Positions 1 to 64,000 of a stretch of DNA of 64,000 nucleotides are shown piece after piece. Position numbers and translations under genes: made by a program. The first letter of the stretch is position 1; every line of letters starts with the position of its first letter. Where the stretch lies: the NCBI RefSeq assembly GCF_030012175.1, contig NZ_JASCXW010000006.1, forward strand, positions 1-64,000. Reading direction: 5' to 3'. The notes under the pieces were generated by a model, which made no database searches, was not told where the DNA came from, and saw only the letters and a program-made list of their open reading frames with translations. The stretch comes from Peloplasma aerotolerans (GTDB lineage: Bacteria; Bacillota_I; Bacilli_A; Acholeplasmatales; Acholeplasmataceae).

Positions 1-1317
1 TACAATGCGTTAGTATCAAGAAACGAACATGAAACAGAGTTTTTACAAGCTACCTTAGAATTATTAGAATCAGTAGATAGCATCATTGATGAGTATCCTC
101 ATTACGAGAAAATGAATATTATTGAAAGAATTTTAGAACCAGAAAGAATTGTTCAATTTAGAGTATCCTGGCTAAATGATCAAAACGAAGTGTGTGTGAA
201 TAGAGGTTATCGTGTACAATACAGTTCTCTAAAAGGACCCTACAAGGGTGGTCTTAGATTTCATCCTTCAGTTAATTTGTCTATTATCAAATTTCTTGCT
301 TTTGAGCAAACATTTAAGAATGCATTAACTTCTCTTTCTTTAGGTGGTTCTAAAGGTGGATCGGATTTTGATCCAAAAGGTAAAAGTGACTTCGAAATCA
401 TGAGATTTTGTCAAAGTTTTATCAGTGAACTTTACCGTCATATTGGTCCAGATATTGATATCCCTGCTGGAGATATTGGAGTTGGACAAAAAGAGATAGG
501 TTACATGTATGGATACTATAAAAAGATAAGAAATGAAATCACTGGTGCATTTACTGGAAAAGGAAAACGCTATGGTGGCTCACTCGTTAGAAAAGAAGCT
601 ACAGGTTATGGTTTATGTTATTTTGTTGATGAAGTCCTAAAAACATTTCATAATACAGGTTTTAAAGACAAGAAAGTTATTGTATCAGGATCTGGTAATG
701 TTGCGATATATGCTGCAGAAAAAGCTATTGAATTAGGTGCACAAGTGATTGCGATGAGTGATTCGTCAGGTTATATCTATAAAAGAGGTGGTATCGATTT
801 AGATATCATTAAAAAAATTAAAGAGGATAATCCTAAGCGAATCAAAGATTATTTAAATGATGATGATAAAGCAACCTATGGAGATAATCCATCAGATATA
901 TGGAAATATAAGTGTGATATTGCTATGCCTTGTGCTACGCAAAATGAACTTGATTACAAATCTGCGCTAAAACTAATTAATAACGATGTTATGATTGTTG
1001 CCGAAGGTGCAAATATGCCTACGACATATAGAGCTGTTGAATTACTCAAAAAACATCATGTTTTATATGCACCTGGAAAAGCTGCAAATGCTGGTGGAGT
1101 TATTGTATCAGGATTAGAAATGGCTCAAAATACCAGTAGATATGCGTGGTCATTTAAACGTATAGACTCAAAACTTGATTCAATCATGCGTGAAATGTTC
1201 CATGAAATACACAGAACATCAAAGAGATATGATCGTGAAAGAGACCTTCTATTTGGAGCAAACATTCTTAGTTTTCATAAAATAGCAAAAGCTATGATGG
1301 AACAAGGTGTTTTATAA
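1..1317 (+). CDS. gdhA: Glutamate dehydrogenase, NADP-type (5' end outside window)
   Basis: Interconverts glutamate and 2-oxoglutarate plus ammonia, linking nitrogen and carbon metabolism in the cytoplasm. The reading frame is open from base 1, so the first Met at 112 is internal and the true start lies left of the window. 438 residues are visible; the family is about 445-450, so only about ten are missing. The substrate-binding glycine/lysine region (YKGGLRFHPSVN), the SLGGSKGG segment, the PAGDIGVG segment and the Rossmann motif SGSGNVA are all intact. A hairpin terminator follows directly. The family is certain; cofactor preference is inferred from similarity to the hexameric NADP-type enzymes. 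Confidence 0.95.
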   Translation, partial: YNALVSRNEHETEFLQATLELLESVDSIIDEYPHYEKMNIIERILEPERIVQFRVSWLNDQNEVCVNRGYRVQYSSLKGPYKGGLRFHPSVNLSIIKFLAFEQTFKNALTSLSLGGSKGGSDFDPKGKSDFEIMRFCQSFISELYRHIGPDIDIPAGDIGVGQKEIGYMYGYYKKIRNEITGAFTGKGKRYGGSLVRKEATGYGLCYFVDEVLKTFHNTGFKDKKVIVSGSGNVAIYAAEKAIELGAQVIAMSDSSGYIYKRGGIDLDIIKKIKEDNPKRIKDYLNDDDKATYGDNPSDIWKYKCDIAMPCATQNELDYKSALKLINNDVMIVAEGANMPTTYRAVELLKKHHVLYAPGKAANAGGVIVSGLEMAQNTSRYAWSFKRIDSKLDSIMREMFHEIHRTSKRYDRERDLLFGANILSFHKIAKAMMEQGVL

Positions 1318-1336
1318 TAATTTATATAAAAATCAT

Positions 1337-1372
1337 AAAATGGGAATAACGGTTCTTTGTTCCCATTTTTTA
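1337..1372 (+). terminator. Intrinsic terminator after gdhA
   Basis: Ten-bp inverted repeat AAAATGGGAA / TTCCCATTTT (1337-1346 and 1360-1369) followed by a T-rich run. Confidence 0.85.
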
Positions 1373-1430
1373 TTTCTCTTTTTTTGAATAAAATCTCAAA
1401 ATTAAATATGTTTTTTTATAACTTATATAT

Positions 1431-1452
1431 TATAATAGCAACAAAGGGGTGG
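1431..1452 (+). promoter_or_regulatory. -10 box and ribosome site of the ABC exporter operon
   Basis: TATAAT at 1431-1436 and AAAGGGGTGG just before the ATG at 1457. No good -35 box is seen 16-18 bases upstream, so the promoter call rests on the -10 box and position after a terminator. Confidence 0.5.
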
Positions 1453-1456
1453 AACG

Positions 1457-2158
1457 ATGAATACAATCATAAAGATTAATAACCTTACAAAATCGTATGG
1501 TAGTTTAAACGCGTTAGTTAATGTCAACCTTGAATTGAAAAAAGGTAAAATCATTGGTTTGTTAGGCCCAAACGGCAGTGGGAAAACAACATTGATTAAA
1601 GTCTTAACAGGTTTGCTAAAGCAATACAGTGGAACTGTTTATATTGATGGACATCTTAAATCAAACAAATCAAAAGCACTAATTTCATATTTGCCAGATC
1701 AACTTTTTTTTGACTCATGGATGAAAATTAAAGATTTAAAAAATTATTACAAAGATATGTATACTGATTTTGATCATGATAGATTTCAAGTTTTATTAAA
1801 AAAGTTTAAAATTGAAGATCGTGTATATATTAAAAAATTGTCAAAAGGAAATCAGGAAAAACTTCAACTAGCTCTTGTTTTATCTAGAAGAGCTAAAATC
1901 TATATTTTTGATGAGCCTATAGGTGGTGTTGATCCAGCACTAAGACAAATTATTCTGGATACCATCATGAACGAACATGAGCCCGATTCAACCGTTCTAC
2001 TTTCAACACATCAAATATATGATGTGGAAAGTCTATTTGATGAAGTTATCTTTTTAAAAGAAGGTCGAGTATTACTACACAAGCCAATTGACGAACTCAT
2101 AGAAACTTCTGGTATGTCCCTACTAGAAACCTTTAAGGAGGTCTTCAAATATGCTTAG
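1457..2158 (+). CDS. ABC transporter ATP-binding protein (CcmA/BcrA type)
   Basis: ATPase that powers the membrane protein encoded next. The 233 residues hold Walker A GPNGSGKTT (37-45), a relaxed signature LSKGNQEKL (about 128), Walker B IYIFDEP (148-154) and a switch His in LSTHQ. The LSKGN signature is typical of the ABC-2/drug and lantibiotic exporter branch rather than importers. The gene overlaps its permease by 8 bases, so the two are translationally coupled. The exported substrate cannot be told from sequence; antibiotic, lipid or peptide export are all possible. Confidence 0.9.
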   Translation: MNTIIKINNLTKSYGSLNALVNVNLELKKGKIIGLLGPNGSGKTTLIKVLTGLLKQYSGTVYIDGHLKSNKSKALISYLPDQLFFDSWMKIKDLKNYYKDMYTDFDHDRFQVLLKKFKIEDRVYIKKLSKGNQEKLQLALVLSRRAKIYIFDEPIGGVDPALRQIILDTIMNEHEPDSTVLLSTHQIYDVESLFDEVIFLKEGRVLLHKPIDELIETSGMSLLETFKEVFKYA

Positions 2159-2894
2159 AAAACTGATTAAACACGAATTTATTGCTAGTTATAGAAGATA
2201 TGTTCCATTTTATATCGCACTACTTGGTCTTGCAGTACTTAACCCATTAACAAGTCTTACAGATGATGCATTTTATATAAATGCAATTTTGCTTTCTGGA
2301 GCAGTTATTATTGTAAGTGTCATGTCATTATTCACCATTTATAATATGATTATTTCTTTAGGTAGACGTGTTTATGGTAAACCTGGATATCTTCTATTTA
2401 CATTACCTGTAAAAACAATTGATATTATGCTTTCTAAAATTCTAGTTAATTTATTTTGGATAATTTGTACTGTCATCATTTCCATCATTACATTTGCTGT
2501 TACATTCTATTTTTTCGATGGTTCGTTTTTAACAGTGTTTAGAATGATCACATTAATGTTTATAGAAAACCCTATGGATGGATTAATTCTAATATTAGCA
2601 CTTTTTATCTATGCTTTATATTCAATTGCCATTTTAATGTTTTTATTTTCATTTCTTAATCTTATTTATAAAGGTGAAAGAAAAATCCTTATGGGTTTAC
2701 TGATATATTTTGGAATGTCTATTGTCATTGATTCAGTCTATCAGATATTTGCAAACTATCAAGATGTATCGATTGATTTGTTAAATTCAACAACATATAT
2801 TGATTGGAGTTTTATAGGAATCTATACATTGATTTCATCAATACTATACATCAGTACATATTACATGATGGATCGTAGTTTAGAACTTCAATAA
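2151..2894 (+). CDS. ABC-2 type permease
   Basis: Integral membrane partner of the preceding ATPase. The 247 residues contain about six hydrophobic segments and no enzymatic motif. The ATG at 2151 follows a strong AAGGAGG that lies inside the ATPase gene. It looks like the membrane half of a small two-gene ABC exporter. A terminator hairpin follows, so the operon contains only these two genes. Confidence 0.85.
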   Translation: MLRKLIKHEFIASYRRYVPFYIALLGLAVLNPLTSLTDDAFYINAILLSGAVIIVSVMSLFTIYNMIISLGRRVYGKPGYLLFTLPVKTIDIMLSKILVNLFWIICTVIISIITFAVTFYFFDGSFLTVFRMITLMFIENPMDGLILILALFIYALYSIAILMFLFSFLNLIYKGERKILMGLLIYFGMSIVIDSVYQIFANYQDVSIDLLNSTTYIDWSFIGIYTLISSILYISTYYMMDRSLELQ

Positions 2895-2914
2895 ATCAAC
2901 TAACTTAATTTAAG

Positions 2915-2948
2915 AGATGATGATTCGTTGGAATATCATCTTTTTTTT
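2915..2948 (+). terminator. Intrinsic terminator after ABC exporter
   Basis: AGATGAT / ATCATCT (2915-2921, 2935-2941) followed by eight T. Confidence 0.8.
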
Positions 2949-2995
2949 ATCTCTATGTAGAATTGTGATAAGATAAGGCTGAAAAAGGTGATACC

Positions 2996-3634
2996 GTGAA
3001 AAAAGATGATTTGTGTGCTATGAGAAAGCAAATGGTCAATGAACAGATTGTTGGTAGAGGCATCAAAACCAAAAAGGTTATTGATGCATTCTTAAAAGTG
3101 CCTAGACATCTATTTATATCAAATATTTATCATCATATGGCTTATGAAGATCATCCACTACCTATCGATGATAACCAAACGATTTCACAACCCTATATGG
3201 TTGCTTTGATGACAGATCATCTTGATATACAAAAAAATGATAAAGTTTTAGAAATCGGCACTGGAAGTGGTTATCAAACAGCCATATTAGCATACCTTTC
3301 AAACCATGTTTACACCATTGAGTTTCATGAATCATTATCTATAAAGGCAAAACAAGTTTTAGATGATTTAGGAAATAAAAATATCCATTACCATATTGGT
3401 AACGGATATCATGGTTTGAATGTATATGCTCCATTTGATAAAATTATGGTTACTGCAGCACCTAAAGATTTTCCTAAGACATTGATCAATCAGTTAAAAG
3501 ATCCTGGAAAAATGGTAATTCCTGTTGGAGATTCAATGCTACAACAGTTGTTTCTTGTAGAAAAAGAAAACCATCAAATCAAAAAAACATTAATAACTTA
3601 TTGTAGATTTGTCGAAATGATAAACAAAGACTAA
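2996..3634 (+). CDS. pcm: Protein-L-isoaspartate O-methyltransferase
   Basis: Uses S-adenosylmethionine to methylate isoaspartyl residues in aged proteins, starting their repair. The 212 residues carry the family's QTISQPYMVALM substrate segment and the SAM-binding motif VLEIGTGSGYQTA. Length is normal for the family. Translation starts at GTG (2996) preceded by AAAAAGGTG. The 3' end overlaps the convergent aldo/keto reductase gene by 4 bases, with no terminator between them. Confidence 0.92.
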   Translation: MKKDDLCAMRKQMVNEQIVGRGIKTKKVIDAFLKVPRHLFISNIYHHMAYEDHPLPIDDNQTISQPYMVALMTDHLDIQKNDKVLEIGTGSGYQTAILAYLSNHVYTIEFHESLSIKAKQVLDDLGNKNIHYHIGNGYHGLNVYAPFDKIMVTAAPKDFPKTLINQLKDPGKMVIPVGDSMLQQLFLVEKENHQIKKTLITYCRFVEMINKD

Positions 3635-4785
3635 CTGTTACTTATCTCTTGATAAAGATTAGATATATCCTGCATAAGCTTGGGTATATTTATTTTTTGT
3701 GGGCACAAAGACATGCATTCTCCACATGAAACACAAAGGTTTGCACGTTTACATTCTTCTAATCTTTCGTATTCTCGTTTAAAATCCATTTTGCTTTTCG
3801 TAATCATATATCGATTATATATTCTCAACAATTCAGGAATATCAACACCTTCTGGACATGGCATACAGTAACTACACCCCGTGCAAGGCACTGCATTGCT
3901 TTCCAGAAACACTTTTAATGCTCGGTCTATAACTGTTTGCTCATCTTGTTTTACAGGCTTAAAATCAGACATTGTTCTAATATTATCTTTTGTTTGTTCT
4001 TCATTAGACATGCCACTTAAAACAACCAAAACATTTGGTTTTGATGCAGCATAACGAATTGCCCAAGATGCAATACTTACATCTGGATTTTTATCAAGTA
4101 AATACGCTTTCGATTTATCAGATAATGACGCTAATAAACCACCTCTTACAGGTTCCATCACAATACAAGGAACTCCGTATTCTTTTACGATTTTATATTG
4201 TGTTTTAGCATCTTGAAACTCCCAGTCTAAATAGTTGAGTTGCAACTGAACAAAATCCCATTTAAACGCATGTATAATTTCATTTAAAATCTCAGGAGTA
4301 TCATGAAAAGAAAATCCTAAATGACGAATTTTCCCTTCTTTTTTCATTTGATATAGGAAATCCATCACACCTGGTATTTGATATGTTTTATAGTTACTTC
4401 TGTTTAAGGCATGGCATAAATAAAAATCAAAATAGTCAACTTGGCACTTCTCTAATTGTTCATAAAAAATTCGCCGAGCATCGTCTAAGGAAACAATTAA
4501 CCAAGTAGGCATTTTGGTTGCTAAGTAAAAAGTGTCCCTAGGATACTTTTTAAGTGCCTGTCCAATAAATGTTTCAGACAGGCCATGATGATAAGGATAT
4601 GCTGTATCAAAATAGTTAACTCCATGTTGATAAGCATAGTCAATCATTTTTAATGCTTGTTTCTCATCAATTTCTGGCTGATCCTTGGATTGTGTAGGGA
4701 ATCGCATACACCCAAATCCCAAAAGAGATGGATTTTTTTCGATACCTTTAAACTTTGTCTCTTTGACAAACACATTTTTTTTCAT
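3631..4785 (-). CDS. Aldo/keto reductase with C-terminal ferredoxin domain
   Basis: A TIM-barrel NAD(P)-dependent reductase fused to a two-cluster ferredoxin tail. Residues 1 to about 280 hold the aldo/keto reductase fold, with the catalytic Tyr region DTAYPYHHG. The last 100 residues carry one canonical cysteine set (CVSCGECMSLCP) and a second cysteine-rich segment (CTGCSYCMPCP). Such fusions are common in anaerobes and probably pass electrons between ferredoxin and a carbonyl substrate; the substrate is unknown. Start taken at the ATG at 4785, seven bases after AGGG; a GTG lies one codon upstream. Confidence 0.9.
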   Translation of the reverse strand: MKKNVFVKETKFKGIEKNPSLLGFGCMRFPTQSKDQPEIDEKQALKMIDYAYQHGVNYFDTAYPYHHGLSETFIGQALKKYPRDTFYLATKMPTWLIVSLDDARRIFYEQLEKCQVDYFDFYLCHALNRSNYKTYQIPGVMDFLYQMKKEGKIRHLGFSFHDTPEILNEIIHAFKWDFVQLQLNYLDWEFQDAKTQYKIVKEYGVPCIVMEPVRGGLLASLSDKSKAYLLDKNPDVSIASWAIRYAASKPNVLVVLSGMSNEEQTKDNIRTMSDFKPVKQDEQTVIDRALKVFLESNAVPCTGCSYCMPCPEGVDIPELLRIYNRYMITKSKMDFKREYERLEECKRANLCVSCGECMSLCPQKINIPKLMQDISNLYQEISNS

Positions 4786-4845
4786 CACAACACCCTACTT
4801 CAGTATACTAAATTTTATAGACAATTTGAAGATATTTTTATAATT

Positions 4846-4882
4846 TAAAAAAATACACAACCAATCATTTTTGGTTGTGTAT
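4846..4882 (-). terminator. Terminator of the NhaC gene
   Basis: Perfect 12-bp arms, ATACACAACCAA (4853-4864) and its complement (4871-4882), with a 6-base loop. The minus-strand transcript continues into a T-run. Confidence 0.9.
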
Positions 4883-4889
4883 CTTACTT

Positions 4890-6434
4890 TTACTCTTTTT
4901 CAGTTTGTAATTCTTGGACCTTATCCGCTTTTTTTAGAAAAATAACTTTCCAATATTTAGTAAATAAGAAGATTAAGATTGCAATAATCAAATATGATAG
5001 TACTAATATTTCAGTTAATCCATATACCAAATATCCGAATGCTGCAATACCTGCAGTAACTAATGCATATGGCAATTGAGAAATAAAGTGTGAATGTAAT
5101 GTTGATCTTGCTCCTGTTGCAGATAAAACAGTCGTATCAGAAATTGGTGATGAATGATCCCCAAATACTGCTCCACCTAAAACTGCTGCAACGATTGCTG
5201 GCATAAATATAGGGTTTGTTGCCATTGCAATTGGAATTGCGATTGGCAATAAAATACCAAATGAGCCCCAGCTTGTTCCTGTAGCAAATGCAATACCACC
5301 AGCGATAAAGAACATAACAAGTGGTACTAAAGCAGGAGATAAACTTGTTCCTGATATTGCAGCAGCAATTAAATCTCCAGTGCCTAAATCTTGAATAGCA
5401 CCTGATACCATCCAAGCAAGCACTAAGATAGCTACTGCTGATTTAAACATCGATAACATACCCTTACCACTTACAACAGCGATTGACTTAATTTTAACTG
5501 CTCTATCAGTTAATGCGAAGATCACTGCTGTTATGTATGCGGATAACCCACCAAGGAATAGTGGAACTGTAATTTCTTGGTCCATAATCTCTGATGGAAC
5601 AAAACCTGCTTTTAAGAACATCATAAAGAATGTTACAAAAACTAAAACAAGTATAGGTACTATTAAAGACCATTGTGTAGCTCTGGTTCCTTCTATCTTA
5701 ACTTGAGATACTGCTTGTGCTGCATCTAGCTTAGAAACATCGTCACCTGATGCTGAAGCATCTTCAAACTGCTTCATTGCACCAAAGTTGATTCCTAATT
5801 TAATAACTAAGAAAACCATGATGATTGCTGTAATTGGGTAGAATTGATAAGGTACAGCAGCAAGGAATCCAGAGAATCCTGTATGCGTTGTATAACCACT
5901 ATTAACAAATAAGCCACCCATCATACCAATAATATATGCTCCCCATGTAGAAATAGGCATTAAGATAACGACTGGAGCACTTGTTGAGTCAATAATATAA
6001 GCTAACTTAGCACGAGATATTTTGTATTGATCTGTAATTGGTTTAGAAACTTCACCAATAACTAAGGCATTAAAGTAATCATCAATACAAATAATGATAC
6101 CTAGAATCCATGTTAATAATTGAGCAGCAACTGGGTTTTTCACTTTTGAAACAGCCCAATTAGCAAATGCTAAAATACCGCCCATTAAAGTAATTACCGC
6201 TGTAATGCCCCCAATAATAACGACAAATCCAATGATTGGTAGATACCAATCTAAACTTGTTGCGATTCCAATAAAACTTCCCCAAATGTATGTCACCATA
6301 CCAATAATACTCCACTCAGCATAGATCAATGCCGCTAGAATAATTCCTATTCCTAAAGAAATAAGTACTTTTCTTGTAGCAATGACCAATACAATCATGA
6401 CCAATGCTGGTAATAACGATAGAAATAACTGCAC
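4890..6434 (-). CDS. nhaC: Na+/H+ antiporter, NhaC family
   Basis: A 514-residue membrane protein with about 12 hydrophobic helices. It carries the NhaC-type conserved loop GDHSSPISDTTVLSATGA near residue 430 and an earlier acidic stretch ICIDDYFNALVIG. Members exchange sodium for protons or carry related solutes (malate/lactate exchangers share the fold), so the exact substrate is open. It starts at GTG (6434) behind AAAGGAGA and is monocistronic, with its own promoter and terminator. The C-terminus ends in a charged cytoplasmic tail. Confidence 0.9.
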   Translation of the reverse strand: MQLFLSLLPALVMIVLVIATRKVLISLGIGIILAALIYAEWSIIGMVTYIWGSFIGIATSLDWYLPIIGFVVIIGGITAVITLMGGILAFANWAVSKVKNPVAAQLLTWILGIIICIDDYFNALVIGEVSKPITDQYKISRAKLAYIIDSTSAPVVILMPISTWGAYIIGMMGGLFVNSGYTTHTGFSGFLAAVPYQFYPITAIIMVFLVIKLGINFGAMKQFEDASASGDDVSKLDAAQAVSQVKIEGTRATQWSLIVPILVLVFVTFFMMFLKAGFVPSEIMDQEITVPLFLGGLSAYITAVIFALTDRAVKIKSIAVVSGKGMLSMFKSAVAILVLAWMVSGAIQDLGTGDLIAAAISGTSLSPALVPLVMFFIAGGIAFATGTSWGSFGILLPIAIPIAMATNPIFMPAIVAAVLGGAVFGDHSSPISDTTVLSATGARSTLHSHFISQLPYALVTAGIAAFGYLVYGLTEILVLSYLIIAILIFLFTKYWKVIFLKKADKVQELQTEKE

Positions 6435-6470
6435 TTTTTAATTTCTCCTTTTTTTTAGTTTGTTATTGTT

Positions 6471-6498
6471 ATCATATCATGAGATATTTGAATATCAA
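6471..6498 (-). promoter_or_regulatory. NhaC promoter with overlapping palindrome
   Basis: On the minus strand, -35 TTGATA (6493-6498), 16-bp spacer, -10 TATGAT (6471-6476). The palindrome GATATT-TG-AATATC (6483-6496) covers the spacer and part of the -35 box, where a repressor could sit. Confidence 0.55.
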
Positions 6499-6608
6499 AA
6501 TAAATTTTTGAAAAATTGTGATTTTTTTTCAATTATTTAATATATCATACAAAATGAATAAAACAATCCCGTAATTAGTCTCTTTTTAAATCGAATCATT
6601 AAATAGAG

Positions 6609-7094
6609 TTAGTCAACAATTATCGTCTTTGCCCATGAAAAATATGTATCTTTATGCTTATCTAAGTTCTTGTTTAGACAACCAAAGTTCATTGAATAAT
6701 AATGATTTTGTCCCTCCATGACAATAAGCATATATCCATACTCAACCTCACTAACTGTTGCAGAATAATATGCATACAAATAATAAATACCATCTTCATC
6801 AAAGGTTTCTACTTGTGCATTAACATTCCCATTAGCAAGTACAGCATCTATATATTTTCTCAAAGTGTTGATGTTATAAACAGCAAGTTCTGATTTGCTT
6901 TCTCGCATACCCATAAAAATGTGATTCATGGATTCTAAATACAATGGTGCTTGGATTACTTCTTTTTCAATAAAATCTTCCGTTAACGTAATCGTTATTC
7001 CAGCACTAGAAAAATCTTTAGGCTTAGAGCCACATGCCGTTAGTGTTAAAACAATCACAAAAAAAATAGCTGCGATAAAAATTTTCTTATTCAT
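6609..7094 (-). CDS. Small lipoprotein of unknown function
   Basis: 161 residues. A short basic start, a hydrophobic stretch and the lipobox LTAC (Cys 21) mark it as an exported lipoprotein anchored to the outer membrane leaflet. The mature part is an alpha/beta mix with no recognised motif. RBS GGGGAA precedes the ATG. It stands alone between the antiporter and the truncated AI-2E-like gene; no functional link to either is evident. Confidence 0.75.
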   Translation of the reverse strand: MNKKIFIAAIFFVIVLTLTACGSKPKDFSSAGITITLTEDFIEKEVIQAPLYLESMNHIFMGMRESKSELAVYNINTLRKYIDAVLANGNVNAQVETFDEDGIYYLYAYYSATVSEVEYGYMLIVMEGQNHYYSMNFGCLNKNLDKHKDTYFSWAKTIIVD

Positions 7095-7175
7095 ATATTT
7101 TCCCCAATCAATTTATATTTGACTATATTATATAACATAGCAATCATAATATGGTCACTATTTTTTGATTTCATT

Positions 7176-7204
7176 AAAAAAAGTCTCAGATATCGAGACT
7201 TTTT
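7176..7204 (-). terminator. Terminator after AI-2E-like gene
   Basis: Ten-bp perfect arms AAAAAGTCTC / GAGACTTTTT (7178-7187, 7195-7204), T-run on the minus strand. Confidence 0.85.
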
Positions 7205-7217
7205 AATTATATAAGTG

Positions 7218-8033
7218 CTATTTATTTTCTATTTCCACTTCACTTAACTTGAGTGTTTCTATATCATTTTGATTTACTTCTTTAATATATTGCAAAGAAA
7301 CTTTAATTGTTCCTGCTATAGGTATAGCCAATAAAAATCCAATGAATCCAAAAACACCACCGAAAAACAGGAAACTAGACAATACAGCAAGTGGATGAAT
7401 GTGAACCTGTTTTCCAAAAATTTGAGGTTGGACAATGCTACTTTCTAAAATTTCTTCAATGAGATTCAATACAAATATAATGATAATACCTACTAAATAG
7501 ATGTTAGTATCATTTACTTGTCCGTGTTCTAGGTGTAAGGTCACAAGCAAAATTACTGGTAAAGACATGCTTATCCAAACACCGATATAGGGTAGAACAC
7601 TAAATAACCCCATCATGACACCAAATAATATGGCGATATGCAAGCTAAAGTTTGGAATAAAAAATGACAATATACCATAAGTTATGATAAAAAACCCTGC
7701 AACAAAGACCATCATAAGCCCTTGTCCTCTTAGGTAATTTTGAATGACAACATCACTTCTTTTTCCCAACTCAACAGCATGATGTCGAACATTTTCGGGT
7801 ATAACTTTTGAAATGTTCGTAAAAATATACGCTTTTTCTTTAATCAAATAATACATAAATACAGGTGTTAAAATCAGAATAAACAGGATATTCAATATGC
7901 TCGATGCTACACCAGATAATGTGATGAATATCGTTCCAATCATTGAAAAAAGTTTATCTATTGAAAAACCTTGATTGAGAATTTCATCAATAATCTGTCT
8001 TAATCCTGTTCCACCAAGATACTCATTTATCAC
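7218..8033 (-). pseudogene. AI-2E family transporter, N-terminally truncated
   Basis: 271 residues matching the C-terminal two thirds of the AI-2E/PerM family (normally about 350). It shows the helix ILNILFILILTPVFMYYLI, the YLRGQG motif and the closing helices. The N-terminal first helices and linker are absent. The frame opens with GTG at 8031-8033 but no Shine-Dalgarno is visible, and an in-frame TAG lies eight codons upstream. The preceding gene's terminator ends about 70 bases away, so the missing part cannot be hidden there. Either a 5'-deleted remnant or a short variant; downstream coding is intact. Confidence 0.55.
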
Positions 8034-8097
8034 ATTTATGATATTTCTGGATTGCTAATAATTTGATCTCTTTACTATATTTTTGTTTTCTTCCCAT

Positions 8098-8164
8098 AAA
8101 AGAAAAAATCCCCTTTCTATAAACATCTACAATTAATTATTTGTAGTGTCTACTTTAAGGGGAT
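8098..8164 (-). terminator. Terminator of FMN reductase gene
   Basis: Arms ATCCCCTT / AAGGGGAT (8108-8115, 8157-8164) enclose a second inner stem CTACAA/TTGTAG. The minus transcript then runs into a T-rich tract. An unusually long composite hairpin. Confidence 0.8.
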
Positions 8165-8208
8165 CATATCAATAGGTCGTCAAATGGGTTTTATATTCTT
8201 TTATTAAG

Positions 8209-8757
8209 TTAAGCTCTTAATGGCTTAAGTGCATTGGCCCAACTCAATAATTGCTCAAATAATGTATTTAATTGTTCTGCGTGATGTTCTTTTGGTTTAA
8301 ATATAGAGTGTTTCTCAAAATCTGTAAACGTTGATAAAACAACATGGGTTCTTATTGTTGCAATATATTGTTCAGCAAGTACACTTCTTAATTGTTCTGC
8401 GGATCGTGTTCCACCAGCATTACCGTAACTAACTAAACCTGCAGCTTTATTAAACCAAGGTTCTCTTGCATGGTCAATTGCATTCTTAAGTGCTCCTGGC
8501 ATACCATGATTATACTCCGGAACGATAAATATAAATCCATCAAGTGCATCTAGTTTTTCTCTCCATCTAAGGATACCTTCTTTTTCTGAAGACTCTCCAA
8601 GTAGTGGTAGATTAAAATCTTTAATGTCAATAAGTTCATATTCAGCATCATTTCTTTGGTCTGCTAATTTTTTAACCCATGAGCCTACCTGTGGACTCAC
8701 TCTACCTTTTCTAGTGCTTCCTAGAATAATACCTATCTTTAATTTTTTTTGATCCAT
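8209..8757 (-). CDS. NADPH-dependent FMN reductase (flavodoxin-like)
   Basis: A 182-residue flavoprotein reducing FMN, quinones or azo compounds with NAD(P)H. The N-terminal phosphate-binding loop GSTRKGRVSP and the family motif PEYNHGMPGALKNAID place it in the NADPH-dependent FMN reductase/azobenzene reductase family. The length is normal. The ATG at 8757 follows a strong AAAGGAGGT. Monocistronic, with its own terminator. Likely a general redox or detoxifying enzyme; the natural substrate is unknown. Confidence 0.9.
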   Translation of the reverse strand: MDQKKLKIGIILGSTRKGRVSPQVGSWVKKLADQRNDAEYELIDIKDFNLPLLGESSEKEGILRWREKLDALDGFIFIVPEYNHGMPGALKNAIDHAREPWFNKAAGLVSYGNAGGTRSAEQLRSVLAEQYIATIRTHVVLSTFTDFEKHSIFKPKEHHAEQLNTLFEQLLSWANALKPLRA

Positions 8758-8840
8758 TGAAGTTACCTCCTTTGTCTCTTACTTACACTTATATTATATG
8801 TTACATCTGCTAAACTGTAAAGTTGAGTACTCTTTACACA

Positions 8841-8884
8841 TAAAAAAATGGCTATATCCAGATGATAGATACAACCATTTTTAT
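8841..8884 (-). terminator. Terminator of orphan solute-binding protein gene
   Basis: Imperfect inverted repeat AAATGGTTGTATC against AAATGGCTATATC (minus strand), followed by seven T. Confidence 0.75.
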
Positions 8885-8892
8885 TATGTTTT

Positions 8893-10752
8893 TTAACTAA
8901 ACGTTATATTGTTTATCATGAGTGCCCAATTCCAATATGGGGTTGATTCAACACCTTGAAGCTTGCTATTGAATATGTCATAATATTGGTTTGAATATAG
9001 AGGTACGTTAGGAATTAATGTATTCCATCTAATTTGATACTTTCTCCATAGTTCCAGGTATGTTTCTTTATCATTAGGATCAAGTTCTCTCATAGCAACT
9101 GTTAATTCATCAAGTGTCATTAATCCATTTTCTTCATTTAGAAGCGCTGCAGGATTTTCTGGACTATCTTCTAATTGATGACCATTTCTCCAAGTACCTA
9201 GGAAATCTGTATGCCAACTATAATATGGGTCGTAAACGACAGTAAAGTTAGTTGCTAAACTGAAGACATGATATAGTTTTTCTGACTCTTCTAGCTCATA
9301 TGCATAATAGTAATGATCAAGTAGTGTATCAAATGATCTTTCAATATATTCATACAATATACCAGCTTTTTGGATACTGTCATCAAACAAAACAAAATTA
9401 TTAACTGAGCAATTAGGTGTACTTAAATGATTGATTTTCAAAACTTCACCATTTTCATTATGTCGATAGTATTCGCTATCTACAAGAGCTTTACCTGTAT
9501 CAAATGGGGTTGTTCCATCACTTTCATATATCCAATCTGTTTCATCTAAATTATTGTTTGCGTCATCTAGCGAGTATGCATACTGATTGATGTTTTCATC
9601 AATCCACGCTTCACTTCGAATATACATCCATTGTGCAAAACTATATTCTGAATATGTTAGTGAACCATAACCATCAAGAATGTGATTAAGAAAAGATTCG
9701 CGGTTTGCTAGATAAGCAATTGCCTGACGGACTTTATAATCTTGGGTAGGACCGAAGTGGGCTTGCATAACTAATACACCATAGCCATTACGTGAATAGT
9801 AGTTTGTGTTTGTTGCCAAAGATGCTTCTGCAGCTTGGATTTTACTACCTTCAATGACATCTACAACTAAATCTATTTCACCTTCAATCACTAAATCAAC
9901 ATCTAAAGTTTGATTTACTTTTTTGATGATGATGTTTTTAATCGAAGGGGTATCTCCATAAACATTGCCCTTGAAATAATCATTTTTCTCTAATGTGACA
10001 ACTTGGTCAATAAAACTAATAAACCTATAAGGTCCACATGTTACGGTAGGTACATATCTGTAACCACCAATCTTTGAAATACTTGGAACTAGATCAAATC
10101 CTTCAACACTAATTCTAGTACCCTGATTATTAGAATCTATTATCGCTTCTTCAGGTGCTAAAACATGCCGCGGTAGTGGACTAACCGCTACATGAAGAGT
10201 TTCATAAAAATATGGCAACAACTCTCCTTTAATCGTTAATGAAAATGAAAATTCATTAATGAGTTTTACACCATGAAATCTAGTGTTAGCAGATGTTACA
10301 TCTAATCGGTACTCTTCATAACCAACAAGTGATTCCCCTAATGTTGATGAGGCACCAGCGGTTATCCATTCTTTAGAAGCTTGAAGTAATAAACTAAACA
10401 CATAATCACTTGCTGTCACTTTTTCTCCATCAGACCATTTGAGGTCATCATGAATAATAAATGTATATGTTTTATCACCATTTGAAGCTAAAGATGTTGT
10501 TACAGTTTCAACGACTGTTTCATTTAAGATGATCTCACCGTGTTCAGTTATTGTATAGGTTTCATATCCATGTATTAAATCTTTAACCCAACCATCATAC
10601 TTATTATTACCAAATCCTACCATAAAACTACCACTTATTTCAGCAGCTCCAACAACTAAGGTTTGATGATGATCACTTTTACATTGAGCGAATGTAAATG
10701 TAGCAAAGACTAAAATAACAATCATCATAGTTTTACGACAAATACTTTTCAT
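8893..10752 (-). CDS. Oligopeptide/solute-binding protein of ABC transporter (family 5)
   Basis: 619 residues from the chosen start. The ATG at 10752 has AAGGAGG directly upstream; the in-frame Met 14 codons earlier has none. The signal peptide ends in FAQC, so export is clear but the -1 residue Q is unusual for a lipobox and lipidation is less certain. The body matches OppA/DppA-type periplasmic proteins, e.g. the segment LKWSDGEKVTASDYVFSL. No permease or ATPase lies beside it, so it may deliver substrate to an importer elsewhere. Only limited similarity to the binding protein at 52,728. A LacI-type palindrome lies at its transcription start. Confidence 0.85.
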   Translation of the reverse strand: MKSICRKTMMIVILVFATFTFAQCKSDHHQTLVVGAAEISGSFMVGFGNNKYDGWVKDLIHGYETYTITEHGEIILNETVVETVTTSLASNGDKTYTFIIHDDLKWSDGEKVTASDYVFSLLLQASKEWITAGASSTLGESLVGYEEYRLDVTSANTRFHGVKLINEFSFSLTIKGELLPYFYETLHVAVSPLPRHVLAPEEAIIDSNNQGTRISVEGFDLVPSISKIGGYRYVPTVTCGPYRFISFIDQVVTLEKNDYFKGNVYGDTPSIKNIIIKKVNQTLDVDLVIEGEIDLVVDVIEGSKIQAAEASLATNTNYYSRNGYGVLVMQAHFGPTQDYKVRQAIAYLANRESFLNHILDGYGSLTYSEYSFAQWMYIRSEAWIDENINQYAYSLDDANNNLDETDWIYESDGTTPFDTGKALVDSEYYRHNENGEVLKINHLSTPNCSVNNFVLFDDSIQKAGILYEYIERSFDTLLDHYYYAYELEESEKLYHVFSLATNFTVVYDPYYSWHTDFLGTWRNGHQLEDSPENPAALLNEENGLMTLDELTVAMRELDPNDKETYLELWRKYQIRWNTLIPNVPLYSNQYYDIFNSKLQGVESTPYWNWALMINNITFS

Positions 10753-10791
10753 ACTCCCCCTCCTTTTTATTAGGTTTTCCATTACATTTTT

Positions 10792-10819
10792 CATAATCGT
10801 TTATGTTAGATATATTATA
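10792..10819 (-). promoter_or_regulatory. Promoter with LacI-type operator for the orphan binding protein
   Basis: Minus-strand -10 box TATAAT (10814-10819); the -35 is weak. Just downstream, over the expected start site, lies CATAATCGTTTATG (10792-10805). It is an inverted repeat (CATAA/TTATG) containing AANCGNTT, the usual centre of LacI-family operators. Its TAATCG-TTTA core resembles the site at 34,515. Confidence 0.55.
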
Positions 10820-10874
10820 CACCTTTTTTTTATCTCAATTTATAATTTATACAATTTAATAAAATATAATAAGC

Positions 10875-10906
10875 AAAAAACACTGTAAACATAAGTGTCA
10901 CAGTGC
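10875..10906 (-). terminator. Terminator of stand-alone GH65 gene
   Basis: CACTGT / ACAGTG (10881-10886, 10900-10905) with an inner ACA/TGT pair, followed by TTTTTTG on the minus strand. Confidence 0.75.
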
Positions 10907-10916
10907 TCTTCTATAT

Positions 10917-13163
10917 TTAAAATGATATCATCTCAAACTCATGTTCTTGGTCAATAATTACTTTTTGTCCATAAATCATCACCGTTAGTGGTGCATTTGT
11001 CTTGATATTGATTTTTTGTTGATTAAGTGATAGGTCTATAGATACACCTTGATACAATATCGTTGTCTTTGCTTTCTTAATTTCAGTTTGATAAGCTGGA
11101 TTTATCAACAAAATCTTATTCATTCTAATACCAAACAATCCATAAATCAACATTAAGTAGCTACCGCCTAAGTTTGCTACATGTAACCCATATCTTGTAA
11201 ACTTCTTAACATCCATTAAATCAAATTCAGTTACCGCTTTGAAATATTTATAGCCTAATTCATGATGTCCTAAATGATATGCAGCGATACCATAAATACA
11301 TTTGGAAAGACTTGAATCATGAGTTGTTCTTTTCAAGTAATACTCAAATGTATTTTGATATAAAGTTTTGTCATGTTCATCAAGTAATACTAAAGCAATC
11401 ATTGTATCTGCTTGTTTTAAGACTTGATGTTTATATATATATAATGGGTGATAGTTTAATAGTAAGGGAAAGTTTTGTTTCGGAATGCCTTCAATATCTA
11501 ATTCTTTTTTACTCATAAATGATGCATCTTGTTTAATAACATTGCTCTCTTGATTGACAAGAAGCGTCATTTGTTTAGCTGCTTTTTTCATAAGTTCTAA
11601 GTCATTATTTGTTATATCAATACGCTCTAAAAGCGCGTTTAATGAATCTTTATGTTCTGTTATAAAATCATATGTGTACTCAAAATGCGCTTTTGCCATA
11701 CGATTTGTATAGTAATTGTTATCAACAATTGCTGAATACTCATCTGGACCTGTCACACTATTTAAGTGGAATGATTGATTTTGGAAATGTCCGTAATCTA
11801 ACAAGAAAATAGCTGTTTCTAGTAATATTTCTGCACCATAATCAGTCATAAACTCTAAATCGTTGGTTGCTTCAAAATATGATTTAATTGCAAATGCAAT
11901 ATCGCTATTGATATGGATTTGTGCACTGCCAGCTGGATAATATGGGGAGGCTTCTTTGCCATTAATGGTTCTCCAGGGTATTTTAGCACCTCTAGTTCCT
12001 CCTAAGTTTTTAGCCTCTAATCTAGCATGATGTAGCGTTTGGTAACGATACATTAATAAGTTTTTAGCTTTTTGTGGCTGTGTCAAGATAAAAAATGGTA
12101 ACAAATATATTTCCGTGTCCCAAAAGTAATGACCTTCATAACCTTCTCCTGTTATACCTTTAGCAGCAATACTCGTACTTGGTTGAACACCACCACTCAA
12201 GTTCAATTGATAGATATTAAAGTGAAGTGCTTGTTCTATCCTTGTATCATCAACTTGAATATCTGATTTTGACCAAAAATCTTTTCTTATGATAGTTTCT
12301 GTTTCTACATAATCTTCGAATTTACGTAAGTTTTTTAAATCTTCATCCATTGCTTGATCAAAATCATCGGTTTCTAAATCTGTATAGTAAAGTTGATATT
12401 TGGTCAGAGAAATATCAATATTAGGTTTTAAATCATAAATCATAGAGGCATGAACCTCATCATCTTCAACTTTGTAATCTAACGGTTGATCATGAGTCAT
12501 GCATACTCTTGCGCTTAGTGAAGTGTTTGTTGTTCTAGCTGTTAAGTAAGCAAAGTCATGGTCTGCATGAATTTGTTCTATATCTAAATCTTTGGTTGCA
12601 TAGGGTAATCTAGGGTCGAGTGGATGCGCCTTTTTTTCTAAAGGCATTCTTAAATATGAAGTTAACCTGATTTTTCCTTGGTAATTATTCGACTTAACTT
12701 TTAGTCTTGAAACAACCATGTTAATATCGTATGGAACTATTTTTTCTTCAACGATTTGAAATTCATATCCGTGTTTGGTTAAATAAGTTGCTTTACGAAA
12801 TGTCGTGCCTTGGTTCATATCTAGATTTCTATCTAGTTCAATGAATTCTGCATGACTTAAATCAATAACCTCATCATCAGACTCAATCTTAATATAAGAC
12901 GCATCTGGTAAATTAACAATTGTTTGTCCTACTTGTGGAAATTGCTTATAGTTTTCTTCATATTTATAAGGATATGTATTATAAAAACCATTAACTAGCG
13001 TTTGCGGATAATCATACATTCCATAACCTTCAATAAAGTGACCTCTTGTCCCAAGCACACCGTTTGCTAAAGCAAAAATAGTCTCATCTGTCATGAGTTC
13101 TTCATATGATTTTCTATTCTTTCTTTCAATGATTAAATTATTTTGTTGTTTAGTTTTCTTCAT
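10917..13163 (-). CDS. GH65 glycoside phosphorylase (maltose/kojibiose phosphorylase type)
   Basis: Cytoplasmic inverting phosphorylase splitting an alpha-glucosyl disaccharide with phosphate to give beta-glucose 1-phosphate and a sugar. 748 residues, the normal size, with N-terminal beta-sandwich, (alpha/alpha)6 barrel and small C-terminal beta domain. GPDEY around residue 472 holds the catalytic Glu; FWDTE and LKQADT form the sugar and phosphate sites. The start at 13163 has AGAGGG five bases upstream; the Met eight codons earlier lacks one. Linkage (alpha-1,1 to alpha-1,4) cannot be read from sequence. It stands outside the large operon but would share its beta-phosphoglucomutase. Confidence 0.92.
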   Translation of the reverse strand: MKKTKQQNNLIIERKNRKSYEELMTDETIFALANGVLGTRGHFIEGYGMYDYPQTLVNGFYNTYPYKYEENYKQFPQVGQTIVNLPDASYIKIESDDEVIDLSHAEFIELDRNLDMNQGTTFRKATYLTKHGYEFQIVEEKIVPYDINMVVSRLKVKSNNYQGKIRLTSYLRMPLEKKAHPLDPRLPYATKDLDIEQIHADHDFAYLTARTTNTSLSARVCMTHDQPLDYKVEDDEVHASMIYDLKPNIDISLTKYQLYYTDLETDDFDQAMDEDLKNLRKFEDYVETETIIRKDFWSKSDIQVDDTRIEQALHFNIYQLNLSGGVQPSTSIAAKGITGEGYEGHYFWDTEIYLLPFFILTQPQKAKNLLMYRYQTLHHARLEAKNLGGTRGAKIPWRTINGKEASPYYPAGSAQIHINSDIAFAIKSYFEATNDLEFMTDYGAEILLETAIFLLDYGHFQNQSFHLNSVTGPDEYSAIVDNNYYTNRMAKAHFEYTYDFITEHKDSLNALLERIDITNNDLELMKKAAKQMTLLVNQESNVIKQDASFMSKKELDIEGIPKQNFPLLLNYHPLYIYKHQVLKQADTMIALVLLDEHDKTLYQNTFEYYLKRTTHDSSLSKCIYGIAAYHLGHHELGYKYFKAVTEFDLMDVKKFTRYGLHVANLGGSYLMLIYGLFGIRMNKILLINPAYQTEIKKAKTTILYQGVSIDLSLNQQKINIKTNAPLTVMIYGQKVIIDQEHEFEMISF

Positions 13164-13536
13164 ATGAACCCTCTTTCTCGTTTTCATTAATCTTTATATG
13201 GCAAAATCCACGCATGAAAACGTTCATACGTGGGTGATATTAATATGTGCTAAATCTATCTTAAATAGTTTTTTTATCAAAACAAAATCACTCCTGGCAG
13301 GTTGCTTTTCATTGATGTGTCCCACTCCCCATTATATAAAAAAAATGGAAAAACAGCAAATATCAGAGGTTTTATGGCTGAAACTTGCTGTATTTCTATT
13401 AATATGTTAAAAATCATATATTATGTAAGAATGCAATTCCATTTGAAAATTCAAACGAAAAAATTGATTAATTTTGAATGTTTGATATACTGATGTTAGA
13501 CATTCATCTATATATAAGGATGTAGGGAGTCAAAAT
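13164..13536. promoter_or_regulatory. Divergent promoter region between GH65 gene and methyltransferase gene
   Basis: This 373-base gap holds no gene. Minus strand: -10 TATAAT (13331-13336) with a weak -35 TTGCTG (13354-13359) and 17-bp spacing, giving the GH65 gene a leader of about 160 bases. The leader contains an 11-bp hairpin CCACGTATGAA/TTCATGCGTGG (13208-13233). Plus strand: -35 TTGATT (13464-13469), 16 bp, -10 TATACT (13486-13491) for the methyltransferase. An inverted repeat TTTGAA-AA-TTCAAA (13442-13455) lies upstream of the latter. Confidence 0.5.
13353..13391. repeat. Inverted repeat ACAGCAA / TTGCTGT
   Basis: Seven-bp perfect arms 25 bases apart; the minus-strand arm is followed by TTTTCC and a T-run. 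It could be a terminator-like or attenuator structure, but the proximal arm also overlaps the presumed -35 box of the GH65 promoter, so its role is uncertain. Confidence 0.35.
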
Positions 13537-14118
13537 ATGGTATCCTTCTACGATTCATTCATGGTTCTATTTGAAAAACGATTTCTACGTAAAGCAAGAC
13601 AAAGCATTTTATCTAAAGCATCAGGCCGTGTGCTAGAAATCGGTGGTGGTACTGGTCTCAATCTTATGCAATATCATTTTGATATTATTGATTCATTAAT
13701 CATTACTGATATAGATATTGATAAAAGATTAATCAAGCGTGTGCAAAAACATCCTCATCAAGACAAGATAAAAATAAACGAAACATCTGTAGAAAATCTA
13801 TCTTTTCCAGATGCTTCATTTGATACTGTTATTTTTACTCTAGTATTTTGCACTGTTACAGATGTTAATCAAGGCTTGCAAGAAATAAAAAGAGTGCTTA
13901 AAGATAATGGAAGGTTGTTATTTATTGAACATATCCATCCTAGAAAAAAATCTTTAAGAACCATTTTTAATTGGATTAATCCAGTCTGGAAAAAAATATC
14001 ATCTGGCTGTAATTTAAATAGAGACATCAAAACTTCATTGGAAGAAAATGGGTTTACGATTGGTGAGTACCAATATTTAACCAAACAGATATTTGTTGGT
14101 GGTTGTGCAAAAAAATAA
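13537..14118 (+). CDS. Class I SAM-dependent methyltransferase
   Basis: 193 residues with SAM motif I VLEIGGGTG, the acidic loop after strand 2 (ITDIDID) and the late motif LKDNGRLLFIEHI. The C-terminal part (NPVWKKISSGCNLNRD) resembles the UbiE/METTL7-like group acting on lipids or small thiols; the substrate is unknown. ATG at 13537 follows TAGGGAGT. Monocistronic, converging on the nagB remnant with no obvious terminator between. Confidence 0.85.
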   Translation: MVSFYDSFMVLFEKRFLRKARQSILSKASGRVLEIGGGTGLNLMQYHFDIIDSLIITDIDIDKRLIKRVQKHPHQDKIKINETSVENLSFPDASFDTVIFTLVFCTVTDVNQGLQEIKRVLKDNGRLLFIEHIHPRKKSLRTIFNWINPVWKKISSGCNLNRDIKTSLEENGFTIGEYQYLTKQIFVGGCAKK

Positions 14119-14165
14119 TCCACATATCATCAATCGATATCAGAATTATTTTAGTTGTTTATTTA

Positions 14166-14519
14166 TTATTTTAATTGACTTGCTGCATTTTCATCTATAA
14201 TCACTGTGCAATCAGGATGTAGTTGAAGAATTGATGCTGGCAAGTTTTTTGTTACCTTACCTTTAATCATTTTACGAATAACACTTGCTTTTTCCTTACC
14301 TGAGGCAATAAGTACGATTTTCTTAGAATACATAATATTTTTTATGCCCATGGTTATTGCATACTTAGGTACTTCATCAAGGCTATCAAAAAATCTAGAA
14401 TTATCTAGTCTAGTTTGCTCATCTAGGGTTACGATAAATGTTTCATTTCCTAAAGGTGTTCCAGGTTCATTAAAGCCTATGTGACCATTGGTTCCTATAC
14501 CTAAAATCTGAACATCCAT
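14166..14519 (-). pseudogene. nagB: Glucosamine-6-phosphate deaminase, C-terminal fragment
   Basis: 117 residues equal to the second half of NagB (normally about 240). The block [15 protein letters not shown] and the C-terminal helices are clear. The first half, including the substrate phosphate loop, is missing. Upstream the frame meets a stop after three codons, and the next 90 bases are a gap plus another gene's terminator. There is no ribosome site. A deletion has removed the 5' half, so the fragment should be inactive. Confidence 0.8.
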
Positions 14520-14573
14520 TAATGATGGTCATTTTATCGCAAATGTAAAAATTTTTTCATGTTTCTTCGAATA

Positions 14574-14610
14574 AAACAAAAAAAGTCTTGCAAAGGAGGA
14601 TGCAAGACTT
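14574..14610 (-). terminator. Terminator of GGDEF gene
   Basis: Perfect 10-bp arms AAGTCTTGCA / TGCAAGACTT (14583-14592, 14601-14610) followed by TTTTTTTG on the minus strand. Confidence 0.9.
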
Positions 14611-14616
14611 ATAGCA

Positions 14617-16044
14617 TTATATTGATACTTTACCGTTCTTTTTATCTTCATACATGCGCTGATCTGCAATACGCATAATGCCTAAGATTTCTTTTTCATC
14701 TTCAGGATAACTTGCTACACCACACCCAAATCCAACGATATGTTCTACGTTTTCATATACAAAAGTTCTTTTTAGAGCTGCTTGTCTTATACGCTGTAAT
14801 ATGATTTGTCCTTTTTCAAGGTTAGCATTTGACATCGTCAACACAAACTCATCTCCACCAGTTCTAGATAAAACATCGTTATCTCTAATGTTATCTTTAA
14901 TAATCGTTGTGAAATGTCTCAATAATTCATCCCCAACATTATGACCATATGTATCATTAATTTGTTTTAAATTGTTAATATCCATCACAGCGATGCAAAA
15001 CTCTTTATCAGTTTTTTTTGCTTCCTCAAATATATCATGCAAAGTTTTTTCATGATGTTTTCTTGAATAGACTCCTGTAAGTGTATCGTATTTTGATAAA
15101 TTATAAATTTTTTCAACCAACAAATGATTGTTAAGTGCTATTTCAATTTGAGAGGCAAAATGTTTAACATAACTTTTATCCTGTTCGTCAAATGCATCAT
15201 AATCCTCTATATTATCTAAGTTAATAAAACCATAAATCGTGTCATTTAAGACAAATGAACAAGTGAGAACTGATTTTGCTGTCAATGCATCATGGTCTTC
15301 CATAGATTTTGTTGTTTCTGCTTTTAAGTTTCTCTTATTAAATGTTTTGATATCACTAATAACAATAGGTTCATATAATACACCTAATTTAAACTGATAC
15401 ATGTCTTCAAAATATAGATCTATTTTCTTTAAGCTTGCTAAATCATATCCTACTGCTGCCTTAAATTCCATGCGATCGTCATTTCTTATTAAAATGCTGC
15501 CTGATTGTGCTTTGGGAATTATTTGAACTGCTTTTTCTAAAATAGTTTGCAATATTTGATCTAAATTATCATTAATCAACATGCTTGTTGTAATCTCAGA
15601 CATTGATTTAGTTATTTTTGAATATAGATTCAGTTGATTATATCTGCCCATCAAAATTTGATAATCGATACGTTCAGATTGAATTGCTTTTTCAAAATAC
15701 CTGAGGAAAAAAATAATTAACCCAAAGACAAAAATTAGATTCATTTGAAGTTCTAGTTCTCTAACATTATCTACAAATAGAGTGGCAACATTGTATATAG
15801 AAATAAATAACAATGAGGAAATTGCACCTAATATTTCATGTGTGAAAAATAAAATAACAAATAGAATTAAAAGTATCGGAACCACAATGTATGCGAACTT
15901 TGCAAAAGATGATAAGCTGCTATAAACAGGGTATTTTCTAATGACTATCGTAAAAAGAATAATTGCAAATGTGTAAATAACGGCAGCAAAACGAACAATT
16001 CTTTTCGCTTTTGGTATGATATCCATATAATTATATGCTTTCAT
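14617..16044 (-). CDS. Membrane GAF-GGDEF diguanylate cyclase
   Basis: Makes the second messenger cyclic di-GMP from GTP. 475 residues: about four or five membrane helices (1-115), a GAF sensor domain (about 150-305) and a C-terminal GGDEF domain. The active-site motif GGDEF is at 396-400. The inhibitory RxxD site (RDND, 387-390) is five residues before it, so feedback control by product is expected. ATG at 16044 follows AAAGGGTG. Monocistronic. No EAL or HD-GYP phosphodiesterase and no PilZ receptor is seen in the window. Confidence 0.92.
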   Translation of the reverse strand: MKAYNYMDIIPKAKRIVRFAAVIYTFAIILFTIVIRKYPVYSSLSSFAKFAYIVVPILLILFVILFFTHEILGAISSLLFISIYNVATLFVDNVRELELQMNLIFVFGLIIFFLRYFEKAIQSERIDYQILMGRYNQLNLYSKITKSMSEITTSMLINDNLDQILQTILEKAVQIIPKAQSGSILIRNDDRMEFKAAVGYDLASLKKIDLYFEDMYQFKLGVLYEPIVISDIKTFNKRNLKAETTKSMEDHDALTAKSVLTCSFVLNDTIYGFINLDNIEDYDAFDEQDKSYVKHFASQIEIALNNHLLVEKIYNLSKYDTLTGVYSRKHHEKTLHDIFEEAKKTDKEFCIAVMDINNLKQINDTYGHNVGDELLRHFTTIIKDNIRDNDVLSRTGGDEFVLTMSNANLEKGQIILQRIRQAALKRTFVYENVEHIVGFGCGVASYPEDEKEILGIMRIADQRMYEDKKNGKVSI

Positions 16045-16185
16045 GCAATCACCCTTTCTTTCAAAATTCTTTCAACCTTATTTTATCATGTTTTGAAGTT
16101 CAAAGTATATTATTAATAAACATGTAAGAAACATCACAAATAAGTAAGTATTTAAATATATGTATTCTAAATAGTCGATTTTATT

Positions 16186-16214
16186 TTAAGAATATCCACG
16201 AAATATAGTATAAT
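16186..16214 (+). promoter_or_regulatory. Promoter of the 235-aa membrane protein gene
   Basis: -35 TTAAGA (16186-16191), 17-bp spacer, -10 TATAAT (16209-16214). Confidence 0.6.
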
Positions 16215-16282
16215 GTTACAGAATATAAACGATACGAAAAGTGTTGATAGTGATATAAACTACAAAGGAAAAGGACATTACT

Positions 16283-16990
16283 ATGGAGACAACAGTCAAA
16301 AATAAACCAAATAACATCATGTATTTGGTTTTTGCTATGGTAGCATTTGGTTTTTTAGGGTTAGAATTTGGTGTGCTCTTAATTTCAAGAATCATCGATG
16401 GCAGAAGTTTAGCACAAATCGGCAACTGGCCAATTCATTGGTATGGAGCTATCGCTCATTGGGTCATCACAATCATTGTATGGTTGATTGGTGTATATCT
16501 TATTTACTTGTGGGCAAAAAAGAAAGACATTATTAAAGACCTAATTGATTTTAAACTTTCAAATAGAGTCTTTTATTTAGTCATTATAGCAATCCTAACT
16601 GTGATTGCTTCAGCAATGGTGCAAATGTTTATCAGTGGTGCACAATTTCCTCAAGTTTTTAGTGAATACAAAGGATTTGAAATCATGTATGGAGATAAAG
16701 CATTTATCGTCACTTTGTTTCAAGTGTTATACTACTTTGCAGAGATGTTGCTCGTTTTTGTTATGATTGTGCTTTTTCAAAAGTTTGGTGAAGGAGTTTT
16801 TAAAAACACATATATTCCATATGGCAGTATTGGTTTGATGTTGACCTGGGGTATGATTCATTTCATATCACATCCAGCAGGTGCATTAGGCGTGACGATA
16901 TGGGCTCTTGTTCCTGGGGTACTTTATGTATATGGCAAAAAAAGTTTCTTACCTGTTTATTTATTGCTTGTTCTAGGATTCATTTTATAA
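16283..16990 (+). CDS. Polytopic membrane protein, possibly CPBP-like
   Basis: 235 residues with about seven hydrophobic helices. Late helices carry WGMIHFISHPAGALG, which recalls the conserved His of CPBP intramembrane proteases. The paired-Glu motif of that family is not clear, so function is open. RBS AAAGGA. It stands alone, with its own promoter and a terminator shared with the convergent LacI operon. Confidence 0.6.
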   Translation: METTVKNKPNNIMYLVFAMVAFGFLGLEFGVLLISRIIDGRSLAQIGNWPIHWYGAIAHWVITIIVWLIGVYLIYLWAKKKDIIKDLIDFKLSNRVFYLVIIAILTVIASAMVQMFISGAQFPQVFSEYKGFEIMYGDKAFIVTLFQVLYYFAEMLLVFVMIVLFQKFGEGVFKNTYIPYGSIGLMLTWGMIHFISHPAGALGVTIWALVPGVLYVYGKKSFLPVYLLLVLGFIL

Positions 16991-17006
16991 GCAATCATCA
17001 TATATA

Positions 17007-17039
17007 TCAAAAAGTCTCCCTAATTGGAAGACTTTTTTT
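17007..17039. terminator. Bidirectional terminator
   Basis: AAAAAGTCTCC / GGAAGACTTTTT with one bulge. T-runs are present on both sides, so it serves the membrane protein gene (plus) and the lacI end of the glucan operon (minus). Confidence 0.8.
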
Positions 17040-17043
17040 ATGG

Positions 17044-18075
17044 TTATATTTTTTTTGTACTGCCCCTAATAATTAATTTTGATTTTACCATTTGTGAATC
17101 TGTTGTTCTTGTATTGGCTAGTATATCTTTCATAATCAAATTAGCAGCTATTTCTCCTTTTTTTGAAATAAACTGTCTGATGGTTGTTAAACCTGGTGAA
17201 GTAAATGATGCCGCTTGAATATCATCGAAGCCAACAATAGATAATTCATCCGGTATCTTCTTACCTGCATCTTGGCATGCTTTCATAATACCTAACGCTA
17301 CAATATCAGCATCAACAACTAAAGCTGTTAAATCAACTTTTTCTTTCATTAAGCGTTGTGCGAACTTAACGCCACCTTCAAAAGTTGTTAATGTCTCAAA
17401 AACACAATCATTATTGATTTTTAAATTACCCTCAAGCATGGCTTTACCGTAACCTAAGTATCTATTATTATGAATTGGAGATTCTTTAATTGATCCACCA
17501 ACAAATCCGATTTTCTTATGACCTAAACCAATTAAATGTTTTGCTGCTAGATAAGAACCTTCTGCATCATCAGTGTTTACAGAATGGAAGTCATTAGCAT
17601 ATGTTTCATAAATATCAGTTAATACAGTTGGTATACCTAATGCTTTAACTTCTTCGTAAATATCAGGTGGGTAAGAACCTAACAAGATGATGCCATCTAA
17701 ACCACGACTTTTAATCCAGTTCTTATATTTACCTTTAACTTGAATACCTGATAATAAAATATCATATCCGTATGAAGCGATAACTTTATGTATTTCCCCT
17801 AAATATTCAGCAAAAAAAGGATTGGTTTCTAAAAGAGTTCCTGTTGTATCAGATGGAGCAATCAGCGGTAATGTTACACCAATCAGTTTTGTTCTTCCAT
17901 TTGATAAAGATCTAGCGTTGATACTTGGAATATAATCCAAATCAGCCATAATCTTTCTAACACGCTCTTTAGTCTTTTCAGAAACTTTATCTACATCATT
18001 AATGACATATGAAACTGTTGCTGTTGAAACGCCAGCTAATCTTGCAATTTCAGCAATATTCGTTTTTTTTGTCAT
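17044..18075 (-). CDS. LacI-family transcriptional regulator
   Basis: 343 residues. The N-terminal helix-turn-helix (IAEIARLAGVSTATVSYVIN) and hinge (IPSINARSL) are followed by a periplasmic-binding-like sugar domain to the end. It is the last gene of the alpha-glucoside operon and most likely its regulator. A TATAAT in the 40-base gap before it may give an independent transcript. Candidate operators with the AANCGNTT centre sit at 34,494-34,530 and at 10,792. The effector is probably the imported glucoside or a phosphorylated product. Confidence 0.92.
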   Translation of the reverse strand: MTKKTNIAEIARLAGVSTATVSYVINDVDKVSEKTKERVRKIMADLDYIPSINARSLSNGRTKLIGVTLPLIAPSDTTGTLLETNPFFAEYLGEIHKVIASYGYDILLSGIQVKGKYKNWIKSRGLDGIILLGSYPPDIYEEVKALGIPTVLTDIYETYANDFHSVNTDDAEGSYLAAKHLIGLGHKKIGFVGGSIKESPIHNNRYLGYGKAMLEGNLKINNDCVFETLTTFEGGVKFAQRLMKEKVDLTALVVDADIVALGIMKACQDAGKKIPDELSIVGFDDIQAASFTSPGLTTIRQFISKKGEIAANLIMKDILANTRTTDSQMVKSKLIIRGSTKKI

Positions 18076-18115
18076 ACTTCTCCTTTTTTAAACTTATTCT
18101 ATTTATATTATACAC

Positions 18116-18748
18116 CTAAACAATCGATAACAAATCTCTAATGTCATCAAGTTTATGGTCAGCTTGTTCTGATTTTTTTGCATCAAATACAGCAATCGCT
18201 AACATACCAGCTTTTTTAGCAGCTTCTATGCCTACCGTAGCGTCTTCAATGACTGCACATGAGGAATAAGAAACTCCTAGTTTTTCTGCAGCTCTTAAAA
18301 AAACATCTGGTGCTGGTTTTGAGTTCTCAATATCTGTTCCATCAGCAATTGCATCGAACAAACATGAAATACCTAGATATTTTAATATTGTTTTTGCATT
18401 TCTAGATGATGAACCGATTGCTATTTTTATACCTTGTTCTTTAAGATTCAATAGTACATCATAAACATGTGGCAACATATCGTTTGGTGAAAGTTGCTTA
18501 AGTAGATCAACATAATAATCATTTTTTGTTTTTGCTAGTTTTTCTTTTTCTGATTCACTGTATGTCTTATCTGCTTTTTCTAACATGATATTTAAAGAAT
18601 CCATGCGTGATACTCCACGAAGTCGATGATTGATTTTCTCGTCAAAATAAATGTCCTCTTGATCTGCTACATGTTTCCACGCTTCATAATGAAGTTGATC
18701 AGTACTAACAATAACACCATCTAGATCAAATATAACTGCTTTAATCAT
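18116..18748 (-). CDS. pgmB: Beta-phosphoglucomutase
   Basis: HAD-superfamily enzyme turning beta-glucose 1-phosphate, the GH65 product, into glucose 6-phosphate. 210 residues with the nucleophile motif FDLDGVIVST (Asp 8, acid/base Asp 10), motif GSSSRNAKTIL, and the metal-binding acidic IEDATVGIEAA. The ATG overlaps the stop of the upstream GH65 gene by 4 bases, showing coupling. This gene beside two GH65 genes is the strongest clue to pathway chemistry. Confidence 0.93.
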   Translation of the reverse strand: MIKAVIFDLDGVIVSTDQLHYEAWKHVADQEDIYFDEKINHRLRGVSRMDSLNIMLEKADKTYSESEKEKLAKTKNDYYVDLLKQLSPNDMLPHVYDVLLNLKEQGIKIAIGSSSRNAKTILKYLGISCLFDAIADGTDIENSKPAPDVFLRAAEKLGVSYSSCAVIEDATVGIEAAKKAGMLAIAVFDAKKSEQADHKLDDIRDLLSIV

Positions 18749-20913
18749 GACTGAACCTCCTTGATTTCTTTATGTTTGTTTGAAACATAGATTTGATACT
18801 TCTTTCCTTGGTGGATAATTTTATAAGATAAAGATTTTATTGACTTTGGTAGCTGTGGATTAACACTTATTTTATCTGTTAATGACAAACCAGAAAATCC
18901 ATAAATTGCTGTCATATATGCACCACCAGATGCTGCCGGATGAGTACCACCAATATAAATATCACCAGCATATGCTTTAGATAATCCTGTTAAATCAACG
19001 GTTGCTGATTTCATAAAGAGTGGATAGGCGTATTCAGGATTGGCAATCATGCATGCAACAAGTGCATACATGCTTGCTGATAATGATGATCCGTGTTCAG
19101 TTCTTGGTTCATAATACTTCCAGTTGGCTTCCATGGTGTTTAAATCAAAATCATCTTTAAATAGATAAAGCATTGTGATGACATCAGCTTGCTTAATGAT
19201 TTGAGTATCACCAGCTAAACCTTGTCCACCTAAATACTCATTTTCATGTAACTTCTTTTTAAGTAATTCTTTTAGTGGTATATCTTGAAACTTAAAATAT
19301 CCATCAAATTGTTCGATTAAAAGATTGTTTAACATTTCTTTTTGATAGACTTTATCTTTAATTTGATGGATTTCCTGAAGTGGCTTTCTAAAGCCAATTC
19401 CATGAACTAGTTCATCAAAGTATTTATCATTTTCTTTTTTAAAATATGCTTCATAAAGAATCACGATATCAAATACCATTTTAACCATTCGATTGGTAAA
19501 AGCATTATTGTGAACACGTTCGTGATATTCATCTGGACCCATAACATCCCATACTTCGAATCGATCATCTAGAATAGAATACTTGCCGTAATCTAAATAA
19601 AATCTAGCAACTTCTAGAATAACCTCAAGAGCTCCTTGCTTTAAAATTGAATAGTCGAGTGTGCGATGAATATAGGTTTGGATTGCATAAACAATATCCG
19701 CAGATATGTGAACTTGTTTGTCTTTGAAGTAAGTTCTGATCAGTCTTTTAGTAAATACATCTGTAACATTATAATCGGTACAAGCATCAAATCCATCTTC
19801 TTGAGATTCCCATGCATAAAATGCCCCTTGGAATCCATAGGATGCTGCTTTTTCTTTCGCTCCCTTTAGACCATGAATGCGATAATCAATTATATGTTTA
19901 GCACTATTTAAATCCGTATTTAGGTAAAAAGGCAACATAAAGATTTCAGTATCCCAAAAGATTGCTCCCTTATATGTTTGACCAGATATACCTCTGGCTG
20001 GAATCGATGCTTGGCGATAGTTATGAGGTGCTAATAGCAATAAATGATAAATAGAATATCTTAATGCAAGTTGTGCATCCTCATCTCCTTCTATCATAAC
20101 ATCTGCATCCATCCATTTAAGATCCCATGCTTGTTGATGCTTAATGATTTTCTTATCGAAACCTTCAGATGCAATTTCATCAAGTGTTGTTAGTAATTGA
20201 TAATCATCTTCATTAATACCAATGACTGCATATTGATAGAAAGTATACGTTTCATTTGCTTTTGCATTTACTTTGATGTTATAAAAAACACCTGTTGATG
20301 TTGTCAAAGTTTTAAAATGATGAGGTTCAAACTTTAGATCCACGTATTTTAAAGTTTGAATTTTGTAACCTTTTTCATGTGTTACTCCATAAGCTTTTAA
20401 ATAAGGTTTATCATTGGTTTGAACTGCTTTTATATGCGGTCCATTAATATCCCATATTTGTGTATCAATGCCTGTTAAGATATCAAGTGTAGCATCTTGA
20501 TTGATAGATACCTGATAAACCCCTATGATTGCTCTTTGATCATTAGCCGATACAAACCTTTTAGAATCGATTGTGATTAACATGTCTTCCTTTTTAAATA
20601 CACTATGTCTTCTCATTGTTGAATCTTTAATATTTAGTATTTGATGGTGTTCTATAGGTTCTTGGTTCAACACATCAATAGGTTCATGATTAACATGAAT
20701 TACTGTATATAAAGGATTGAATGCATTGACTGGTTCTCTCCAACCATGACCAACTTGATCATAGACTAAAGGACAATTGATAGCAACCAATTGTTCTTTT
20801 CTATACTCATCTAGTGTTCCTCGAACACCTAGTTTTAAATGACCAGTTAAAAACTGGTTGCCATGGTGAATGATTTGTTCTTGATTAAATCCAGATATTT
20901 TAATTTCCCACAT
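18745..20913 (-). CDS. GH65 glycoside phosphorylase (first of operon pair)
   Basis: 722 residues, full family length. GPDEY around residue 458 gives the catalytic Glu; FWDTEIFMLPFY and IKQADV form the substrate and phosphate pockets. It releases beta-glucose 1-phosphate from an alpha-glucosyl disaccharide. The start overlaps the preceding GH65 gene by 14 bases. Clearly diverged from both other GH65 proteins in the window, so each probably has its own linkage or acceptor. Confidence 0.92.
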   Translation of the reverse strand: MWEIKISGFNQEQIIHHGNQFLTGHLKLGVRGTLDEYRKEQLVAINCPLVYDQVGHGWREPVNAFNPLYTVIHVNHEPIDVLNQEPIEHHQILNIKDSTMRRHSVFKKEDMLITIDSKRFVSANDQRAIIGVYQVSINQDATLDILTGIDTQIWDINGPHIKAVQTNDKPYLKAYGVTHEKGYKIQTLKYVDLKFEPHHFKTLTTSTGVFYNIKVNAKANETYTFYQYAVIGINEDDYQLLTTLDEIASEGFDKKIIKHQQAWDLKWMDADVMIEGDEDAQLALRYSIYHLLLLAPHNYRQASIPARGISGQTYKGAIFWDTEIFMLPFYLNTDLNSAKHIIDYRIHGLKGAKEKAASYGFQGAFYAWESQEDGFDACTDYNVTDVFTKRLIRTYFKDKQVHISADIVYAIQTYIHRTLDYSILKQGALEVILEVARFYLDYGKYSILDDRFEVWDVMGPDEYHERVHNNAFTNRMVKMVFDIVILYEAYFKKENDKYFDELVHGIGFRKPLQEIHQIKDKVYQKEMLNNLLIEQFDGYFKFQDIPLKELLKKKLHENEYLGGQGLAGDTQIIKQADVITMLYLFKDDFDLNTMEANWKYYEPRTEHGSSLSASMYALVACMIANPEYAYPLFMKSATVDLTGLSKAYAGDIYIGGTHPAASGGAYMTAIYGFSGLSLTDKISVNPQLPKSIKSLSYKIIHQGKKYQIYVSNKHKEIKEVQS

Positions 20914-23146
20914 GTATGGTTGTCATTCCCTTTTTTAAATGGTAAGCCTTATCGTATATCATTAAAGGTTCTTTTAAGTCTTGATCTAATGTTAATGTGA
21001 TTTCTTTGGGGTTAACATAAACGCGTATATTTGAATCGAAATAATGGAAGTTAAATTGATATGATTTCCATGTATCAGGACAGTATGGTGCTAATTTTAA
21101 GATGTTACCATCGCTTCTTAATCCGCCAAAACCATAGACGATATTAACCCAAGCTGCAGCAATCGATGTTAAATGTAGCCCTTCTTTAGTGTTTCTATTA
21201 TAATCATCTAAATCCATTCTTGTTGCGAATCTAAAAAACTCTAGAGCTTGTTTTTTGTAACCAAGTTCAGATGCAAATATAGAGTGTATCGATGGAGATA
21301 ATGATGATTCATGAATTGTTTTTGGTTCATAGTAATCATAATTAGCTTTTTTAGTTTCTATGTCAAAACGTTGATTAAACAAAAACATAAACATTAATAC
21401 ATCAGGTTGTTTAATCATGTCGTTTCGATAGATACGATCATAACTCCAATGAGCATATAAAGGAAAATCAGTAACTGGGATACTATGAATATCGATATGT
21501 GGAAGATCATGGAACCCTTCGTGTTGTTCATAAATCTTAGTCTTTTCATCATAAGGAATATACATTAACTCACATTGTTTTTTCATGACTTCAATTTCGG
21601 ATGTTGTTAATCCTAAGTTTTGTACCACCTTTTGAATTTGTGGTTGGTTTTGATATGTTTCGTAAACATCAATCATCCAAAACATAGATTCTTTTGCTAA
21701 AAGGTTAGTGTATGCATTGTGATTGACCATCATTTGGAACTCATCTGGTCCCATAACTCCATAATATCCGAATTTGGTTTGATCTTGATTGTATTGTCCT
21801 CTAGATGAGAAAAATCTTGCGATTTCAACAAGCATTTCGAAACCATAGTTCAACATGAAATCAATATCTTTGGTATTCTTAACATAATGCCATATTGCAT
21901 ATGCAACAGCACTTGATGGTTGAAATTGAAGTGATGCATGTTGCCACAGGTCACATGCTTCATCGCCATTTAATGTAGCAATCGGATAACATGCTCCTTT
22001 GCAATCAAGTTCTTGTGCACGCTTTTTAGCTTGTTTTAAAGTGTTATATCTAAACATTAATAAATTTTTGGCTGCTTTAGGATTTGTAAACAGGTAAACT
22101 GGAACACAATAGGTTTCCGAATCCCAGAAAGCATGACCAGAGTATGCTTCTCCTGTTAATCCTTTTGCACCAATGTTATTTTCTTCTGAAACACCTAAAT
22201 ATGTGTTCACAAGTTGAAATAAACAATATCTAATGCCTTGTTGGTTTTCTGGATCACCTTCGATAAGAATATCATTTTCGCTAAAATAGTTTTGATAAAA
22301 CAACTGATTATCTTGATAAGTTTTTTCATAGGATGCATGATTCAATAATTTAGAGGATTCTTCAAGATATGTATCTATTGATTTCTCTCCTTTTTTATCA
22401 ATGAGTGAAACAATAGTTTTTTGTATGATTACAGGTTTGTTCAGATTAAAATTAATGGTCTCAATGTTCAATCGTCCCTTAAAATTAATTTGTGATTGAT
22501 AACTTGTATTGACATCTAGATTATATCTACTGAATAGACTTTGATTAGTTGTTGTATAACCTAATGCATAACCATTGCCATATGCTTTGACATCCCAAAA
22601 ACCAGGTTTACCCCAGTGTTTTGTTCTAAAATCGATGCCGATTTGAATACTCATTTGACCCTGATAATGAATGGGTTCAATCTTTATGTTCTGATGACTC
22701 ACTTGATAAGTCGTCATGTTTAAAATACGTTTGAAAGTAATTTTAAATAAATCCTTGACTTGATATGACCTTGTTTGTTCACCTGTTTTTAAATCAAGTT
22801 CTCTTTTATAATCAGATATGTTATTCGGATTAAAAACAAACATTTCATCACCGACAAAAATTCTTGTGTAAAAAGCATTCGCAGCATTAACCATATAGTG
22901 AGACTTGTCGGAAATGCCTTTATAATGACTTCTTTGGATATTCTTGGGAATCTCATATATACCATTGAAATAAGTACCTATTAAAGATTCTTTTGGATAA
23001 CCTTCATCAAAGAAACCACGAACACCCATATATTCATTTGATAGCGAAAACAATGATTCTGAGACAACGGCTTGTTTCTCATGAAATCCTGTTTCAATGA
23101 TTTTCCATGGATCCACGTCCAAATATCTTTGTGCAATTTTTCCCAT
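20900..23146 (-). CDS. GH65-family phosphorylase with variant active-site motifs
   Basis: 748 residues. ATG at 23146 follows AAGGAGAT. The catalytic block reads GPDEF where the other two read GPDEY; the phosphate-site block reads IKQPDV instead of KQAD; the barrel entry reads FWDSE instead of FWDTE. The general acid Glu is kept, so it should be active, but the changes suggest a different acceptor or specificity. Tightly packed between the ATPase and the other GH65 gene. Confidence 0.88.
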   Translation of the reverse strand: MGKIAQRYLDVDPWKIIETGFHEKQAVVSESLFSLSNEYMGVRGFFDEGYPKESLIGTYFNGIYEIPKNIQRSHYKGISDKSHYMVNAANAFYTRIFVGDEMFVFNPNNISDYKRELDLKTGEQTRSYQVKDLFKITFKRILNMTTYQVSHQNIKIEPIHYQGQMSIQIGIDFRTKHWGKPGFWDVKAYGNGYALGYTTTNQSLFSRYNLDVNTSYQSQINFKGRLNIETINFNLNKPVIIQKTIVSLIDKKGEKSIDTYLEESSKLLNHASYEKTYQDNQLFYQNYFSENDILIEGDPENQQGIRYCLFQLVNTYLGVSEENNIGAKGLTGEAYSGHAFWDSETYCVPVYLFTNPKAAKNLLMFRYNTLKQAKKRAQELDCKGACYPIATLNGDEACDLWQHASLQFQPSSAVAYAIWHYVKNTKDIDFMLNYGFEMLVEIARFFSSRGQYNQDQTKFGYYGVMGPDEFQMMVNHNAYTNLLAKESMFWMIDVYETYQNQPQIQKVVQNLGLTTSEIEVMKKQCELMYIPYDEKTKIYEQHEGFHDLPHIDIHSIPVTDFPLYAHWSYDRIYRNDMIKQPDVLMFMFLFNQRFDIETKKANYDYYEPKTIHESSLSPSIHSIFASELGYKKQALEFFRFATRMDLDDYNRNTKEGLHLTSIAAAWVNIVYGFGGLRSDGNILKLAPYCPDTWKSYQFNFHYFDSNIRVYVNPKEITLTLDQDLKEPLMIYDKAYHLKKGMTTIHVGN

Positions 23147-23147
23147 G

Positions 23148-24464
23148 TTATATCTCCTTGTCTGCTAAGCATGCTTTTATATAATGAACATAAGTAAAAA
23201 CATCCTTTAAATCTTTAAGCTGAATTTCTTTTTTATTTTGAGTATACGTGTAAATTTTATTCTTTTCGTCAATCTTTAAATCAGCATTCTTTTCATCATA
23301 ATCAATTTCATATCCATAATTTTGAAGCTCGTTTACAATTTGTAAATGTTCATAATCTTTGGGTTGATCATCAATGATAATCTTTGTTTGAACTGTATCT
23401 AGAACTCTTTTTTTATCTTGATTAAATAAAAGCGCATGTCCTTTGAAGTCTAAATAAACTTGTATCTTTTCTTCAAAGTCTCTATCAACAACTGCTCTAA
23501 ATGTCTGCCCTAAAGCTTCAATATGTAATAACTTATTTAATCCATAATGTTCAACTGCCACTAATGTTCCTGAAATTCGATAATCGCTTTGTTGATGATA
23601 GACCACTAAGTCTTTTGGTCGTATCGCAATATGTCCCTTATCAATTTTGTGTTTTTTCATAAGTTTCGCAATCTCTTGATTATAAATCATTTTAGATCCT
23701 TGAGTGTAAAGTAAACCATCCTTGTACTCAACTGTTAACACATTTGCTTCAGGAGTCCCCATAAATGTTACAACATCTAAATGCATCGGGTCGTGATACA
23801 TTTGGTAAGGTGTCCCAACTTGGACAATCTTACCTTCCATCATTAAAACAATACGACTTGCCATTGCCATAGCTTCTATTTGATCATGTGTCACATAGAT
23901 ACAAGTCATGCGAAACATTTTTTGTAACGTTATGAGTTCAGTACGCATTTCTTCTCTTAAGACTGCATCAAGATTTGATAATGGTTCATCAAATAAAACT
24001 AAAGAAGATTGATCGACTAACGCTCTTGCAAGTGCAACTCTTTGACGTTGTCCACCAGATAGTTGATTGGGATAACTATTGAGTTTTTCATATAATGATA
24101 ATTTTATAGCAGTTTCTTCTACTGTCTTCTTTTTTTCTAGTTGATTCATTTGCTTATTTAGTAAACCAAATTCAATATTTTCATAAACCGTCAGATTTGG
24201 TAATAATGCATAGTTTTGAAATACAAAACTCAATTTTCTAGTTGAAGGATCTTCGTCATTTTGAATTCTGTTATCAATATAAAGGTTTCCCTTTGTCATT
24301 TCTTCTAGTCCAGCAATCATTCTAAGTGTTGTAGTCTTACCTGAACCTGATGGGCCAACCAACACCAAAAATTCGTCATCAAAAATCTCTAATGAGATAT
24401 CATCGATCACATAAGTATCTTTTTGGAAAGACTTATAAACATGTTGTAATGATATTTTGCTCAT
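23148..24464 (-). CDS. Sugar ABC transporter ATPase (MsmK/UgpC type)
   Basis: 438 residues, longer than the usual 360-380. Walker A GPSGSGKTT (37-45), signature LSGGQRQR, Walker B LVLFDEP and the H-loop THDQIEAMAMA are present. A TOBE-like domain follows (about 240-350), then about 80 extra residues of unknown role. Energises the permease encoded immediately upstream (8-base gap). Unlike shared MsmK proteins, it is encoded inside the operon with its permease and binding protein. Confidence 0.92.
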   Translation of the reverse strand: MSKISLQHVYKSFQKDTYVIDDISLEIFDDEFLVLVGPSGSGKTTTLRMIAGLEEMTKGNLYIDNRIQNDEDPSTRKLSFVFQNYALLPNLTVYENIEFGLLNKQMNQLEKKKTVEETAIKLSLYEKLNSYPNQLSGGQRQRVALARALVDQSSLVLFDEPLSNLDAVLREEMRTELITLQKMFRMTCIYVTHDQIEAMAMASRIVLMMEGKIVQVGTPYQMYHDPMHLDVVTFMGTPEANVLTVEYKDGLLYTQGSKMIYNQEIAKLMKKHKIDKGHIAIRPKDLVVYHQQSDYRISGTLVAVEHYGLNKLLHIEALGQTFRAVVDRDFEEKIQVYLDFKGHALLFNQDKKRVLDTVQTKIIIDDQPKDYEHLQIVNELQNYGYEIDYDEKNADLKIDEKNKIYTYTQNKKEIQLKDLKDVFTYVHYIKACLADKEI

Positions 24465-24472
24465 AAAAATAC

Positions 24473-26539
24473 CTACTTAATGCCTGTTGTGGCTACATTA
24501 GATGTAATACGTTTTTGGAAGATAAAGAATAGGATAACTGGTGGAATCATCGTAAATAACAATAGACTTAAGAATTGATCAAGTGTTATGTTATATGCGA
24601 ACATCTCCACATGGACTCTAAAGAGTTTAATCATAACTGTCCAATAATCTTGGTTATTAATCATAATATATGGTAATAAGAAGTCATTCCAAGCAGCAGT
24701 TACACTAAAGATTGCTACAACCATCATGACTGGAACTGATAATGGAACAATAATTTTAAAGAATGTTTGTAATTTACTAGCACCTTCAAGTTCAGCAACC
24801 TCAAATAAATCTTTGGGAAGTCCATCAAAGTGTGTTTTAAATAATAAGAAATTAAATGGCGAAGCACCAGCAATAAACCAAAATGGTATCAGAGTTATAA
24901 ATGTGGATTGCACTTGTCTTAGTGTCATTCCTGTTAGATTTGCAAAGAATCGATAAATACTTGAAATATTCGTGTATAGGGGAACCAATGCCACCGCAGG
25001 TGGGATTAGCATCGATCCTAAGATTAGATAAAAGATGAACTTATGCCCTTTAGGCTTTAATACTGATATCACATAAGCTAATAATCCATTAAATAGTACT
25101 GCAGATATTGCAGCACCAAAAGAAATGAATAAAGAATTATAAACATTTCTCATAATTTGTGTTCTTTGGATGACCACCAAGTATTTTCCAAAATCAAATG
25201 AACTGGGGAAGAATGTATAGTTTTGTGGTGATTGAAGAATCTCATTACTGTTTTTAAATGATGTAAAGAATAACCATATAAACGGCATTAACACCATAAA
25301 CATACCAATACATAAGATTGCATACATGATATAATAACCAATTCTGCGACTTGATTTCTTATAATCTGAATATGCTAGGATACCATCTTTTTTAGGTATA
25401 AAGATTTTTAATCCAAAAGTCTTGGTTCTCTTTAATATTGATTGGAAACCTTTAGAAATTGTTTTTAGCAACCATATTACTTTAGTCCATACAAGGACTT
25501 TATAGATTGCTTGTTTTATTTTTACCCAAACATTTTGAATTTGCTTAAGATACTGATGTATCGTTTTTTTCTCTTTTTGTTCAATCTTAGCTAAAAGCAT
25601 TTCATAACTCATATACGGTTTAGAAAGAATACGTTGCTGATTCGTTCTCTTATCAAAGTATAAATAAACATATGTAAATACTAGCAAAATCAACATCGTG
25701 ATAACACCTAATGCTGCTGCTTGACCAGTATCTTGTGTTGTATAAATTAACTTATAGATTAGTAAACCTAACGTATTTGCTGAGTCATTTGTTTGACCCA
25801 TAAAAATCATAGGTTCATAAAATATTTGAAAAATCGAGATAATCTGAATAATAAGTAATAACTTAATATTGGGTAATAATGCAGGGATTGTTATATATCT
25901 TAATCTCTTCCAAACCGATAAACCTTTAATTCGACATGCCTCATACAATGAATTATCAATAGATTGAACAGTCGCAAGATAAATAAGCATAGTTGCTCCT
26001 GCTGATTTCCATGTTAATGTCATAATAATTAATGGAATAGATAGATGATCGTTTGAAATCCATCTAGAAGTTGGCAATCCTAATCTAGATAGTACAATAT
26101 TAAAAAAACCATAATCGTTGGCATCCATCATAATCTTCCAAGTTAAGATAACTGCAATAGCAGGTACGATATTCGGAATATAGAAACCTACTTTGAAGAA
26201 ACTCTTGGTTCGTATAACTTCACTAATAAGAAGGGCTAACAATATCGGTATTAAAAACCCAATGATCAACGAGAAAACTACATATAATAACGTATTTTCC
26301 AATGCTTGTGCAAATCGAGGATCTGCAAACACTCTGACATAGTTTTCAAATCCATGAAAACTAACAATATCAAAATTGTTCGTTTTCGCAAACGAGTAAA
26401 CTATATTTTGTAAAAGTGGTCCCCAAATAAAAAATGCAAACAAAAGAAGAGATGGTATCGCAATGATCCATGATAACATCTCCTTTTTAAACAAATATCT
26501 CTTTTTAATTGTTTTGTTTACATTCGTTATCTCTACCAT
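24473..26539 (-). CDS. Fused sugar ABC permease (MalF-like plus MalG-like in one chain)
   Basis: 688 residues holding both inner-membrane subunits of a CUT1 sugar importer. Residues 1-296 form a MalF/UgpA-like permease with EAA loop 200-223 (EACRIKGLSVW). Residues about 400-688 form a MalG/UgpE-like permease with EAA loop 580-603 (EVAELEGASKL). A basic, partly amphipathic linker of about 100 residues joins them. Normally these are two genes. The frame is continuous with no stop. The start lies one base beyond the stop of the binding-protein gene. Confidence 0.93.
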   Translation of the reverse strand: MVEITNVNKTIKKRYLFKKEMLSWIIAIPSLLLFAFFIWGPLLQNIVYSFAKTNNFDIVSFHGFENYVRVFADPRFAQALENTLLYVVFSLIIGFLIPILLALLISEVIRTKSFFKVGFYIPNIVPAIAVILTWKIMMDANDYGFFNIVLSRLGLPTSRWISNDHLSIPLIIMTLTWKSAGATMLIYLATVQSIDNSLYEACRIKGLSVWKRLRYITIPALLPNIKLLLIIQIISIFQIFYEPMIFMGQTNDSANTLGLLIYKLIYTTQDTGQAAALGVITMLILLVFTYVYLYFDKRTNQQRILSKPYMSYEMLLAKIEQKEKKTIHQYLKQIQNVWVKIKQAIYKVLVWTKVIWLLKTISKGFQSILKRTKTFGLKIFIPKKDGILAYSDYKKSSRRIGYYIMYAILCIGMFMVLMPFIWLFFTSFKNSNEILQSPQNYTFFPSSFDFGKYLVVIQRTQIMRNVYNSLFISFGAAISAVLFNGLLAYVISVLKPKGHKFIFYLILGSMLIPPAVALVPLYTNISSIYRFFANLTGMTLRQVQSTFITLIPFWFIAGASPFNFLLFKTHFDGLPKDLFEVAELEGASKLQTFFKIIVPLSVPVMMVVAIFSVTAAWNDFLLPYIMINNQDYWTVMIKLFRVHVEMFAYNITLDQFLSLLLFTMIPPVILFFIFQKRITSNVATTGIK

Positions 26540-26540
26540 A

Positions 26541-27938
26541 TTATCCGAGTTGCTCTCTTAAGTATGCTTCAAAAGCTTGTTGTTTTGAGTTTAATGATGA
26601 ACGTACATCAAATCCTGGATTTTTTAAATTAACAACAACTTGATCTAATAGTTCATACATATATTGTGTATAGTAAGGTTCTTCTCTTCTTCTCGTATCT
26701 GGAAGCATTTCATAGAAATCTTGGAAATTATGGAATGCTTGTACATTCACGTATTGTGCATTAAGTGAATCAATCAATGTAGTATATTCTTCATTGACCC
26801 ACGGTCTAACTTCAGGTAAGATTAACATATTTTTTCTGGTTGCAGTTTGAAGTCCTTCACGCATTGCACTTTGAGCAACTTGAGAAGTTTCTGGTGAGCG
26901 ACCCATATATTCTAAGAACTTAATTGCTCCTTCAACAGCTTCATCTGTATCGTAAGCACTAAACATATATGGTGTTCCACCAAATAAGGTATATTGTCCT
27001 CCTGGACCACTTGGAATTGGAATAAATGCAATACTATTACGATTCATACCACCTTGCGTAATAACATTAGAAATAACGTCATTACCTGCGATTGCCATTG
27101 CAATCTGTCCATTTCCTAAACGTGTTGCCCATTCAGAATAGTTCATATTTCCTATCGGTACTAGATCATTATCATAAAAGCTTTTTAGAAACTCCATAGC
27201 TTCAACAGCTTCATCTGAATTTAGGTTTGCATGAACAACATTATTCGCATCAACAACTTGAAGAGACGCTCCAAATGCCCATGCATAATTTGAGTATTGC
27301 CATCCACCATTTTTATCCACATTTAAGATAATTAAACCGTCTACTCCTGTATTGGCTTTAATGGTTTCTGAGTAATCATAAAGTTCTTGCATCGTTTGTG
27401 GGTAATACTTAATTTCAGGATGATTGGGGTCAATAATATCATAGATACCATCACCATCGATATCACTGATTAATCCCGCATCATAAAATACATCCAAATT
27501 AACGATAATACCTAACCCATAACCATCTCGAGGAATACCGTATAAGCGTTCATCAAACGTTAAATATTCTCTTAAAGCTGGATCCATTTTATCAAACCAA
27601 CCAAGTTCAGTTACGATGTCTGTAATGTCTTTTGCATGACCACCAGACACAATCATTTGTGGTTCAGTAAACCATGTTTGAAAAACAGTTGGCAACGTTT
27701 GCGAATTCGCACGTGCATAAAAAGCTTCTACAGAATATGTAAAAGATTCACCAATGATTTCATATTCAGGATAATCTTCTTCAAATCTTTCTTTCCATGT
27801 GTTAAACATTGCGATATCATCAGTATTCGCAGATTCTGGCCACATGCCAATGACAACTTCTATCTTTCCACTTCGACCACATGCAGCTAGTTGGAATATT
27901 ATAAATGTCATCATCATTAATACAATTATTTTTTTCAT
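26541..27938 (-). CDS. Sugar-binding lipoprotein of ABC importer (family 1)
   Basis: 465 residues. Signal peptide with lipobox LAAC (Cys 20); mature part is a family 1 extracellular solute-binding protein (MalE-like), e.g. the segment GNGQIAMAIAGN. It captures the oligosaccharide at the surface and hands it to the fused permease. AGGAGA sits directly after a 15-bp hairpin in the leader. The two hairpins upstream may raise its expression relative to neighbours. Confidence 0.92.
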   Translation of the reverse strand: MKKIIVLMMMTFIIFQLAACGRSGKIEVVIGMWPESANTDDIAMFNTWKERFEEDYPEYEIIGESFTYSVEAFYARANSQTLPTVFQTWFTEPQMIVSGGHAKDITDIVTELGWFDKMDPALREYLTFDERLYGIPRDGYGLGIIVNLDVFYDAGLISDIDGDGIYDIIDPNHPEIKYYPQTMQELYDYSETIKANTGVDGLIILNVDKNGGWQYSNYAWAFGASLQVVDANNVVHANLNSDEAVEAMEFLKSFYDNDLVPIGNMNYSEWATRLGNGQIAMAIAGNDVISNVITQGGMNRNSIAFIPIPSGPGGQYTLFGGTPYMFSAYDTDEAVEGAIKFLEYMGRSPETSQVAQSAMREGLQTATRKNMLILPEVRPWVNEEYTTLIDSLNAQYVNVQAFHNFQDFYEMLPDTRRREEPYYTQYMYELLDQVVVNLKNPGFDVRSSLNSKQQAFEAYLREQLG

Positions 27939-27950
27939 ATTTTATGTCTC

Positions 27951-27996
27951 CTAATGTTTTTATTGTACACCAATTTTTATGCAATAAAAACATTAG
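27951..27996 (-). repeat. 15-bp perfect hairpin before the binding-protein ribosome site
   Basis: Arms CTAATGTTTTTATTG (27951-27965) and its exact complement (27982-27996), loop 16 bases. In the transcript the AGGAGA of the binding-protein gene begins at the foot of the stem. Confidence 0.85.
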
Positions 27997-28029
27997 ATTT
28001 CTTCCCCTCACCATGGAAGGGAAGAAATC
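27996..28029 (-). terminator. Terminator-like hairpin after the glycan-binding lipoprotein
   Basis: Perfect 11-bp arms GATTTCTTCCC / GGGAAGAAATC (27996-28006, 28019-28029). The minus transcript continues TAATGTTTTTATTG, a broken T-run, so termination is likely partial. Confidence 0.6.
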
Positions 28030-28050
28030 CTCATATTTTTTTAAACTGTT

Positions 28051-31000
28051 TTATTCAACAGGTGAGTCGTTGAACAAACTAAGTTGATATCCATAAACAT
28101 CTTGACTTAATACAAGATTGTCAATGATAACACCACCTTCATTCATGTGGAATCCTATCACTTGTAATCCACCTAAGTTTGTTACATATGCTGATAAATC
28201 GATTGTAACAGTTACAAAATCAGCACTTACATCAGATACAACACCATCAGTGACTAGTGTGTCCCAGTAAACGATATTGCCATCTCCAAGTTCTAATCTA
28301 AACTCATCTGCATTATTACCTGCATCTAATTTTACATCAAATGTGATGAACTTGCTTCCTGCTATTAAAGGTGAACCAAATCTTAGAGTTGCGTAACCAT
28401 CAGTGACTAGTTCAATAGCTCCATCAGTTACTAACGCCCATTCACCCCACCAATATTTAGATCCATCATTTACAGGTGTAGTTTCAAAATCTTCTTCTAA
28501 TAGAGGATACATACCATGATCATCATCTAACCATTGGAATGCCAAGTTGTCAATATATAAGATTGCACCATCATTTGCTTGTATTCCAAACTCATCAGCA
28601 AATGGTAATCCAGATAATGCAACATCAACAACGATACGTGCTGTAGATCCAACACTTGGTAATACGATAGGATTGCCATCAAGGCCAATCAGCTCATCGT
28701 TCCATTTGTGTGTACCACCAACATTAAGACCGAAACTACCTGCAGCTTCTACTTTTATATCAAATGAAATAAACTGAGGAACTCCCATAACGCCTGTATG
28801 ATATTGTACATAACCAGCTGATCCATCAAGTTTTAACATCATGTTGCCTTCAACTTCTACAAATGATGATGGTGTTCCATAGTTCGAAGCCCAATATTGG
28901 CTTGGACCGTGTTGACCATTAGCATCACCTTCAGCTAAACCATCCCATGTACCCCATAATAATTCACCATCGTAATGAGGTAAAGCATTAAACCATGCGA
29001 TGTTATCAAGTAAATAGATTTCACCATCACTTGCATGGAATCCAATTGTATCAGTAAGATCTAATCCACTTGCTACCCAGTCGATGACATATCTATGCCA
29101 TTGACCGTCTAAATTAACAACCATTGGTGTTCCATTTTCTAATATAAGTTCACCATCTTTAGCCCATAATGGAGCGCCAGTTGGTCCAACTCTAAAGGAA
29201 ACGATTGTTCCAGGTGTTGTCACTTTAAGATCAAATGCTAAGTAACGACCAGTTCCCATTGCTGCTGTATGATATTGTGCATAACCAGTTCCATCTAATT
29301 GTAGAGCTTGGTTATCATCACCATCTGCTACGATTGTAGTTGGTGAATCATATACGTTTGCCCAGTATTGTTGATCACTAACTTTTCCTTGAGCAGTTCC
29401 TAATTCTAAGCCTTCAAATGTTGCCCACATAAATTCTGAAGTTGTATCTAGTTGAGAAATAGGATTTGCAAAGAAGATTGCATCAAATGAAATGGATGAA
29501 CCTGTGTAGTATAAGTTAAATCCTGAGAAATCTGTTGTATAACCTTCTGTTAAAGTCAGGTCAACAATTAGATACGTCCAATCACCATCAACATATGGAT
29601 AGGATCCCATATCTTCAGGAATTGAAGGTAATCCTAAACCAGCTTGCCACTGGTTTGCATATACAGTTGGACCGTTAGCATCGTTAGAATCTATTTGCTG
29701 AAGTCTCAAGTTATCAAGTGTTCCAGTATCATTTAACTTATATTTAAATACCAAATATCTGTATTCATTCATATTTGCTTTTGATACTGATGTAACAGTG
29801 TAACTTACAAAATCTCCACCAGTTGAATCAAATGTTATAGCACCATCACCAATCGATGACGCAAATAGTCCAGAATAAGAAATAAGATATGTAAAACCAT
29901 TATTCAAAGCCACTTCATTATCGCCTGACCAAACACTCGTTGTACCAATTGTTGGACGACTGAAGTTATCATAAATCAAAGGTTGTTCTAGATTTAATAC
30001 TGGATATTCAACAGCTTCATAAACGCCTAGATAAGATAGGAATGCTAATGATATTGCAACATCAGTTGCACCTTCATTAATAAGTTTATAACCAGCAATA
30101 ATATCTGAACCATCGTAGATGTCTTCATATGGAATCGTTACATTTAACCAACCACTACCTAATGCTGTTGGTAATCCATCGATATCGGCAAATGATGTCG
30201 CTTCGCCTACAGTTCCATTTTCAAATATAGGAGCAACACTTAAATCATTGATGTCTAGAAGTCCAGGTGAAGCTTGTCTAAGTCTTAAAACAAGGTGTGT
30301 GTTATCTGGATTTACATCAGTGTCAATGAACTCTCCATAATGACCATCAGGTTGAATAGTTACATAAGTTCCAACTTGAACACCTACAGTTCCACTCCAA
30401 TAATCTTTATTTTGATTATAGTCACTACCTTCATATGGGAAAATTGGATTTGGAACTTTTGAGTAATAAGCATCTTTAAGTTCTAAAATACCACTACCAT
30501 CTCCAGAGATGTTCATTAAATGGAACCCAACGATCTCGCCTGATGCTGGAACATTTGCATGTCCTGTTTTACCAATAAATTCTTTGCCATCTAATGTGTC
30601 AGTAATGCTAATGACATAATTATGCCAATTCTCATCAAGTTCTCTAACATTATTTTCTAAATCGGGATCAAATGTATCCGTGAAAGGTATAACTAATACT
30701 TCGCGGTTATCATCTAGTCTAAATCCAATCGCTAAATCTTCAACAGATGCTCCAGCAAATCCTCTTAATCTTATTACAAGATATTGGAATGCTGATGTAG
30801 CAGCATTAGCGCTACCTGCTTGTTTCCATAAAGCACCGTCTGGATTGTTTCCAATTGTACCTGAATAACCAACCGAAATATAAGGTTGATCAGAATCAAT
30901 TGATGCATTTAATACGATTTCAGAATCAATAGTGTTTGCTGTAAAAGCATTAATCAGTTGATCGAAATCAGAGTTGTATACTCTACCTTGATATAGTGGT

Positions 31001-31539
31001 GAGTCAGGAATGCCTAAAAATGAATATTTAGCATAAAGTTCGATATTGCTATTCACTGGTGCAGAAAAATCATAAGCTACACCATTTAAGAGCCACCCAT
31101 TAAATGAGAATGCTGCCTTTTCAGGTTGAGTAGGCTCTATAGCTTGATCACCTGCATCTACAATCTGTGATGATACTGCAGTTCCGCCAACTGAATTAAA
31201 GGAAACTGTATACTCTGTTTCAACAACAACTTCAGTGTATTTAGCAACCAACGTAATGTTTGCTGTTACAGGTGTTGAAAACACATAAGCATCATCACCT
31301 AAGAACCAATCATTAAATGTATAACCTTCTTTTGTAGGGTCTTGAGGTCTTTGTACTGTGTTACCTTCTTCGACTTCAACAGTAACTGGAGTTGTTCCGT
31401 TATCTGCATTAAATGTCACAGTAAATGTTGTTGGAGTTTCCGTAGGAACAGTCGGATCTTCCGGCTTACAGCTGACCAGTAAAAGCACAGTCAGTACCAA
31501 AAGAAACGTTCGAAAAATTTGAATACTAATTTTTTTCAT
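28051..31539 (-). CDS. Giant multi-module glycan-binding lipoprotein
   Basis: 1162 residues. Lipobox VSC (Cys 24), a Thr/Pro-rich spacer, then two InlB/Listeria-Bacteroides type beta repeats (about 38-105 and 108-178, each with TFNDWF or SFNGWL and a closing KY). The rest is a series of beta-rich modules of about 140 residues. The last three are visibly alike (shared QYWA, QYHT, DNIAW/DNLAF signatures). No catalytic motif is recognised. It is probably a surface carbohydrate-binding protein that holds polysaccharide for the neighbouring glycosidase and importer, a role comparable with SusE/F. RBS region TCTCC complement precedes the start. Confidence 0.75.
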   Translation of the reverse strand: MKKISIQIFRTFLLVLTVLLLVSCKPEDPTVPTETPTTFTVTFNADNGTTPVTVEVEEGNTVQRPQDPTKEGYTFNDWFLGDDAYVFSTPVTANITLVAKYTEVVVETEYTVSFNSVGGTAVSSQIVDAGDQAIEPTQPEKAAFSFNGWLLNGVAYDFSAPVNSNIELYAKYSFLGIPDSPLYQGRVYNSDFDQLINAFTANTIDSEIVLNASIDSDQPYISVGYSGTIGNNPDGALWKQAGSANAATSAFQYLVIRLRGFAGASVEDLAIGFRLDDNREVLVIPFTDTFDPDLENNVRELDENWHNYVISITDTLDGKEFIGKTGHANVPASGEIVGFHLMNISGDGSGILELKDAYYSKVPNPIFPYEGSDYNQNKDYWSGTVGVQVGTYVTIQPDGHYGEFIDTDVNPDNTHLVLRLRQASPGLLDINDLSVAPIFENGTVGEATSFADIDGLPTALGSGWLNVTIPYEDIYDGSDIIAGYKLINEGATDVAISLAFLSYLGVYEAVEYPVLNLEQPLIYDNFSRPTIGTTSVWSGDNEVALNNGFTYLISYSGLFASSIGDGAITFDSTGGDFVSYTVTSVSKANMNEYRYLVFKYKLNDTGTLDNLRLQQIDSNDANGPTVYANQWQAGLGLPSIPEDMGSYPYVDGDWTYLIVDLTLTEGYTTDFSGFNLYYTGSSISFDAIFFANPISQLDTTSEFMWATFEGLELGTAQGKVSDQQYWANVYDSPTTIVADGDDNQALQLDGTGYAQYHTAAMGTGRYLAFDLKVTTPGTIVSFRVGPTGAPLWAKDGELILENGTPMVVNLDGQWHRYVIDWVASGLDLTDTIGFHASDGEIYLLDNIAWFNALPHYDGELLWGTWDGLAEGDANGQHGPSQYWASNYGTPSSFVEVEGNMMLKLDGSAGYVQYHTGVMGVPQFISFDIKVEAAGSFGLNVGGTHKWNDELIGLDGNPIVLPSVGSTARIVVDVALSGLPFADEFGIQANDGAILYIDNLAFQWLDDDHGMYPLLEEDFETTPVNDGSKYWWGEWALVTDGAIELVTDGYATLRFGSPLIAGSKFITFDVKLDAGNNADEFRLELGDGNIVYWDTLVTDGVVSDVSADFVTVTIDLSAYVTNLGGLQVIGFHMNEGGVIIDNLVLSQDVYGYQLSLFNDSPVE

Positions 31540-31615
31540 ATTTTCTCCTTACTCATGTATGATAGTTTACATGATTCTCTATTTTAATGGCTACTATCAG
31601 CCTTTATTAAAACCT

Positions 31616-34438
31616 TTATTCGTAAATACTTATTTCTGAAAATTGTGCACCAAATCCACCTGGTGCGGTATTTGCTGTAACGATGAAGATGATTGAACGC
31701 ATTTCCACTGAGTTAGGCAATGTGATGGATATCATATTACCTTCACTACTATCAAACAAGTAGTCCCTTGGTCCTTCAAATAAGTTTTGCCAATTTGTAG
31801 AATCAAAACTTGTTTCTGCACTAGTTGAATATTTAATCTCAATGGTTTGTGTACGAGGTGGCCAACTTGATAATGGTGGTAAGTGAAGATTAATAATGCG
31901 AACATCGCGTACTGCACCCATATCTACAATAATCCAACCTGGCCATAAGTTCTTTCTAGATTCAAAATATGTCATCACATCACCATCTGTTAATCTTTCG
32001 GGATTATAAACATCTTCATAAGGACTCGCGATAGGTGTTCTACCAAACGTTAATGAAGCTGGATAAAACTCAATATATCTTAAGAATGGACTGTTTGCAT
32101 AGATTGCACCTTCATAATTATGGAATCTTAATTGAACTGCGATGTAGTCTCCTGGAGCTAAACGAATATCAACATAATTATTCTTAGATGGAGAAAACTC
32201 ATAGTTTTCACCATTTAATCTTTTTGAGAACACTGGTAACCCTGTAGTTTGGCTAATCGTTGTTGCTGCGTAAACTGATATGTTTTGCGATTGGAAGTAC
32301 ATGGAATCCGTATCTCCATAAAGTCTAATGGAACCTACTTGATGTGCTTGATCAAACATGATGGATAATGCTATATAATCAGCTCTAGTTGCACTTGGCT
32401 CCCATGTATCAGCAATCCACATGGAGTCGTCATCTGTTAAAACATTCTCGACTTCAAATCCTGGAATATCGTAGTTAATGATTTGTGAACCTCCCCAGTC
32501 TTGTGTTGTTACACCATAAGTTGCACGCGCAGTAAAGTTACCTTCAATCTTTTGCCCTGCATAAGGTGGATCTACACGAGAAATTGAGAATTCAGGGATT
32601 TCAATTGCATCTTGAGATCTAGCTGGTATAACAACTTTATCAACAACATAGTAGTCACCTAGCTCTAGTTCATAATAATGATACACGTGTGCACCTGTAG
32701 GTGTGTTAGATGAAGTTACTTGAATGTTTGACACAAAGCTATTCGCGTTAATCTGTGATGCTGAAGTTATTGGAGCACCACGGAACTCAACATCAGAGAA
32801 ATAAATGTTTTGAATATTTTTTTGTGCATCAAATCCATTCATTCTAATAACTAGATTTGATGTGTCTTCACCAATCTTTTTATCGTTTAACACTTTGATG
32901 TTTTCAAAGTATACATCTTTAATCGTTCCTCTAACAAACTGTGATTTAGACCAATCTGCATTATATGCAATGGTTAGATCAATAAAGAAATCATCATAAG
33001 TTTCTGTCCAAATATCACCAACTTGATAACTGTTTTCTATCGTAATATTTTTAAAGTGAATATCACTAATCGCTGCTTGATCAGCATTATGAATGCTCAT
33101 CACAGCTTTATGGTAATTATGTAGAACTGTGATATCTTCAAAGACAACATGCTCAATTTTTTCACCATGTGTTTCATAACCAACTTCCATAGACTGTGCT
33201 AAATCAGTCCATAAAATATTGTTTGAGAATACGACATTATATGTTGACTTGTTATTCACGTTTTTAACAACGAGTGAGTCATCCCATGTTCTAATAAATG
33301 AGTTTCTAACGATGACATCCTCACAAGATTGAATGGAAACACCATCCCCGTTAGCTCTAGCAGTAACAATCTTGATATTATCAATAACGATGTTTTTAGA
33401 TTCCTGTGCATGGATCACCCATCCAGCAGGATCCAAGAATGTAATACCTTCAATATATATGTTTTCACTTCTTTGTAGTTCTACGGGAATTGCACGTTGT
33501 GCAGCTTCTTCTCTAGGATAGATAGAACCTGAGATTATACCTCGTCCACGGATCGTTACATCTTGTAATTCGTACATATTAAACTGTCCATAAACAAGAG
33601 CTCCACCAGCTATGTAAACTGTTTGACCCGATTCAACTGGAATCGTATCTGTTTTCCAAACACCAGGGCCTATGTAAATAATGTCATCATCTAAAGCTGC
33701 TTGTTCTGCAGTAATTGGATGTTCTTCAATTGGATTTGCAAACAAGTGAATCGCTTCTTGGATAACTGAACCATTAGGTGTTGTTTGCGGTACTGGGTCA
33801 TTTAACTGAATCGTATAGTTTGCTGGATATTCTAAGTCAAATTCAATGGTGTTACCTGTAATCGTTACTTCAATATCATAAGCTAACGGATGCACAGATG
33901 CTTTAGTAACGACATAATCATCTAAAATATTGATTTTAACATTGACTTTACCCAAAAAATCAAAGCTTGCTACAGATGTGTATGTGTTAGGCTTAATCCA
34001 TGTAAAACTTCTGGCATGATTAACTAATGTCTCATGTACAAATAATGGAGATTCTTCTACTAAAATTTCATATCGATCAGATGATTGTAGAATATCTGGC
34101 ATATCGTAGATGATTAACTCAGTAGATGTTTGCACACCAAACAAAACATTAATCGAAAAAGATGCAGTAGCATCTAAATATGAGATAACAACAGTTGATT
34201 GACCAACTGTTGATGTATTAAATTGAGTAACATCATAATCAGTGACAACTTCTTCTTGGTCACCAACTTTATATGTCACAACCATACCCTCTGGATCGAA
34301 TGTTTGATTCAGATAATATGATGTCTTATATGTCCCTGAAATGATTAGTTCAGGTTCAGTTGTACTTTTACAACCCATTAACATGAATGCTCCAAGTATG
34401 ACCAAAGTAGCTATCATAATTTTATTTATATATTTCAT
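31616..34438 (-). CDS. Surface beta-helix glycosidase, clan GH-N-like (GH49/GH28 type), with C-terminal discoidin domains
   Basis: 940 residues. Lipobox MGC (Cys 23); a bacterial Ig-like domain (about 30-100); a beta-sandwich; then a right-handed parallel beta-helix (about 240-590). This holds ANGDGVSIQS, RTWDDSLVVKN and SMEVGYE, placed like the catalytic Asp cluster and conserved blocks of GH49 dextranases and related GH28 enzymes. Two F5/8-type (discoidin, CBM32-like) domains follow. First gene of the operon. Alpha-glucan cutting (dextran-, nigeran- or pullulan-like) is inferred from the fold and the GH65 context; the exact family is not certain. Confidence 0.72.
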   Translation of the reverse strand: MKYINKIMIATLVILGAFMLMGCKSTTEPELIISGTYKTSYYLNQTFDPEGMVVTYKVGDQEEVVTDYDVTQFNTSTVGQSTVVISYLDATASFSINVLFGVQTSTELIIYDMPDILQSSDRYEILVEESPLFVHETLVNHARSFTWIKPNTYTSVASFDFLGKVNVKINILDDYVVTKASVHPLAYDIEVTITGNTIEFDLEYPANYTIQLNDPVPQTTPNGSVIQEAIHLFANPIEEHPITAEQAALDDDIIYIGPGVWKTDTIPVESGQTVYIAGGALVYGQFNMYELQDVTIRGRGIISGSIYPREEAAQRAIPVELQRSENIYIEGITFLDPAGWVIHAQESKNIVIDNIKIVTARANGDGVSIQSCEDVIVRNSFIRTWDDSLVVKNVNNKSTYNVVFSNNILWTDLAQSMEVGYETHGEKIEHVVFEDITVLHNYHKAVMSIHNADQAAISDIHFKNITIENSYQVGDIWTETYDDFFIDLTIAYNADWSKSQFVRGTIKDVYFENIKVLNDKKIGEDTSNLVIRMNGFDAQKNIQNIYFSDVEFRGAPITSASQINANSFVSNIQVTSSNTPTGAHVYHYYELELGDYYVVDKVVIPARSQDAIEIPEFSISRVDPPYAGQKIEGNFTARATYGVTTQDWGGSQIINYDIPGFEVENVLTDDDSMWIADTWEPSATRADYIALSIMFDQAHQVGSIRLYGDTDSMYFQSQNISVYAATTISQTTGLPVFSKRLNGENYEFSPSKNNYVDIRLAPGDYIAVQLRFHNYEGAIYANSPFLRYIEFYPASLTFGRTPIASPYEDVYNPERLTDGDVMTYFESRKNLWPGWIIVDMGAVRDVRIINLHLPPLSSWPPRTQTIEIKYSTSAETSFDSTNWQNLFEGPRDYLFDSSEGNMISITLPNSVEMRSIIFIVTANTAPGGFGAQFSEISIYE

Positions 34439-34469
34439 TTTCTCACCCTTTACTTTTATAGTCGACCTT

Positions 34470-34530
34470 ATTATACATTAAGTTTTAGTAGAATGAAAGC
34501 GTTTTTCCAAAAAAAGTTAATCGGTTAACT
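34470..34530 (-). promoter_or_regulatory. Promoter and two LacI-type operators of the glucan operon
   Basis: Minus-strand -10 TATAAT (34470-34475); the -35 is poor. Upstream lie TGAAAGCGTTTTTC (34494-34507), a near-match to catabolite-response elements with the AANCGNTT centre, and AGTTAATCGGTTAACT (34515-34530). The latter has perfect 6-bp arms and the same centre. The first overlaps the -35 area. These are candidate sites for CcpA and the operon's LacI protein. Confidence 0.65.
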
Positions 34531-34596
34531 AAATTAACAAAAATATGGTTTATTTTTTATGTTTTTTTAATTGATTGAGCTTTTTACGTTACAAAA

Positions 34597-34640
34597 GAAC
34601 AAAAGTGAATAAATTCACTAGGGGCGATTCATAATCGCCA
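34597..34640. mobile_element. Solo left end of the IS91-family element
   Basis: 34,597-34,629 is identical over 33 bases to the left end of the element at 45,844. It contains the GTGAATAAATTCAC palindrome and the start of the GGCGATT...AATCGCC stem, closed here by 34,639. No transposase or right end follows, so it is a relic or a one-ended product. Confidence 0.75.
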
Positions 34641-34645
34641 TGTCA

Positions 34646-34655
34646 CACGCGCGTG
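34646..34655. repeat. GC-rich palindrome CACGCGCGTG
   Basis: A perfect 10-bp palindrome within a stretch of alternating C/G that stands out sharply from the AT-rich surroundings; function unknown. Confidence 0.5.
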
Positions 34656-34713
34656 CGCGATATACATAATGTCACTACTATACTTCATGTATGATATAAA
34701 TACAATTTCCTAT

Positions 34714-34745
34714 TCAAAAGAAAAACTCGATTCAAGTATCGAGTC
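34714..34745 (-). terminator. Terminator after 126-aa gene
   Basis: ACTCGAT / ATCGAGT arms with a 6-base loop and a following TTTTTCTTTT on the minus strand. Confidence 0.8.
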
Positions 34746-34761
34746 TTTGTTTTATCTAATA

Positions 34762-35142
34762 TTATACTTTTTTAAGGGTTGCTACCTTACATTCAACTTT
34801 ATGTTCAACATCATTAACCATTAAAGGTACTTCTACGATTTCTTCACCAATAGATATAACTTTTAAGGTATGTTTTCCAGTCTGCAAGACTTGGTCTACC
34901 TCTAAGGTATCTTTAGTTCTAAAAGTCAATGTTTCAAAATCTTTATCTAATATGCCATAAATCGGTAAATCGAGGTTGATAAAATTACTTGTAACTTTTT
35001 TGATTTTGATTGATGCTTTCTTAAAAGTCTGATAGACCTCAATAAGTTCTTTTGTATCCGCTGTATATTGTTTAACTTCATCAACTGCTTTATCAGCTTG
35101 TTTTTTTACATCTCTAAAGAATTTTTTGCTTTGATTTTTCAT
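34762..35142 (-). CDS. Hypothetical protein with coiled N-terminus
   Basis: 126 residues, not recognised. The first 55 are lysine-rich and helical (likely coiled coil); the rest looks like a small beta-rich domain. There is no signal peptide or membrane helix, so it is probably cytoplasmic. ATG at 35142 follows TTGGAGG; the upstream TTG is part of that ribosome site. Own terminator downstream. Confidence 0.65.
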   Translation of the reverse strand: MKNQSKKFFRDVKKQADKAVDEVKQYTADTKELIEVYQTFKKASIKIKKVTSNFINLDLPIYGILDKDFETLTFRTKDTLEVDQVLQTGKHTLKVISIGEEIVEVPLMVNDVEHKVECKVATLKKV

Positions 35143-35219
35143 ATTGTGTTTATCCTCCAATCTATATATGTATTATACACTTATTTAGAGTAAATAATCA
35201 TTTTGTGTTATTCTTCATA

Positions 35220-35942
35220 CTATTTTGTGCTTTTAATCTGATGTAGTTCTTTTATTGAATACCTGTGGTATATTTTTTGACTAATTAAGTAAAAGAGTGA
35301 TGCTAAGAAAAAATAGATTGTCCATATGCCTATGAAATATATGATATATATAATAACAGCAATCCCAGGTAATGCTTCTTGCAACCCAATGATTGCCTTG
35401 CCTTCTAAAACAATATATATAAATAGGAATTCATTTTCAAATTGAATAATAAAACCCATACCAATTTGATAGATGACGACAAGCAGAGTCCAGATCATAA
35501 TAAGTTTACGCGTAGATGCAGGCAGTAGTTCTAATTTCATTACAAGAAGACTACCCAAATAGAGTAATGAATGACTCACTAAAGCAACAAGTGTTGTTTC
35601 AAAACCATTTGTTGTCACCAAAAAATCAGAAATAAATGGAAAAACGATAAGATAACCGAAACCTGATAAAAAAGCAGCAAAAGTAACGAATGGTTTCAAC
35701 GCTTTTATTGAAAATAGGAAGGTAAGACCAAAAAGGATATATGTAACAGCTGAAAACTCAACTGGTATTTTACTTAGATTACCAGATGCTATTTGTAATA
35801 CATATTCTGTTGTTTTATAGATAACAAGGACTAAAGAAATGGTGATGATGATGCTTTTGATAATCATTGGTCTAGACTTGAGTAAGACAAATGCGAGAAC
35901 ATTGATGGATACTAACCATGTTAAAGCAAACCAAATGGACAT
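35220..35942 (-). CDS. Integral membrane protein, possibly YwaF/TMEM164-like
   Basis: 240 residues with about seven hydrophobic helices. Spacing of helices and conserved-looking loops (KIPVEFSAVTY, LVSHSLLYLG) recall the TIGR02206/YwaF family, but the resemblance is weak. No catalytic motif. Stands alone. Confidence 0.55.
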   Translation of the reverse strand: MSIWFALTWLVSINVLAFVLLKSRPMIIKSIIITISLVLVIYKTTEYVLQIASGNLSKIPVEFSAVTYILFGLTFLFSIKALKPFVTFAAFLSGFGYLIVFPFISDFLVTTNGFETTLVALVSHSLLYLGSLLVMKLELLPASTRKLIMIWTLLVVIYQIGMGFIIQFENEFLFIYIVLEGKAIIGLQEALPGIAVIIYIIYFIGIWTIYFFLASLFYLISQKIYHRYSIKELHQIKSTK

Positions 35943-36092
35943 GTTACACGCTTCTTCCTTTTATAGATCTTCGATAGAACAATTATATACTAGTTTTATT
36001 TATTTGTCAGTTAAAACAAATATTGACATATTGTTTTCTTTGCTGATAAGTCCTATTGACTAAATACCCAATTATTAAATAAACTATGATAA

Positions 36093-36118
36093 CAAAAAGC
36101 GCATACGATAGCATACGC
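36093..36118 (-). terminator. Terminator of S41-like gene
   Basis: Minus-strand hairpin GCGTATGC-TATC-GTATGCGC (8 pairs, two G-U) followed by TTTTT. Confidence 0.65.
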
Positions 36119-36151
36119 CATTTTCTTTACTAATATTCACTTATTTTATGT

Positions 36152-37690
36152 TTAATTAGATAATCTTATATACTCAATTAAATCAATTAAATCACTTGAT
36201 TCTTGTGAAACCAGTGTGTAATCGACTGGTATACCATATTCAACATTATCACCTAAATGATTTGAAAAATGAAAGGCAAAAGGCACATAAAGGAGCATCC
36301 CACCAGGGGCGAAAAGTACATCAACATGACTTGATCCACCACTAGACTTTTCTCCAATAATTATTACATCTCCATAAGTTTTCGCATATAATGTAAAAAT
36401 ATTAGCAGCACTGTAAGTCAAAGCTGAGGTTTTGATATAAATGTCTTGATTAAGTCTGTTTATGTTTGATTCAAAATAATAACTGTGCATTCCTGATAAA
36501 GTATGATGTTTTAAAGTTGTGGGTATTATTCCATCAATAACATAGGGTAGCATATCCATCATCGCATACATATAACCACCTGGATTACACGTAAAATCGA
36601 TAACGACATCTGTTGTCTGATTTCCAATATACAAATCCTTTTCATAGGCAAAAACTTCTGCTGTATAGGTATCAAATTCATTGACAATTAATAAAGTGAT
36701 TGTTGAATTGAGTTGTCGAGATAAATTATTTTCACAATATGCCTCAAAAACCTCTTCTTGTTCTATGTTTAATTGTGTTCTACCTTTATATTGATAATCA
36801 TCGTCATCAAAACTATAACTTCCACCATAGTAACCTTCGAATACAAGATGCATGTGCATATCATCAAAATCTTTAACTAAAAAATCTATAGTTTGATAAA
36901 ACGAATTGTTATTTTCACTAAGTGTTTCCTTGAGTGGAGCAAATAGATTTCTATATTTATACGGTTCTGGTGAAAAATTCAAACCATAAAAATAATCATA
37001 GTAAAAACCTAAAAAATCTATGATGTGTTTTTGTAAGTCCTGTGGCATGGTTTGACTGATGTAACGTAGAGGAAAATCAACAAACTCAATATCTGCGTTA
37101 ATTGCGAATAGTGCAACTCCATTAAAGTAGAGATTTGTTTGAAATCCGCTAAATAGTAAATTTGCAAGAACTAAAGGTAAATAGTATTCTTCTTGGTAAA
37201 TAATTGGAGTAAGATTATAACCTCCTAAATCTAAAAGAACAGCGTCCGAAAACTGATGAGATTCAAGATTATAGTCTTCTGTTAGATAATAGTAATCAGG
37301 ATAGATCAAATCTCCATCAAGAAAATATAAAAACTCGATATGGTTTAACTCAAGCATTTTGGTGTCTAATTCGTAATCCACTTTAAAATTTTTTTCAAGG
37401 TTAGGTTCGATATATGATATTGAAAAACCTTCAGTATCACTTTCATATACGTAGGATTCGATAGATAAGTAAGCTGGTAATAAATCTAATAGGGTTGTGA
37501 TTTCAATAAAGGGAACTTCTTCTTGTTCGTCAAAATACAAAGGTATTTTTTTATTGTCTATCACTTCATTAATGTAATCGTAAAAATCCACATTGACTAG
37601 TTTGTTTTTGCGTGGTGGGTAAAGCATTGAGCAAGCTGCTAATGATATGACGATGGATATTGCGAAAATGAGGATAATTATTTTTTTCAT
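36152..37690 (-). CDS. S41 (tail-specific) peptidase-like lipoprotein
   Basis: 512 residues. Lipobox LAAC (Cys 20). The C-terminal third has the S41 core: VVIDFTCNPGGY (as in IDLRxNxGG) and TSALTYSAANIF, where the family's catalytic Ser sits, followed by GEKSSGG. No PDZ domain is recognised. It is an exported protease or a degenerate relative acting at the cell surface. No clear ribosome site precedes the ATG, which is unusual here. Last gene after the SDR and possibly in the same transcript (80-base gap). Confidence 0.72.
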   Translation of the reverse strand: MKKIIILIFAISIVISLAACSMLYPPRKNKLVNVDFYDYINEVIDNKKIPLYFDEQEEVPFIEITTLLDLLPAYLSIESYVYESDTEGFSISYIEPNLEKNFKVDYELDTKMLELNHIEFLYFLDGDLIYPDYYYLTEDYNLESHQFSDAVLLDLGGYNLTPIIYQEEYYLPLVLANLLFSGFQTNLYFNGVALFAINADIEFVDFPLRYISQTMPQDLQKHIIDFLGFYYDYFYGLNFSPEPYKYRNLFAPLKETLSENNNSFYQTIDFLVKDFDDMHMHLVFEGYYGGSYSFDDDDYQYKGRTQLNIEQEEVFEAYCENNLSRQLNSTITLLIVNEFDTYTAEVFAYEKDLYIGNQTTDVVIDFTCNPGGYMYAMMDMLPYVIDGIIPTTLKHHTLSGMHSYYFESNINRLNQDIYIKTSALTYSAANIFTLYAKTYGDVIIIGEKSSGGSSHVDVLFAPGGMLLYVPFAFHFSNHLGDNVEYGIPVDYTLVSQESSDLIDLIEYIRLSN

Positions 37691-37770
37691 AAGATATTTT
37701 TATATTCTGTTTGGAATTTTCACATGAAACTGAATATGTCGTCCTTTCTTTCATTTGTTTGATTTTGAAA

Positions 37771-38508
37771 TTAAGCCAATCTACCACCATCAGTGATAAA
37801 CTCACTACCAGTAGAAAAACTTGAATCATCACACGATAAAAATAAAATCATTTGAGCGACTTCTTCAGGTTCTCCACCGCGTCCAAGTGGTGTATCTTTC
37901 ATCGCTTTTTCTTTATATTCATCACTAATGTGATCTAATGTCATTGGTGTATTGATAAATCCTGGATGGACTGAGTTGACTCTAATATTCTTGCTAGCGA
38001 AATCTAGTGCTGCACTTTTGGTCATCCCTCTAACTGCAAACTTAGATGCATTATATCCCATTAGACCTGCTTTACCTCTAAAGCCAGATGTCGAGGAGAT
38101 GTTAACAATAGCTCCTCTACCCACTTTTTCCATGGAAGGATAAGTGACCATCATACCAAGATATACCCCAAACTGATTAATCATATATAACTTATGGAAA
38201 TCTTCATCCGTATACTCTTCCAAGGACTTTTGGATAACGATACCTGCATTATTAATAAGAATACTCACAGGTCCAAAAAGCTTCTCAGTTTCTTTTAAGA
38301 CGTGTTCCCAATCTTTTCTAATGGATACATCATGATGCATATAGATTGCTTTATCTCCTAAAGATTTTGCAAGTGCTTTCCCTTTATCATCTTGAACATC
38401 TGTTAAGACTACAAATGCTCCTTCTTTAATAAATAATTGTGCAGTCGCGGCACCTATGCCTTGTGCTGCACCTGTAATGATTGCTACTTTATGATCAAGT
38501 TTACCCAT
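37771..38508 (-). CDS. Short-chain dehydrogenase/reductase
   Basis: 245 residues. NAD(P) motif TGAAQGIGAAT, the NNAG strand motif, and catalytic Ser/Tyr/Lys (NISSTSG, YNASK). Belongs to the classical SDR group that includes 3-oxoacyl reductases and alcohol/steroid dehydrogenases. It lies downstream of the LuxC/LuxE genes, so reducing or oxidising the fatty aldehyde or alcohol produced there is plausible; that is inference. Confidence 0.9.
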   Translation of the reverse strand: MGKLDHKVAIITGAAQGIGAATAQLFIKEGAFVVLTDVQDDKGKALAKSLGDKAIYMHHDVSIRKDWEHVLKETEKLFGPVSILINNAGIVIQKSLEEYTDEDFHKLYMINQFGVYLGMMVTYPSMEKVGRGAIVNISSTSGFRGKAGLMGYNASKFAVRGMTKSAALDFASKNIRVNSVHPGFINTPMTLDHISDEYKEKAMKDTPLGRGGEPEEVAQMILFLSCDDSSFSTGSEFITDGGRLA

Positions 38509-38577
38509 TATTCATCACTCCTTGTTTTATTACTATCATTATATCATGTTAACCATTTCGTAAAGTGGTCTAGAATC

Positions 38578-39594
38578 CTAAAATAAAGCTTTATCTCTAT
38601 CTGTTTTTTCTTCTAAAATCAAATTAAAAGGTAATGTAATTTGATGATATAAAATATCAACACCTTGATTATTGATGATACCAATACCAGTCATTCTAAA
38701 ATGAACATCCATTGTCTCACCTATTGCATCATGTGCTAAGTGTGATGCAATATCTCTTCTCAAAGCAAATAATGCCCTTTTAGACTCCATGCCTTGATAT
38801 TCATGCTTCAAAAGTAATGATAGTCTTTCTTCAAATTTAACTTTCTTTTGATATGATCCCACTGCTACAAAGCAAAAGTATTCATCGCTTTGATCAATCA
38901 CTACGATATCATCATTAAGCGCAACACTATCAGCTTTTTGTTCTTTCAATATTATACCATTTAATTGATCTTTAAAATCGATTGTTATTGAACTTTTCGT
39001 TTTCATTTTTTGAATAATTTCTAGTTCTCTTTCGAAAAGTGATTTGTTATAAGTCTCAAAATCGTCTATCCTAACATCTGGACACAATGGATCTATTGGT
39101 AGAGAAAACTGTAATGCTAAGCAAACTCCTTGTTTTGCTATCATGTCTAAATACATATCCCATAGATATTCTCTATTTTCCTTTTTACGATCATGCATAA
39201 GATGCACAAGTAGTCGTTGAATGAGCGTGATTTTTTGATAATTAGTTCCTTCATCAGATTTCTTTATTGATTCAACGATATGAACAAACCTATCATACGT
39301 TTGATCATCTAAATTGAACGTTTGTTTAATTGTAGAAAAACAACGTCCTACTTGATAGGGTCCATATTCAATCAATTCTAATGAATCTAAATCAACATCA
39401 ACATCTCCCCATCCTTCTAAATCAGATTTGAATATTTTGATAATATCTTCTTTTTGATAGCATAATTCACCATTCGAAGTTCCTATAAGTACCGGTAATT
39501 CTTGGTTTTGATAAAGCTCTTCAACAAATACCTCTATCGCTTTTAAATCTCTACTTTTATATAAAGCTTTAATCTTTTTAAACTGTGTTTCCAT
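38578..39594 (-). CDS. SnoaL/NTF2-like protein of unknown function
   Basis: 338 residues. Two segments (about 5-100 and 230-335) look like SnoaL/NTF2 cone folds, e.g. DDIVVIDQSDEYFCFVAVGSYQKK; the middle is helical. The similarity is structural guesswork with no active-site residues assigned. It sits 17 bases after luxC, clearly co-transcribed, so it may bind a lipid or the acyl intermediate. Confidence 0.55.
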   Translation of the reverse strand: METQFKKIKALYKSRDLKAIEVFVEELYQNQELPVLIGTSNGELCYQKEDIIKIFKSDLEGWGDVDVDLDSLELIEYGPYQVGRCFSTIKQTFNLDDQTYDRFVHIVESIKKSDEGTNYQKITLIQRLLVHLMHDRKKENREYLWDMYLDMIAKQGVCLALQFSLPIDPLCPDVRIDDFETYNKSLFERELEIIQKMKTKSSITIDFKDQLNGIILKEQKADSVALNDDIVVIDQSDEYFCFVAVGSYQKKVKFEERLSLLLKHEYQGMESKRALFALRRDIASHLAHDAIGETMDVHFRMTGIGIINNQGVDILYHQITLPFNLILEEKTDRDKALF

Positions 39595-39611
39595 GTTAAT
39601 TGTCTCCTTTT

Positions 39612-40880
39612 TTAATCAATAAACTCAACGATTTTAGTATACTCCCTTAAAGCATAGGTGCCATCGTGTGTTTCACCTACATAAAACCTTGCCATGTCTT
39701 TAGGTTTTGTGATACGTATTAAACCTGCTTGTAACAATTTACCTGTTAAATCAAATACGTCATTTTGTCCACATAAAAGACCAGCAGTTTGTAAATGGTT
39801 TTTATGTGGTTTAACAACTTTGACAATCTCATTTCTATTTAGTCTTTTAACCCATACATTTCTAAATAGCATTGATAACTCAAGCTTTTGATCATCGCAA
39901 GCAATCACCGATACACCATCTTGATGGAATATAGTTTTATGAGATTGATGCGATTCTAGGTTTTCAAAATATAAGGTAATTGTATTTTTACCTCTCATAC
40001 CAATCGATACTTGTTTATGTTCTTTACTCACTTTAAGAAAGATATCAAAAAATCTTTTAGCAAATAAATCTAACGCTTTACGATCATCGGTGTCAACAAA
40101 AATCCCTTGACATGATGAACATAAAAGTTGATTGGTTTCACAAATGTGATGCGCTAAACCTGCTAAATCTTCATCTTTGGCATCTGGTGTTGCATATGCG
40201 AAAGATAATTTGTGTCCCCAAGCAATAACTTTAGCATCTATTGGTGCCATTTGTCGTGCTGCTGATACTGCTGCATCACCACCCCAAACAACAATCCCAT
40301 CTGACATACCTGCAAAAATCTTTAATGTTTCTATTTCAGTTGATGGGACATCAAAAACATAAATGAAATCTTTTAATTTCGGTTCAATATCAATAAGCTC
40401 TTTTAATAACTGAACTGATAAACCATTATCACCACTTGGTAGTTTTAAGATATTGATATTCCCTGCTAATAAACCTTCGACAACGCTATATGCAGGAAGC
40501 GCATCAACGTTTCCTGCAGCGATATGAAATAAAATCCCTAAAGGCATAATCTTTCTTTTGCTATCTTCGATATCACTTAAGTTTTGATAATCTTCGCCTA
40601 ATTCAGTTTTTACCTTTTTTTCTAATGCATCTTTTTCAAACATTGAAATATAATGCTCAAATTGTTCAAATGGGATATCAAGTGTTGCAAGTGAAGGGAG
40701 AATGGTTTCGTTATAATCACCATTTCTTACCTTTTTAGCAATTTGATCACATGCTTCAATTACATCTTTTGCTTCTATTTTTTTCATTAGGGATAAGGTT
40801 TGATAACAATCTTCTTTTAATGATTGTATTAACTCTTTTTGTTTTGAATCATCATAAACTGTTCCTTGATATAAAATCAT
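39612..40880 (-). CDS. luxC: LuxC-like acyl reductase
   Basis: 422 residues. Reduces activated fatty acyl groups to aldehydes with NADPH. It has the LuxC N-terminal signature IMPLGILFHIAAGNVDALP, a nucleotide-binding VVWGGD segment and the nucleophile region LLCSSCQGIF. The start at 40880 follows AGGGGGAAG; the longer frame upstream lies inside luxE. It overlaps luxE by 4 bases (ATGA). There is no luciferase (luxAB) or luxD in the window. Confidence 0.88.
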   Translation of the reverse strand: MILYQGTVYDDSKQKELIQSLKEDCYQTLSLMKKIEAKDVIEACDQIAKKVRNGDYNETILPSLATLDIPFEQFEHYISMFEKDALEKKVKTELGEDYQNLSDIEDSKRKIMPLGILFHIAAGNVDALPAYSVVEGLLAGNINILKLPSGDNGLSVQLLKELIDIEPKLKDFIYVFDVPSTEIETLKIFAGMSDGIVVWGGDAAVSAARQMAPIDAKVIAWGHKLSFAYATPDAKDEDLAGLAHHICETNQLLCSSCQGIFVDTDDRKALDLFAKRFFDIFLKVSKEHKQVSIGMRGKNTITLYFENLESHQSHKTIFHQDGVSVIACDDQKLELSMLFRNVWVKRLNRNEIVKVVKPHKNHLQTAGLLCGQNDVFDLTGKLLQAGLIRITKPKDMARFYVGETHDGTYALREYTKIVEFID

Positions 40881-42007
40881 TTGTCTTCCCCCTTCGACAT
40901 TAAAGCATCTGCTCCAGCTGCACATGTCACAATATCTTGTATACCAACACGACCGATGATTTCTAACCATGGTGATTTTTCTCCACATGGGCATGGTTCA
41001 TCATGTAATATACATAAGTCGTCTGTCATCACAGATTGTAGCGCTGTAGCATCAACCATTGGTGTTAATAGATTTAATAACCCCATTTGACCATTAGGTA
41101 TTTGCTCTAAAGTGTCAACATCACGAATTATAGCTCTTGCATAAACAGGAACATGGAAATGATGATGTCTACAGTCAACATATAGAATTGGATGTTCGAC
41201 TGCACCAAAGAATTCAACACAATTTGTGCTTGGTACGCCTAGGACTTCTTCAACTAATTCATAAAAGACTTGTTTATCAACTGCTTCAGTATAAAACTGT
41301 TTCCATCCACCACCGACAGTCACTAATGATTTTTTAGGCAGTTTTAATTTAATTCCCTCAGCTTTCATCTCTTTTAATAAGAAATAGGTATACGCTGGAA
41401 ACCCTAATGTTCTAACAGGAGTTTTTCCTTTAGATGCACTAATCAATGCTTGTTTAACTCGATCAAGATTGACTTCATAACCTTGTTTTGTCATTTCTAT
41501 AGCATAAGTTCTTTTTCTAGCTGGTGCCATCCATGTAAAACCATATGCAGTTTTTGCAATCCCCATTTTATTCTTTTTGCTAGGTTGATATCCAAATATA
41601 ATATATTTTGTCGGCCTTAGGCTCCATAACTTATGATATCTGCCTAAAGTGATCATCATCCATAGACCTCTTAACAGAGATCTAAAGTCAAGTCCAACTT
41701 GACTTCTAATACCTGTAGAAGTTCCAGAAGAGGTTGCTTTAACAAGCATTTTCTTCTTTGGCATTGAAAAGAGTTCGTGATGCTTATAATAAAGTGTTGG
41801 AATAAAAGGCATCTTTATTAAGTCATCCATTTTAGATATTTCATAAGGGTTGAATAGTGCTTGGTCATAGATCCTTTTGATATCTTGATTTTTTTCATAT
41901 TGAAAAACAGCATTTTCTTTCATTGATTTTACAAACAATGTTTCTGTTTTTTCTAAGTGATAAGGTTTCTTATATTTGAATAATTTTCTCACATATCGCT
42001 TTTTCAT
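40877..42007 (-). CDS. luxE: LuxE-like acyl-protein synthetase
   Basis: 376 residues from the ATG at 42007 (AGAGGG upstream; the frame reaches back to 42106 without a ribosome site). Activates a fatty acid with ATP and passes it to LuxC. It holds the adenylate-forming loop KATSSGTSTGIRSQ, VGGGWKQF, and a late CPCGEKSPWLEIIGRVG segment. The metal-ligand-like cysteine pair (CPCG) resembles distant phenylacetate-CoA ligases. Together with luxC it forms a minimal fatty-acid reductase. Confidence 0.87.
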   Translation of the reverse strand: MKKRYVRKLFKYKKPYHLEKTETLFVKSMKENAVFQYEKNQDIKRIYDQALFNPYEISKMDDLIKMPFIPTLYYKHHELFSMPKKKMLVKATSSGTSTGIRSQVGLDFRSLLRGLWMMITLGRYHKLWSLRPTKYIIFGYQPSKKNKMGIAKTAYGFTWMAPARKRTYAIEMTKQGYEVNLDRVKQALISASKGKTPVRTLGFPAYTYFLLKEMKAEGIKLKLPKKSLVTVGGGWKQFYTEAVDKQVFYELVEEVLGVPSTNCVEFFGAVEHPILYVDCRHHHFHVPVYARAIIRDVDTLEQIPNGQMGLLNLLTPMVDATALQSVMTDDLCILHDEPCPCGEKSPWLEIIGRVGIQDIVTCAAGADALMSKGEDK

Positions 42008-42386
42008 TTTTCCCTCTAATATTGTAATGCATGCACACCGACCAATAAATGCATGTCCATGTCGATTTGTTCTCATATGATAATATGATTTCTTTATAAT
42101 AATCAACTACATATGTACAACACAAATCATTCTAAATCGTTTTTTTCTTTTATTACATTCTATCATGATTTTTATCATAATTATAATTATTGTTAGACGA
42201 AATCAAGTTAAAGAAAACATGTGATACTACGCTTCAATATGAGTATCTATTAAATAACATTTTATTTTTTTTCCTATTCATGTATAATATGAGTATAAAT
42301 AAACGGTAACTCAACTTTATAACACTATCAATCCCATGAACAGGCTAGTCCTGAAATCATAAAACTACAGAAGGGAGACTTTTATT
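42008..42386. promoter_or_regulatory. Divergent promoter region between luxE and hydC
   Basis: 379 bases without a gene. Plus strand: -10 TATAAT (42283-42288) and a leader of about 90 bases with a small CAGG/CCTG hairpin, then AGGGAGA before the GTG. Towards luxE: inverted repeat TCATAT-GATA-ATATGA (42073-42088) and two direct copies of CATGCATT. No known riboswitch is recognised. Confidence 0.5.
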
Positions 42387-42848
42387 GTGTTAGAAAAAGT
42401 TTTGAATACCTACCCTAGGAATCCAGAATATCTAATCGAAATACTTCTGGATTTACAAAAAAGAAACTTGAATCACACATTTTCTGACGAAGAACTATCA
42501 GCTGTTGCGGATTATCTAAACATTCCACCGTCGAGAGTATCTAGCGTTATTTCCTTTTATTCCTTTTTTTCCATGAAACCTAAGGGAAAATATGTAGTTC
42601 AAGTATGTAAAGATGTTCCATGTTATTTGAACGATTCGTTCAATCTTTTTGATTTGCTTAAAAAAGAACTTGGAATTGATTTGGGTGAAACCTCAGAGGA
42701 TGAGCGTTTCACATTAGAAACATCTAGTTGTTTGGGTTGTTGTGATATGTCACCTGTTATGCGTATTAACAACAAAGTTTATGGCAATCTTACAGCGAAC
42801 AAAGTAAAAATTATATTATCTGAACTCAATGGTGACAATCATGATTGA
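42387..42848 (+). CDS. hydC: NuoE-like [2Fe-2S] subunit of hydrogenase
   Basis: 153 residues. Thioredoxin-fold ferredoxin with the cluster ligands Cys 74, 79, 115 and 119 (CxxxxC, CxxxC). Starts at GTG with AGGGAGA eight bases before. It transfers electrons between the NuoF-like subunit and the [FeFe] hydrogenase. First gene of a three-gene operon; overlaps hydB. Confidence 0.92.
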   Translation: MLEKVLNTYPRNPEYLIEILLDLQKRNLNHTFSDEELSAVADYLNIPPSRVSSVISFYSFFSMKPKGKYVVQVCKDVPCYLNDSFNLFDLLKKELGIDLGETSEDERFTLETSSCLGCCDMSPVMRINNKVYGNLTANKVKIILSELNGDNHD

Positions 42849-44109
42849 GCAAAGACTAATAACCAGTAGAATCGGAAAAATAGATCCGTTTCTCATTGAA
42901 AATGTTTTGGACCTTAATGGTTATGAGATGTTTAAAAAAGCTTTAAAGATGGACCGTCTAGATATTATAGATGAGATTGAAAAATCAAAGCTTCGTGGTC
43001 GTGGTGGAGCTGGTTTTCCTGTATCTATCAAACTGATTGCTCTTGCTAAAGAAAAAGACTTCCTAAAATACCTCATCTGCAATGCTGATGAGGGAGAGCC
43101 TGGAAACTTCAAAGACCGGTACTTGATGGAGAACGATCCTCATCAAATACTTGAAGGTATGCTAATAGCTGCCTATGCAACACATGCAACTAAAGGATAT
43201 ATTTATATTCGTGGTGAATTTGATCACGCTATATCAATAATGAAAAATGCATTAAAAGAAATGAAATCTCATCATCTTCTAGGTGATAATATTTTAGATA
43301 CTAAGTTTTCTTTTGATATTGAAATACGATCTGGTGCAGGTTCTTATGTCTGTGGCGAAGAATTTGCTCTTCTAGAATCTATTGAAGGTAAAGCGGGACG
43401 TACACGCGTTAAACCACCTTTCCCTACATCTAAAGGACTTTTTGATAAACCAACACTAATTAATAATGTAGAGACATTCGCCACAATACCTGTTATTTTA
43501 AAAATAGGAGGACAAGCATATTCAGAAATAGGAACTCCTTCTTCTACAGGCACTAAATTAATCAGTTTATCTGGGAATATAAAAAACAAAGGTGTATTTG
43601 AAATTCCATTTGGTATTTCAATACGGGATGTTATCAAAAAACTTGGTGGTGGTGTTCCAGGAAACCGCAAAATCAAAATGGTTCAATTGGGTGGTGCTTG
43701 TGGTCCGATGATTCCTGAATATATGCTAGATATGATTATCGATTTCGAAAGATTTGAAGAGTTCGAGTCGAAAACTGGTGCAGGAGCTATTATCGTCATT
43801 GATGATCGTTTTGACATGTTTGATCTTTTGGTTCGTATATCTGAATTTTTTGCTCATGAATCATGTGGTAAATGCACACCATGTCGAGAAGGAAATTTTC
43901 AATTAATTAATACCCTTAAGAAATTTCAAAACAAAGAAGCAACAGAAAAAGATTTGGTCAGTTTGGAATCACAAGCACGTGTAATGCACCAAACATCTTT
44001 ATGCGGATTGGGACAAACAGCACCTACAGCCATCATCTCAACACTTCACTTTTTTAGATGGGAATACATCAATCGAATTGAGCATTCCTTAACTAAGGAG
44101 GTCTCATAA
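42829..44109 (+). CDS. hydB: NuoF-like NADH/FMN subunit of hydrogenase
   Basis: 426 residues. NADH and FMN sites (RGRGGAGFP around 56-64; CNADEGEPG around 84; GSYVCGEE) and a [4Fe-4S] motif SCGKCTPCREG. It is shorter than the ~600-residue HydB of Thermotoga; the extra N- and C-terminal ferredoxin domains are missing. ATG at 42829 or 42841 are both possible; the second overlaps the hydC stop as ATGA. Proposed to oxidise or reduce NAD(H) in the complex. Confidence 0.93.
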   Translation: MVTIMIEQRLITSRIGKIDPFLIENVLDLNGYEMFKKALKMDRLDIIDEIEKSKLRGRGGAGFPVSIKLIALAKEKDFLKYLICNADEGEPGNFKDRYLMENDPHQILEGMLIAAYATHATKGYIYIRGEFDHAISIMKNALKEMKSHHLLGDNILDTKFSFDIEIRSGAGSYVCGEEFALLESIEGKAGRTRVKPPFPTSKGLFDKPTLINNVETFATIPVILKIGGQAYSEIGTPSSTGTKLISLSGNIKNKGVFEIPFGISIRDVIKKLGGGVPGNRKIKMVQLGGACGPMIPEYMLDMIIDFERFEEFESKTGAGAIIVIDDRFDMFDLLVRISEFFAHESCGKCTPCREGNFQLINTLKKFQNKEATEKDLVSLESQARVMHQTSLCGLGQTAPTAIISTLHFFRWEYINRIEHSLTKEVS

Positions 44110-44110
44110 T

Positions 44111-45832
44111 ATGCCGAATTTGAAAATAAACAATGTTAACATTAGTGTATCAGAGGGCTCAACTATACTTAATGCAGCAAAACAAAACAACATCAACATC
44201 CCTACATTATGTTATTACCCTGATTTAAATATCAAAAGTGATTGTAGAATTTGTGTCGTTGAGATTGTTGGTCAAAAAGGGTTAGTCACTTCTTGCTCAA
44301 CAGTTGTCAAAGAAGGTATGCAAATTCTAACAAACTCTCCTAGAGCACTCAATGCAAGAAAAACAATTACAGAACTTATCCTAGCAAATCATGATGCAAA
44401 CTGTACATCTTGTGTTAGAAATATGAAATGTGAGCTGCAAAAATTAGCCAATACGCTTGGTATCGATCACAATCGATTCCCCTCAGTATTAGAAAAACTT
44501 CCAATTGATGACTCCAACCCTTCTATTGTTAGGGATCCAAATCGTTGTATAAAGTGTGGTCGTTGTATTGATGTCTGCAAAACCGTTCAAGGTATTAGTG
44601 TGCTTGATACAATGGGGCGTGGTCATGACATGCAAGTAACAACTGCATATCATAAATTGTTGTCTGATGTCGTTTGTACATATTGCGGGCAATGTGCGGC
44701 TGTTTGTCCTGTTGGGGCAATCCATGAAAAAGACGATACTGATCGTGTTTGGAGTGCCATTCATGATACGAATAAACATGTCATTGTTCAAGTTGCCCCT
44801 GCAATACGTGTTTCATTAGGTGAGGAACTCAATTTAAGTTTCGGGAGTATCGTGACTGGCAAACTGATTGCTGCACTTAAAATGCTTGGTTTTACCAAGG
44901 TTTTTGATACGAATTTCACAGCTGATTTGACGATTATTGAAGAAGGACACGAACTCATCGATAGAATCAAAAAAGGTGATACTCTTCCTATGTTCACTTC
45001 ATGTTGCCCTGGATGGATTAATTATGTTGAACAAAAACATCCAGACATGTTCAAACATCTGTCTACATGTAAATCACCTCAACAGATGTTTGGAGCTTTA
45101 GCAAAAAGTTATTATTCTCAACGTGAAAATATTAAGCCTGAAGACATATATGTTGTATCCATTATGCCCTGTACTGCCAAAAAATACGAGGCACAACGCA
45201 CAGAGATGTCGGTCAATGGAATAGATCCTGATGTTGATGCGGTTTTAACAACAAGAGAACTTGCTAAAATGATTAAACAAATGGGTATTGACTTCAACAG
45301 TCTAAGAGAAATGCGCTTTGATAAACCAGATGAAGTTACTAGTGGTGCTGCTGCTATCTTTGGAGCGACTGGAGGTGTAATGGAAGCTGCACTTAGAACA
45401 GTTATAGAAATACTTGATGAAAAACCTCTTGATTCCATTGAATTTGATAAAGTCCGAGGTATGGGCGGTATTAAAGAAGCTGGGGTCACAATCAAAGGTG
45501 AAACCATCAAAGTGGCTGTTGCTCAAACGCTTTCTAACGCTGAAATACTTATTCAACAAGTCAAAGCTGGAACATCACCTTATACATTTATTGAAATTAT
45601 GGCATGTCCTGGAGGATGTGTTGGTGGTGGTGGACAACCTTATGGTACGACACATCAAGTGAGTATTGAACGTATTCATGCAATCTATCAAGTTGATCGA
45701 TTGACCTCTATTCGAAAGTCTCACGACAACGCTGCTGTTTCAAATCTATATGAACATTACTTAGGTGCACCTCATAGTGAAAAAGCACATCATTTGTTAC
45801 ACACGCATTATACAAATCGTAAAATACTATAA
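44111..45832 (+). CDS. hydA: [FeFe] hydrogenase large subunit, bifurcating (A3) type
   Basis: 573 residues. A [2Fe-2S] domain (Cys 34, 45, 48, 62), a His-Cys3 cluster (His 94, Cys 98, 101, 107), two [4Fe-4S] sets (146-156, 189-199), then the H-cluster domain: TSCCPGW (Cys 298/299), MPCTAKKYE (Cys 354), MACPGGCVGGGGQP (Cys 499, 503). All catalytic ligands are intact. With HydB and HydC it should form the NADH-ferredoxin coupling hydrogenase. RBS AAGGAGGT. Its HydEFG maturases are not in the window. Confidence 0.95.
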   Translation: MPNLKINNVNISVSEGSTILNAAKQNNINIPTLCYYPDLNIKSDCRICVVEIVGQKGLVTSCSTVVKEGMQILTNSPRALNARKTITELILANHDANCTSCVRNMKCELQKLANTLGIDHNRFPSVLEKLPIDDSNPSIVRDPNRCIKCGRCIDVCKTVQGISVLDTMGRGHDMQVTTAYHKLLSDVVCTYCGQCAAVCPVGAIHEKDDTDRVWSAIHDTNKHVIVQVAPAIRVSLGEELNLSFGSIVTGKLIAALKMLGFTKVFDTNFTADLTIIEEGHELIDRIKKGDTLPMFTSCCPGWINYVEQKHPDMFKHLSTCKSPQQMFGALAKSYYSQRENIKPEDIYVVSIMPCTAKKYEAQRTEMSVNGIDPDVDAVLTTRELAKMIKQMGIDFNSLREMRFDKPDEVTSGAAAIFGATGGVMEAALRTVIEILDEKPLDSIEFDKVRGMGGIKEAGVTIKGETIKVAVAQTLSNAEILIQQVKAGTSPYTFIEIMACPGGCVGGGGQPYGTTHQVSIERIHAIYQVDRLTSIRKSHDNAAVSNLYEHYLGAPHSEKAHHLLHTHYTNRKIL

Positions 45833-45920
45833 ATTTATTAAATGAACAAAAGTGAATAAATTCACTAGGGGCGATTAAAATCGCCTTTTCCTTTTTAATA
45901 TCACGCTGTATAATAGATTT

Positions 45921-47246
45921 ATGGAACCTATAGTGATTAAGTATAAGTTTAAAGATCAATTAGAACTTGCTGCTAAGCATGGTGAGCATGTCTTTAACAA
46001 TGAACTTGCTAAACTATCTAATCTAAAAGTATATAGAGATGATTCTGCTTCCATTCAATCTATATTTGCCACCTACTGGGATTCATTTAAACTTCATTTT
46101 GAAGATAAACTACGTCCCTCAATTATCGAAAATGTTGAAAAGATGATTCATTGTCGTGATTTTAAGTATGGCTACTTCTTTTATGAATGCCCAACTTGTG
46201 ATAACTTTCATATTCAAGGCCTATCTTGTCATTCAAGATTTTGTCCTTCTTGTAATCAAAAATATCGAGAAGAGAGAACACTTGCTATTGAATCCAAATT
46301 ACTTAAGTGTCCTCATAGACATTTTGTTTTTTCAATTGCTCAAGAGATGCGTAAATATTTTTGGCTTTATAGAGACTTATTTGATATCTTATTTCAAACC
46401 GTAAATGAAGTCCTTCATAAAGCTGTTAAGAAAACGAAAGCTGACCTTCAATTAGATAGAAAACTTGGGATTATTTGTTTTCTTCATACCTATGGCAGAG
46501 ATATGAAGACTAATCCTCATATCCATGCTTTGGTTGCTGAACGCTTTATTGATGCTAACGGTCGTATATCTAACATGTCTTTCTTTCCCTTTGAGCGGCT
46601 TCGTAAGTTTTGGCAATATAGACTCTTAAATAACATCTCAGCTTATTTAAAAATCCATGCGACAAAATCTATCTATAACGAGTTTAATCGCTTAAGAAGT
46701 TATCTCATTCATAAGTACAAAAAAGGATTTTATGCTTATGGACCTCAATTAAAAAGAAAGTCTAGTTTGTCTACCGCCAAAAAGATTGCTAGATACATCG
46801 CTAGATATGCTTCTCATCCAGCCATCGCTGAATCTAGAATTGATGACTTTGATGATATCAATCACCAGGTCACTTGGCACTTTGATCCCCATGAAGATGA
46901 TAAAGTTTTCGATAAAAATCATAAACGAGGCACACAAATTATCAAGGATCACGTCTTTAAATTTATGGCGCGTCTCATTAAACACATTCCTGATAAAGGA
47001 TTTCATCTGATTCGTTATTACGGCTTTTATTCAAATCGGACAAAAAGAAAAATTGCGTCTGAGTTAAAGTTAATTAACCCTAATTCTATTGCTTATCTTA
47101 AACGTCAACTCCACTTTCGAGCTTTGATACTTAAGACTTATCACTATGATGTCTTTAAATGTCAATGTGGCTCTACTATGGTTTTAAATCTTCATGCTTC
47201 ATATCTACCAAATCACAGAAAAGAGAGGTTATTTAGTGATGCCTAA
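45921..47246 (+). CDS. IS91-family transposase (Y2 rolling-circle type)
   Basis: 441 residues. N-terminal zinc finger region (YECPTC, CHSRFCPSC), the His-x-His metal motif NPHIHALVAE and the tyrosine region YIARYASHP, as in Y2_Tnp/IS91 transposases. It should nick single strands at the element ends. The frame is intact and of full length, so the element may be active. A TATAAT lies in the left end just upstream of the gene. Confidence 0.93.
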   Translation: MEPIVIKYKFKDQLELAAKHGEHVFNNELAKLSNLKVYRDDSASIQSIFATYWDSFKLHFEDKLRPSIIENVEKMIHCRDFKYGYFFYECPTCDNFHIQGLSCHSRFCPSCNQKYREERTLAIESKLLKCPHRHFVFSIAQEMRKYFWLYRDLFDILFQTVNEVLHKAVKKTKADLQLDRKLGIICFLHTYGRDMKTNPHIHALVAERFIDANGRISNMSFFPFERLRKFWQYRLLNNISAYLKIHATKSIYNEFNRLRSYLIHKYKKGFYAYGPQLKRKSSLSTAKKIARYIARYASHPAIAESRIDDFDDINHQVTWHFDPHEDDKVFDKNHKRGTQIIKDHVFKFMARLIKHIPDKGFHLIRYYGFYSNRTKRKIASELKLINPNSIAYLKRQLHFRALILKTYHYDVFKCQCGSTMVLNLHASYLPNHRKERLFSDA

Positions 47247-47559
47247 ACTATTTAAAACAACATCTGCGAATATGTCTTTTGTTCAAAAAAAGAATTTGTA
47301 TGATGAATATAAATCAGCTGTTAAGCAAGGATTCATTGCTGGTCCTGCTGTTTCATTTAATGAATTTATATCGACACCTAATTTTGATATGATGGTTGAT
47401 ATGAAATGTCTTCATTGTGGCTATGCACTTAGAGTTAATTTTTCTGGTTACGCTCACTTTATGGATACCGAAGGTGCTGCATTTCCTATTGATGTTTGTA
47501 GTCATTGTGGTAAGTTGCAGTTTGTACCTTTAGATATTTATAATAAACTTATTGATTAG
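47239..47559 (+). CDS. Zinc-ribbon accessory protein of the IS91 element
   Basis: 106 residues from the ATG at 47,239, which overlaps the transposase stop by 8 bases and has AGAGAGG upstream. Two CxxC pairs (CLHCG, CSHCG) form a zinc ribbon. Function unknown; position inside the element suggests a role in transposition or its control. Confidence 0.7.
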   Translation: MPKLFKTTSANMSFVQKKNLYDEYKSAVKQGFIAGPAVSFNEFISTPNFDMMVDMKCLHCGYALRVNFSGYAHFMDTEGAAFPIDVCSHCGKLQFVPLDIYNKLID

Positions 47560-47653
47560 TTTTTTTGATTTGTTTTACAGACTCATTTAAGATGAGTTTT
47601 TTCTGTTTGTTCTTTTTTTATTATCAATTAGAATTTCCTAGTTAAAGAAAAAG

Positions 47654-47680
47654 ACGCATAAAAGAAATGCGTTTTTTTTG
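47654..47680 (+). terminator. Intrinsic terminator beyond the IS element
   Basis: ACGCAT / ATGCGT followed by eight T. It lies 42 bases after the presumed IS end and before a plus-strand promoter. It may be the original terminator of the hyd operon, moved away by the insertion. Confidence 0.75.
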
Positions 47681-47772
47681 TTGGGTAAATATAATCTCAA
47701 CAGTTGAAATTTATTGTCTAAATCCGTAAAAACGTCTATTTTCATTCATGTTTTTTTCGATTTCATGCATTA

Positions 47773-47793
47773 ACTATGAATACATAGTATACT
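47773..47793 (+). promoter_or_regulatory. Promoter/operator of the GH18 gene
   Basis: -10 TATACT (47,788-47,793) preceded by an inverted repeat ACTATG-AATA-CATAGT (47,773-47,788). Confidence 0.4.
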
Positions 47794-47830
47794 ATAAATG
47801 AATAAAACAACATTTAAGGATTGGTAAAAC

Positions 47831-50041
47831 ATGAACAAACTAACAACTTTTTTTGTCATCATACTTATAACTCTATTTTTAGCATCTTGTGATAATACCC
47901 CAGGAGAAAACATTGAAATATCTTTAGTTGAGATATCTGTTGATTTGGATACATTAGAAATCTCGACTACTCAAAGAGGTTACGACGTTGATTTAATTGA
48001 AAAAGAGCAAAACTATCAACTTGTACTTATAACAAAATCAAGATATGTTTTTGCTTCTAATATATCGATTGTTATCAATGGTATATTAATGGATGTCTCA
48101 AGTGGTTCTTTTAATCCCTCTAAAATCATTTATACCTTTTTAGATATTGAAAGTATTAATCCGGATGCACAAAGAGAAATCCCAGTCTTTTATGATTTAA
48201 ATGGTGGATATTTTACTCGTTCATATTTTGGTGAACATGAGCATGATCAAACTCTAAAAATCACTTCATATGGGGATATTGTCGGTCAATCATTTACTTT
48301 CTTTGATACTTCAAATACGGCATTAAGATGGTTTTACAAATTATTCGTCATTTATAATGAAACATTTGATGCATATGAGGTTGTCTATAGAGATCCAGCA
48401 ACAGCTGGTATTGTAGATTTAGATTTACCCGATTATGAATATGTCTTAGCTGTGCATGCACAGACACAAGATGATAAAGCACGAAATAATATCATTAATT
48501 ACACACAAGACCCAAATTCAAGAATGTTTGTTTTATTTGATCAAGACATATCACAATATACATCAGGAGATATGACAGTGTATTTTTATTCTGAAGATAA
48601 ATTTTCTGGAAAATTAGAAACACTTGAAAAAGAGTCTTTTGAACTCCCAATTCCTGTTCGTGAAGATTTCAAGTTTCTCGGATGGGAAAGTGAATCATCT
48701 ATTGTTGCTACTTTTCCTGGATACACAAATGGACAAAATGTAAAGACTGTAACATACACTGCCTTATGGGGAGGTGCAACATTGCAAGAATTATATGATT
48801 ACATAGACCTAGCAATACCAGAACATGCGATGGACAATATATCTTTACCTACGAAATATAGTGGATACACCATTGAATGGTCATCAAGTGATGAAGACAT
48901 TTTGAGTGATACAGGGCTATACAAGCGTCCATATGTGGGAACTACTGTTGTTTTAACTGCACTGATAACCCTCGGTGATGAAACATTTACTAAATCTTAT
49001 GATATTCAAGCAGAAGGTTATAAATCATTAGACGCTCCAATAGCATCAAGTTATATCTATAGAAACTATCATACAGTTAACAATGAATTTTTTGAGACAT
49101 TAGATATTATTAATACTGCATTTATCATCGCACAATCGGATGGTTCACTCATTGGTAACCATTATCTAGCTAATGTTGCACAATACATTATGCCTCAAGC
49201 AAGAAATCATGGGAATTGGGTTTTAATGAGTGTTGCTCCCGAATCTTCATGGTCAACAATTGCTGCCAACACCACATTAGTCAATACATTTGCAGATCAT
49301 ATCGTTGACATGATTAATACTCATGGGTTCGATGGTGTTGATATCGATTGGGAAACACCAACAAGCTCAGAACGTACAAGATATACAAACTTAATGCGCA
49401 TTGTTTATGAAAAAGTAAAAGCCAACAATCCAAATCATCTTGTAACAACTGCTATCACTGGAGGTCAATGGCAACCCCCGCAGTATGACCTATTAAATTC
49501 TGGACAATATATCGATTACATCAATGTTATGACTTATGGTATGTCTTCAGGTAATGGGCAATATCAAAATCCATTATATCCAAGCTCTTCATTTGACTAT
49601 CCATCGTTTAGTGCAGGTAGAACCTTATCTAGTGCTTCTATTTCAGAAAGTGTTAATATCTTTACAAACACCTTCAATATTCCAAAGAGTAAATTAATCT
49701 TTGGTTTAGCATTCTACGGTATTCGACAAGAAAGATCATTTAATACTTCAACGCAAACATGGAACTCATGGTCAAATGCAGGATCTGTGCACTATACTGA
49801 AATAATCAACTCATTTTTAAACAATAATGATTATATTAAAAGGTATGACGCTAATGCTGGTGTTCCTTATATGGTTAAAACAGATGGCACAGTATTTGTT
49901 TCATATGATAATCCTAGATCAATAGCTGAAAAGAGTGCTTATATTATCGATCAGGATTTAGGTGGTTTGATGTTTTGGGAACACGGTACTGATACCTCTG
50001 GAACTTTATTAAATGCTTTACGCTTAGGATTAAATAAATAG
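47831..50041 (+). CDS. GH18 glycosidase-like lipoprotein
   Basis: 736 residues. Lipobox ASC (Cys 20); an unassigned N-terminal region; an InlB-like repeat ending in TYTALWGG; an atrophied Ig-like domain (about 325-400); then a GH18 TIM barrel (about 405-736). The catalytic DxxDxDxE motif is complete: FDGVDIDWE, Glu 508, with NVMTYG further on. It likely cleaves chitin, peptidoglycan or host N-glycans at the surface. Its own promoter and terminator. GH20 and the nagB remnant in the window fit an amino-sugar theme. Confidence 0.88.
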   Translation: MNKLTTFFVIILITLFLASCDNTPGENIEISLVEISVDLDTLEISTTQRGYDVDLIEKEQNYQLVLITKSRYVFASNISIVINGILMDVSSGSFNPSKIIYTFLDIESINPDAQREIPVFYDLNGGYFTRSYFGEHEHDQTLKITSYGDIVGQSFTFFDTSNTALRWFYKLFVIYNETFDAYEVVYRDPATAGIVDLDLPDYEYVLAVHAQTQDDKARNNIINYTQDPNSRMFVLFDQDISQYTSGDMTVYFYSEDKFSGKLETLEKESFELPIPVREDFKFLGWESESSIVATFPGYTNGQNVKTVTYTALWGGATLQELYDYIDLAIPEHAMDNISLPTKYSGYTIEWSSSDEDILSDTGLYKRPYVGTTVVLTALITLGDETFTKSYDIQAEGYKSLDAPIASSYIYRNYHTVNNEFFETLDIINTAFIIAQSDGSLIGNHYLANVAQYIMPQARNHGNWVLMSVAPESSWSTIAANTTLVNTFADHIVDMINTHGFDGVDIDWETPTSSERTRYTNLMRIVYEKVKANNPNHLVTTAITGGQWQPPQYDLLNSGQYIDYINVMTYGMSSGNGQYQNPLYPSSSFDYPSFSAGRTLSSASISESVNIFTNTFNIPKSKLIFGLAFYGIRQERSFNTSTQTWNSWSNAGSVHYTEIINSFLNNNDYIKRYDANAGVPYMVKTDGTVFVSYDNPRSIAEKSAYIIDQDLGGLMFWEHGTDTSGTLLNALRLGLNK

Positions 50042-50065
50042 TGAGAACTATTCATAAGTAAGAAA

Positions 50066-50096
50066 GAAAAAAAGCTCACAATTGTGTGGGCTTTTT
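50066..50096 (+). terminator. Terminator after GH18 gene
   Basis: AAAAAGCTCACA / TGTGGGCTTTTT with one G-U pair and a T-run. Confidence 0.8.
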
Positions 50097-50126
50097 GATT
50101 TCATCATGTATTATCAAATGATTTGA

Positions 50127-50789
50127 TTAGACTTCTCCGTATGGATATTTTAGCAAAGTTCCAAAACCTTCTTTAGTAGCGCAATTATCCCAGATTTCTT
50201 CTATTCTAAAAACGTATGCAGGATATTTTAACCAGCGACTCATATCAGGTCTATGATAAACATCATGTTGAGCATTAATAAACTGTTGATAAATTTCTCT
50301 CTTACCAGAAGTGTTTTCATCATGAATTTCCATTTTTCCTCTTAACTCATAAGAAACGATCGGTGGTTGGTAATAAATCAGTGTTGCTTCTGAATTATCT
50401 GAATAATTCTCATAACTGTGTTTTTTTGCCATTTCTAAACTAACCACACGTGTAAAATCAATTTTATGGTGTGCTTCTGGCGAATATAGTTGTTCAACCA
50501 ACAACTTTAAACCTCTCTTGCTGTATGCAGCATCATCTCCATCATAGCTCTTGATGTGTTCAATGTATGCAGCCAATGTTTCTTCCAAATACTCAGGCTT
50601 CGGAATAAAACCAACACCTTTGATGCTCGCATTCAATCCCGCTGGTCCATTAGATACCAAAGCTGGGTTGTGCGAACAAAAACTCAAAAACACTTTTTCT
50701 TTCGACATTTCTTCGCCTTCATACAATTTTGTTACTGTATTTGCTCTTGTTTTAAATGCCCAATTAAAGAAACTTTCTGCAGATTTCAT
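50127..50789 (-). CDS. Hypothetical protein controlled by the TetR site
   Basis: 220 residues, not recognised with confidence. No signal peptide. The second half (YYQPPIVSYELRGKMEIH, RWLKYPAYVFRIEEIWD) could be a flavin-type split barrel like pyridoxamine-phosphate-oxidase relatives; this is speculative. ATG at 50,789 follows GGAGGA. Its promoter is near consensus and carries the same palindrome as the divergent lipoprotein-opp operon. Confidence 0.65.
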   Translation of the reverse strand: MKSAESFFNWAFKTRANTVTKLYEGEEMSKEKVFLSFCSHNPALVSNGPAGLNASIKGVGFIPKPEYLEETLAAYIEHIKSYDGDDAAYSKRGLKLLVEQLYSPEAHHKIDFTRVVSLEMAKKHSYENYSDNSEATLIYYQPPIVSYELRGKMEIHDENTSGKREIYQQFINAQHDVYHRPDMSRWLKYPAYVFRIEEIWDNCATKEGFGTLLKYPYGEV

Positions 50790-50837
50790 GAATAAATCCT
50801 CCATATTTAAATTTTTATGATTCCATTTGCAACAGAC

Positions 50838-50882
50838 ATGACACTTTGTCATAATTGTAGCACATAACATTTAATCTGTCAA
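50838..50882 (-). promoter_or_regulatory. Promoter and TetR operator 1
   Basis: Minus strand: -35 TTGACA (50,877-50,882), 17-bp spacer, -10 TACAAT (50,854-50,859). ATGACACTTTGTCAT (50,838-50,852) covers the start site. Perfect 6-bp arms around 3 bases. Confidence 0.8.
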
Positions 50883-50904
50883 ATATTCCTTAAATTTGTT
50901 TTGC

Positions 50905-50924
50905 ATAAAATAAATATATTTTAT
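50905..50924. repeat. AT-rich palindrome in divergent gap
   Basis: ATAAAATA-AATA-TATTTTAT, perfect 8-bp arms, between the two divergent TetR-controlled promoters; role unknown. The rest of this 410-base gap (50,790-51,199) holds only promoters and a leader of about 160 bases. Confidence 0.4.
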
Positions 50925-51005
50925 GGAAATATCATATTCAACGTCATTCCAAAACCTATCTATATAAGATTATTTATGAATTAAAGCATTTTATTAAATC
51001 TTTTG

Positions 51006-51034
51006 TTGACATGACAAAGTGTCATTGTTATAAT
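51006..51034 (+). promoter_or_regulatory. Consensus promoter and TetR operator 2
   Basis: Perfect -35 TTGACA (51,006-51,011), exactly 17 bp, perfect -10 TATAAT (51,029-51,034). The spacer is filled by ATGACAAAGTGTCAT (51,011-51,025), the exact complement of operator 1. Such a strong promoter implies tight repression. Confidence 0.88.
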
Positions 51035-51199
51035 ATAGACAAAGATATAGTTATGCGATACCCAACCTATCAAACATTTTATGAACAAATACAACGCTGA
51101 TATCCTTGTAGTAGTAAACCTAAACCAGGTTTTACATGGCATTGAAAATAAAGAATCACTTCACTGTCATTTGATAAATAAAAGAGGAGATTATAAAAA

Positions 51200-52606
51200 A
51201 TGAGAAAATTAATGAAGCTTTCAAGCCTTTGGTTAATTATTTTTGTCGTAGGTTTTGGATTGTTTGCTTGTGTTGATGATCAACCAACAGATCCAAATGA
51301 AACCCCAGTTGAAACTCCGGTTGAAACACCGGTTGATACCCCTGTCGATACACCAGATGCACATATACTAGCTGGTGAGTATGAAATTGATATCAGTAAC
51401 TTTGGTATGCCTTTAATATTTTTCATGCGTATCAATAATGACGGCACCTTTATTCTTGCTCCAAATAGAAACTTCTTAGCTGCAGATAGCCGTGGTACAG
51501 GCCAATTAGCATCTAGCGGTGGCACCTACATGATGATTTATGAAGGTCACACACCAGATACCCCTAAGACTGCTACATTTACGCTACTCGGAAGCAACCT
51601 CGTATTTCAATCTACTTTGCCATATGGTTCCAGTAATATAGCATTCTCTGCTGAAGATCCAGATGATCCACAAATCACATACACTCTAACAGCAAACATA
51701 CTAGTTCACGATGCATACTACGGATTATATGCGGGTTCTCACACCGTTCAAGCTATGGGTAGTTCAGTAACCTATAACTATACTGTATCTTTAGGAGCTG
51801 GTCTTAAGTACTCGTTTGTCAGCCATTACTCAATGGGTGAGACAGTCTATTCACATAACGAAACAGGAACTTGGAATATTTCTGGACAAACATTTACATT
51901 AACTCCTGATGGAGAAGATGAAATAGCTGGAACAATCGTTGACGGTGTCATTTCAACTTCTATTAAAGCGTCACATATGGCTTCATCGAGAACTGAAACT
52001 ACATTAACTTATGCAACACATGCCGCATATGCTGGAAACTTCCTTGGTAAGAAAGTATCCTTTATGTATACAGCAAATGTTAGTTTAGAACTTGACATGT
52101 TTGGTGGTTATACTTACACATCAGATGTTGGACAACCAGAATCATATGTTGAAACAGGACAATATGAAATGTCTGGAACAACACTGACACTTACTCCTGA
52201 TGAAGGTGATGCATACACTGCAACACTTCAAAACCATGTATTAACAGGTAATTTCAGAGTTATCGGTGGTATGCCAGGTACAGATCTCACTTTCTATAAT
52301 GCCAAAATCCAAGGAACTTTTGTTGGTAGTGCTACTCATGAAGAAATTGAATACACCACAACATTAATTCTTAAAGCTGATGGAACTTACGATCTAACTA
52401 TCGTTGATGATGAAGACGAAGTGGTTGTCGAAGCTACCGGAGCATTCGTTATTATGAAGACGATGATGATTATGGTTATCCTAGATGATGTAACACCTCA
52501 ACCTAGTATTGCATTAGCATCAGATGGACTTAATTTTAGTATGCTACTTCCAGGCATGGACGAAGGCGGTAGTATGGGTGGTTTAGGATTCTTCTTATCT
52601 AAATAA
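51200..52606 (+). CDS. Surface lipoprotein with four tandem beta-rich repeats
   Basis: 468 residues. Lipobox FAC (Cys 24), then a Pro/Thr/Glu/Val/Asp tandem (ETPV/DTPV units) acting as a stalk. Four repeats of about 95 residues follow, starting near residues 55, 170, 270 and 370. They share a YxGxF-like opening and a GxYxMSGTTLTLTPD-like strand, best seen in repeats 2 and 3. The pattern resembles small lipocalin-like or META-type barrels, but no family is certain. First gene after the TetR-controlled promoter, ahead of the opp genes. Confidence 0.7.
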   Translation: MRKLMKLSSLWLIIFVVGFGLFACVDDQPTDPNETPVETPVETPVDTPVDTPDAHILAGEYEIDISNFGMPLIFFMRINNDGTFILAPNRNFLAADSRGTGQLASSGGTYMMIYEGHTPDTPKTATFTLLGSNLVFQSTLPYGSSNIAFSAEDPDDPQITYTLTANILVHDAYYGLYAGSHTVQAMGSSVTYNYTVSLGAGLKYSFVSHYSMGETVYSHNETGTWNISGQTFTLTPDGEDEIAGTIVDGVISTSIKASHMASSRTETTLTYATHAAYAGNFLGKKVSFMYTANVSLELDMFGGYTYTSDVGQPESYVETGQYEMSGTTLTLTPDEGDAYTATLQNHVLTGNFRVIGGMPGTDLTFYNAKIQGTFVGSATHEEIEYTTTLILKADGTYDLTIVDDEDEVVVEATGAFVIMKTMMIMVILDDVTPQPSIALASDGLNFSMLLPGMDEGGSMGGLGFFLSK

Positions 52607-52641
52607 AAGATATTATACATTTTTATCAGTTATTGCATAAA

Positions 52642-52679
52642 GCGGCAAAGCCATGATCGATGGTTCAAGGTTTTGCCGC
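52642..52679 (+). terminator. Hairpin between the repeat lipoprotein and opp genes
   Basis: GCGGCAAA / TTTGCCGC (8-bp perfect arms) with an inner CCAT/ATGG stem. It is followed by ATCCTATTTT, a poor T-run, so it may only partly terminate or may stabilise the upstream mRNA. Confidence 0.5.
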
Positions 52680-52727
52680 ATCCTATTTTGAAGAAACACA
52701 TCTTGAACTAAATGACGAGGTGTTTAT

Positions 52728-54629
52728 ATGTTAAAAAAAATAATGCTTTTTGTTCTTTTATTATTCTCAATGGTTACACTAATTGGATGTTCAAGTGGAG
52801 ATTATGAAAGGAGACGTGATGATTCAAACACCTTATATGTTGGTGTAGTTGAATCTTCATTTCCCGCTTCTTTTATGCCTTGGCTTTCAAGAGATGGAAT
52901 CGCACCAACCATTTCATCAATGCTTTATAGTACATTATTCGCATATGATGATGAAACCGGTGGTTTCTTACCTTCCCTTGCGAAAGAATGGTATTATGTC
53001 GATAAAGATGGCCTGCCTATAACAACAGGAGATAACCATGTCGATTATGAACGTTTACAAAGTGATGGCCTTAGACGATTATTAAATCCTCAGAATGCTC
53101 GCTTTGAAAATTACTTAACTGTCAAGATTGTTCTTGATGAAACTGCTACTTGGAGTGATGGTATACCTGTTACTGCTGAAGATGTTTATTATTCTTTAGA
53201 CATCGCTAGAAATAATTATCTTTCTAATCATGCGGGTGCACTAGCGTGGACAGCAGATCTATTGCATTTATATTCAAGTACTGGTGAACTTCAACTTCAA
53301 GGTGTTTTTACTTATGATCACGGTGCGAATGAAAATGGTTATTTTATTAGTGAGGCCGAAAAAGATCAAGTGATCTATATCCATGTACGTGGAGTACTTG
53401 GTGCAGTGACAAGTTTATTTACAACCATTTTAATTTTGCCAAGTCATATTTGGGAACCTATTGTATCAAGAGAATTACAACTCAACTGTAGAGAACCTAA
53501 CGAAGCTATGCTTGAACTTTATCAAAATCCGGTTGGCAGTGGTCCATGGCTTATAAATACGAGTCAGTCCGGTACTTCTGTCATCGTTTTTGAACGTAGA
53601 GAAGATTATCACTTGACGGCCGAAGATGGTTCACCTTTATATAAAGTTGATCGTATCAAATTTGTTTTATATCAAGACGTCAATGTTGCTATCTATGCAG
53701 CAATGCGTGGTCATATTGATATTCTCAATTCAAATATTAGTTCAAACTATGTTCGCTTATTTGAGGGTAGAGAACATTTATTCCTATCTGTTGCTGAAGG
53801 TACTTACGTTCAAACATTAGTATTTAACGTAAATCCTGAAGTTTCACAGCAAAATCCAATGCGCGATTTACTCGCAGATGTTAATTTTAGAAAAGCAATT
53901 GCACTTGCGATTGATTCAAATGAACTCATCGATCTTGTAGCAAATGGTTCTGCAGAACGTATGAGTGCAGGACTAATCTCTGCTAGTCTAACAGATTTTT
54001 ATAATCCAAACTCAGATATCTTGAACGATCCAATTTCACAAAGAGTTCAGGAAGCTAATCTCATCTTAGATGAAATGTTTCCAGAAAAGGATAGCAGTGG
54101 CTATCGTTTAATGGAAGACAAACGGGTTTCATTTAATGTCCTTGGACATCCAGGTGAAATTGAACTCATATCCTTCTTAGAAATTCAACTTCAAAAAATA
54201 GGGGTTGAAATCAATTATCAGGCTAAAGGGAATTCACCAGAAACGACATACTTATGGAATAGTCGCTTTGACATGACGATTCAAGGTGTTGTATTCTCGT
54301 TAGTCAACGTAGACATTATGCTTAATGCACACTTTGTTGCTTTAGGACGCACCTCAAACTACGGTAGACTACGCAACACTGAATTATCATCTAGAATTGA
54401 GGAAATGCGTACAACACTTAACTTGAATCGTAAATATGAACTGATTTATGAACTACAACCTTTGATTGCTGAACAATATTATAAAATACCGCTTTATTCA
54501 ACGAATGTTATTTCTATAGGACGTACAGATCGATATACAGGTTATGTTATTGAACCAGGAGCAACTTTATTTAATTCAACAAATCTTCAAACGATTGAAC
54601 ATGTTTCAAGACAAGGAGGAAACTCATGA
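52728..54629 (+). CDS. oppA: Oligopeptide-binding lipoprotein OppA-like
   Basis: 633 residues. Lipobox IGC (Cys 21). Family 5 solute-binding protein (peptides, sometimes nickel or sugars), e.g. TATWSDGIPVTAEDVYYSL, the conserved block of that family. It captures substrate at the surface for the OppBCDF complex. Stop overlaps oppB start as ATGA. Confidence 0.9.
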   Translation: MLKKIMLFVLLLFSMVTLIGCSSGDYERRRDDSNTLYVGVVESSFPASFMPWLSRDGIAPTISSMLYSTLFAYDDETGGFLPSLAKEWYYVDKDGLPITTGDNHVDYERLQSDGLRRLLNPQNARFENYLTVKIVLDETATWSDGIPVTAEDVYYSLDIARNNYLSNHAGALAWTADLLHLYSSTGELQLQGVFTYDHGANENGYFISEAEKDQVIYIHVRGVLGAVTSLFTTILILPSHIWEPIVSRELQLNCREPNEAMLELYQNPVGSGPWLINTSQSGTSVIVFERREDYHLTAEDGSPLYKVDRIKFVLYQDVNVAIYAAMRGHIDILNSNISSNYVRLFEGREHLFLSVAEGTYVQTLVFNVNPEVSQQNPMRDLLADVNFRKAIALAIDSNELIDLVANGSAERMSAGLISASLTDFYNPNSDILNDPISQRVQEANLILDEMFPEKDSSGYRLMEDKRVSFNVLGHPGEIELISFLEIQLQKIGVEINYQAKGNSPETTYLWNSRFDMTIQGVVFSLVNVDIMLNAHFVALGRTSNYGRLRNTELSSRIEEMRTTLNLNRKYELIYELQPLIAEQYYKIPLYSTNVISIGRTDRYTGYVIEPGATLFNSTNLQTIEHVSRQGGNS

Positions 54630-55624
54630 AAAAGAGTTATGTCTTAAAGCGTGTTATTTACGCTATTTTCATTTTCTTCATTGTCTTGACGTTGAACTTC
54701 TTCATCCCTAGAATTGGCGTAGATGATCCAGCTGAGCGTTATTACCCACCACAAGGTAATATGTCTGAAATTGAGTATGAGATTATCAAACAATATACGC
54801 GAGAGCAATATGGTTTTGATGTTTCAACTTTTGAGCAGTATACGAACTACGTAGAGGCATTAATGCGTTTGGATTTAGGAACATCTTTTAGATCAGGTTC
54901 TCCAAAAGTTGTATCTTTAATTGGTGAAAGATTACCGTGGACACTGGTATTATCGGTGACCACTTTATTGATTAGTTTAACAATGGGTCTTCTAATTGGT
55001 ACGCTTGCTGCATGGAAACGAGGTAGGTGGCAAGACACTTTCTTGTTAAATGCATCAACCATCAGTGTTGCACTTCCTGGATTTTTTATCGCCTTGATGG
55101 CTTCATTTTATCTTGGCTTTGAGTTAGAACTTTTTCCTGCCTATACAAACCCTAATATGGTCTCACAGTTCGATTGGAGTCTAGAAGCAATTAGAGTCGT
55201 CTTTAATAATGCTGCATTACCAATTATGAGTATGTCAATTGGTGGTATTGTAGGATATGCACAAAGCACAAGAAATAGTGTGATTGCAGTAACAAATGAA
55301 GATTTTATATTAACTGCACGTGCTAAAGGTCTTGGACACAATAAAATCTTATATAAGCATACATTAAGAAATGCACTGCTTCCGATTGTTACTTCTCTTG
55401 GTATGAGTATAAGTGGTTTGATTGGTGGAGCTATCATTATCGAGCAAATCTTTAACTGGCAAGGTATGGGTACACTATTTTTAGAAGCTAACAGTGCTAA
55501 TGACTATCCATTGATGATGGGAATTATGTTATTCTTATCCACTTTCGCTATTATAGCTAACTTGCTTACTGAACTCTTCTATGTCGTTTTAGATCCTAGA
55601 GTAACGGTAGGTGATAAGCGATGA
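54626..55624 (+). CDS. oppB: Oligopeptide ABC permease OppB
   Basis: 332 residues, about six helices. The N-terminal family signature (AIFIFFIVLTLNFFIPR) and permease loop ALPIMSMSIGG...ARAKGLGHNKILYKH, where the ATPase docks. Overlaps both neighbours by 4 bases. Confidence 0.93.
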   Translation: MKKSYVLKRVIYAIFIFFIVLTLNFFIPRIGVDDPAERYYPPQGNMSEIEYEIIKQYTREQYGFDVSTFEQYTNYVEALMRLDLGTSFRSGSPKVVSLIGERLPWTLVLSVTTLLISLTMGLLIGTLAAWKRGRWQDTFLLNASTISVALPGFFIALMASFYLGFELELFPAYTNPNMVSQFDWSLEAIRVVFNNAALPIMSMSIGGIVGYAQSTRNSVIAVTNEDFILTARAKGLGHNKILYKHTLRNALLPIVTSLGMSISGLIGGAIIIEQIFNWQGMGTLFLEANSANDYPLMMGIMLFLSTFAIIANLLTELFYVVLDPRVTVGDKR

Positions 55625-56628
55625 AGAAATTTTGGACAGTTTTTAAGAAACGTTTCAGACCAACAACAGAGTTTCTTATGAAACTTTGGAAACACCCAAA
55701 GGGTAGAGTTGGTTTAATTATTGTTATTTTCTTATTTGTTGTTGCGATATTTGCACCAATCATCGCACCTTTTGATCCATATGATGTGACTCAAAGAGCA
55801 GCAAAAGGGCTTCGTCCGAGTTTAACACATCCTTTAGGAACAACAATAACAACAGGTCAAGATATATTTAGTATGTTAATCTATGGTGCAAGAGTTTCAC
55901 TTTTGATTGGTATATCAACTGGTGTAATCTTAGCATTCTTAGGGGCAATTATGGGTGTTATGGCTGGATACATTGGTGGTTTTGTTGATAATTTAATTAT
56001 GCGTACAGTTGATGTTATGCTGGTCATCCCAACACTTCCATTAATTATAGTCTTAACCAATCTATTAGGACGTAATTATTTTGTTATTATATTTGTCTTT
56101 GTTCTATTTGGATGGACAGGATTGGCTCGAATCATTCGATCTTTAGTTCTTGTTCTTAAAAATAGTAACTATGTTAAAGCAGCAGAACTTGCAGGTGCAA
56201 GTAGATGGCATATTATGTTTAGACACATCTTACCAGGAACTTCACACCTTCTTATTATGACAACAGCTTTAACAAGTGCTGGTATTATGGTTGCTGAAGC
56301 GGGTCTATCATTTTTAGGTTTAGGAGATCCAACAGCTATAAGTTGGGGTAAAATGCTTGCTGATGCACAGGGTGGTGGAGCGATGCTATTTGGTGCTTGG
56401 TGGTGGATTATGGCTCCTGGTATCGGTATATTTTTGGCTGTCTTCTCATTTATGCGTATTGGTATTGTTATGGAAGAAATATTTAACCCAAGAATGAAAG
56501 CTTCAAGCAATGTTTATAAGATTTTTAAAACTCTAAACAATCAATATTTAGATGAAGTTTTTTCATCAATGGATGAAAGTATGATTTTAGGCTATCCAGT
56601 TGGTGAGGAAGAGCAGGTGAACCCATGA
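55621..56628 (+). CDS. oppC: Oligopeptide ABC permease OppC
   Basis: 335 residues, about six helices. N-terminal OppC segment and HPLGTTITTGQDIFSMLIYG motif; docking loop KAAELAGASRWHIMFRHILP. Translationally coupled to oppB and oppD by 4-base overlaps. Confidence 0.93.
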   Translation: MKKFWTVFKKRFRPTTEFLMKLWKHPKGRVGLIIVIFLFVVAIFAPIIAPFDPYDVTQRAAKGLRPSLTHPLGTTITTGQDIFSMLIYGARVSLLIGISTGVILAFLGAIMGVMAGYIGGFVDNLIMRTVDVMLVIPTLPLIIVLTNLLGRNYFVIIFVFVLFGWTGLARIIRSLVLVLKNSNYVKAAELAGASRWHIMFRHILPGTSHLLIMTTALTSAGIMVAEAGLSFLGLGDPTAISWGKMLADAQGGGAMLFGAWWWIMAPGIGIFLAVFSFMRIGIVMEEIFNPRMKASSNVYKIFKTLNNQYLDEVFSSMDESMILGYPVGEEEQVNP

Positions 56629-57623
56629 GCGAAAACATGCTAACATTAAGAAATCTTAAAGTCGTTTTTCCAAATGCGAAAGGCATGATTAGAGCAGTTG
56701 AGGGTATTGATCTTGATATTAAAACAGGTGAATGTGTCGCTTTAGTAGGTGAATCTGGTTGCGGTAAGAGTGTAACTTCTCTTGCAATCATGCGTTTATT
56801 AAACTCACCTCCAGCTGTTATGAGAGTTGATTCAATTAATTTAGGTGGTCTTGAGATTAAAAACTTATCTGAACATAAGATGCAAGAAATACGAGGAAAA
56901 GAAATCTCAATCATTTTTCAAGATGCTATGACAGCTTTGAATCCTGTTATGACCATTGGAAAACAAATCGATGAAATCTATATTCGCCATAGTAACATGT
57001 CTAAAAAACAGGCAAGAATTAATACAATCAAATCACTTGATCTTGTTGGCGTTCCTGAAGCAAAATCAAGGGCTAATAATTTCCCTCATCAACTTTCAGG
57101 TGGCATGCGTCAACGTGTCTTAATTGCGTTAGCATTTGCTTGTATGCCTAAATTAATTATTGCAGATGAACCAACTACGGCATTAGATGTAACGATTCAA
57201 GCTCAAGTACTTGAGGTTTTGAAGAATATGCAAAAAATACATGAGGTATCAGCTTTGTTGATTACTCATGATTTAAGTGTAGTTGCCAATATGGCAGATA
57301 CAGTTTATGTTATGTACGCTGGAAAAATTGTCGAAAAAGCATCCGTTAAGGATATTTTTGAAAGCCCTTATCATCCATACACTGAAGCACTCAGCTTATC
57401 AGTCCCCAAACTGTCAGACACAAAACATTCATTCGTTCAAATACCTGATAGTGTTCCTCATCCGATGTTTAAACCAACTGGTTGCTACTTTCATCCAAGA
57501 TGTAATTATGCAACTGAAAAATGTAAGGAAAGAATGCCTTTACTAAAGAAACTTGAAAATGGTAGAGAATACCGTTGTTTCTATCCTAGGAATTTTGAAG
57601 ATAAGAAAGGAGATCACTCATGA
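56625..57623 (+). CDS. oppD: Oligopeptide ABC ATPase OppD
   Basis: 332 residues. Walker A GESGCGKS, signature LSGGMRQRV, Walker B IADEPTTALD, and the C-terminal oligopeptide-transport tail with Cys residues (GCYFHPRCNYATEKC) that binds a [4Fe-4S] cluster in some relatives. Confidence 0.94.
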   Translation: MSENMLTLRNLKVVFPNAKGMIRAVEGIDLDIKTGECVALVGESGCGKSVTSLAIMRLLNSPPAVMRVDSINLGGLEIKNLSEHKMQEIRGKEISIIFQDAMTALNPVMTIGKQIDEIYIRHSNMSKKQARINTIKSLDLVGVPEAKSRANNFPHQLSGGMRQRVLIALAFACMPKLIIADEPTTALDVTIQAQVLEVLKNMQKIHEVSALLITHDLSVVANMADTVYVMYAGKIVEKASVKDIFESPYHPYTEALSLSVPKLSDTKHSFVQIPDSVPHPMFKPTGCYFHPRCNYATEKCKERMPLLKKLENGREYRCFYPRNFEDKKGDHS

Positions 57624-58672
57624 AAGATCAATCTATCATCCTTTCAGTTAAAAATTTATCAGTAGATTTCCCTGTTAAAGGTGGTTTACCTTTTGCAAAA
57701 AAGAAATATGTTCAAGCTGTTACTGATGTCTCCTTAGATATTATAGAGGGGGAAACTTTTGGTGTTGTTGGTGAGTCTGGTTGTGGAAAAAGCACACTTG
57801 CTAACGCAATGATTGGCATGATTAGACCAACAAAAGGTGAGGTCTTCTTCAAAAATCAAAGTTTATTTGAGTTGGATCGAAAATCATTTATTGAAACAAG
57901 AAGACATATGCAAATGATATTTCAGGATCCATATTCATCATTAAATCCTAGATGGAATGTTTTTCAAATTATTTCAGAACCCATGTATATTCGTGGTGGT
58001 TACACTGAAGATGAAATGAAAATAAGAGTTCTAGAACTTCTAAAACTCGTTGGTTTAGATGAGAATGATTTATATCGGAATCCCTCAGATTTTTCTGGTG
58101 GACAAAGACAACGTATAGGTATTGCAAGAGCAATTATCTTAAATCCTGATTTTTTAGTATGTGATGAACCAGTTAGTGCACTCGATGTATCCGTACATGC
58201 TCAAATATTAAACCTTCTAATAGAAATTCAAAAAAAGTTAAACTTAACATATGTGTTTATCTCACACAATCTTGCAGTTGTTAAATGTATTTGCGATAAC
58301 ATGATTATTATGTATCTTGGAAATGTTGTGGAGTCTGGCAAGTCTTCTGTAGTATTTAAGAACCCTCAACATCCTTATACACATGCACTACTATCAGCTG
58401 TTTTGGATATGAATGTTGATAAAAATAAAAAAAGAACTATTTTGAAAGGTGATATCCCAAGTCCAATCGACCCTCCAAAAGGATGCCGCTTCTGGCAAAG
58501 ATGTCCATTTGCTATGGTTGGATGTAAGGATCATAAACCTGATTTAATCGAAATTGAGAAAGACCACCAAGTTGCTTGTTTCAAAGTAACTGGCTTTTCT
58601 CAAGAACAAATTGAACAAGGCTTTGATCAACTAATAGGCGTAACGGTGCTTACTGATGAAAAATCAGAATAA
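57620..58672 (+). CDS. oppF: Oligopeptide ABC ATPase OppF
   Basis: 350 residues. Walker A GESGCGKST, signature FSGGQRQRIG (F in place of L), Walker B VCDEPVSALD, tail GCRFWQRCPFAMVGC. Partner of OppD. Its stop lies inside the next small gene. Confidence 0.94.
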   Translation: MKDQSIILSVKNLSVDFPVKGGLPFAKKKYVQAVTDVSLDIIEGETFGVVGESGCGKSTLANAMIGMIRPTKGEVFFKNQSLFELDRKSFIETRRHMQMIFQDPYSSLNPRWNVFQIISEPMYIRGGYTEDEMKIRVLELLKLVGLDENDLYRNPSDFSGGQRQRIGIARAIILNPDFLVCDEPVSALDVSVHAQILNLLIEIQKKLNLTYVFISHNLAVVKCICDNMIIMYLGNVVESGKSSVVFKNPQHPYTHALLSAVLDMNVDKNKKRTILKGDIPSPIDPPKGCRFWQRCPFAMVGCKDHKPDLIEIEKDHQVACFKVTGFSQEQIEQGFDQLIGVTVLTDEKSE

Positions 58673-59039
58673 GATTCTATTTATGTTTATTATTGGACAA
58701 GTCATTGTTTATACTTTTATCATCATGCTTCAATTAATGCCTAAATCATTATTTTGGATACTTTTGGTATTAATGCATCTTGGTATAATCATTATGATTA
58801 TCAGTAAAAAAAAGTTTATTGCACAAGGCTATCAAGTCAAAATATATTATCATAGAGTCTATCTTTTACTCATTCTATTCTTACCTGTAATGTTTTATAA
58901 ACTTCTTTCTGGACTACTCACTTATAGTGTTAACGACACAATAGTAACTTACTACACAATAGTTATCGCTTCAATAACGATATTACTTTCTTTTTTAAAT
59001 ATCTTAAAATTTTCTGCGTTTCTTTCTATTCATAAATAA
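58656..59039 (+). CDS. Small four-helix membrane protein
   Basis: 127 residues with four hydrophobic segments, no motif. It overlaps oppF by 17 bases without a strong ribosome site, so translation would rely on coupling. Last gene of the opp operon; function unknown. Confidence 0.6.
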   Translation: MKNQNKILFMFIIGQVIVYTFIIMLQLMPKSLFWILLVLMHLGIIIMIISKKKFIAQGYQVKIYYHRVYLLLILFLPVMFYKLLSGLLTYSVNDTIVTYYTIVIASITILLSFLNILKFSAFLSIHK

Positions 59040-59062
59040 AAAAGAACGTTTCCGTTCTTTAT
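59039..59062. terminator. Bidirectional terminator between opp operon and tetR
   Basis: AAAGAACG / CGTTCTTT (59,041-59,048 and 59,053-59,060) with T-runs on both strands; the tetR stop codon lies inside the distal arm. Confidence 0.85.
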
Positions 59063-59673
59063 TCATGTTCGATATTAATTAATCCTTGTTTAATGATTTT
59101 AATGAACCAATGATATTCATCACAAACTTGCTCAGCTGTTAACCTACCTCTTAAAACGGTTTGTACCATCTGCATTTTAAACTGAATCATAAAATTATAT
59201 AGATACATAATACGCTCATCTGAGAGACCTTCTAATTCACTACGATCAATTTGCATAAAGAAATTTGCATAGAACGAATGTCTTCTTCTTAAATAACGAT
59301 CATAATCAAAATTGTTCACATGAGTGTTACTCATAAATTTTGAGACTATTTTTTGATGAGGATAATTTTGAAAAAATTCAATATCTTTGCTTAGTGCACT
59401 TTCCATATACTCAAAAAATGTCATTTTTTTAGAAACAATGCGTTCAAGTTCTTCTTGCTCATAAGCCATTAACGAAAAGTCAAGAAGGTAGTCAAACATG
59501 TCTTCCAAGTCATCAAAGTACATGTAAAAACTTCCCCTAGGTATGTCTGCTTTCTTAACAATGTCAGAGACTGATATCCTCCCATTTGGCTTTTCAAGAA
59601 ATATTGTTTGAATAGCTTCCATAATGCTTGAACGTTTTGTTTCTGGTAGGTTTAAAAAGGTTTCTTTCGGCAT
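59059..59673 (-). CDS. TetR/AcrR-family regulator of the opp locus
   Basis: 204 residues. N-terminal helix-turn-helix with the family pattern (ISVSDIVKKADIPRGSFYMYF) and a diverged C-terminal ligand domain. A 15-bp palindrome in its own promoter matches those of the 50,127 and 51,200 promoters in all but one base, so it is the likely repressor of all three. Ligand unknown. RBS GGGGGT. Confidence 0.92.
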   Translation of the reverse strand: MPKETFLNLPETKRSSIMEAIQTIFLEKPNGRISVSDIVKKADIPRGSFYMYFDDLEDMFDYLLDFSLMAYEQEELERIVSKKMTFFEYMESALSKDIEFFQNYPHQKIVSKFMSNTHVNNFDYDRYLRRRHSFYANFFMQIDRSELEGLSDERIMYLYNFMIQFKMQMVQTVLRGRLTAEQVCDEYHWFIKIIKQGLINIEHE

Positions 59674-59684
59674 AAATTACCCCC

Positions 59685-59713
59685 GTTATGTCACTTTGTC
59701 ATATGTGTTACAA
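59685..59713 (-). promoter_or_regulatory. Promoter and TetR operator 3
   Basis: Minus strand: -35 TTGTAA (59,708-59,713), 17 bp, -10 CATAAC (59,685-59,690). Operator ATGTCACTTTGTCAT (59,688-59,702) fills the spacer, one base different from operator 1. Weaker boxes than operator 2's promoter, as suits a regulator gene. Confidence 0.75.
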
Positions 59714-59824
59714 AAAAAATAAAGGTGTTCGTGTTTCTATTTAATTATATTGTATCAAAAACATATAAGAATAGTCAAATATCAGCGCTTATAAATGAAT
59801 AAATCTTGGTACATTGGAGGAACT

Positions 59825-60898
59825 ATGATAGATTGTTTTTGTTGGTTATCACAATTGATTGGTAAAACGCCACTTACGCAAATTAAATATAGCTATAAAG
59901 GTGAGGAGCGTGTTATATATGCAAAGCTTGAACAATACAATTTAACAGGAAGCATAAAAGATCGTATTGCTTTGCATATACTTCATCAAGCGATTCATTG
60001 TAATGAGTTAAAACCAGGTGATACCATTGTTGAAGTGACAAGTGGAAATACAGGTATCTCCTTTTCTGCTGTCGGAAAAGCTTTAGGATACCCAGTTACT
60101 ATATATATGCCAGATTGGTTGAGTGCCGAACGCATAAACCTCATTAAAAGTTATGGTGCAAAAATTGAACTTGTTTCAAGAGAAGATGGAGGTTTCCTTG
60201 GTGCACTTGAGAAAGTTAAGACGATTAGTCTGAATAGTCCTAATATATTTTTACCTTCTCAATTCTCGAATCAATACAATATTGATGCTCATTACCATAC
60301 AACCGCTAGAGAAATTTGGTCGCAAATGACAAAATCATATCAGAAGCCAGATGCTTTTGTTGCAGGGGTTGGAACTGGCGGAACTGTCATGGGCGTCGGT
60401 AAATATTTTAAAGAAAAAGATCCAACGATAAAGATTTACCCTTTAGAACCAGCAAATTCTCCAACATTATCAACAGGGTGTAAAGTTGGAAAACATAGAA
60501 TACAAGGTATATCAGATGACTTCATCCCTGACCTCATTGATTTTGAATTATTGGATGATGTTATTTCTGTAGATGATGGAGATTCCATCATAATGGCTCA
60601 AAAGTTAGCTTGTTCTCTTGGGATGGGCGTAGGAATATCTTCTGGTGCAAATTTTATAGGTGCTGTAATGGTTCAAAACAAACTTGGAAAAGATGCAGTA
60701 GTCGTTACCGTGTTTCCAGATGATAATAAGAAATACTTGAGTACAGAACTCATGCATGAAGAGTCTATTAAGTCTAATTTTCTTTCTCCTGATATATCTG
60801 ATTTGTCTATCTTATCAACTGCATGCTTAAGTAGGAAATCTGGAGTAACCGGAAATTACAAATCAAAAGAGGTTACTAAAATTAATCCTTTAAAATAG
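59825..60898 (+). CDS. Cysteine synthase-like PLP enzyme
   Basis: 357 residues. Fold-type II beta-substitution enzyme: PLP lysine in TGSIKDRIA, substrate loop TSGNTGIS, phosphate loop [10 protein letters not shown]. Makes cysteine from O-acetylserine or O-phosphoserine, or a related product. Start at 59,825 after TTGGAGG; the longer frame lacks a ribosome site. The last 40 residues are an unusual extension. No serine acetyltransferase gene is adjacent. Confidence 0.88.
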
Positions 60899-60943
60899 GT
60901 TGTGGTTTATAAAAGCTCCTTTTTTGTTATTCTTAAATGATTT

Positions 60944-61132
60944 TTAAAAATGCCTACCAAATGGTAAGCATTTTTTTATAGTTTTTTTGACACAAATCAC
61001 TTGTGCTTTCTCATAATCTTGATGAAGACCTACAGCTAAAGCAACTGAATCTTTATACTTCTTAGTTAGTTGATGAGTAACTTTAAGAAGTTGATAGCCT
61101 ATATGTTTACTAAGAAACTTCTCGAATACCAA
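60944..61132 (-). CDS. Doubtful 62-aa reading frame
   Basis: Opens with TTG right after a stop, no ribosome site, and its 3' end runs into the terminator hairpin. The amphipathic Lys-rich composition looks protein-like, so it might be the remnant of a lost gene, but no family was recognised. Confidence 0.2.
   Translation of the reverse strand: MVFEKFLSKHIGYQLLKVTHQLTKKYKDSVALAVGLHQDYEKAQVICVKKTIKKCLPFGRHF
60946..60972 (+). terminator. Terminator after cysteine synthase-like gene
   Basis: AAAATGCCTACC / GGTAAGCATTTT with one mismatch and a T-run. Confidence 0.8.
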
Positions 61133-61151
61133 TTAGTCATTTTTCAATGTA

Positions 61152-61550
61152 TTATCTATTTTCGAATGTTACAACTAAATCAATTTTAGCAACCTTTTCT
61201 ATCGTTTCATGTATTGAACAATGCTTAGCACCTAATTCTGCTGCTTTCTCCATTTTCTTTTCATCGCTTGGATTATATACTGTCATTTCTATTTTTACAT
61301 AATCAAGTATTGTTGGCGGAGTTTCTCTTTTTGTTCCAGAGACTTTGATGTCTACATCATCAAATGTTAATCTCATTTTATCTGCAACACTTAAAAAGGT
61401 TGCATAAAAACATGAGCCTAACGCACCAAACATTAAGTGATATGGTCTAAGTCCATTATCTTGTCTTCCTAATTTTGTAGTTCCTGTTGGAGATGTCATT
61501 TCTCCCACAAATCTTGAATCAAATTTTAATGTTACATCATCATGTTTCAT
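61152..61550 (-). CDS. OsmC/Ohr-like peroxide-reducing protein
   Basis: 132 residues. OsmC fold with the two reactive cysteines, Cys 47 (GALGSCFYA) and one in AKHCSIHETI, used to reduce organic hydroperoxides. Ohr and YhfA groups share the fold; substrate not certain. A TATACC-N7-GGTATA repeat lies just before the gene. Confidence 0.85.
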   Translation of the reverse strand: MKHDDVTLKFDSRFVGEMTSPTGTTKLGRQDNGLRPYHLMFGALGSCFYATFLSVADKMRLTFDDVDIKVSGTKRETPPTILDYVKIEMTVYNPSDEKKMEKAAELGAKHCSIHETIEKVAKIDLVVTFENR

Positions 61551-61561
61551 ATTCTATACCG

Positions 61562-61580
61562 TATACCCTATTTTGGTATA
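61562..61580. promoter_or_regulatory. Inverted repeat upstream of OsmC gene
   Basis: TATACC-N7-GGTATA. Position next to the start fits a redox-type operator; no matching regulator is identified in the window. Confidence 0.4.
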
Positions 61581-61595
61581 ACTTCCTTTCATGTT

Positions 61596-62192
61596 TTAAT
61601 GTTTATTTTGTTCTTGTTCCCAAAACTTTTTATCTTTTTCTGTAATCTTTCTTACAACTTTGCATGGGTTACCTGCAGCAACCACATTAGATTCTATATC
61701 CTTTACAACAACAGAGCCAGATCCAATGACAACATTACTACCGATGGTTACACCTGGATTGATTACAACATTTCCACCAATCCAAACATCATCACCAATG
61801 GTAACAGTTTTACCATATTCTAATTGTGTATTTCTTACATCTTTATCGATTGGATGTCCTGCTGTATAAATATTAACTCTAGGCCCGAAAAATACGTTAT
61901 GCCCAATTTTTACTTCACCTACGTCAATAATCATGCAATCGTAATTAGCATAGAAGTTATCACCGACATGTATATTAACACCATAGTCACAATAAAAAGG
62001 TTTATTGACTTTAACATTCTGTCCAACTTGCCCGAAAAGTTGAAAAATAAGATCTCTTCTTTTGATTGTATCACTAAACTTTGATGCATTGAAAACATCG
62101 AGAATTGATCTTGCGTTTTGACGCATTTGACGAAGTTCTTCATCAGATGCTAAGTATAGTTTTCCAGATAACATTTTTTCTTTTTCTGTCAT
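61596..62192 (-). CDS. Sugar O-acetyltransferase (LacA/Maa type)
   Basis: 198 residues. Left-handed beta-helix acetyltransferase: helical N-terminal domain, hexapeptide repeats (CDYGVNIHVGDN; VTIGDDVWIGGNVVINPG), catalytic His in TAGHPID. Acetylates maltose, galactosides or similar sugars with acetyl-CoA, often as a detoxifying step. RBS GGAGAT. Confidence 0.92.
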   Translation of the reverse strand: MTEKEKMLSGKLYLASDEELRQMRQNARSILDVFNASKFSDTIKRRDLIFQLFGQVGQNVKVNKPFYCDYGVNIHVGDNFYANYDCMIIDVGEVKIGHNVFFGPRVNIYTAGHPIDKDVRNTQLEYGKTVTIGDDVWIGGNVVINPGVTIGSNVVIGSGSVVVKDIESNVVAAGNPCKVVRKITEKDKKFWEQEQNKH

Positions 62193-62271
62193 GCATGCAT
62201 CTCCATTAAATAGATTGTAATCCCTTATCTATATTAACATAAAGTAATCATTTTTAAATGAGTCATGCACT

Positions 62272-64000
62272 CTATAATAAACTGTAGGATATGTAGTTAG
62301 AAAATTGATTGAAATATATCGTGCCATTAGTCTTCTTATTTAAATTAGGTGTTATGACTCTTTCATCTAGTTCAACAATTGTTTTTATATCTCCATGAAT
62401 ATATGCGTTGATTATGGATATAACTTCTTCTAGTCTTTGTAGGAGTCCACCAATTCTATAAGATTGAATTTCAAAACCGTATCGTTTGTTTTCTAAAATC
62501 CACTGTGCTTTAAAACCTTCATAGAATGCTTTAGTTTTTTTAATAACCTTTTTAATCTTTAATATGATACGTTTTAGCTCATCTATATTTTTACTATGAT
62601 ACGCTTCATAGATTTCTAAACTAAGTGTTGATTTAATTGATAAAACATCTGACAAAAGATAAAGGGTTTGAAACAGATATTGATAAGGTGACTCCTTTAA
62701 AGAAAGTTCCTTTAATGTTTTAGTATGTTTCTTATAATAACCTTTATAGTTTTTTTGTACGCTAATTCGTCTATGTCCAGTTAGTAAATCCTCAAAGAGC
62801 AGATACTTGCTTGGATTGGTTGGTGTATAAAGATTATGTTTATATAACAAGTCAGGACAGTCTAGTTGGAGGAGTTCTTCAAAACTGTAATTAGTCAATG
62901 TTTTCGAATAGACATCTTTATAATCCATATGATAGGACTGGCTACTAATAAATATTAAAGACGGTAAAATAGATAATTGTGCAGCCTCTGAACCATTATC
63001 TCCCCAGGCGGTTAATAGAAAATCTTGGACGTTATTTTCTATAGCAACTTCAATGGCTGGCATCATCGATCTTATGGTAAATAAGTTATGTGGCGTAGAG
63101 CCAATCCATTTCCATGCTCCTCCTGCAAATGAATAGGTTTGTGTCAATTGTTTTAAAGAATCGAATTTGTCTTGATAAGGCTTTTTCTCGGTTCTATAAT
63201 AATCCCAATAGATAAGATTAACATCCTTTGGAACTTGATCAATAACGTCTTTAGTAAATGAAACTTTCTGTTGATTATATGAACCTGTAGCTAGGTGGAA
63301 AAACATGTCAGCCCACATGGATGGTTCATACTTATACTTTTTACATAAACCTAGTACTTGATCTAAGTGTGTCTTCATGATTGCTAATCTATTTTCATAT
63401 CCATTTTGAGCTAGGTATTTACCAAGTCCAAGTTTCCAAGCTTCATCCATACCAATATTTATCTTTTTAGATGTAAAAGCTTCTTTCGTTGTTTTAAGGA
63501 TGTTTTCTATCAATTGATATGTTCTTTCGTTGCCAACTAAAAGGATATCATCGATATCATTGATCAAGCGATACTCAGTGTGTTTAAAGATACCATTAAG
63601 ATGTGCGAGTGTTTGAATACATGGAATAAGTTCTATCCCGTAGATACTTGCAAACGCATCTAGTTCTTTGATATCTGATATGCTATATTTTCCTCGCATA
63701 TAACCATAGAAAGGTTCGTCAATAACTTCCATAACGTCTTCGACATATAGTTCTAAATAGTTATAACCTAATAGAGATAAAATCATGATATATTTTTTAA
63801 TCGTCATGATGTTAGGCACTGCATTTCTTGCTGTATCAAGCATTAGCCCTAATGATTTAAAACTATTGTTCATTTGAATCTCATAATGTGTTTGATCTTG
63901 ATGACTTAGAACATACATCATGGCAGCAAAAAAATGATTGGTATGTTGATAGGTAATCTCGACTTGGTCATCTACTTTTTTAATATGGTAACCTGCAACA
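62272..64000 (-). CDS. Beta-N-acetylhexosaminidase, GH20 (5' end outside window)
   Basis: The frame stays open to base 64,000, so the Met at 63,921 is internal and the N-terminus lies off the right edge. About 576 residues are visible. The GH20 catalytic pair is in INIGMDEAW (Asp-Glu). Upstream residues look like a GH20b beta domain. Releases terminal GlcNAc/GalNAc; no signal peptide can be judged. Fits with GH18 and the nagB remnant. Confidence 0.85.
   Translation of the reverse strand, partial: VAGYHIKKVDDQVEITYQHTNHFFAAMMYVLSHQDQTHYEIQMNNSFKSLGLMLDTARNAVPNIMTIKKYIMILSLLGYNYLELYVEDVMEVIDEPFYGYMRGKYSISDIKELDAFASIYGIELIPCIQTLAHLNGIFKHTEYRLINDIDDILLVGNERTYQLIENILKTTKEAFTSKKINIGMDEAWKLGLGKYLAQNGYENRLAIMKTHLDQVLGLCKKYKYEPSMWADMFFHLATGSYNQQKVSFTKDVIDQVPKDVNLIYWDYYRTEKKPYQDKFDSLKQLTQTYSFAGGAWKWIGSTPHNLFTIRSMMPAIEVAIENNVQDFLLTAWGDNGSEAAQLSILPSLIFISSQSYHMDYKDVYSKTLTNYSFEELLQLDCPDLLYKHNLYTPTNPSKYLLFEDLLTGHRRISVQKNYKGYYKKHTKTLKELSLKESPYQYLFQTLYLLSDVLSIKSTLSLEIYEAYHSKNIDELKRIILKIKKVIKKTKAFYEGFKAQWILENKRYGFEIQSYRIGGLLQRLEEVISIINAYIHGDIKTIVELDERVITPNLNKKTNGTIYFNQFSNYISYSLL

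Follow-up and report, generated by a model that had tools for sequence, protein, structure and literature searches.

We propose that luxE and luxC homologues, the first two genes in a row of four, encode a two-subunit carboxylic (probably fatty) acid reductase which serves a purpose other than light emission and spreads as a pair, with a neighbouring short-chain dehydrogenase/reductase (SDR) and a SnoaL-like protein acting downstream; this reading we regard as probable, though by no means assured. The row lies on the minus strand of the window, i.e. the whole stretch of 64,000 nucleotides that was analysed. It comprises luxE (40877–42007; a predicted acyl-protein synthetase of 376 amino acids; Pfam PF04443, E = 8.1e-35), luxC (39612–40880; a predicted NAD(P)H-dependent acyl-thioester reductase of 422 amino acids; PF05893, E = 3.6e-63), the gene for a SnoaL-like (NTF2-type) protein of 338 amino acids (38578–39594; assigned to SnoaL_3 only via homologues) and that for a classical SDR (37771–38508; PF13561, E = 6.8e-60). 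The luxE frame starts with an ATG at 42007, with GAGGG ahead of it, and its stop lies at 40877; the ATG of luxC at 40880 shares the ATGA at 40877–40880 with this stop, an overlap of exactly 4 bases. The intergenic gaps are 17 bases between luxC and the SnoaL-like gene and 69 bases between the latter and the SDR gene. A preliminary description of the sequence had given the same row, with the 4-base overlap, and is confirmed in this respect, the SnoaL assignment by way of a match of the homologue from genome G432. No RNA element or riboswitch was found ahead of luxE, the sites returned by a promoter scan were no commoner than chance and an alignment of the regions upstream of three luxE genes contained no conserved block that stood out. 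The genome of the window (G000) comprises 2.04 Mb in 88 contigs and is 99.6% complete.

Both proteins bear the signs of an intact reductase. LuxE reaches 120.9 bits against PF04443 (gathering score 24.9) and contains the adenylating P-loop SSGTS at residues 93–97, while LuxC reaches 214 bits against PF05893 (gathering score 21) and covers positions 3–399 of the 401 in the profile. In the alignment with chain E of PDB entry 7xc6 (E = 1.7e-20), Cys362 of LuxE falls on Cys364 of P. phosphoreum LuxE, the acyl-transfer site of that enzyme (PMC8301110). In the alignment of LuxC with chain A (E = 6.1e-13), Cys254 in QLLCSS is matched to QQACFS, the position at which the acylated cysteine of the lux reductase (Cys286 in V. 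harveyi; reference cited in PMC8301110) is expected. Cys362, Cys254 and the SGT of the P-loop are kept in all 16 sequences compared, including those of a Chloroflexota plasmid and a Streptomyces plasmid. Between the window genome and the sister species G004, dN/dS is 0.04 for luxE, 0.06 for luxC, 0.07 for the SDR gene and 0.22 for the SnoaL-like gene, at dS values of 0.85–1.24, which indicates that all four genes are under purifying selection and do not form a remnant. Because LuxE and LuxC retain the acyl-carrying cysteines of the luminous bacteria, they are very likely functional and reduce an acid to the aldehyde with ATP and NAD(P)H. The NCBIfam models specific for long-chain substrates are far from being satisfied (71.4 of 750 bits for LuxC against NF052251 and 91 of 550 bits for LuxE against NF052244), and a long-chain substrate is therefore not readable from the sequence.

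The pair is free of luciferase. Neither luxAB nor luxD was found in the neighbourhood of luxE–luxC, and no protein of the luciferase family (PF00296) in the nearly complete window genome, with a control search positive in 10 of 14 genomes. Among the 14 luxE–luxC genomes tested, 13 have no luciferase-family protein, and the remaining one (G046) carries its copy on a different contig from the pair. The presence of luxAB beside a homologous set, which the preliminary description had named as evidence against its interpretation, was seen at none of the 17 loci. Its statement that luxAB and luxD are absent stands for the neighbourhood and, as regards the luciferase family, for the whole genome; for luxD, the whole-genome search with PF02273 returned no match and its control search was equally silent.

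LuxE is sparsely distributed, with matches in 13 of the 392 genomes sampled from the phylum and strong matches (E < 1e-140) in ten of 160 genomes of the order, where the weaker matches are partial. Wherever the locus was read, luxC directly follows luxE on its 3′ side (17/17 genomes, counting the window), and the two are also adjacent on a Chloroflexota plasmid, where they likewise overlap by 4 bases. The flanking genes vary, and in an all-against-all comparison of neighbours no family other than the SDRs recurred directly beside the pair beyond the sister species. The conserved unit is the luxE–luxC pair and not the four genes. In a tree of LuxE and LuxC, G019, a member of the same genus, joins G215 and G346, which belong to another genus and another family, away from the window; monophyly of the genus copies is rejected (p-AU = 6.7e-5), as is that of the family copies (7.4e-5). 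Judged from these sequences, the pair moves horizontally as a unit, since the copies of the genus are rejected as a clade and its presence is patchy (10/160). The GC content of luxE (0.34) and luxC (0.32) lies, as does GC3, within the range of the whole window, so that transfer into this lineage was either not recent or from a donor of similar composition. In two species of one genus (L043, 532–8319; L044, 1632–9440), the pair is preceded by a series of large proteins together with four paralogues of 190–226 amino acids, and the L043 proteins that were scanned had no Pfam match.

The order luxE–luxC–SnoaL–SDR, which the preliminary description had proposed to look for in relatives, occurs in just two of the 20 genomes of the genus, those of the window and of G004. 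Gene order agrees between these two along the entire G004 contig used for the comparison, with the other shared proteins 83–98% identical, and owing to this general collinearity the shared order represents one inherited state that lends little support to a joint function. The SnoaL-like gene is missing beside the pair in 15 of 17 genomes, namely in G019, a fellow member of the genus, and in every lineage outside it. The four genes as a conserved module are accordingly rejected, as the two carriers are collinear throughout and the SnoaL-like gene is found at no other luxE–luxC locus. The earlier view of a fatty-acid reductase cluster thus holds for a luciferase-free LuxE–LuxC with intact active-site cysteines and fails for the four genes as a conserved set; the lack of joint conservation, which it had accepted as counting against it, applies to the SnoaL-like and SDR genes and spares luxE–luxC.

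The family of the 338-residue protein is visible through its relatives. The window protein has no convincing match of its own in Pfam, NCBIfam or the PDB, and searches of plasmids, viral contigs and solved structures gave no match. Against SnoaL_3 (PF13474; curated cut-off 22), the homologue in G432 scores 39.3 bits (E = 9.5e-10) and that in G408 scores 23.9 bits, the window protein itself being unmatched; SnoaL_3 matches at E values up to 1 were obtained for three of six family members. When the halves of the G432 protein were tested singly, the N-terminal half gave 4.9e-6 and the C-terminal half 0.005, under the cut-off. An alignment of the profiles of its two halves spans 114 columns and scores 28.9, whereas none of 100 column-shuffled controls exceeded 23.3. 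The protein is probably SnoaL-like with an N-terminal domain and a second, diverged copy of it. Thus it resembles the SnoaL_3 proteins of NTF2 fold in having a homologue above the curated cut-off and differs from them in its probable tandem of two diverged domains and in lying itself below detection. A single-sequence AlphaFold model had a mean pLDDT of 41 and was set aside. The SnoaL-like proteins of the window and of G004 are 64% identical, conspicuously less than the 83–98% of the other proteins shared by the two species, and a paralogue is present elsewhere in the window genome.

The SDR contains TGxxxGIG at residue 12, NNAG at residue 86 and the catalytic residues Ser138, Tyr152 and Lys156. 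Asp37 follows β2, and an aspartate at this position of an SDR is NAD-selecting, which suggests that the enzyme uses NAD(H). Its closest solved relatives are R-specific alcohol dehydrogenases and 3α,20β-hydroxysteroid dehydrogenases.

From what is known of catalysis by the lux fatty acid reductase (PMC8301110) and from the conserved residues, the following reaction steps are the most likely for LuxE–LuxC. LuxE would adenylate a free acid with ATP to give acyl-AMP and transfer the acyl group to its own Cys362, from which it would be passed to Cys254 of LuxC; NAD(P)H would then reduce the LuxC-bound acyl group to the aldehyde. In this branch of the genus, the SDR would most likely take the product further, converting the aldehyde to an alcohol or carrying out a ketone step, and the SnoaL-like protein may serve as an accessory to the SDR or as a product-binding protein. 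Two observations speak for a connection of the SnoaL-like protein to the SDR and of the SDR to luxE–luxC. Firstly, SnoaL-like paralogues in the window genome and in G014 directly adjoin an SDR gene, without lux genes. Secondly, in another genus a different SDR gene directly precedes luxE in G059, G529 and G535 and is missing in G624. The loci of that genus (L042, 8002–12224; L095, 4340–7756) have the order SPFH–SDR–luxE–luxC in three of four carriers, G624 lacking only the SDR between SPFH and luxE.

Alternatively, the row could be made up of two unrelated units, a mobile luxE–luxC and a SnoaL-like/SDR pair belonging to a detoxification or export-linked pathway. We consider this a serious possibility, albeit one on the lower side of even chances; it leaves the core of the explanation favoured here untouched and contradicts only the SDR and SnoaL-like steps. 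The SDR and SnoaL-like genes are missing beside most luxE–luxC pairs, the latter in all but two of the genomes, and SDRs are abundant, so that chance neighbours are possible. SnoaL-like paralogues occur without lux genes at TetR–SDR–SnoaL–ABC–FtsX loci, and some relatives are located apart from both lux and SDR genes. The SnoaL-like gene also evolves faster than the other three (dN/dS of 0.22 versus 0.04–0.07). Against a division into two units are the short gaps of 17 and 69 bases on a single strand and the second, different SDR adjoining luxE in another genus. The locus of TetR, SDR, tandem SnoaL-like protein, ABC ATPase and FtsX permease (L018, 9383–15152, on contig C15 of the window genome G000; L017, 6215–11948, in G014; TetR and the ABC ATPase named by inspection) shows the SnoaL-like family in another setting, which is retained in two species.

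The LuxC–LuxE complex of luminous bacteria (PDB entry 7xc6) shares with the window proteins both families, the acyl-accepting cysteines and the adenylation motif, and in it the two proteins act together. Compared with the luminous lux genes, luxD, luxA and luxB are lacking beside the pair, the order is luxE–luxC instead of C–D–A–B–E and the scores of the window proteins with the long-chain-specific NCBIfam models are low. LuxE and LuxC have already been reported from settings other than luminescence (PMC7874193; PMC4875605; PMC4772473). A LuxE homologue of the non-luminous Riemerella anatipestifer, AS87_03730, is likewise without an assigned substrate; it belongs to another phylum and its deletion reduced virulence (PMC4772473). 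The flagellin islands of Aeromonas and Enterobacteriaceae (PMC7874193; PMC4875605) belong to non-luminous hosts and, in the absence of luciferase, combine LuxE and LuxC with a ketoacyl-reductase (FabG-type SDR). They differ in their acyl carrier protein, AMP-dependent synthetase and glycosyltransferases, none of which directly adjoins the pair in the window. Our limited and partial search of the literature returned no report of luxE–luxC pairs in Mollicutes.

The occurrence of luxE and luxC in these flagellin glycosylation islands (PMC7874193; PMC4875605) bears on a further alternative, in which the acid that is reduced is small or hydroxylated, not a long-chain fatty acid, and is used for a surface glycan or specialized metabolite. 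Such a role has been put forward for proteins with a LuxE domain at O-antigen and flagellin-glycan loci, RfbN being an example, and in G046 the pair stands some 90 bases behind a run of nucleotide-sugar genes located ahead of luxE. Nevertheless, no glycan genes lie directly beside the pair here or at most other loci, and the authors who described the flagellin-glycan islands themselves suggest a fatty-acid component. We consider a glycan-related or specialized-metabolite acid plausible but rather unlikely as the substrate.

The preliminary description had also suggested plasmalogen-type lipids, and a supply of fatty aldehyde or alcohol for plasmalogens or alkyl-ether lipids would suit the aldehyde expected from LuxE–LuxC. 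ElbD, an ether-lipid protein of Myxococcus, indeed contains a fatty acyl-CoA reductase domain (PMC9131029). This suggestion is weakened by the distribution of DUF2229 (PF09989), which is absent from the window genome, G004 and G019 and was found in five of 14 genomes tested. We take DUF2229 to be the PlsA-type domain that marks the anaerobic PlsA/PlsR plasmalogen enzymes. Moreover, no acyltransferase or alkyl-DHAP-synthase-like gene was present beside the pairs among the neighbours scanned, and an ether-lipid role appears improbable. That the genes are a non-functional remnant of a lux operon, as the missing luciferase might imply, is rejected as extremely improbable on dN/dS (0.04–0.06 at dS near 1), the frames being intact and the cysteines conserved.

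The preferred reading, a paired acid reductase for a use other than light, points to the 'lux' acid reductase as a general-purpose enzyme exchanged among bacteria, with luminescence as one of its uses. With only two genes, the pair is a compact candidate for the direct reduction of acids to aldehydes, driven by ATP, in bacteria without luciferase, and its connection to a product can be tested through the recurring SDR partner. As a more speculative and only tentatively held extension, luxE–luxC may be a self-contained acid reductase that passes horizontally among anaerobic Bacillota and Mollicutes and to which different lineages couple an SDR of their own (here also the tandem SnoaL-like protein), leading to a lipid or small molecule, derived from an aldehyde or alcohol, that would be new to these bacteria.

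Beyond luxE, the plus strand (42387–47246) carries an operon for an NADH-type [FeFe] hydrogenase (HydA with a NuoE-like and, by inspection, a NuoF-like protein) and, after it, the gene of an IS91-type Y2 transposase; from the hydrogenase adjoining the cluster, the host is probably a fermenting anaerobe. This block sits between luxE and a GH18 gene. In G004, the orthologous GH18 gene adjoins luxE directly, and the hydrogenase block and transposase are extra in the window genome. The transposase in the window lies about 4 kb from the pair, and another of IS91 type (L039, 18416–19810) lies about 8 kb from luxE–luxC of G215; an IS91-type transposase is a possible carrier of the pair. On the other side of the row, an S41-type peptidase-like gene (36152–37690, minus strand) is placed between the SDR gene and that of a 240-residue membrane protein, and G004 has the same order without the peptidase. 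Further along the minus strand (28051–34438) are genes for large surface proteins, one of 1162 amino acids with Listeria–Bacteroides repeats and a second of 940 amino acids with GH28, F5/8 type C and Big_3 domains.
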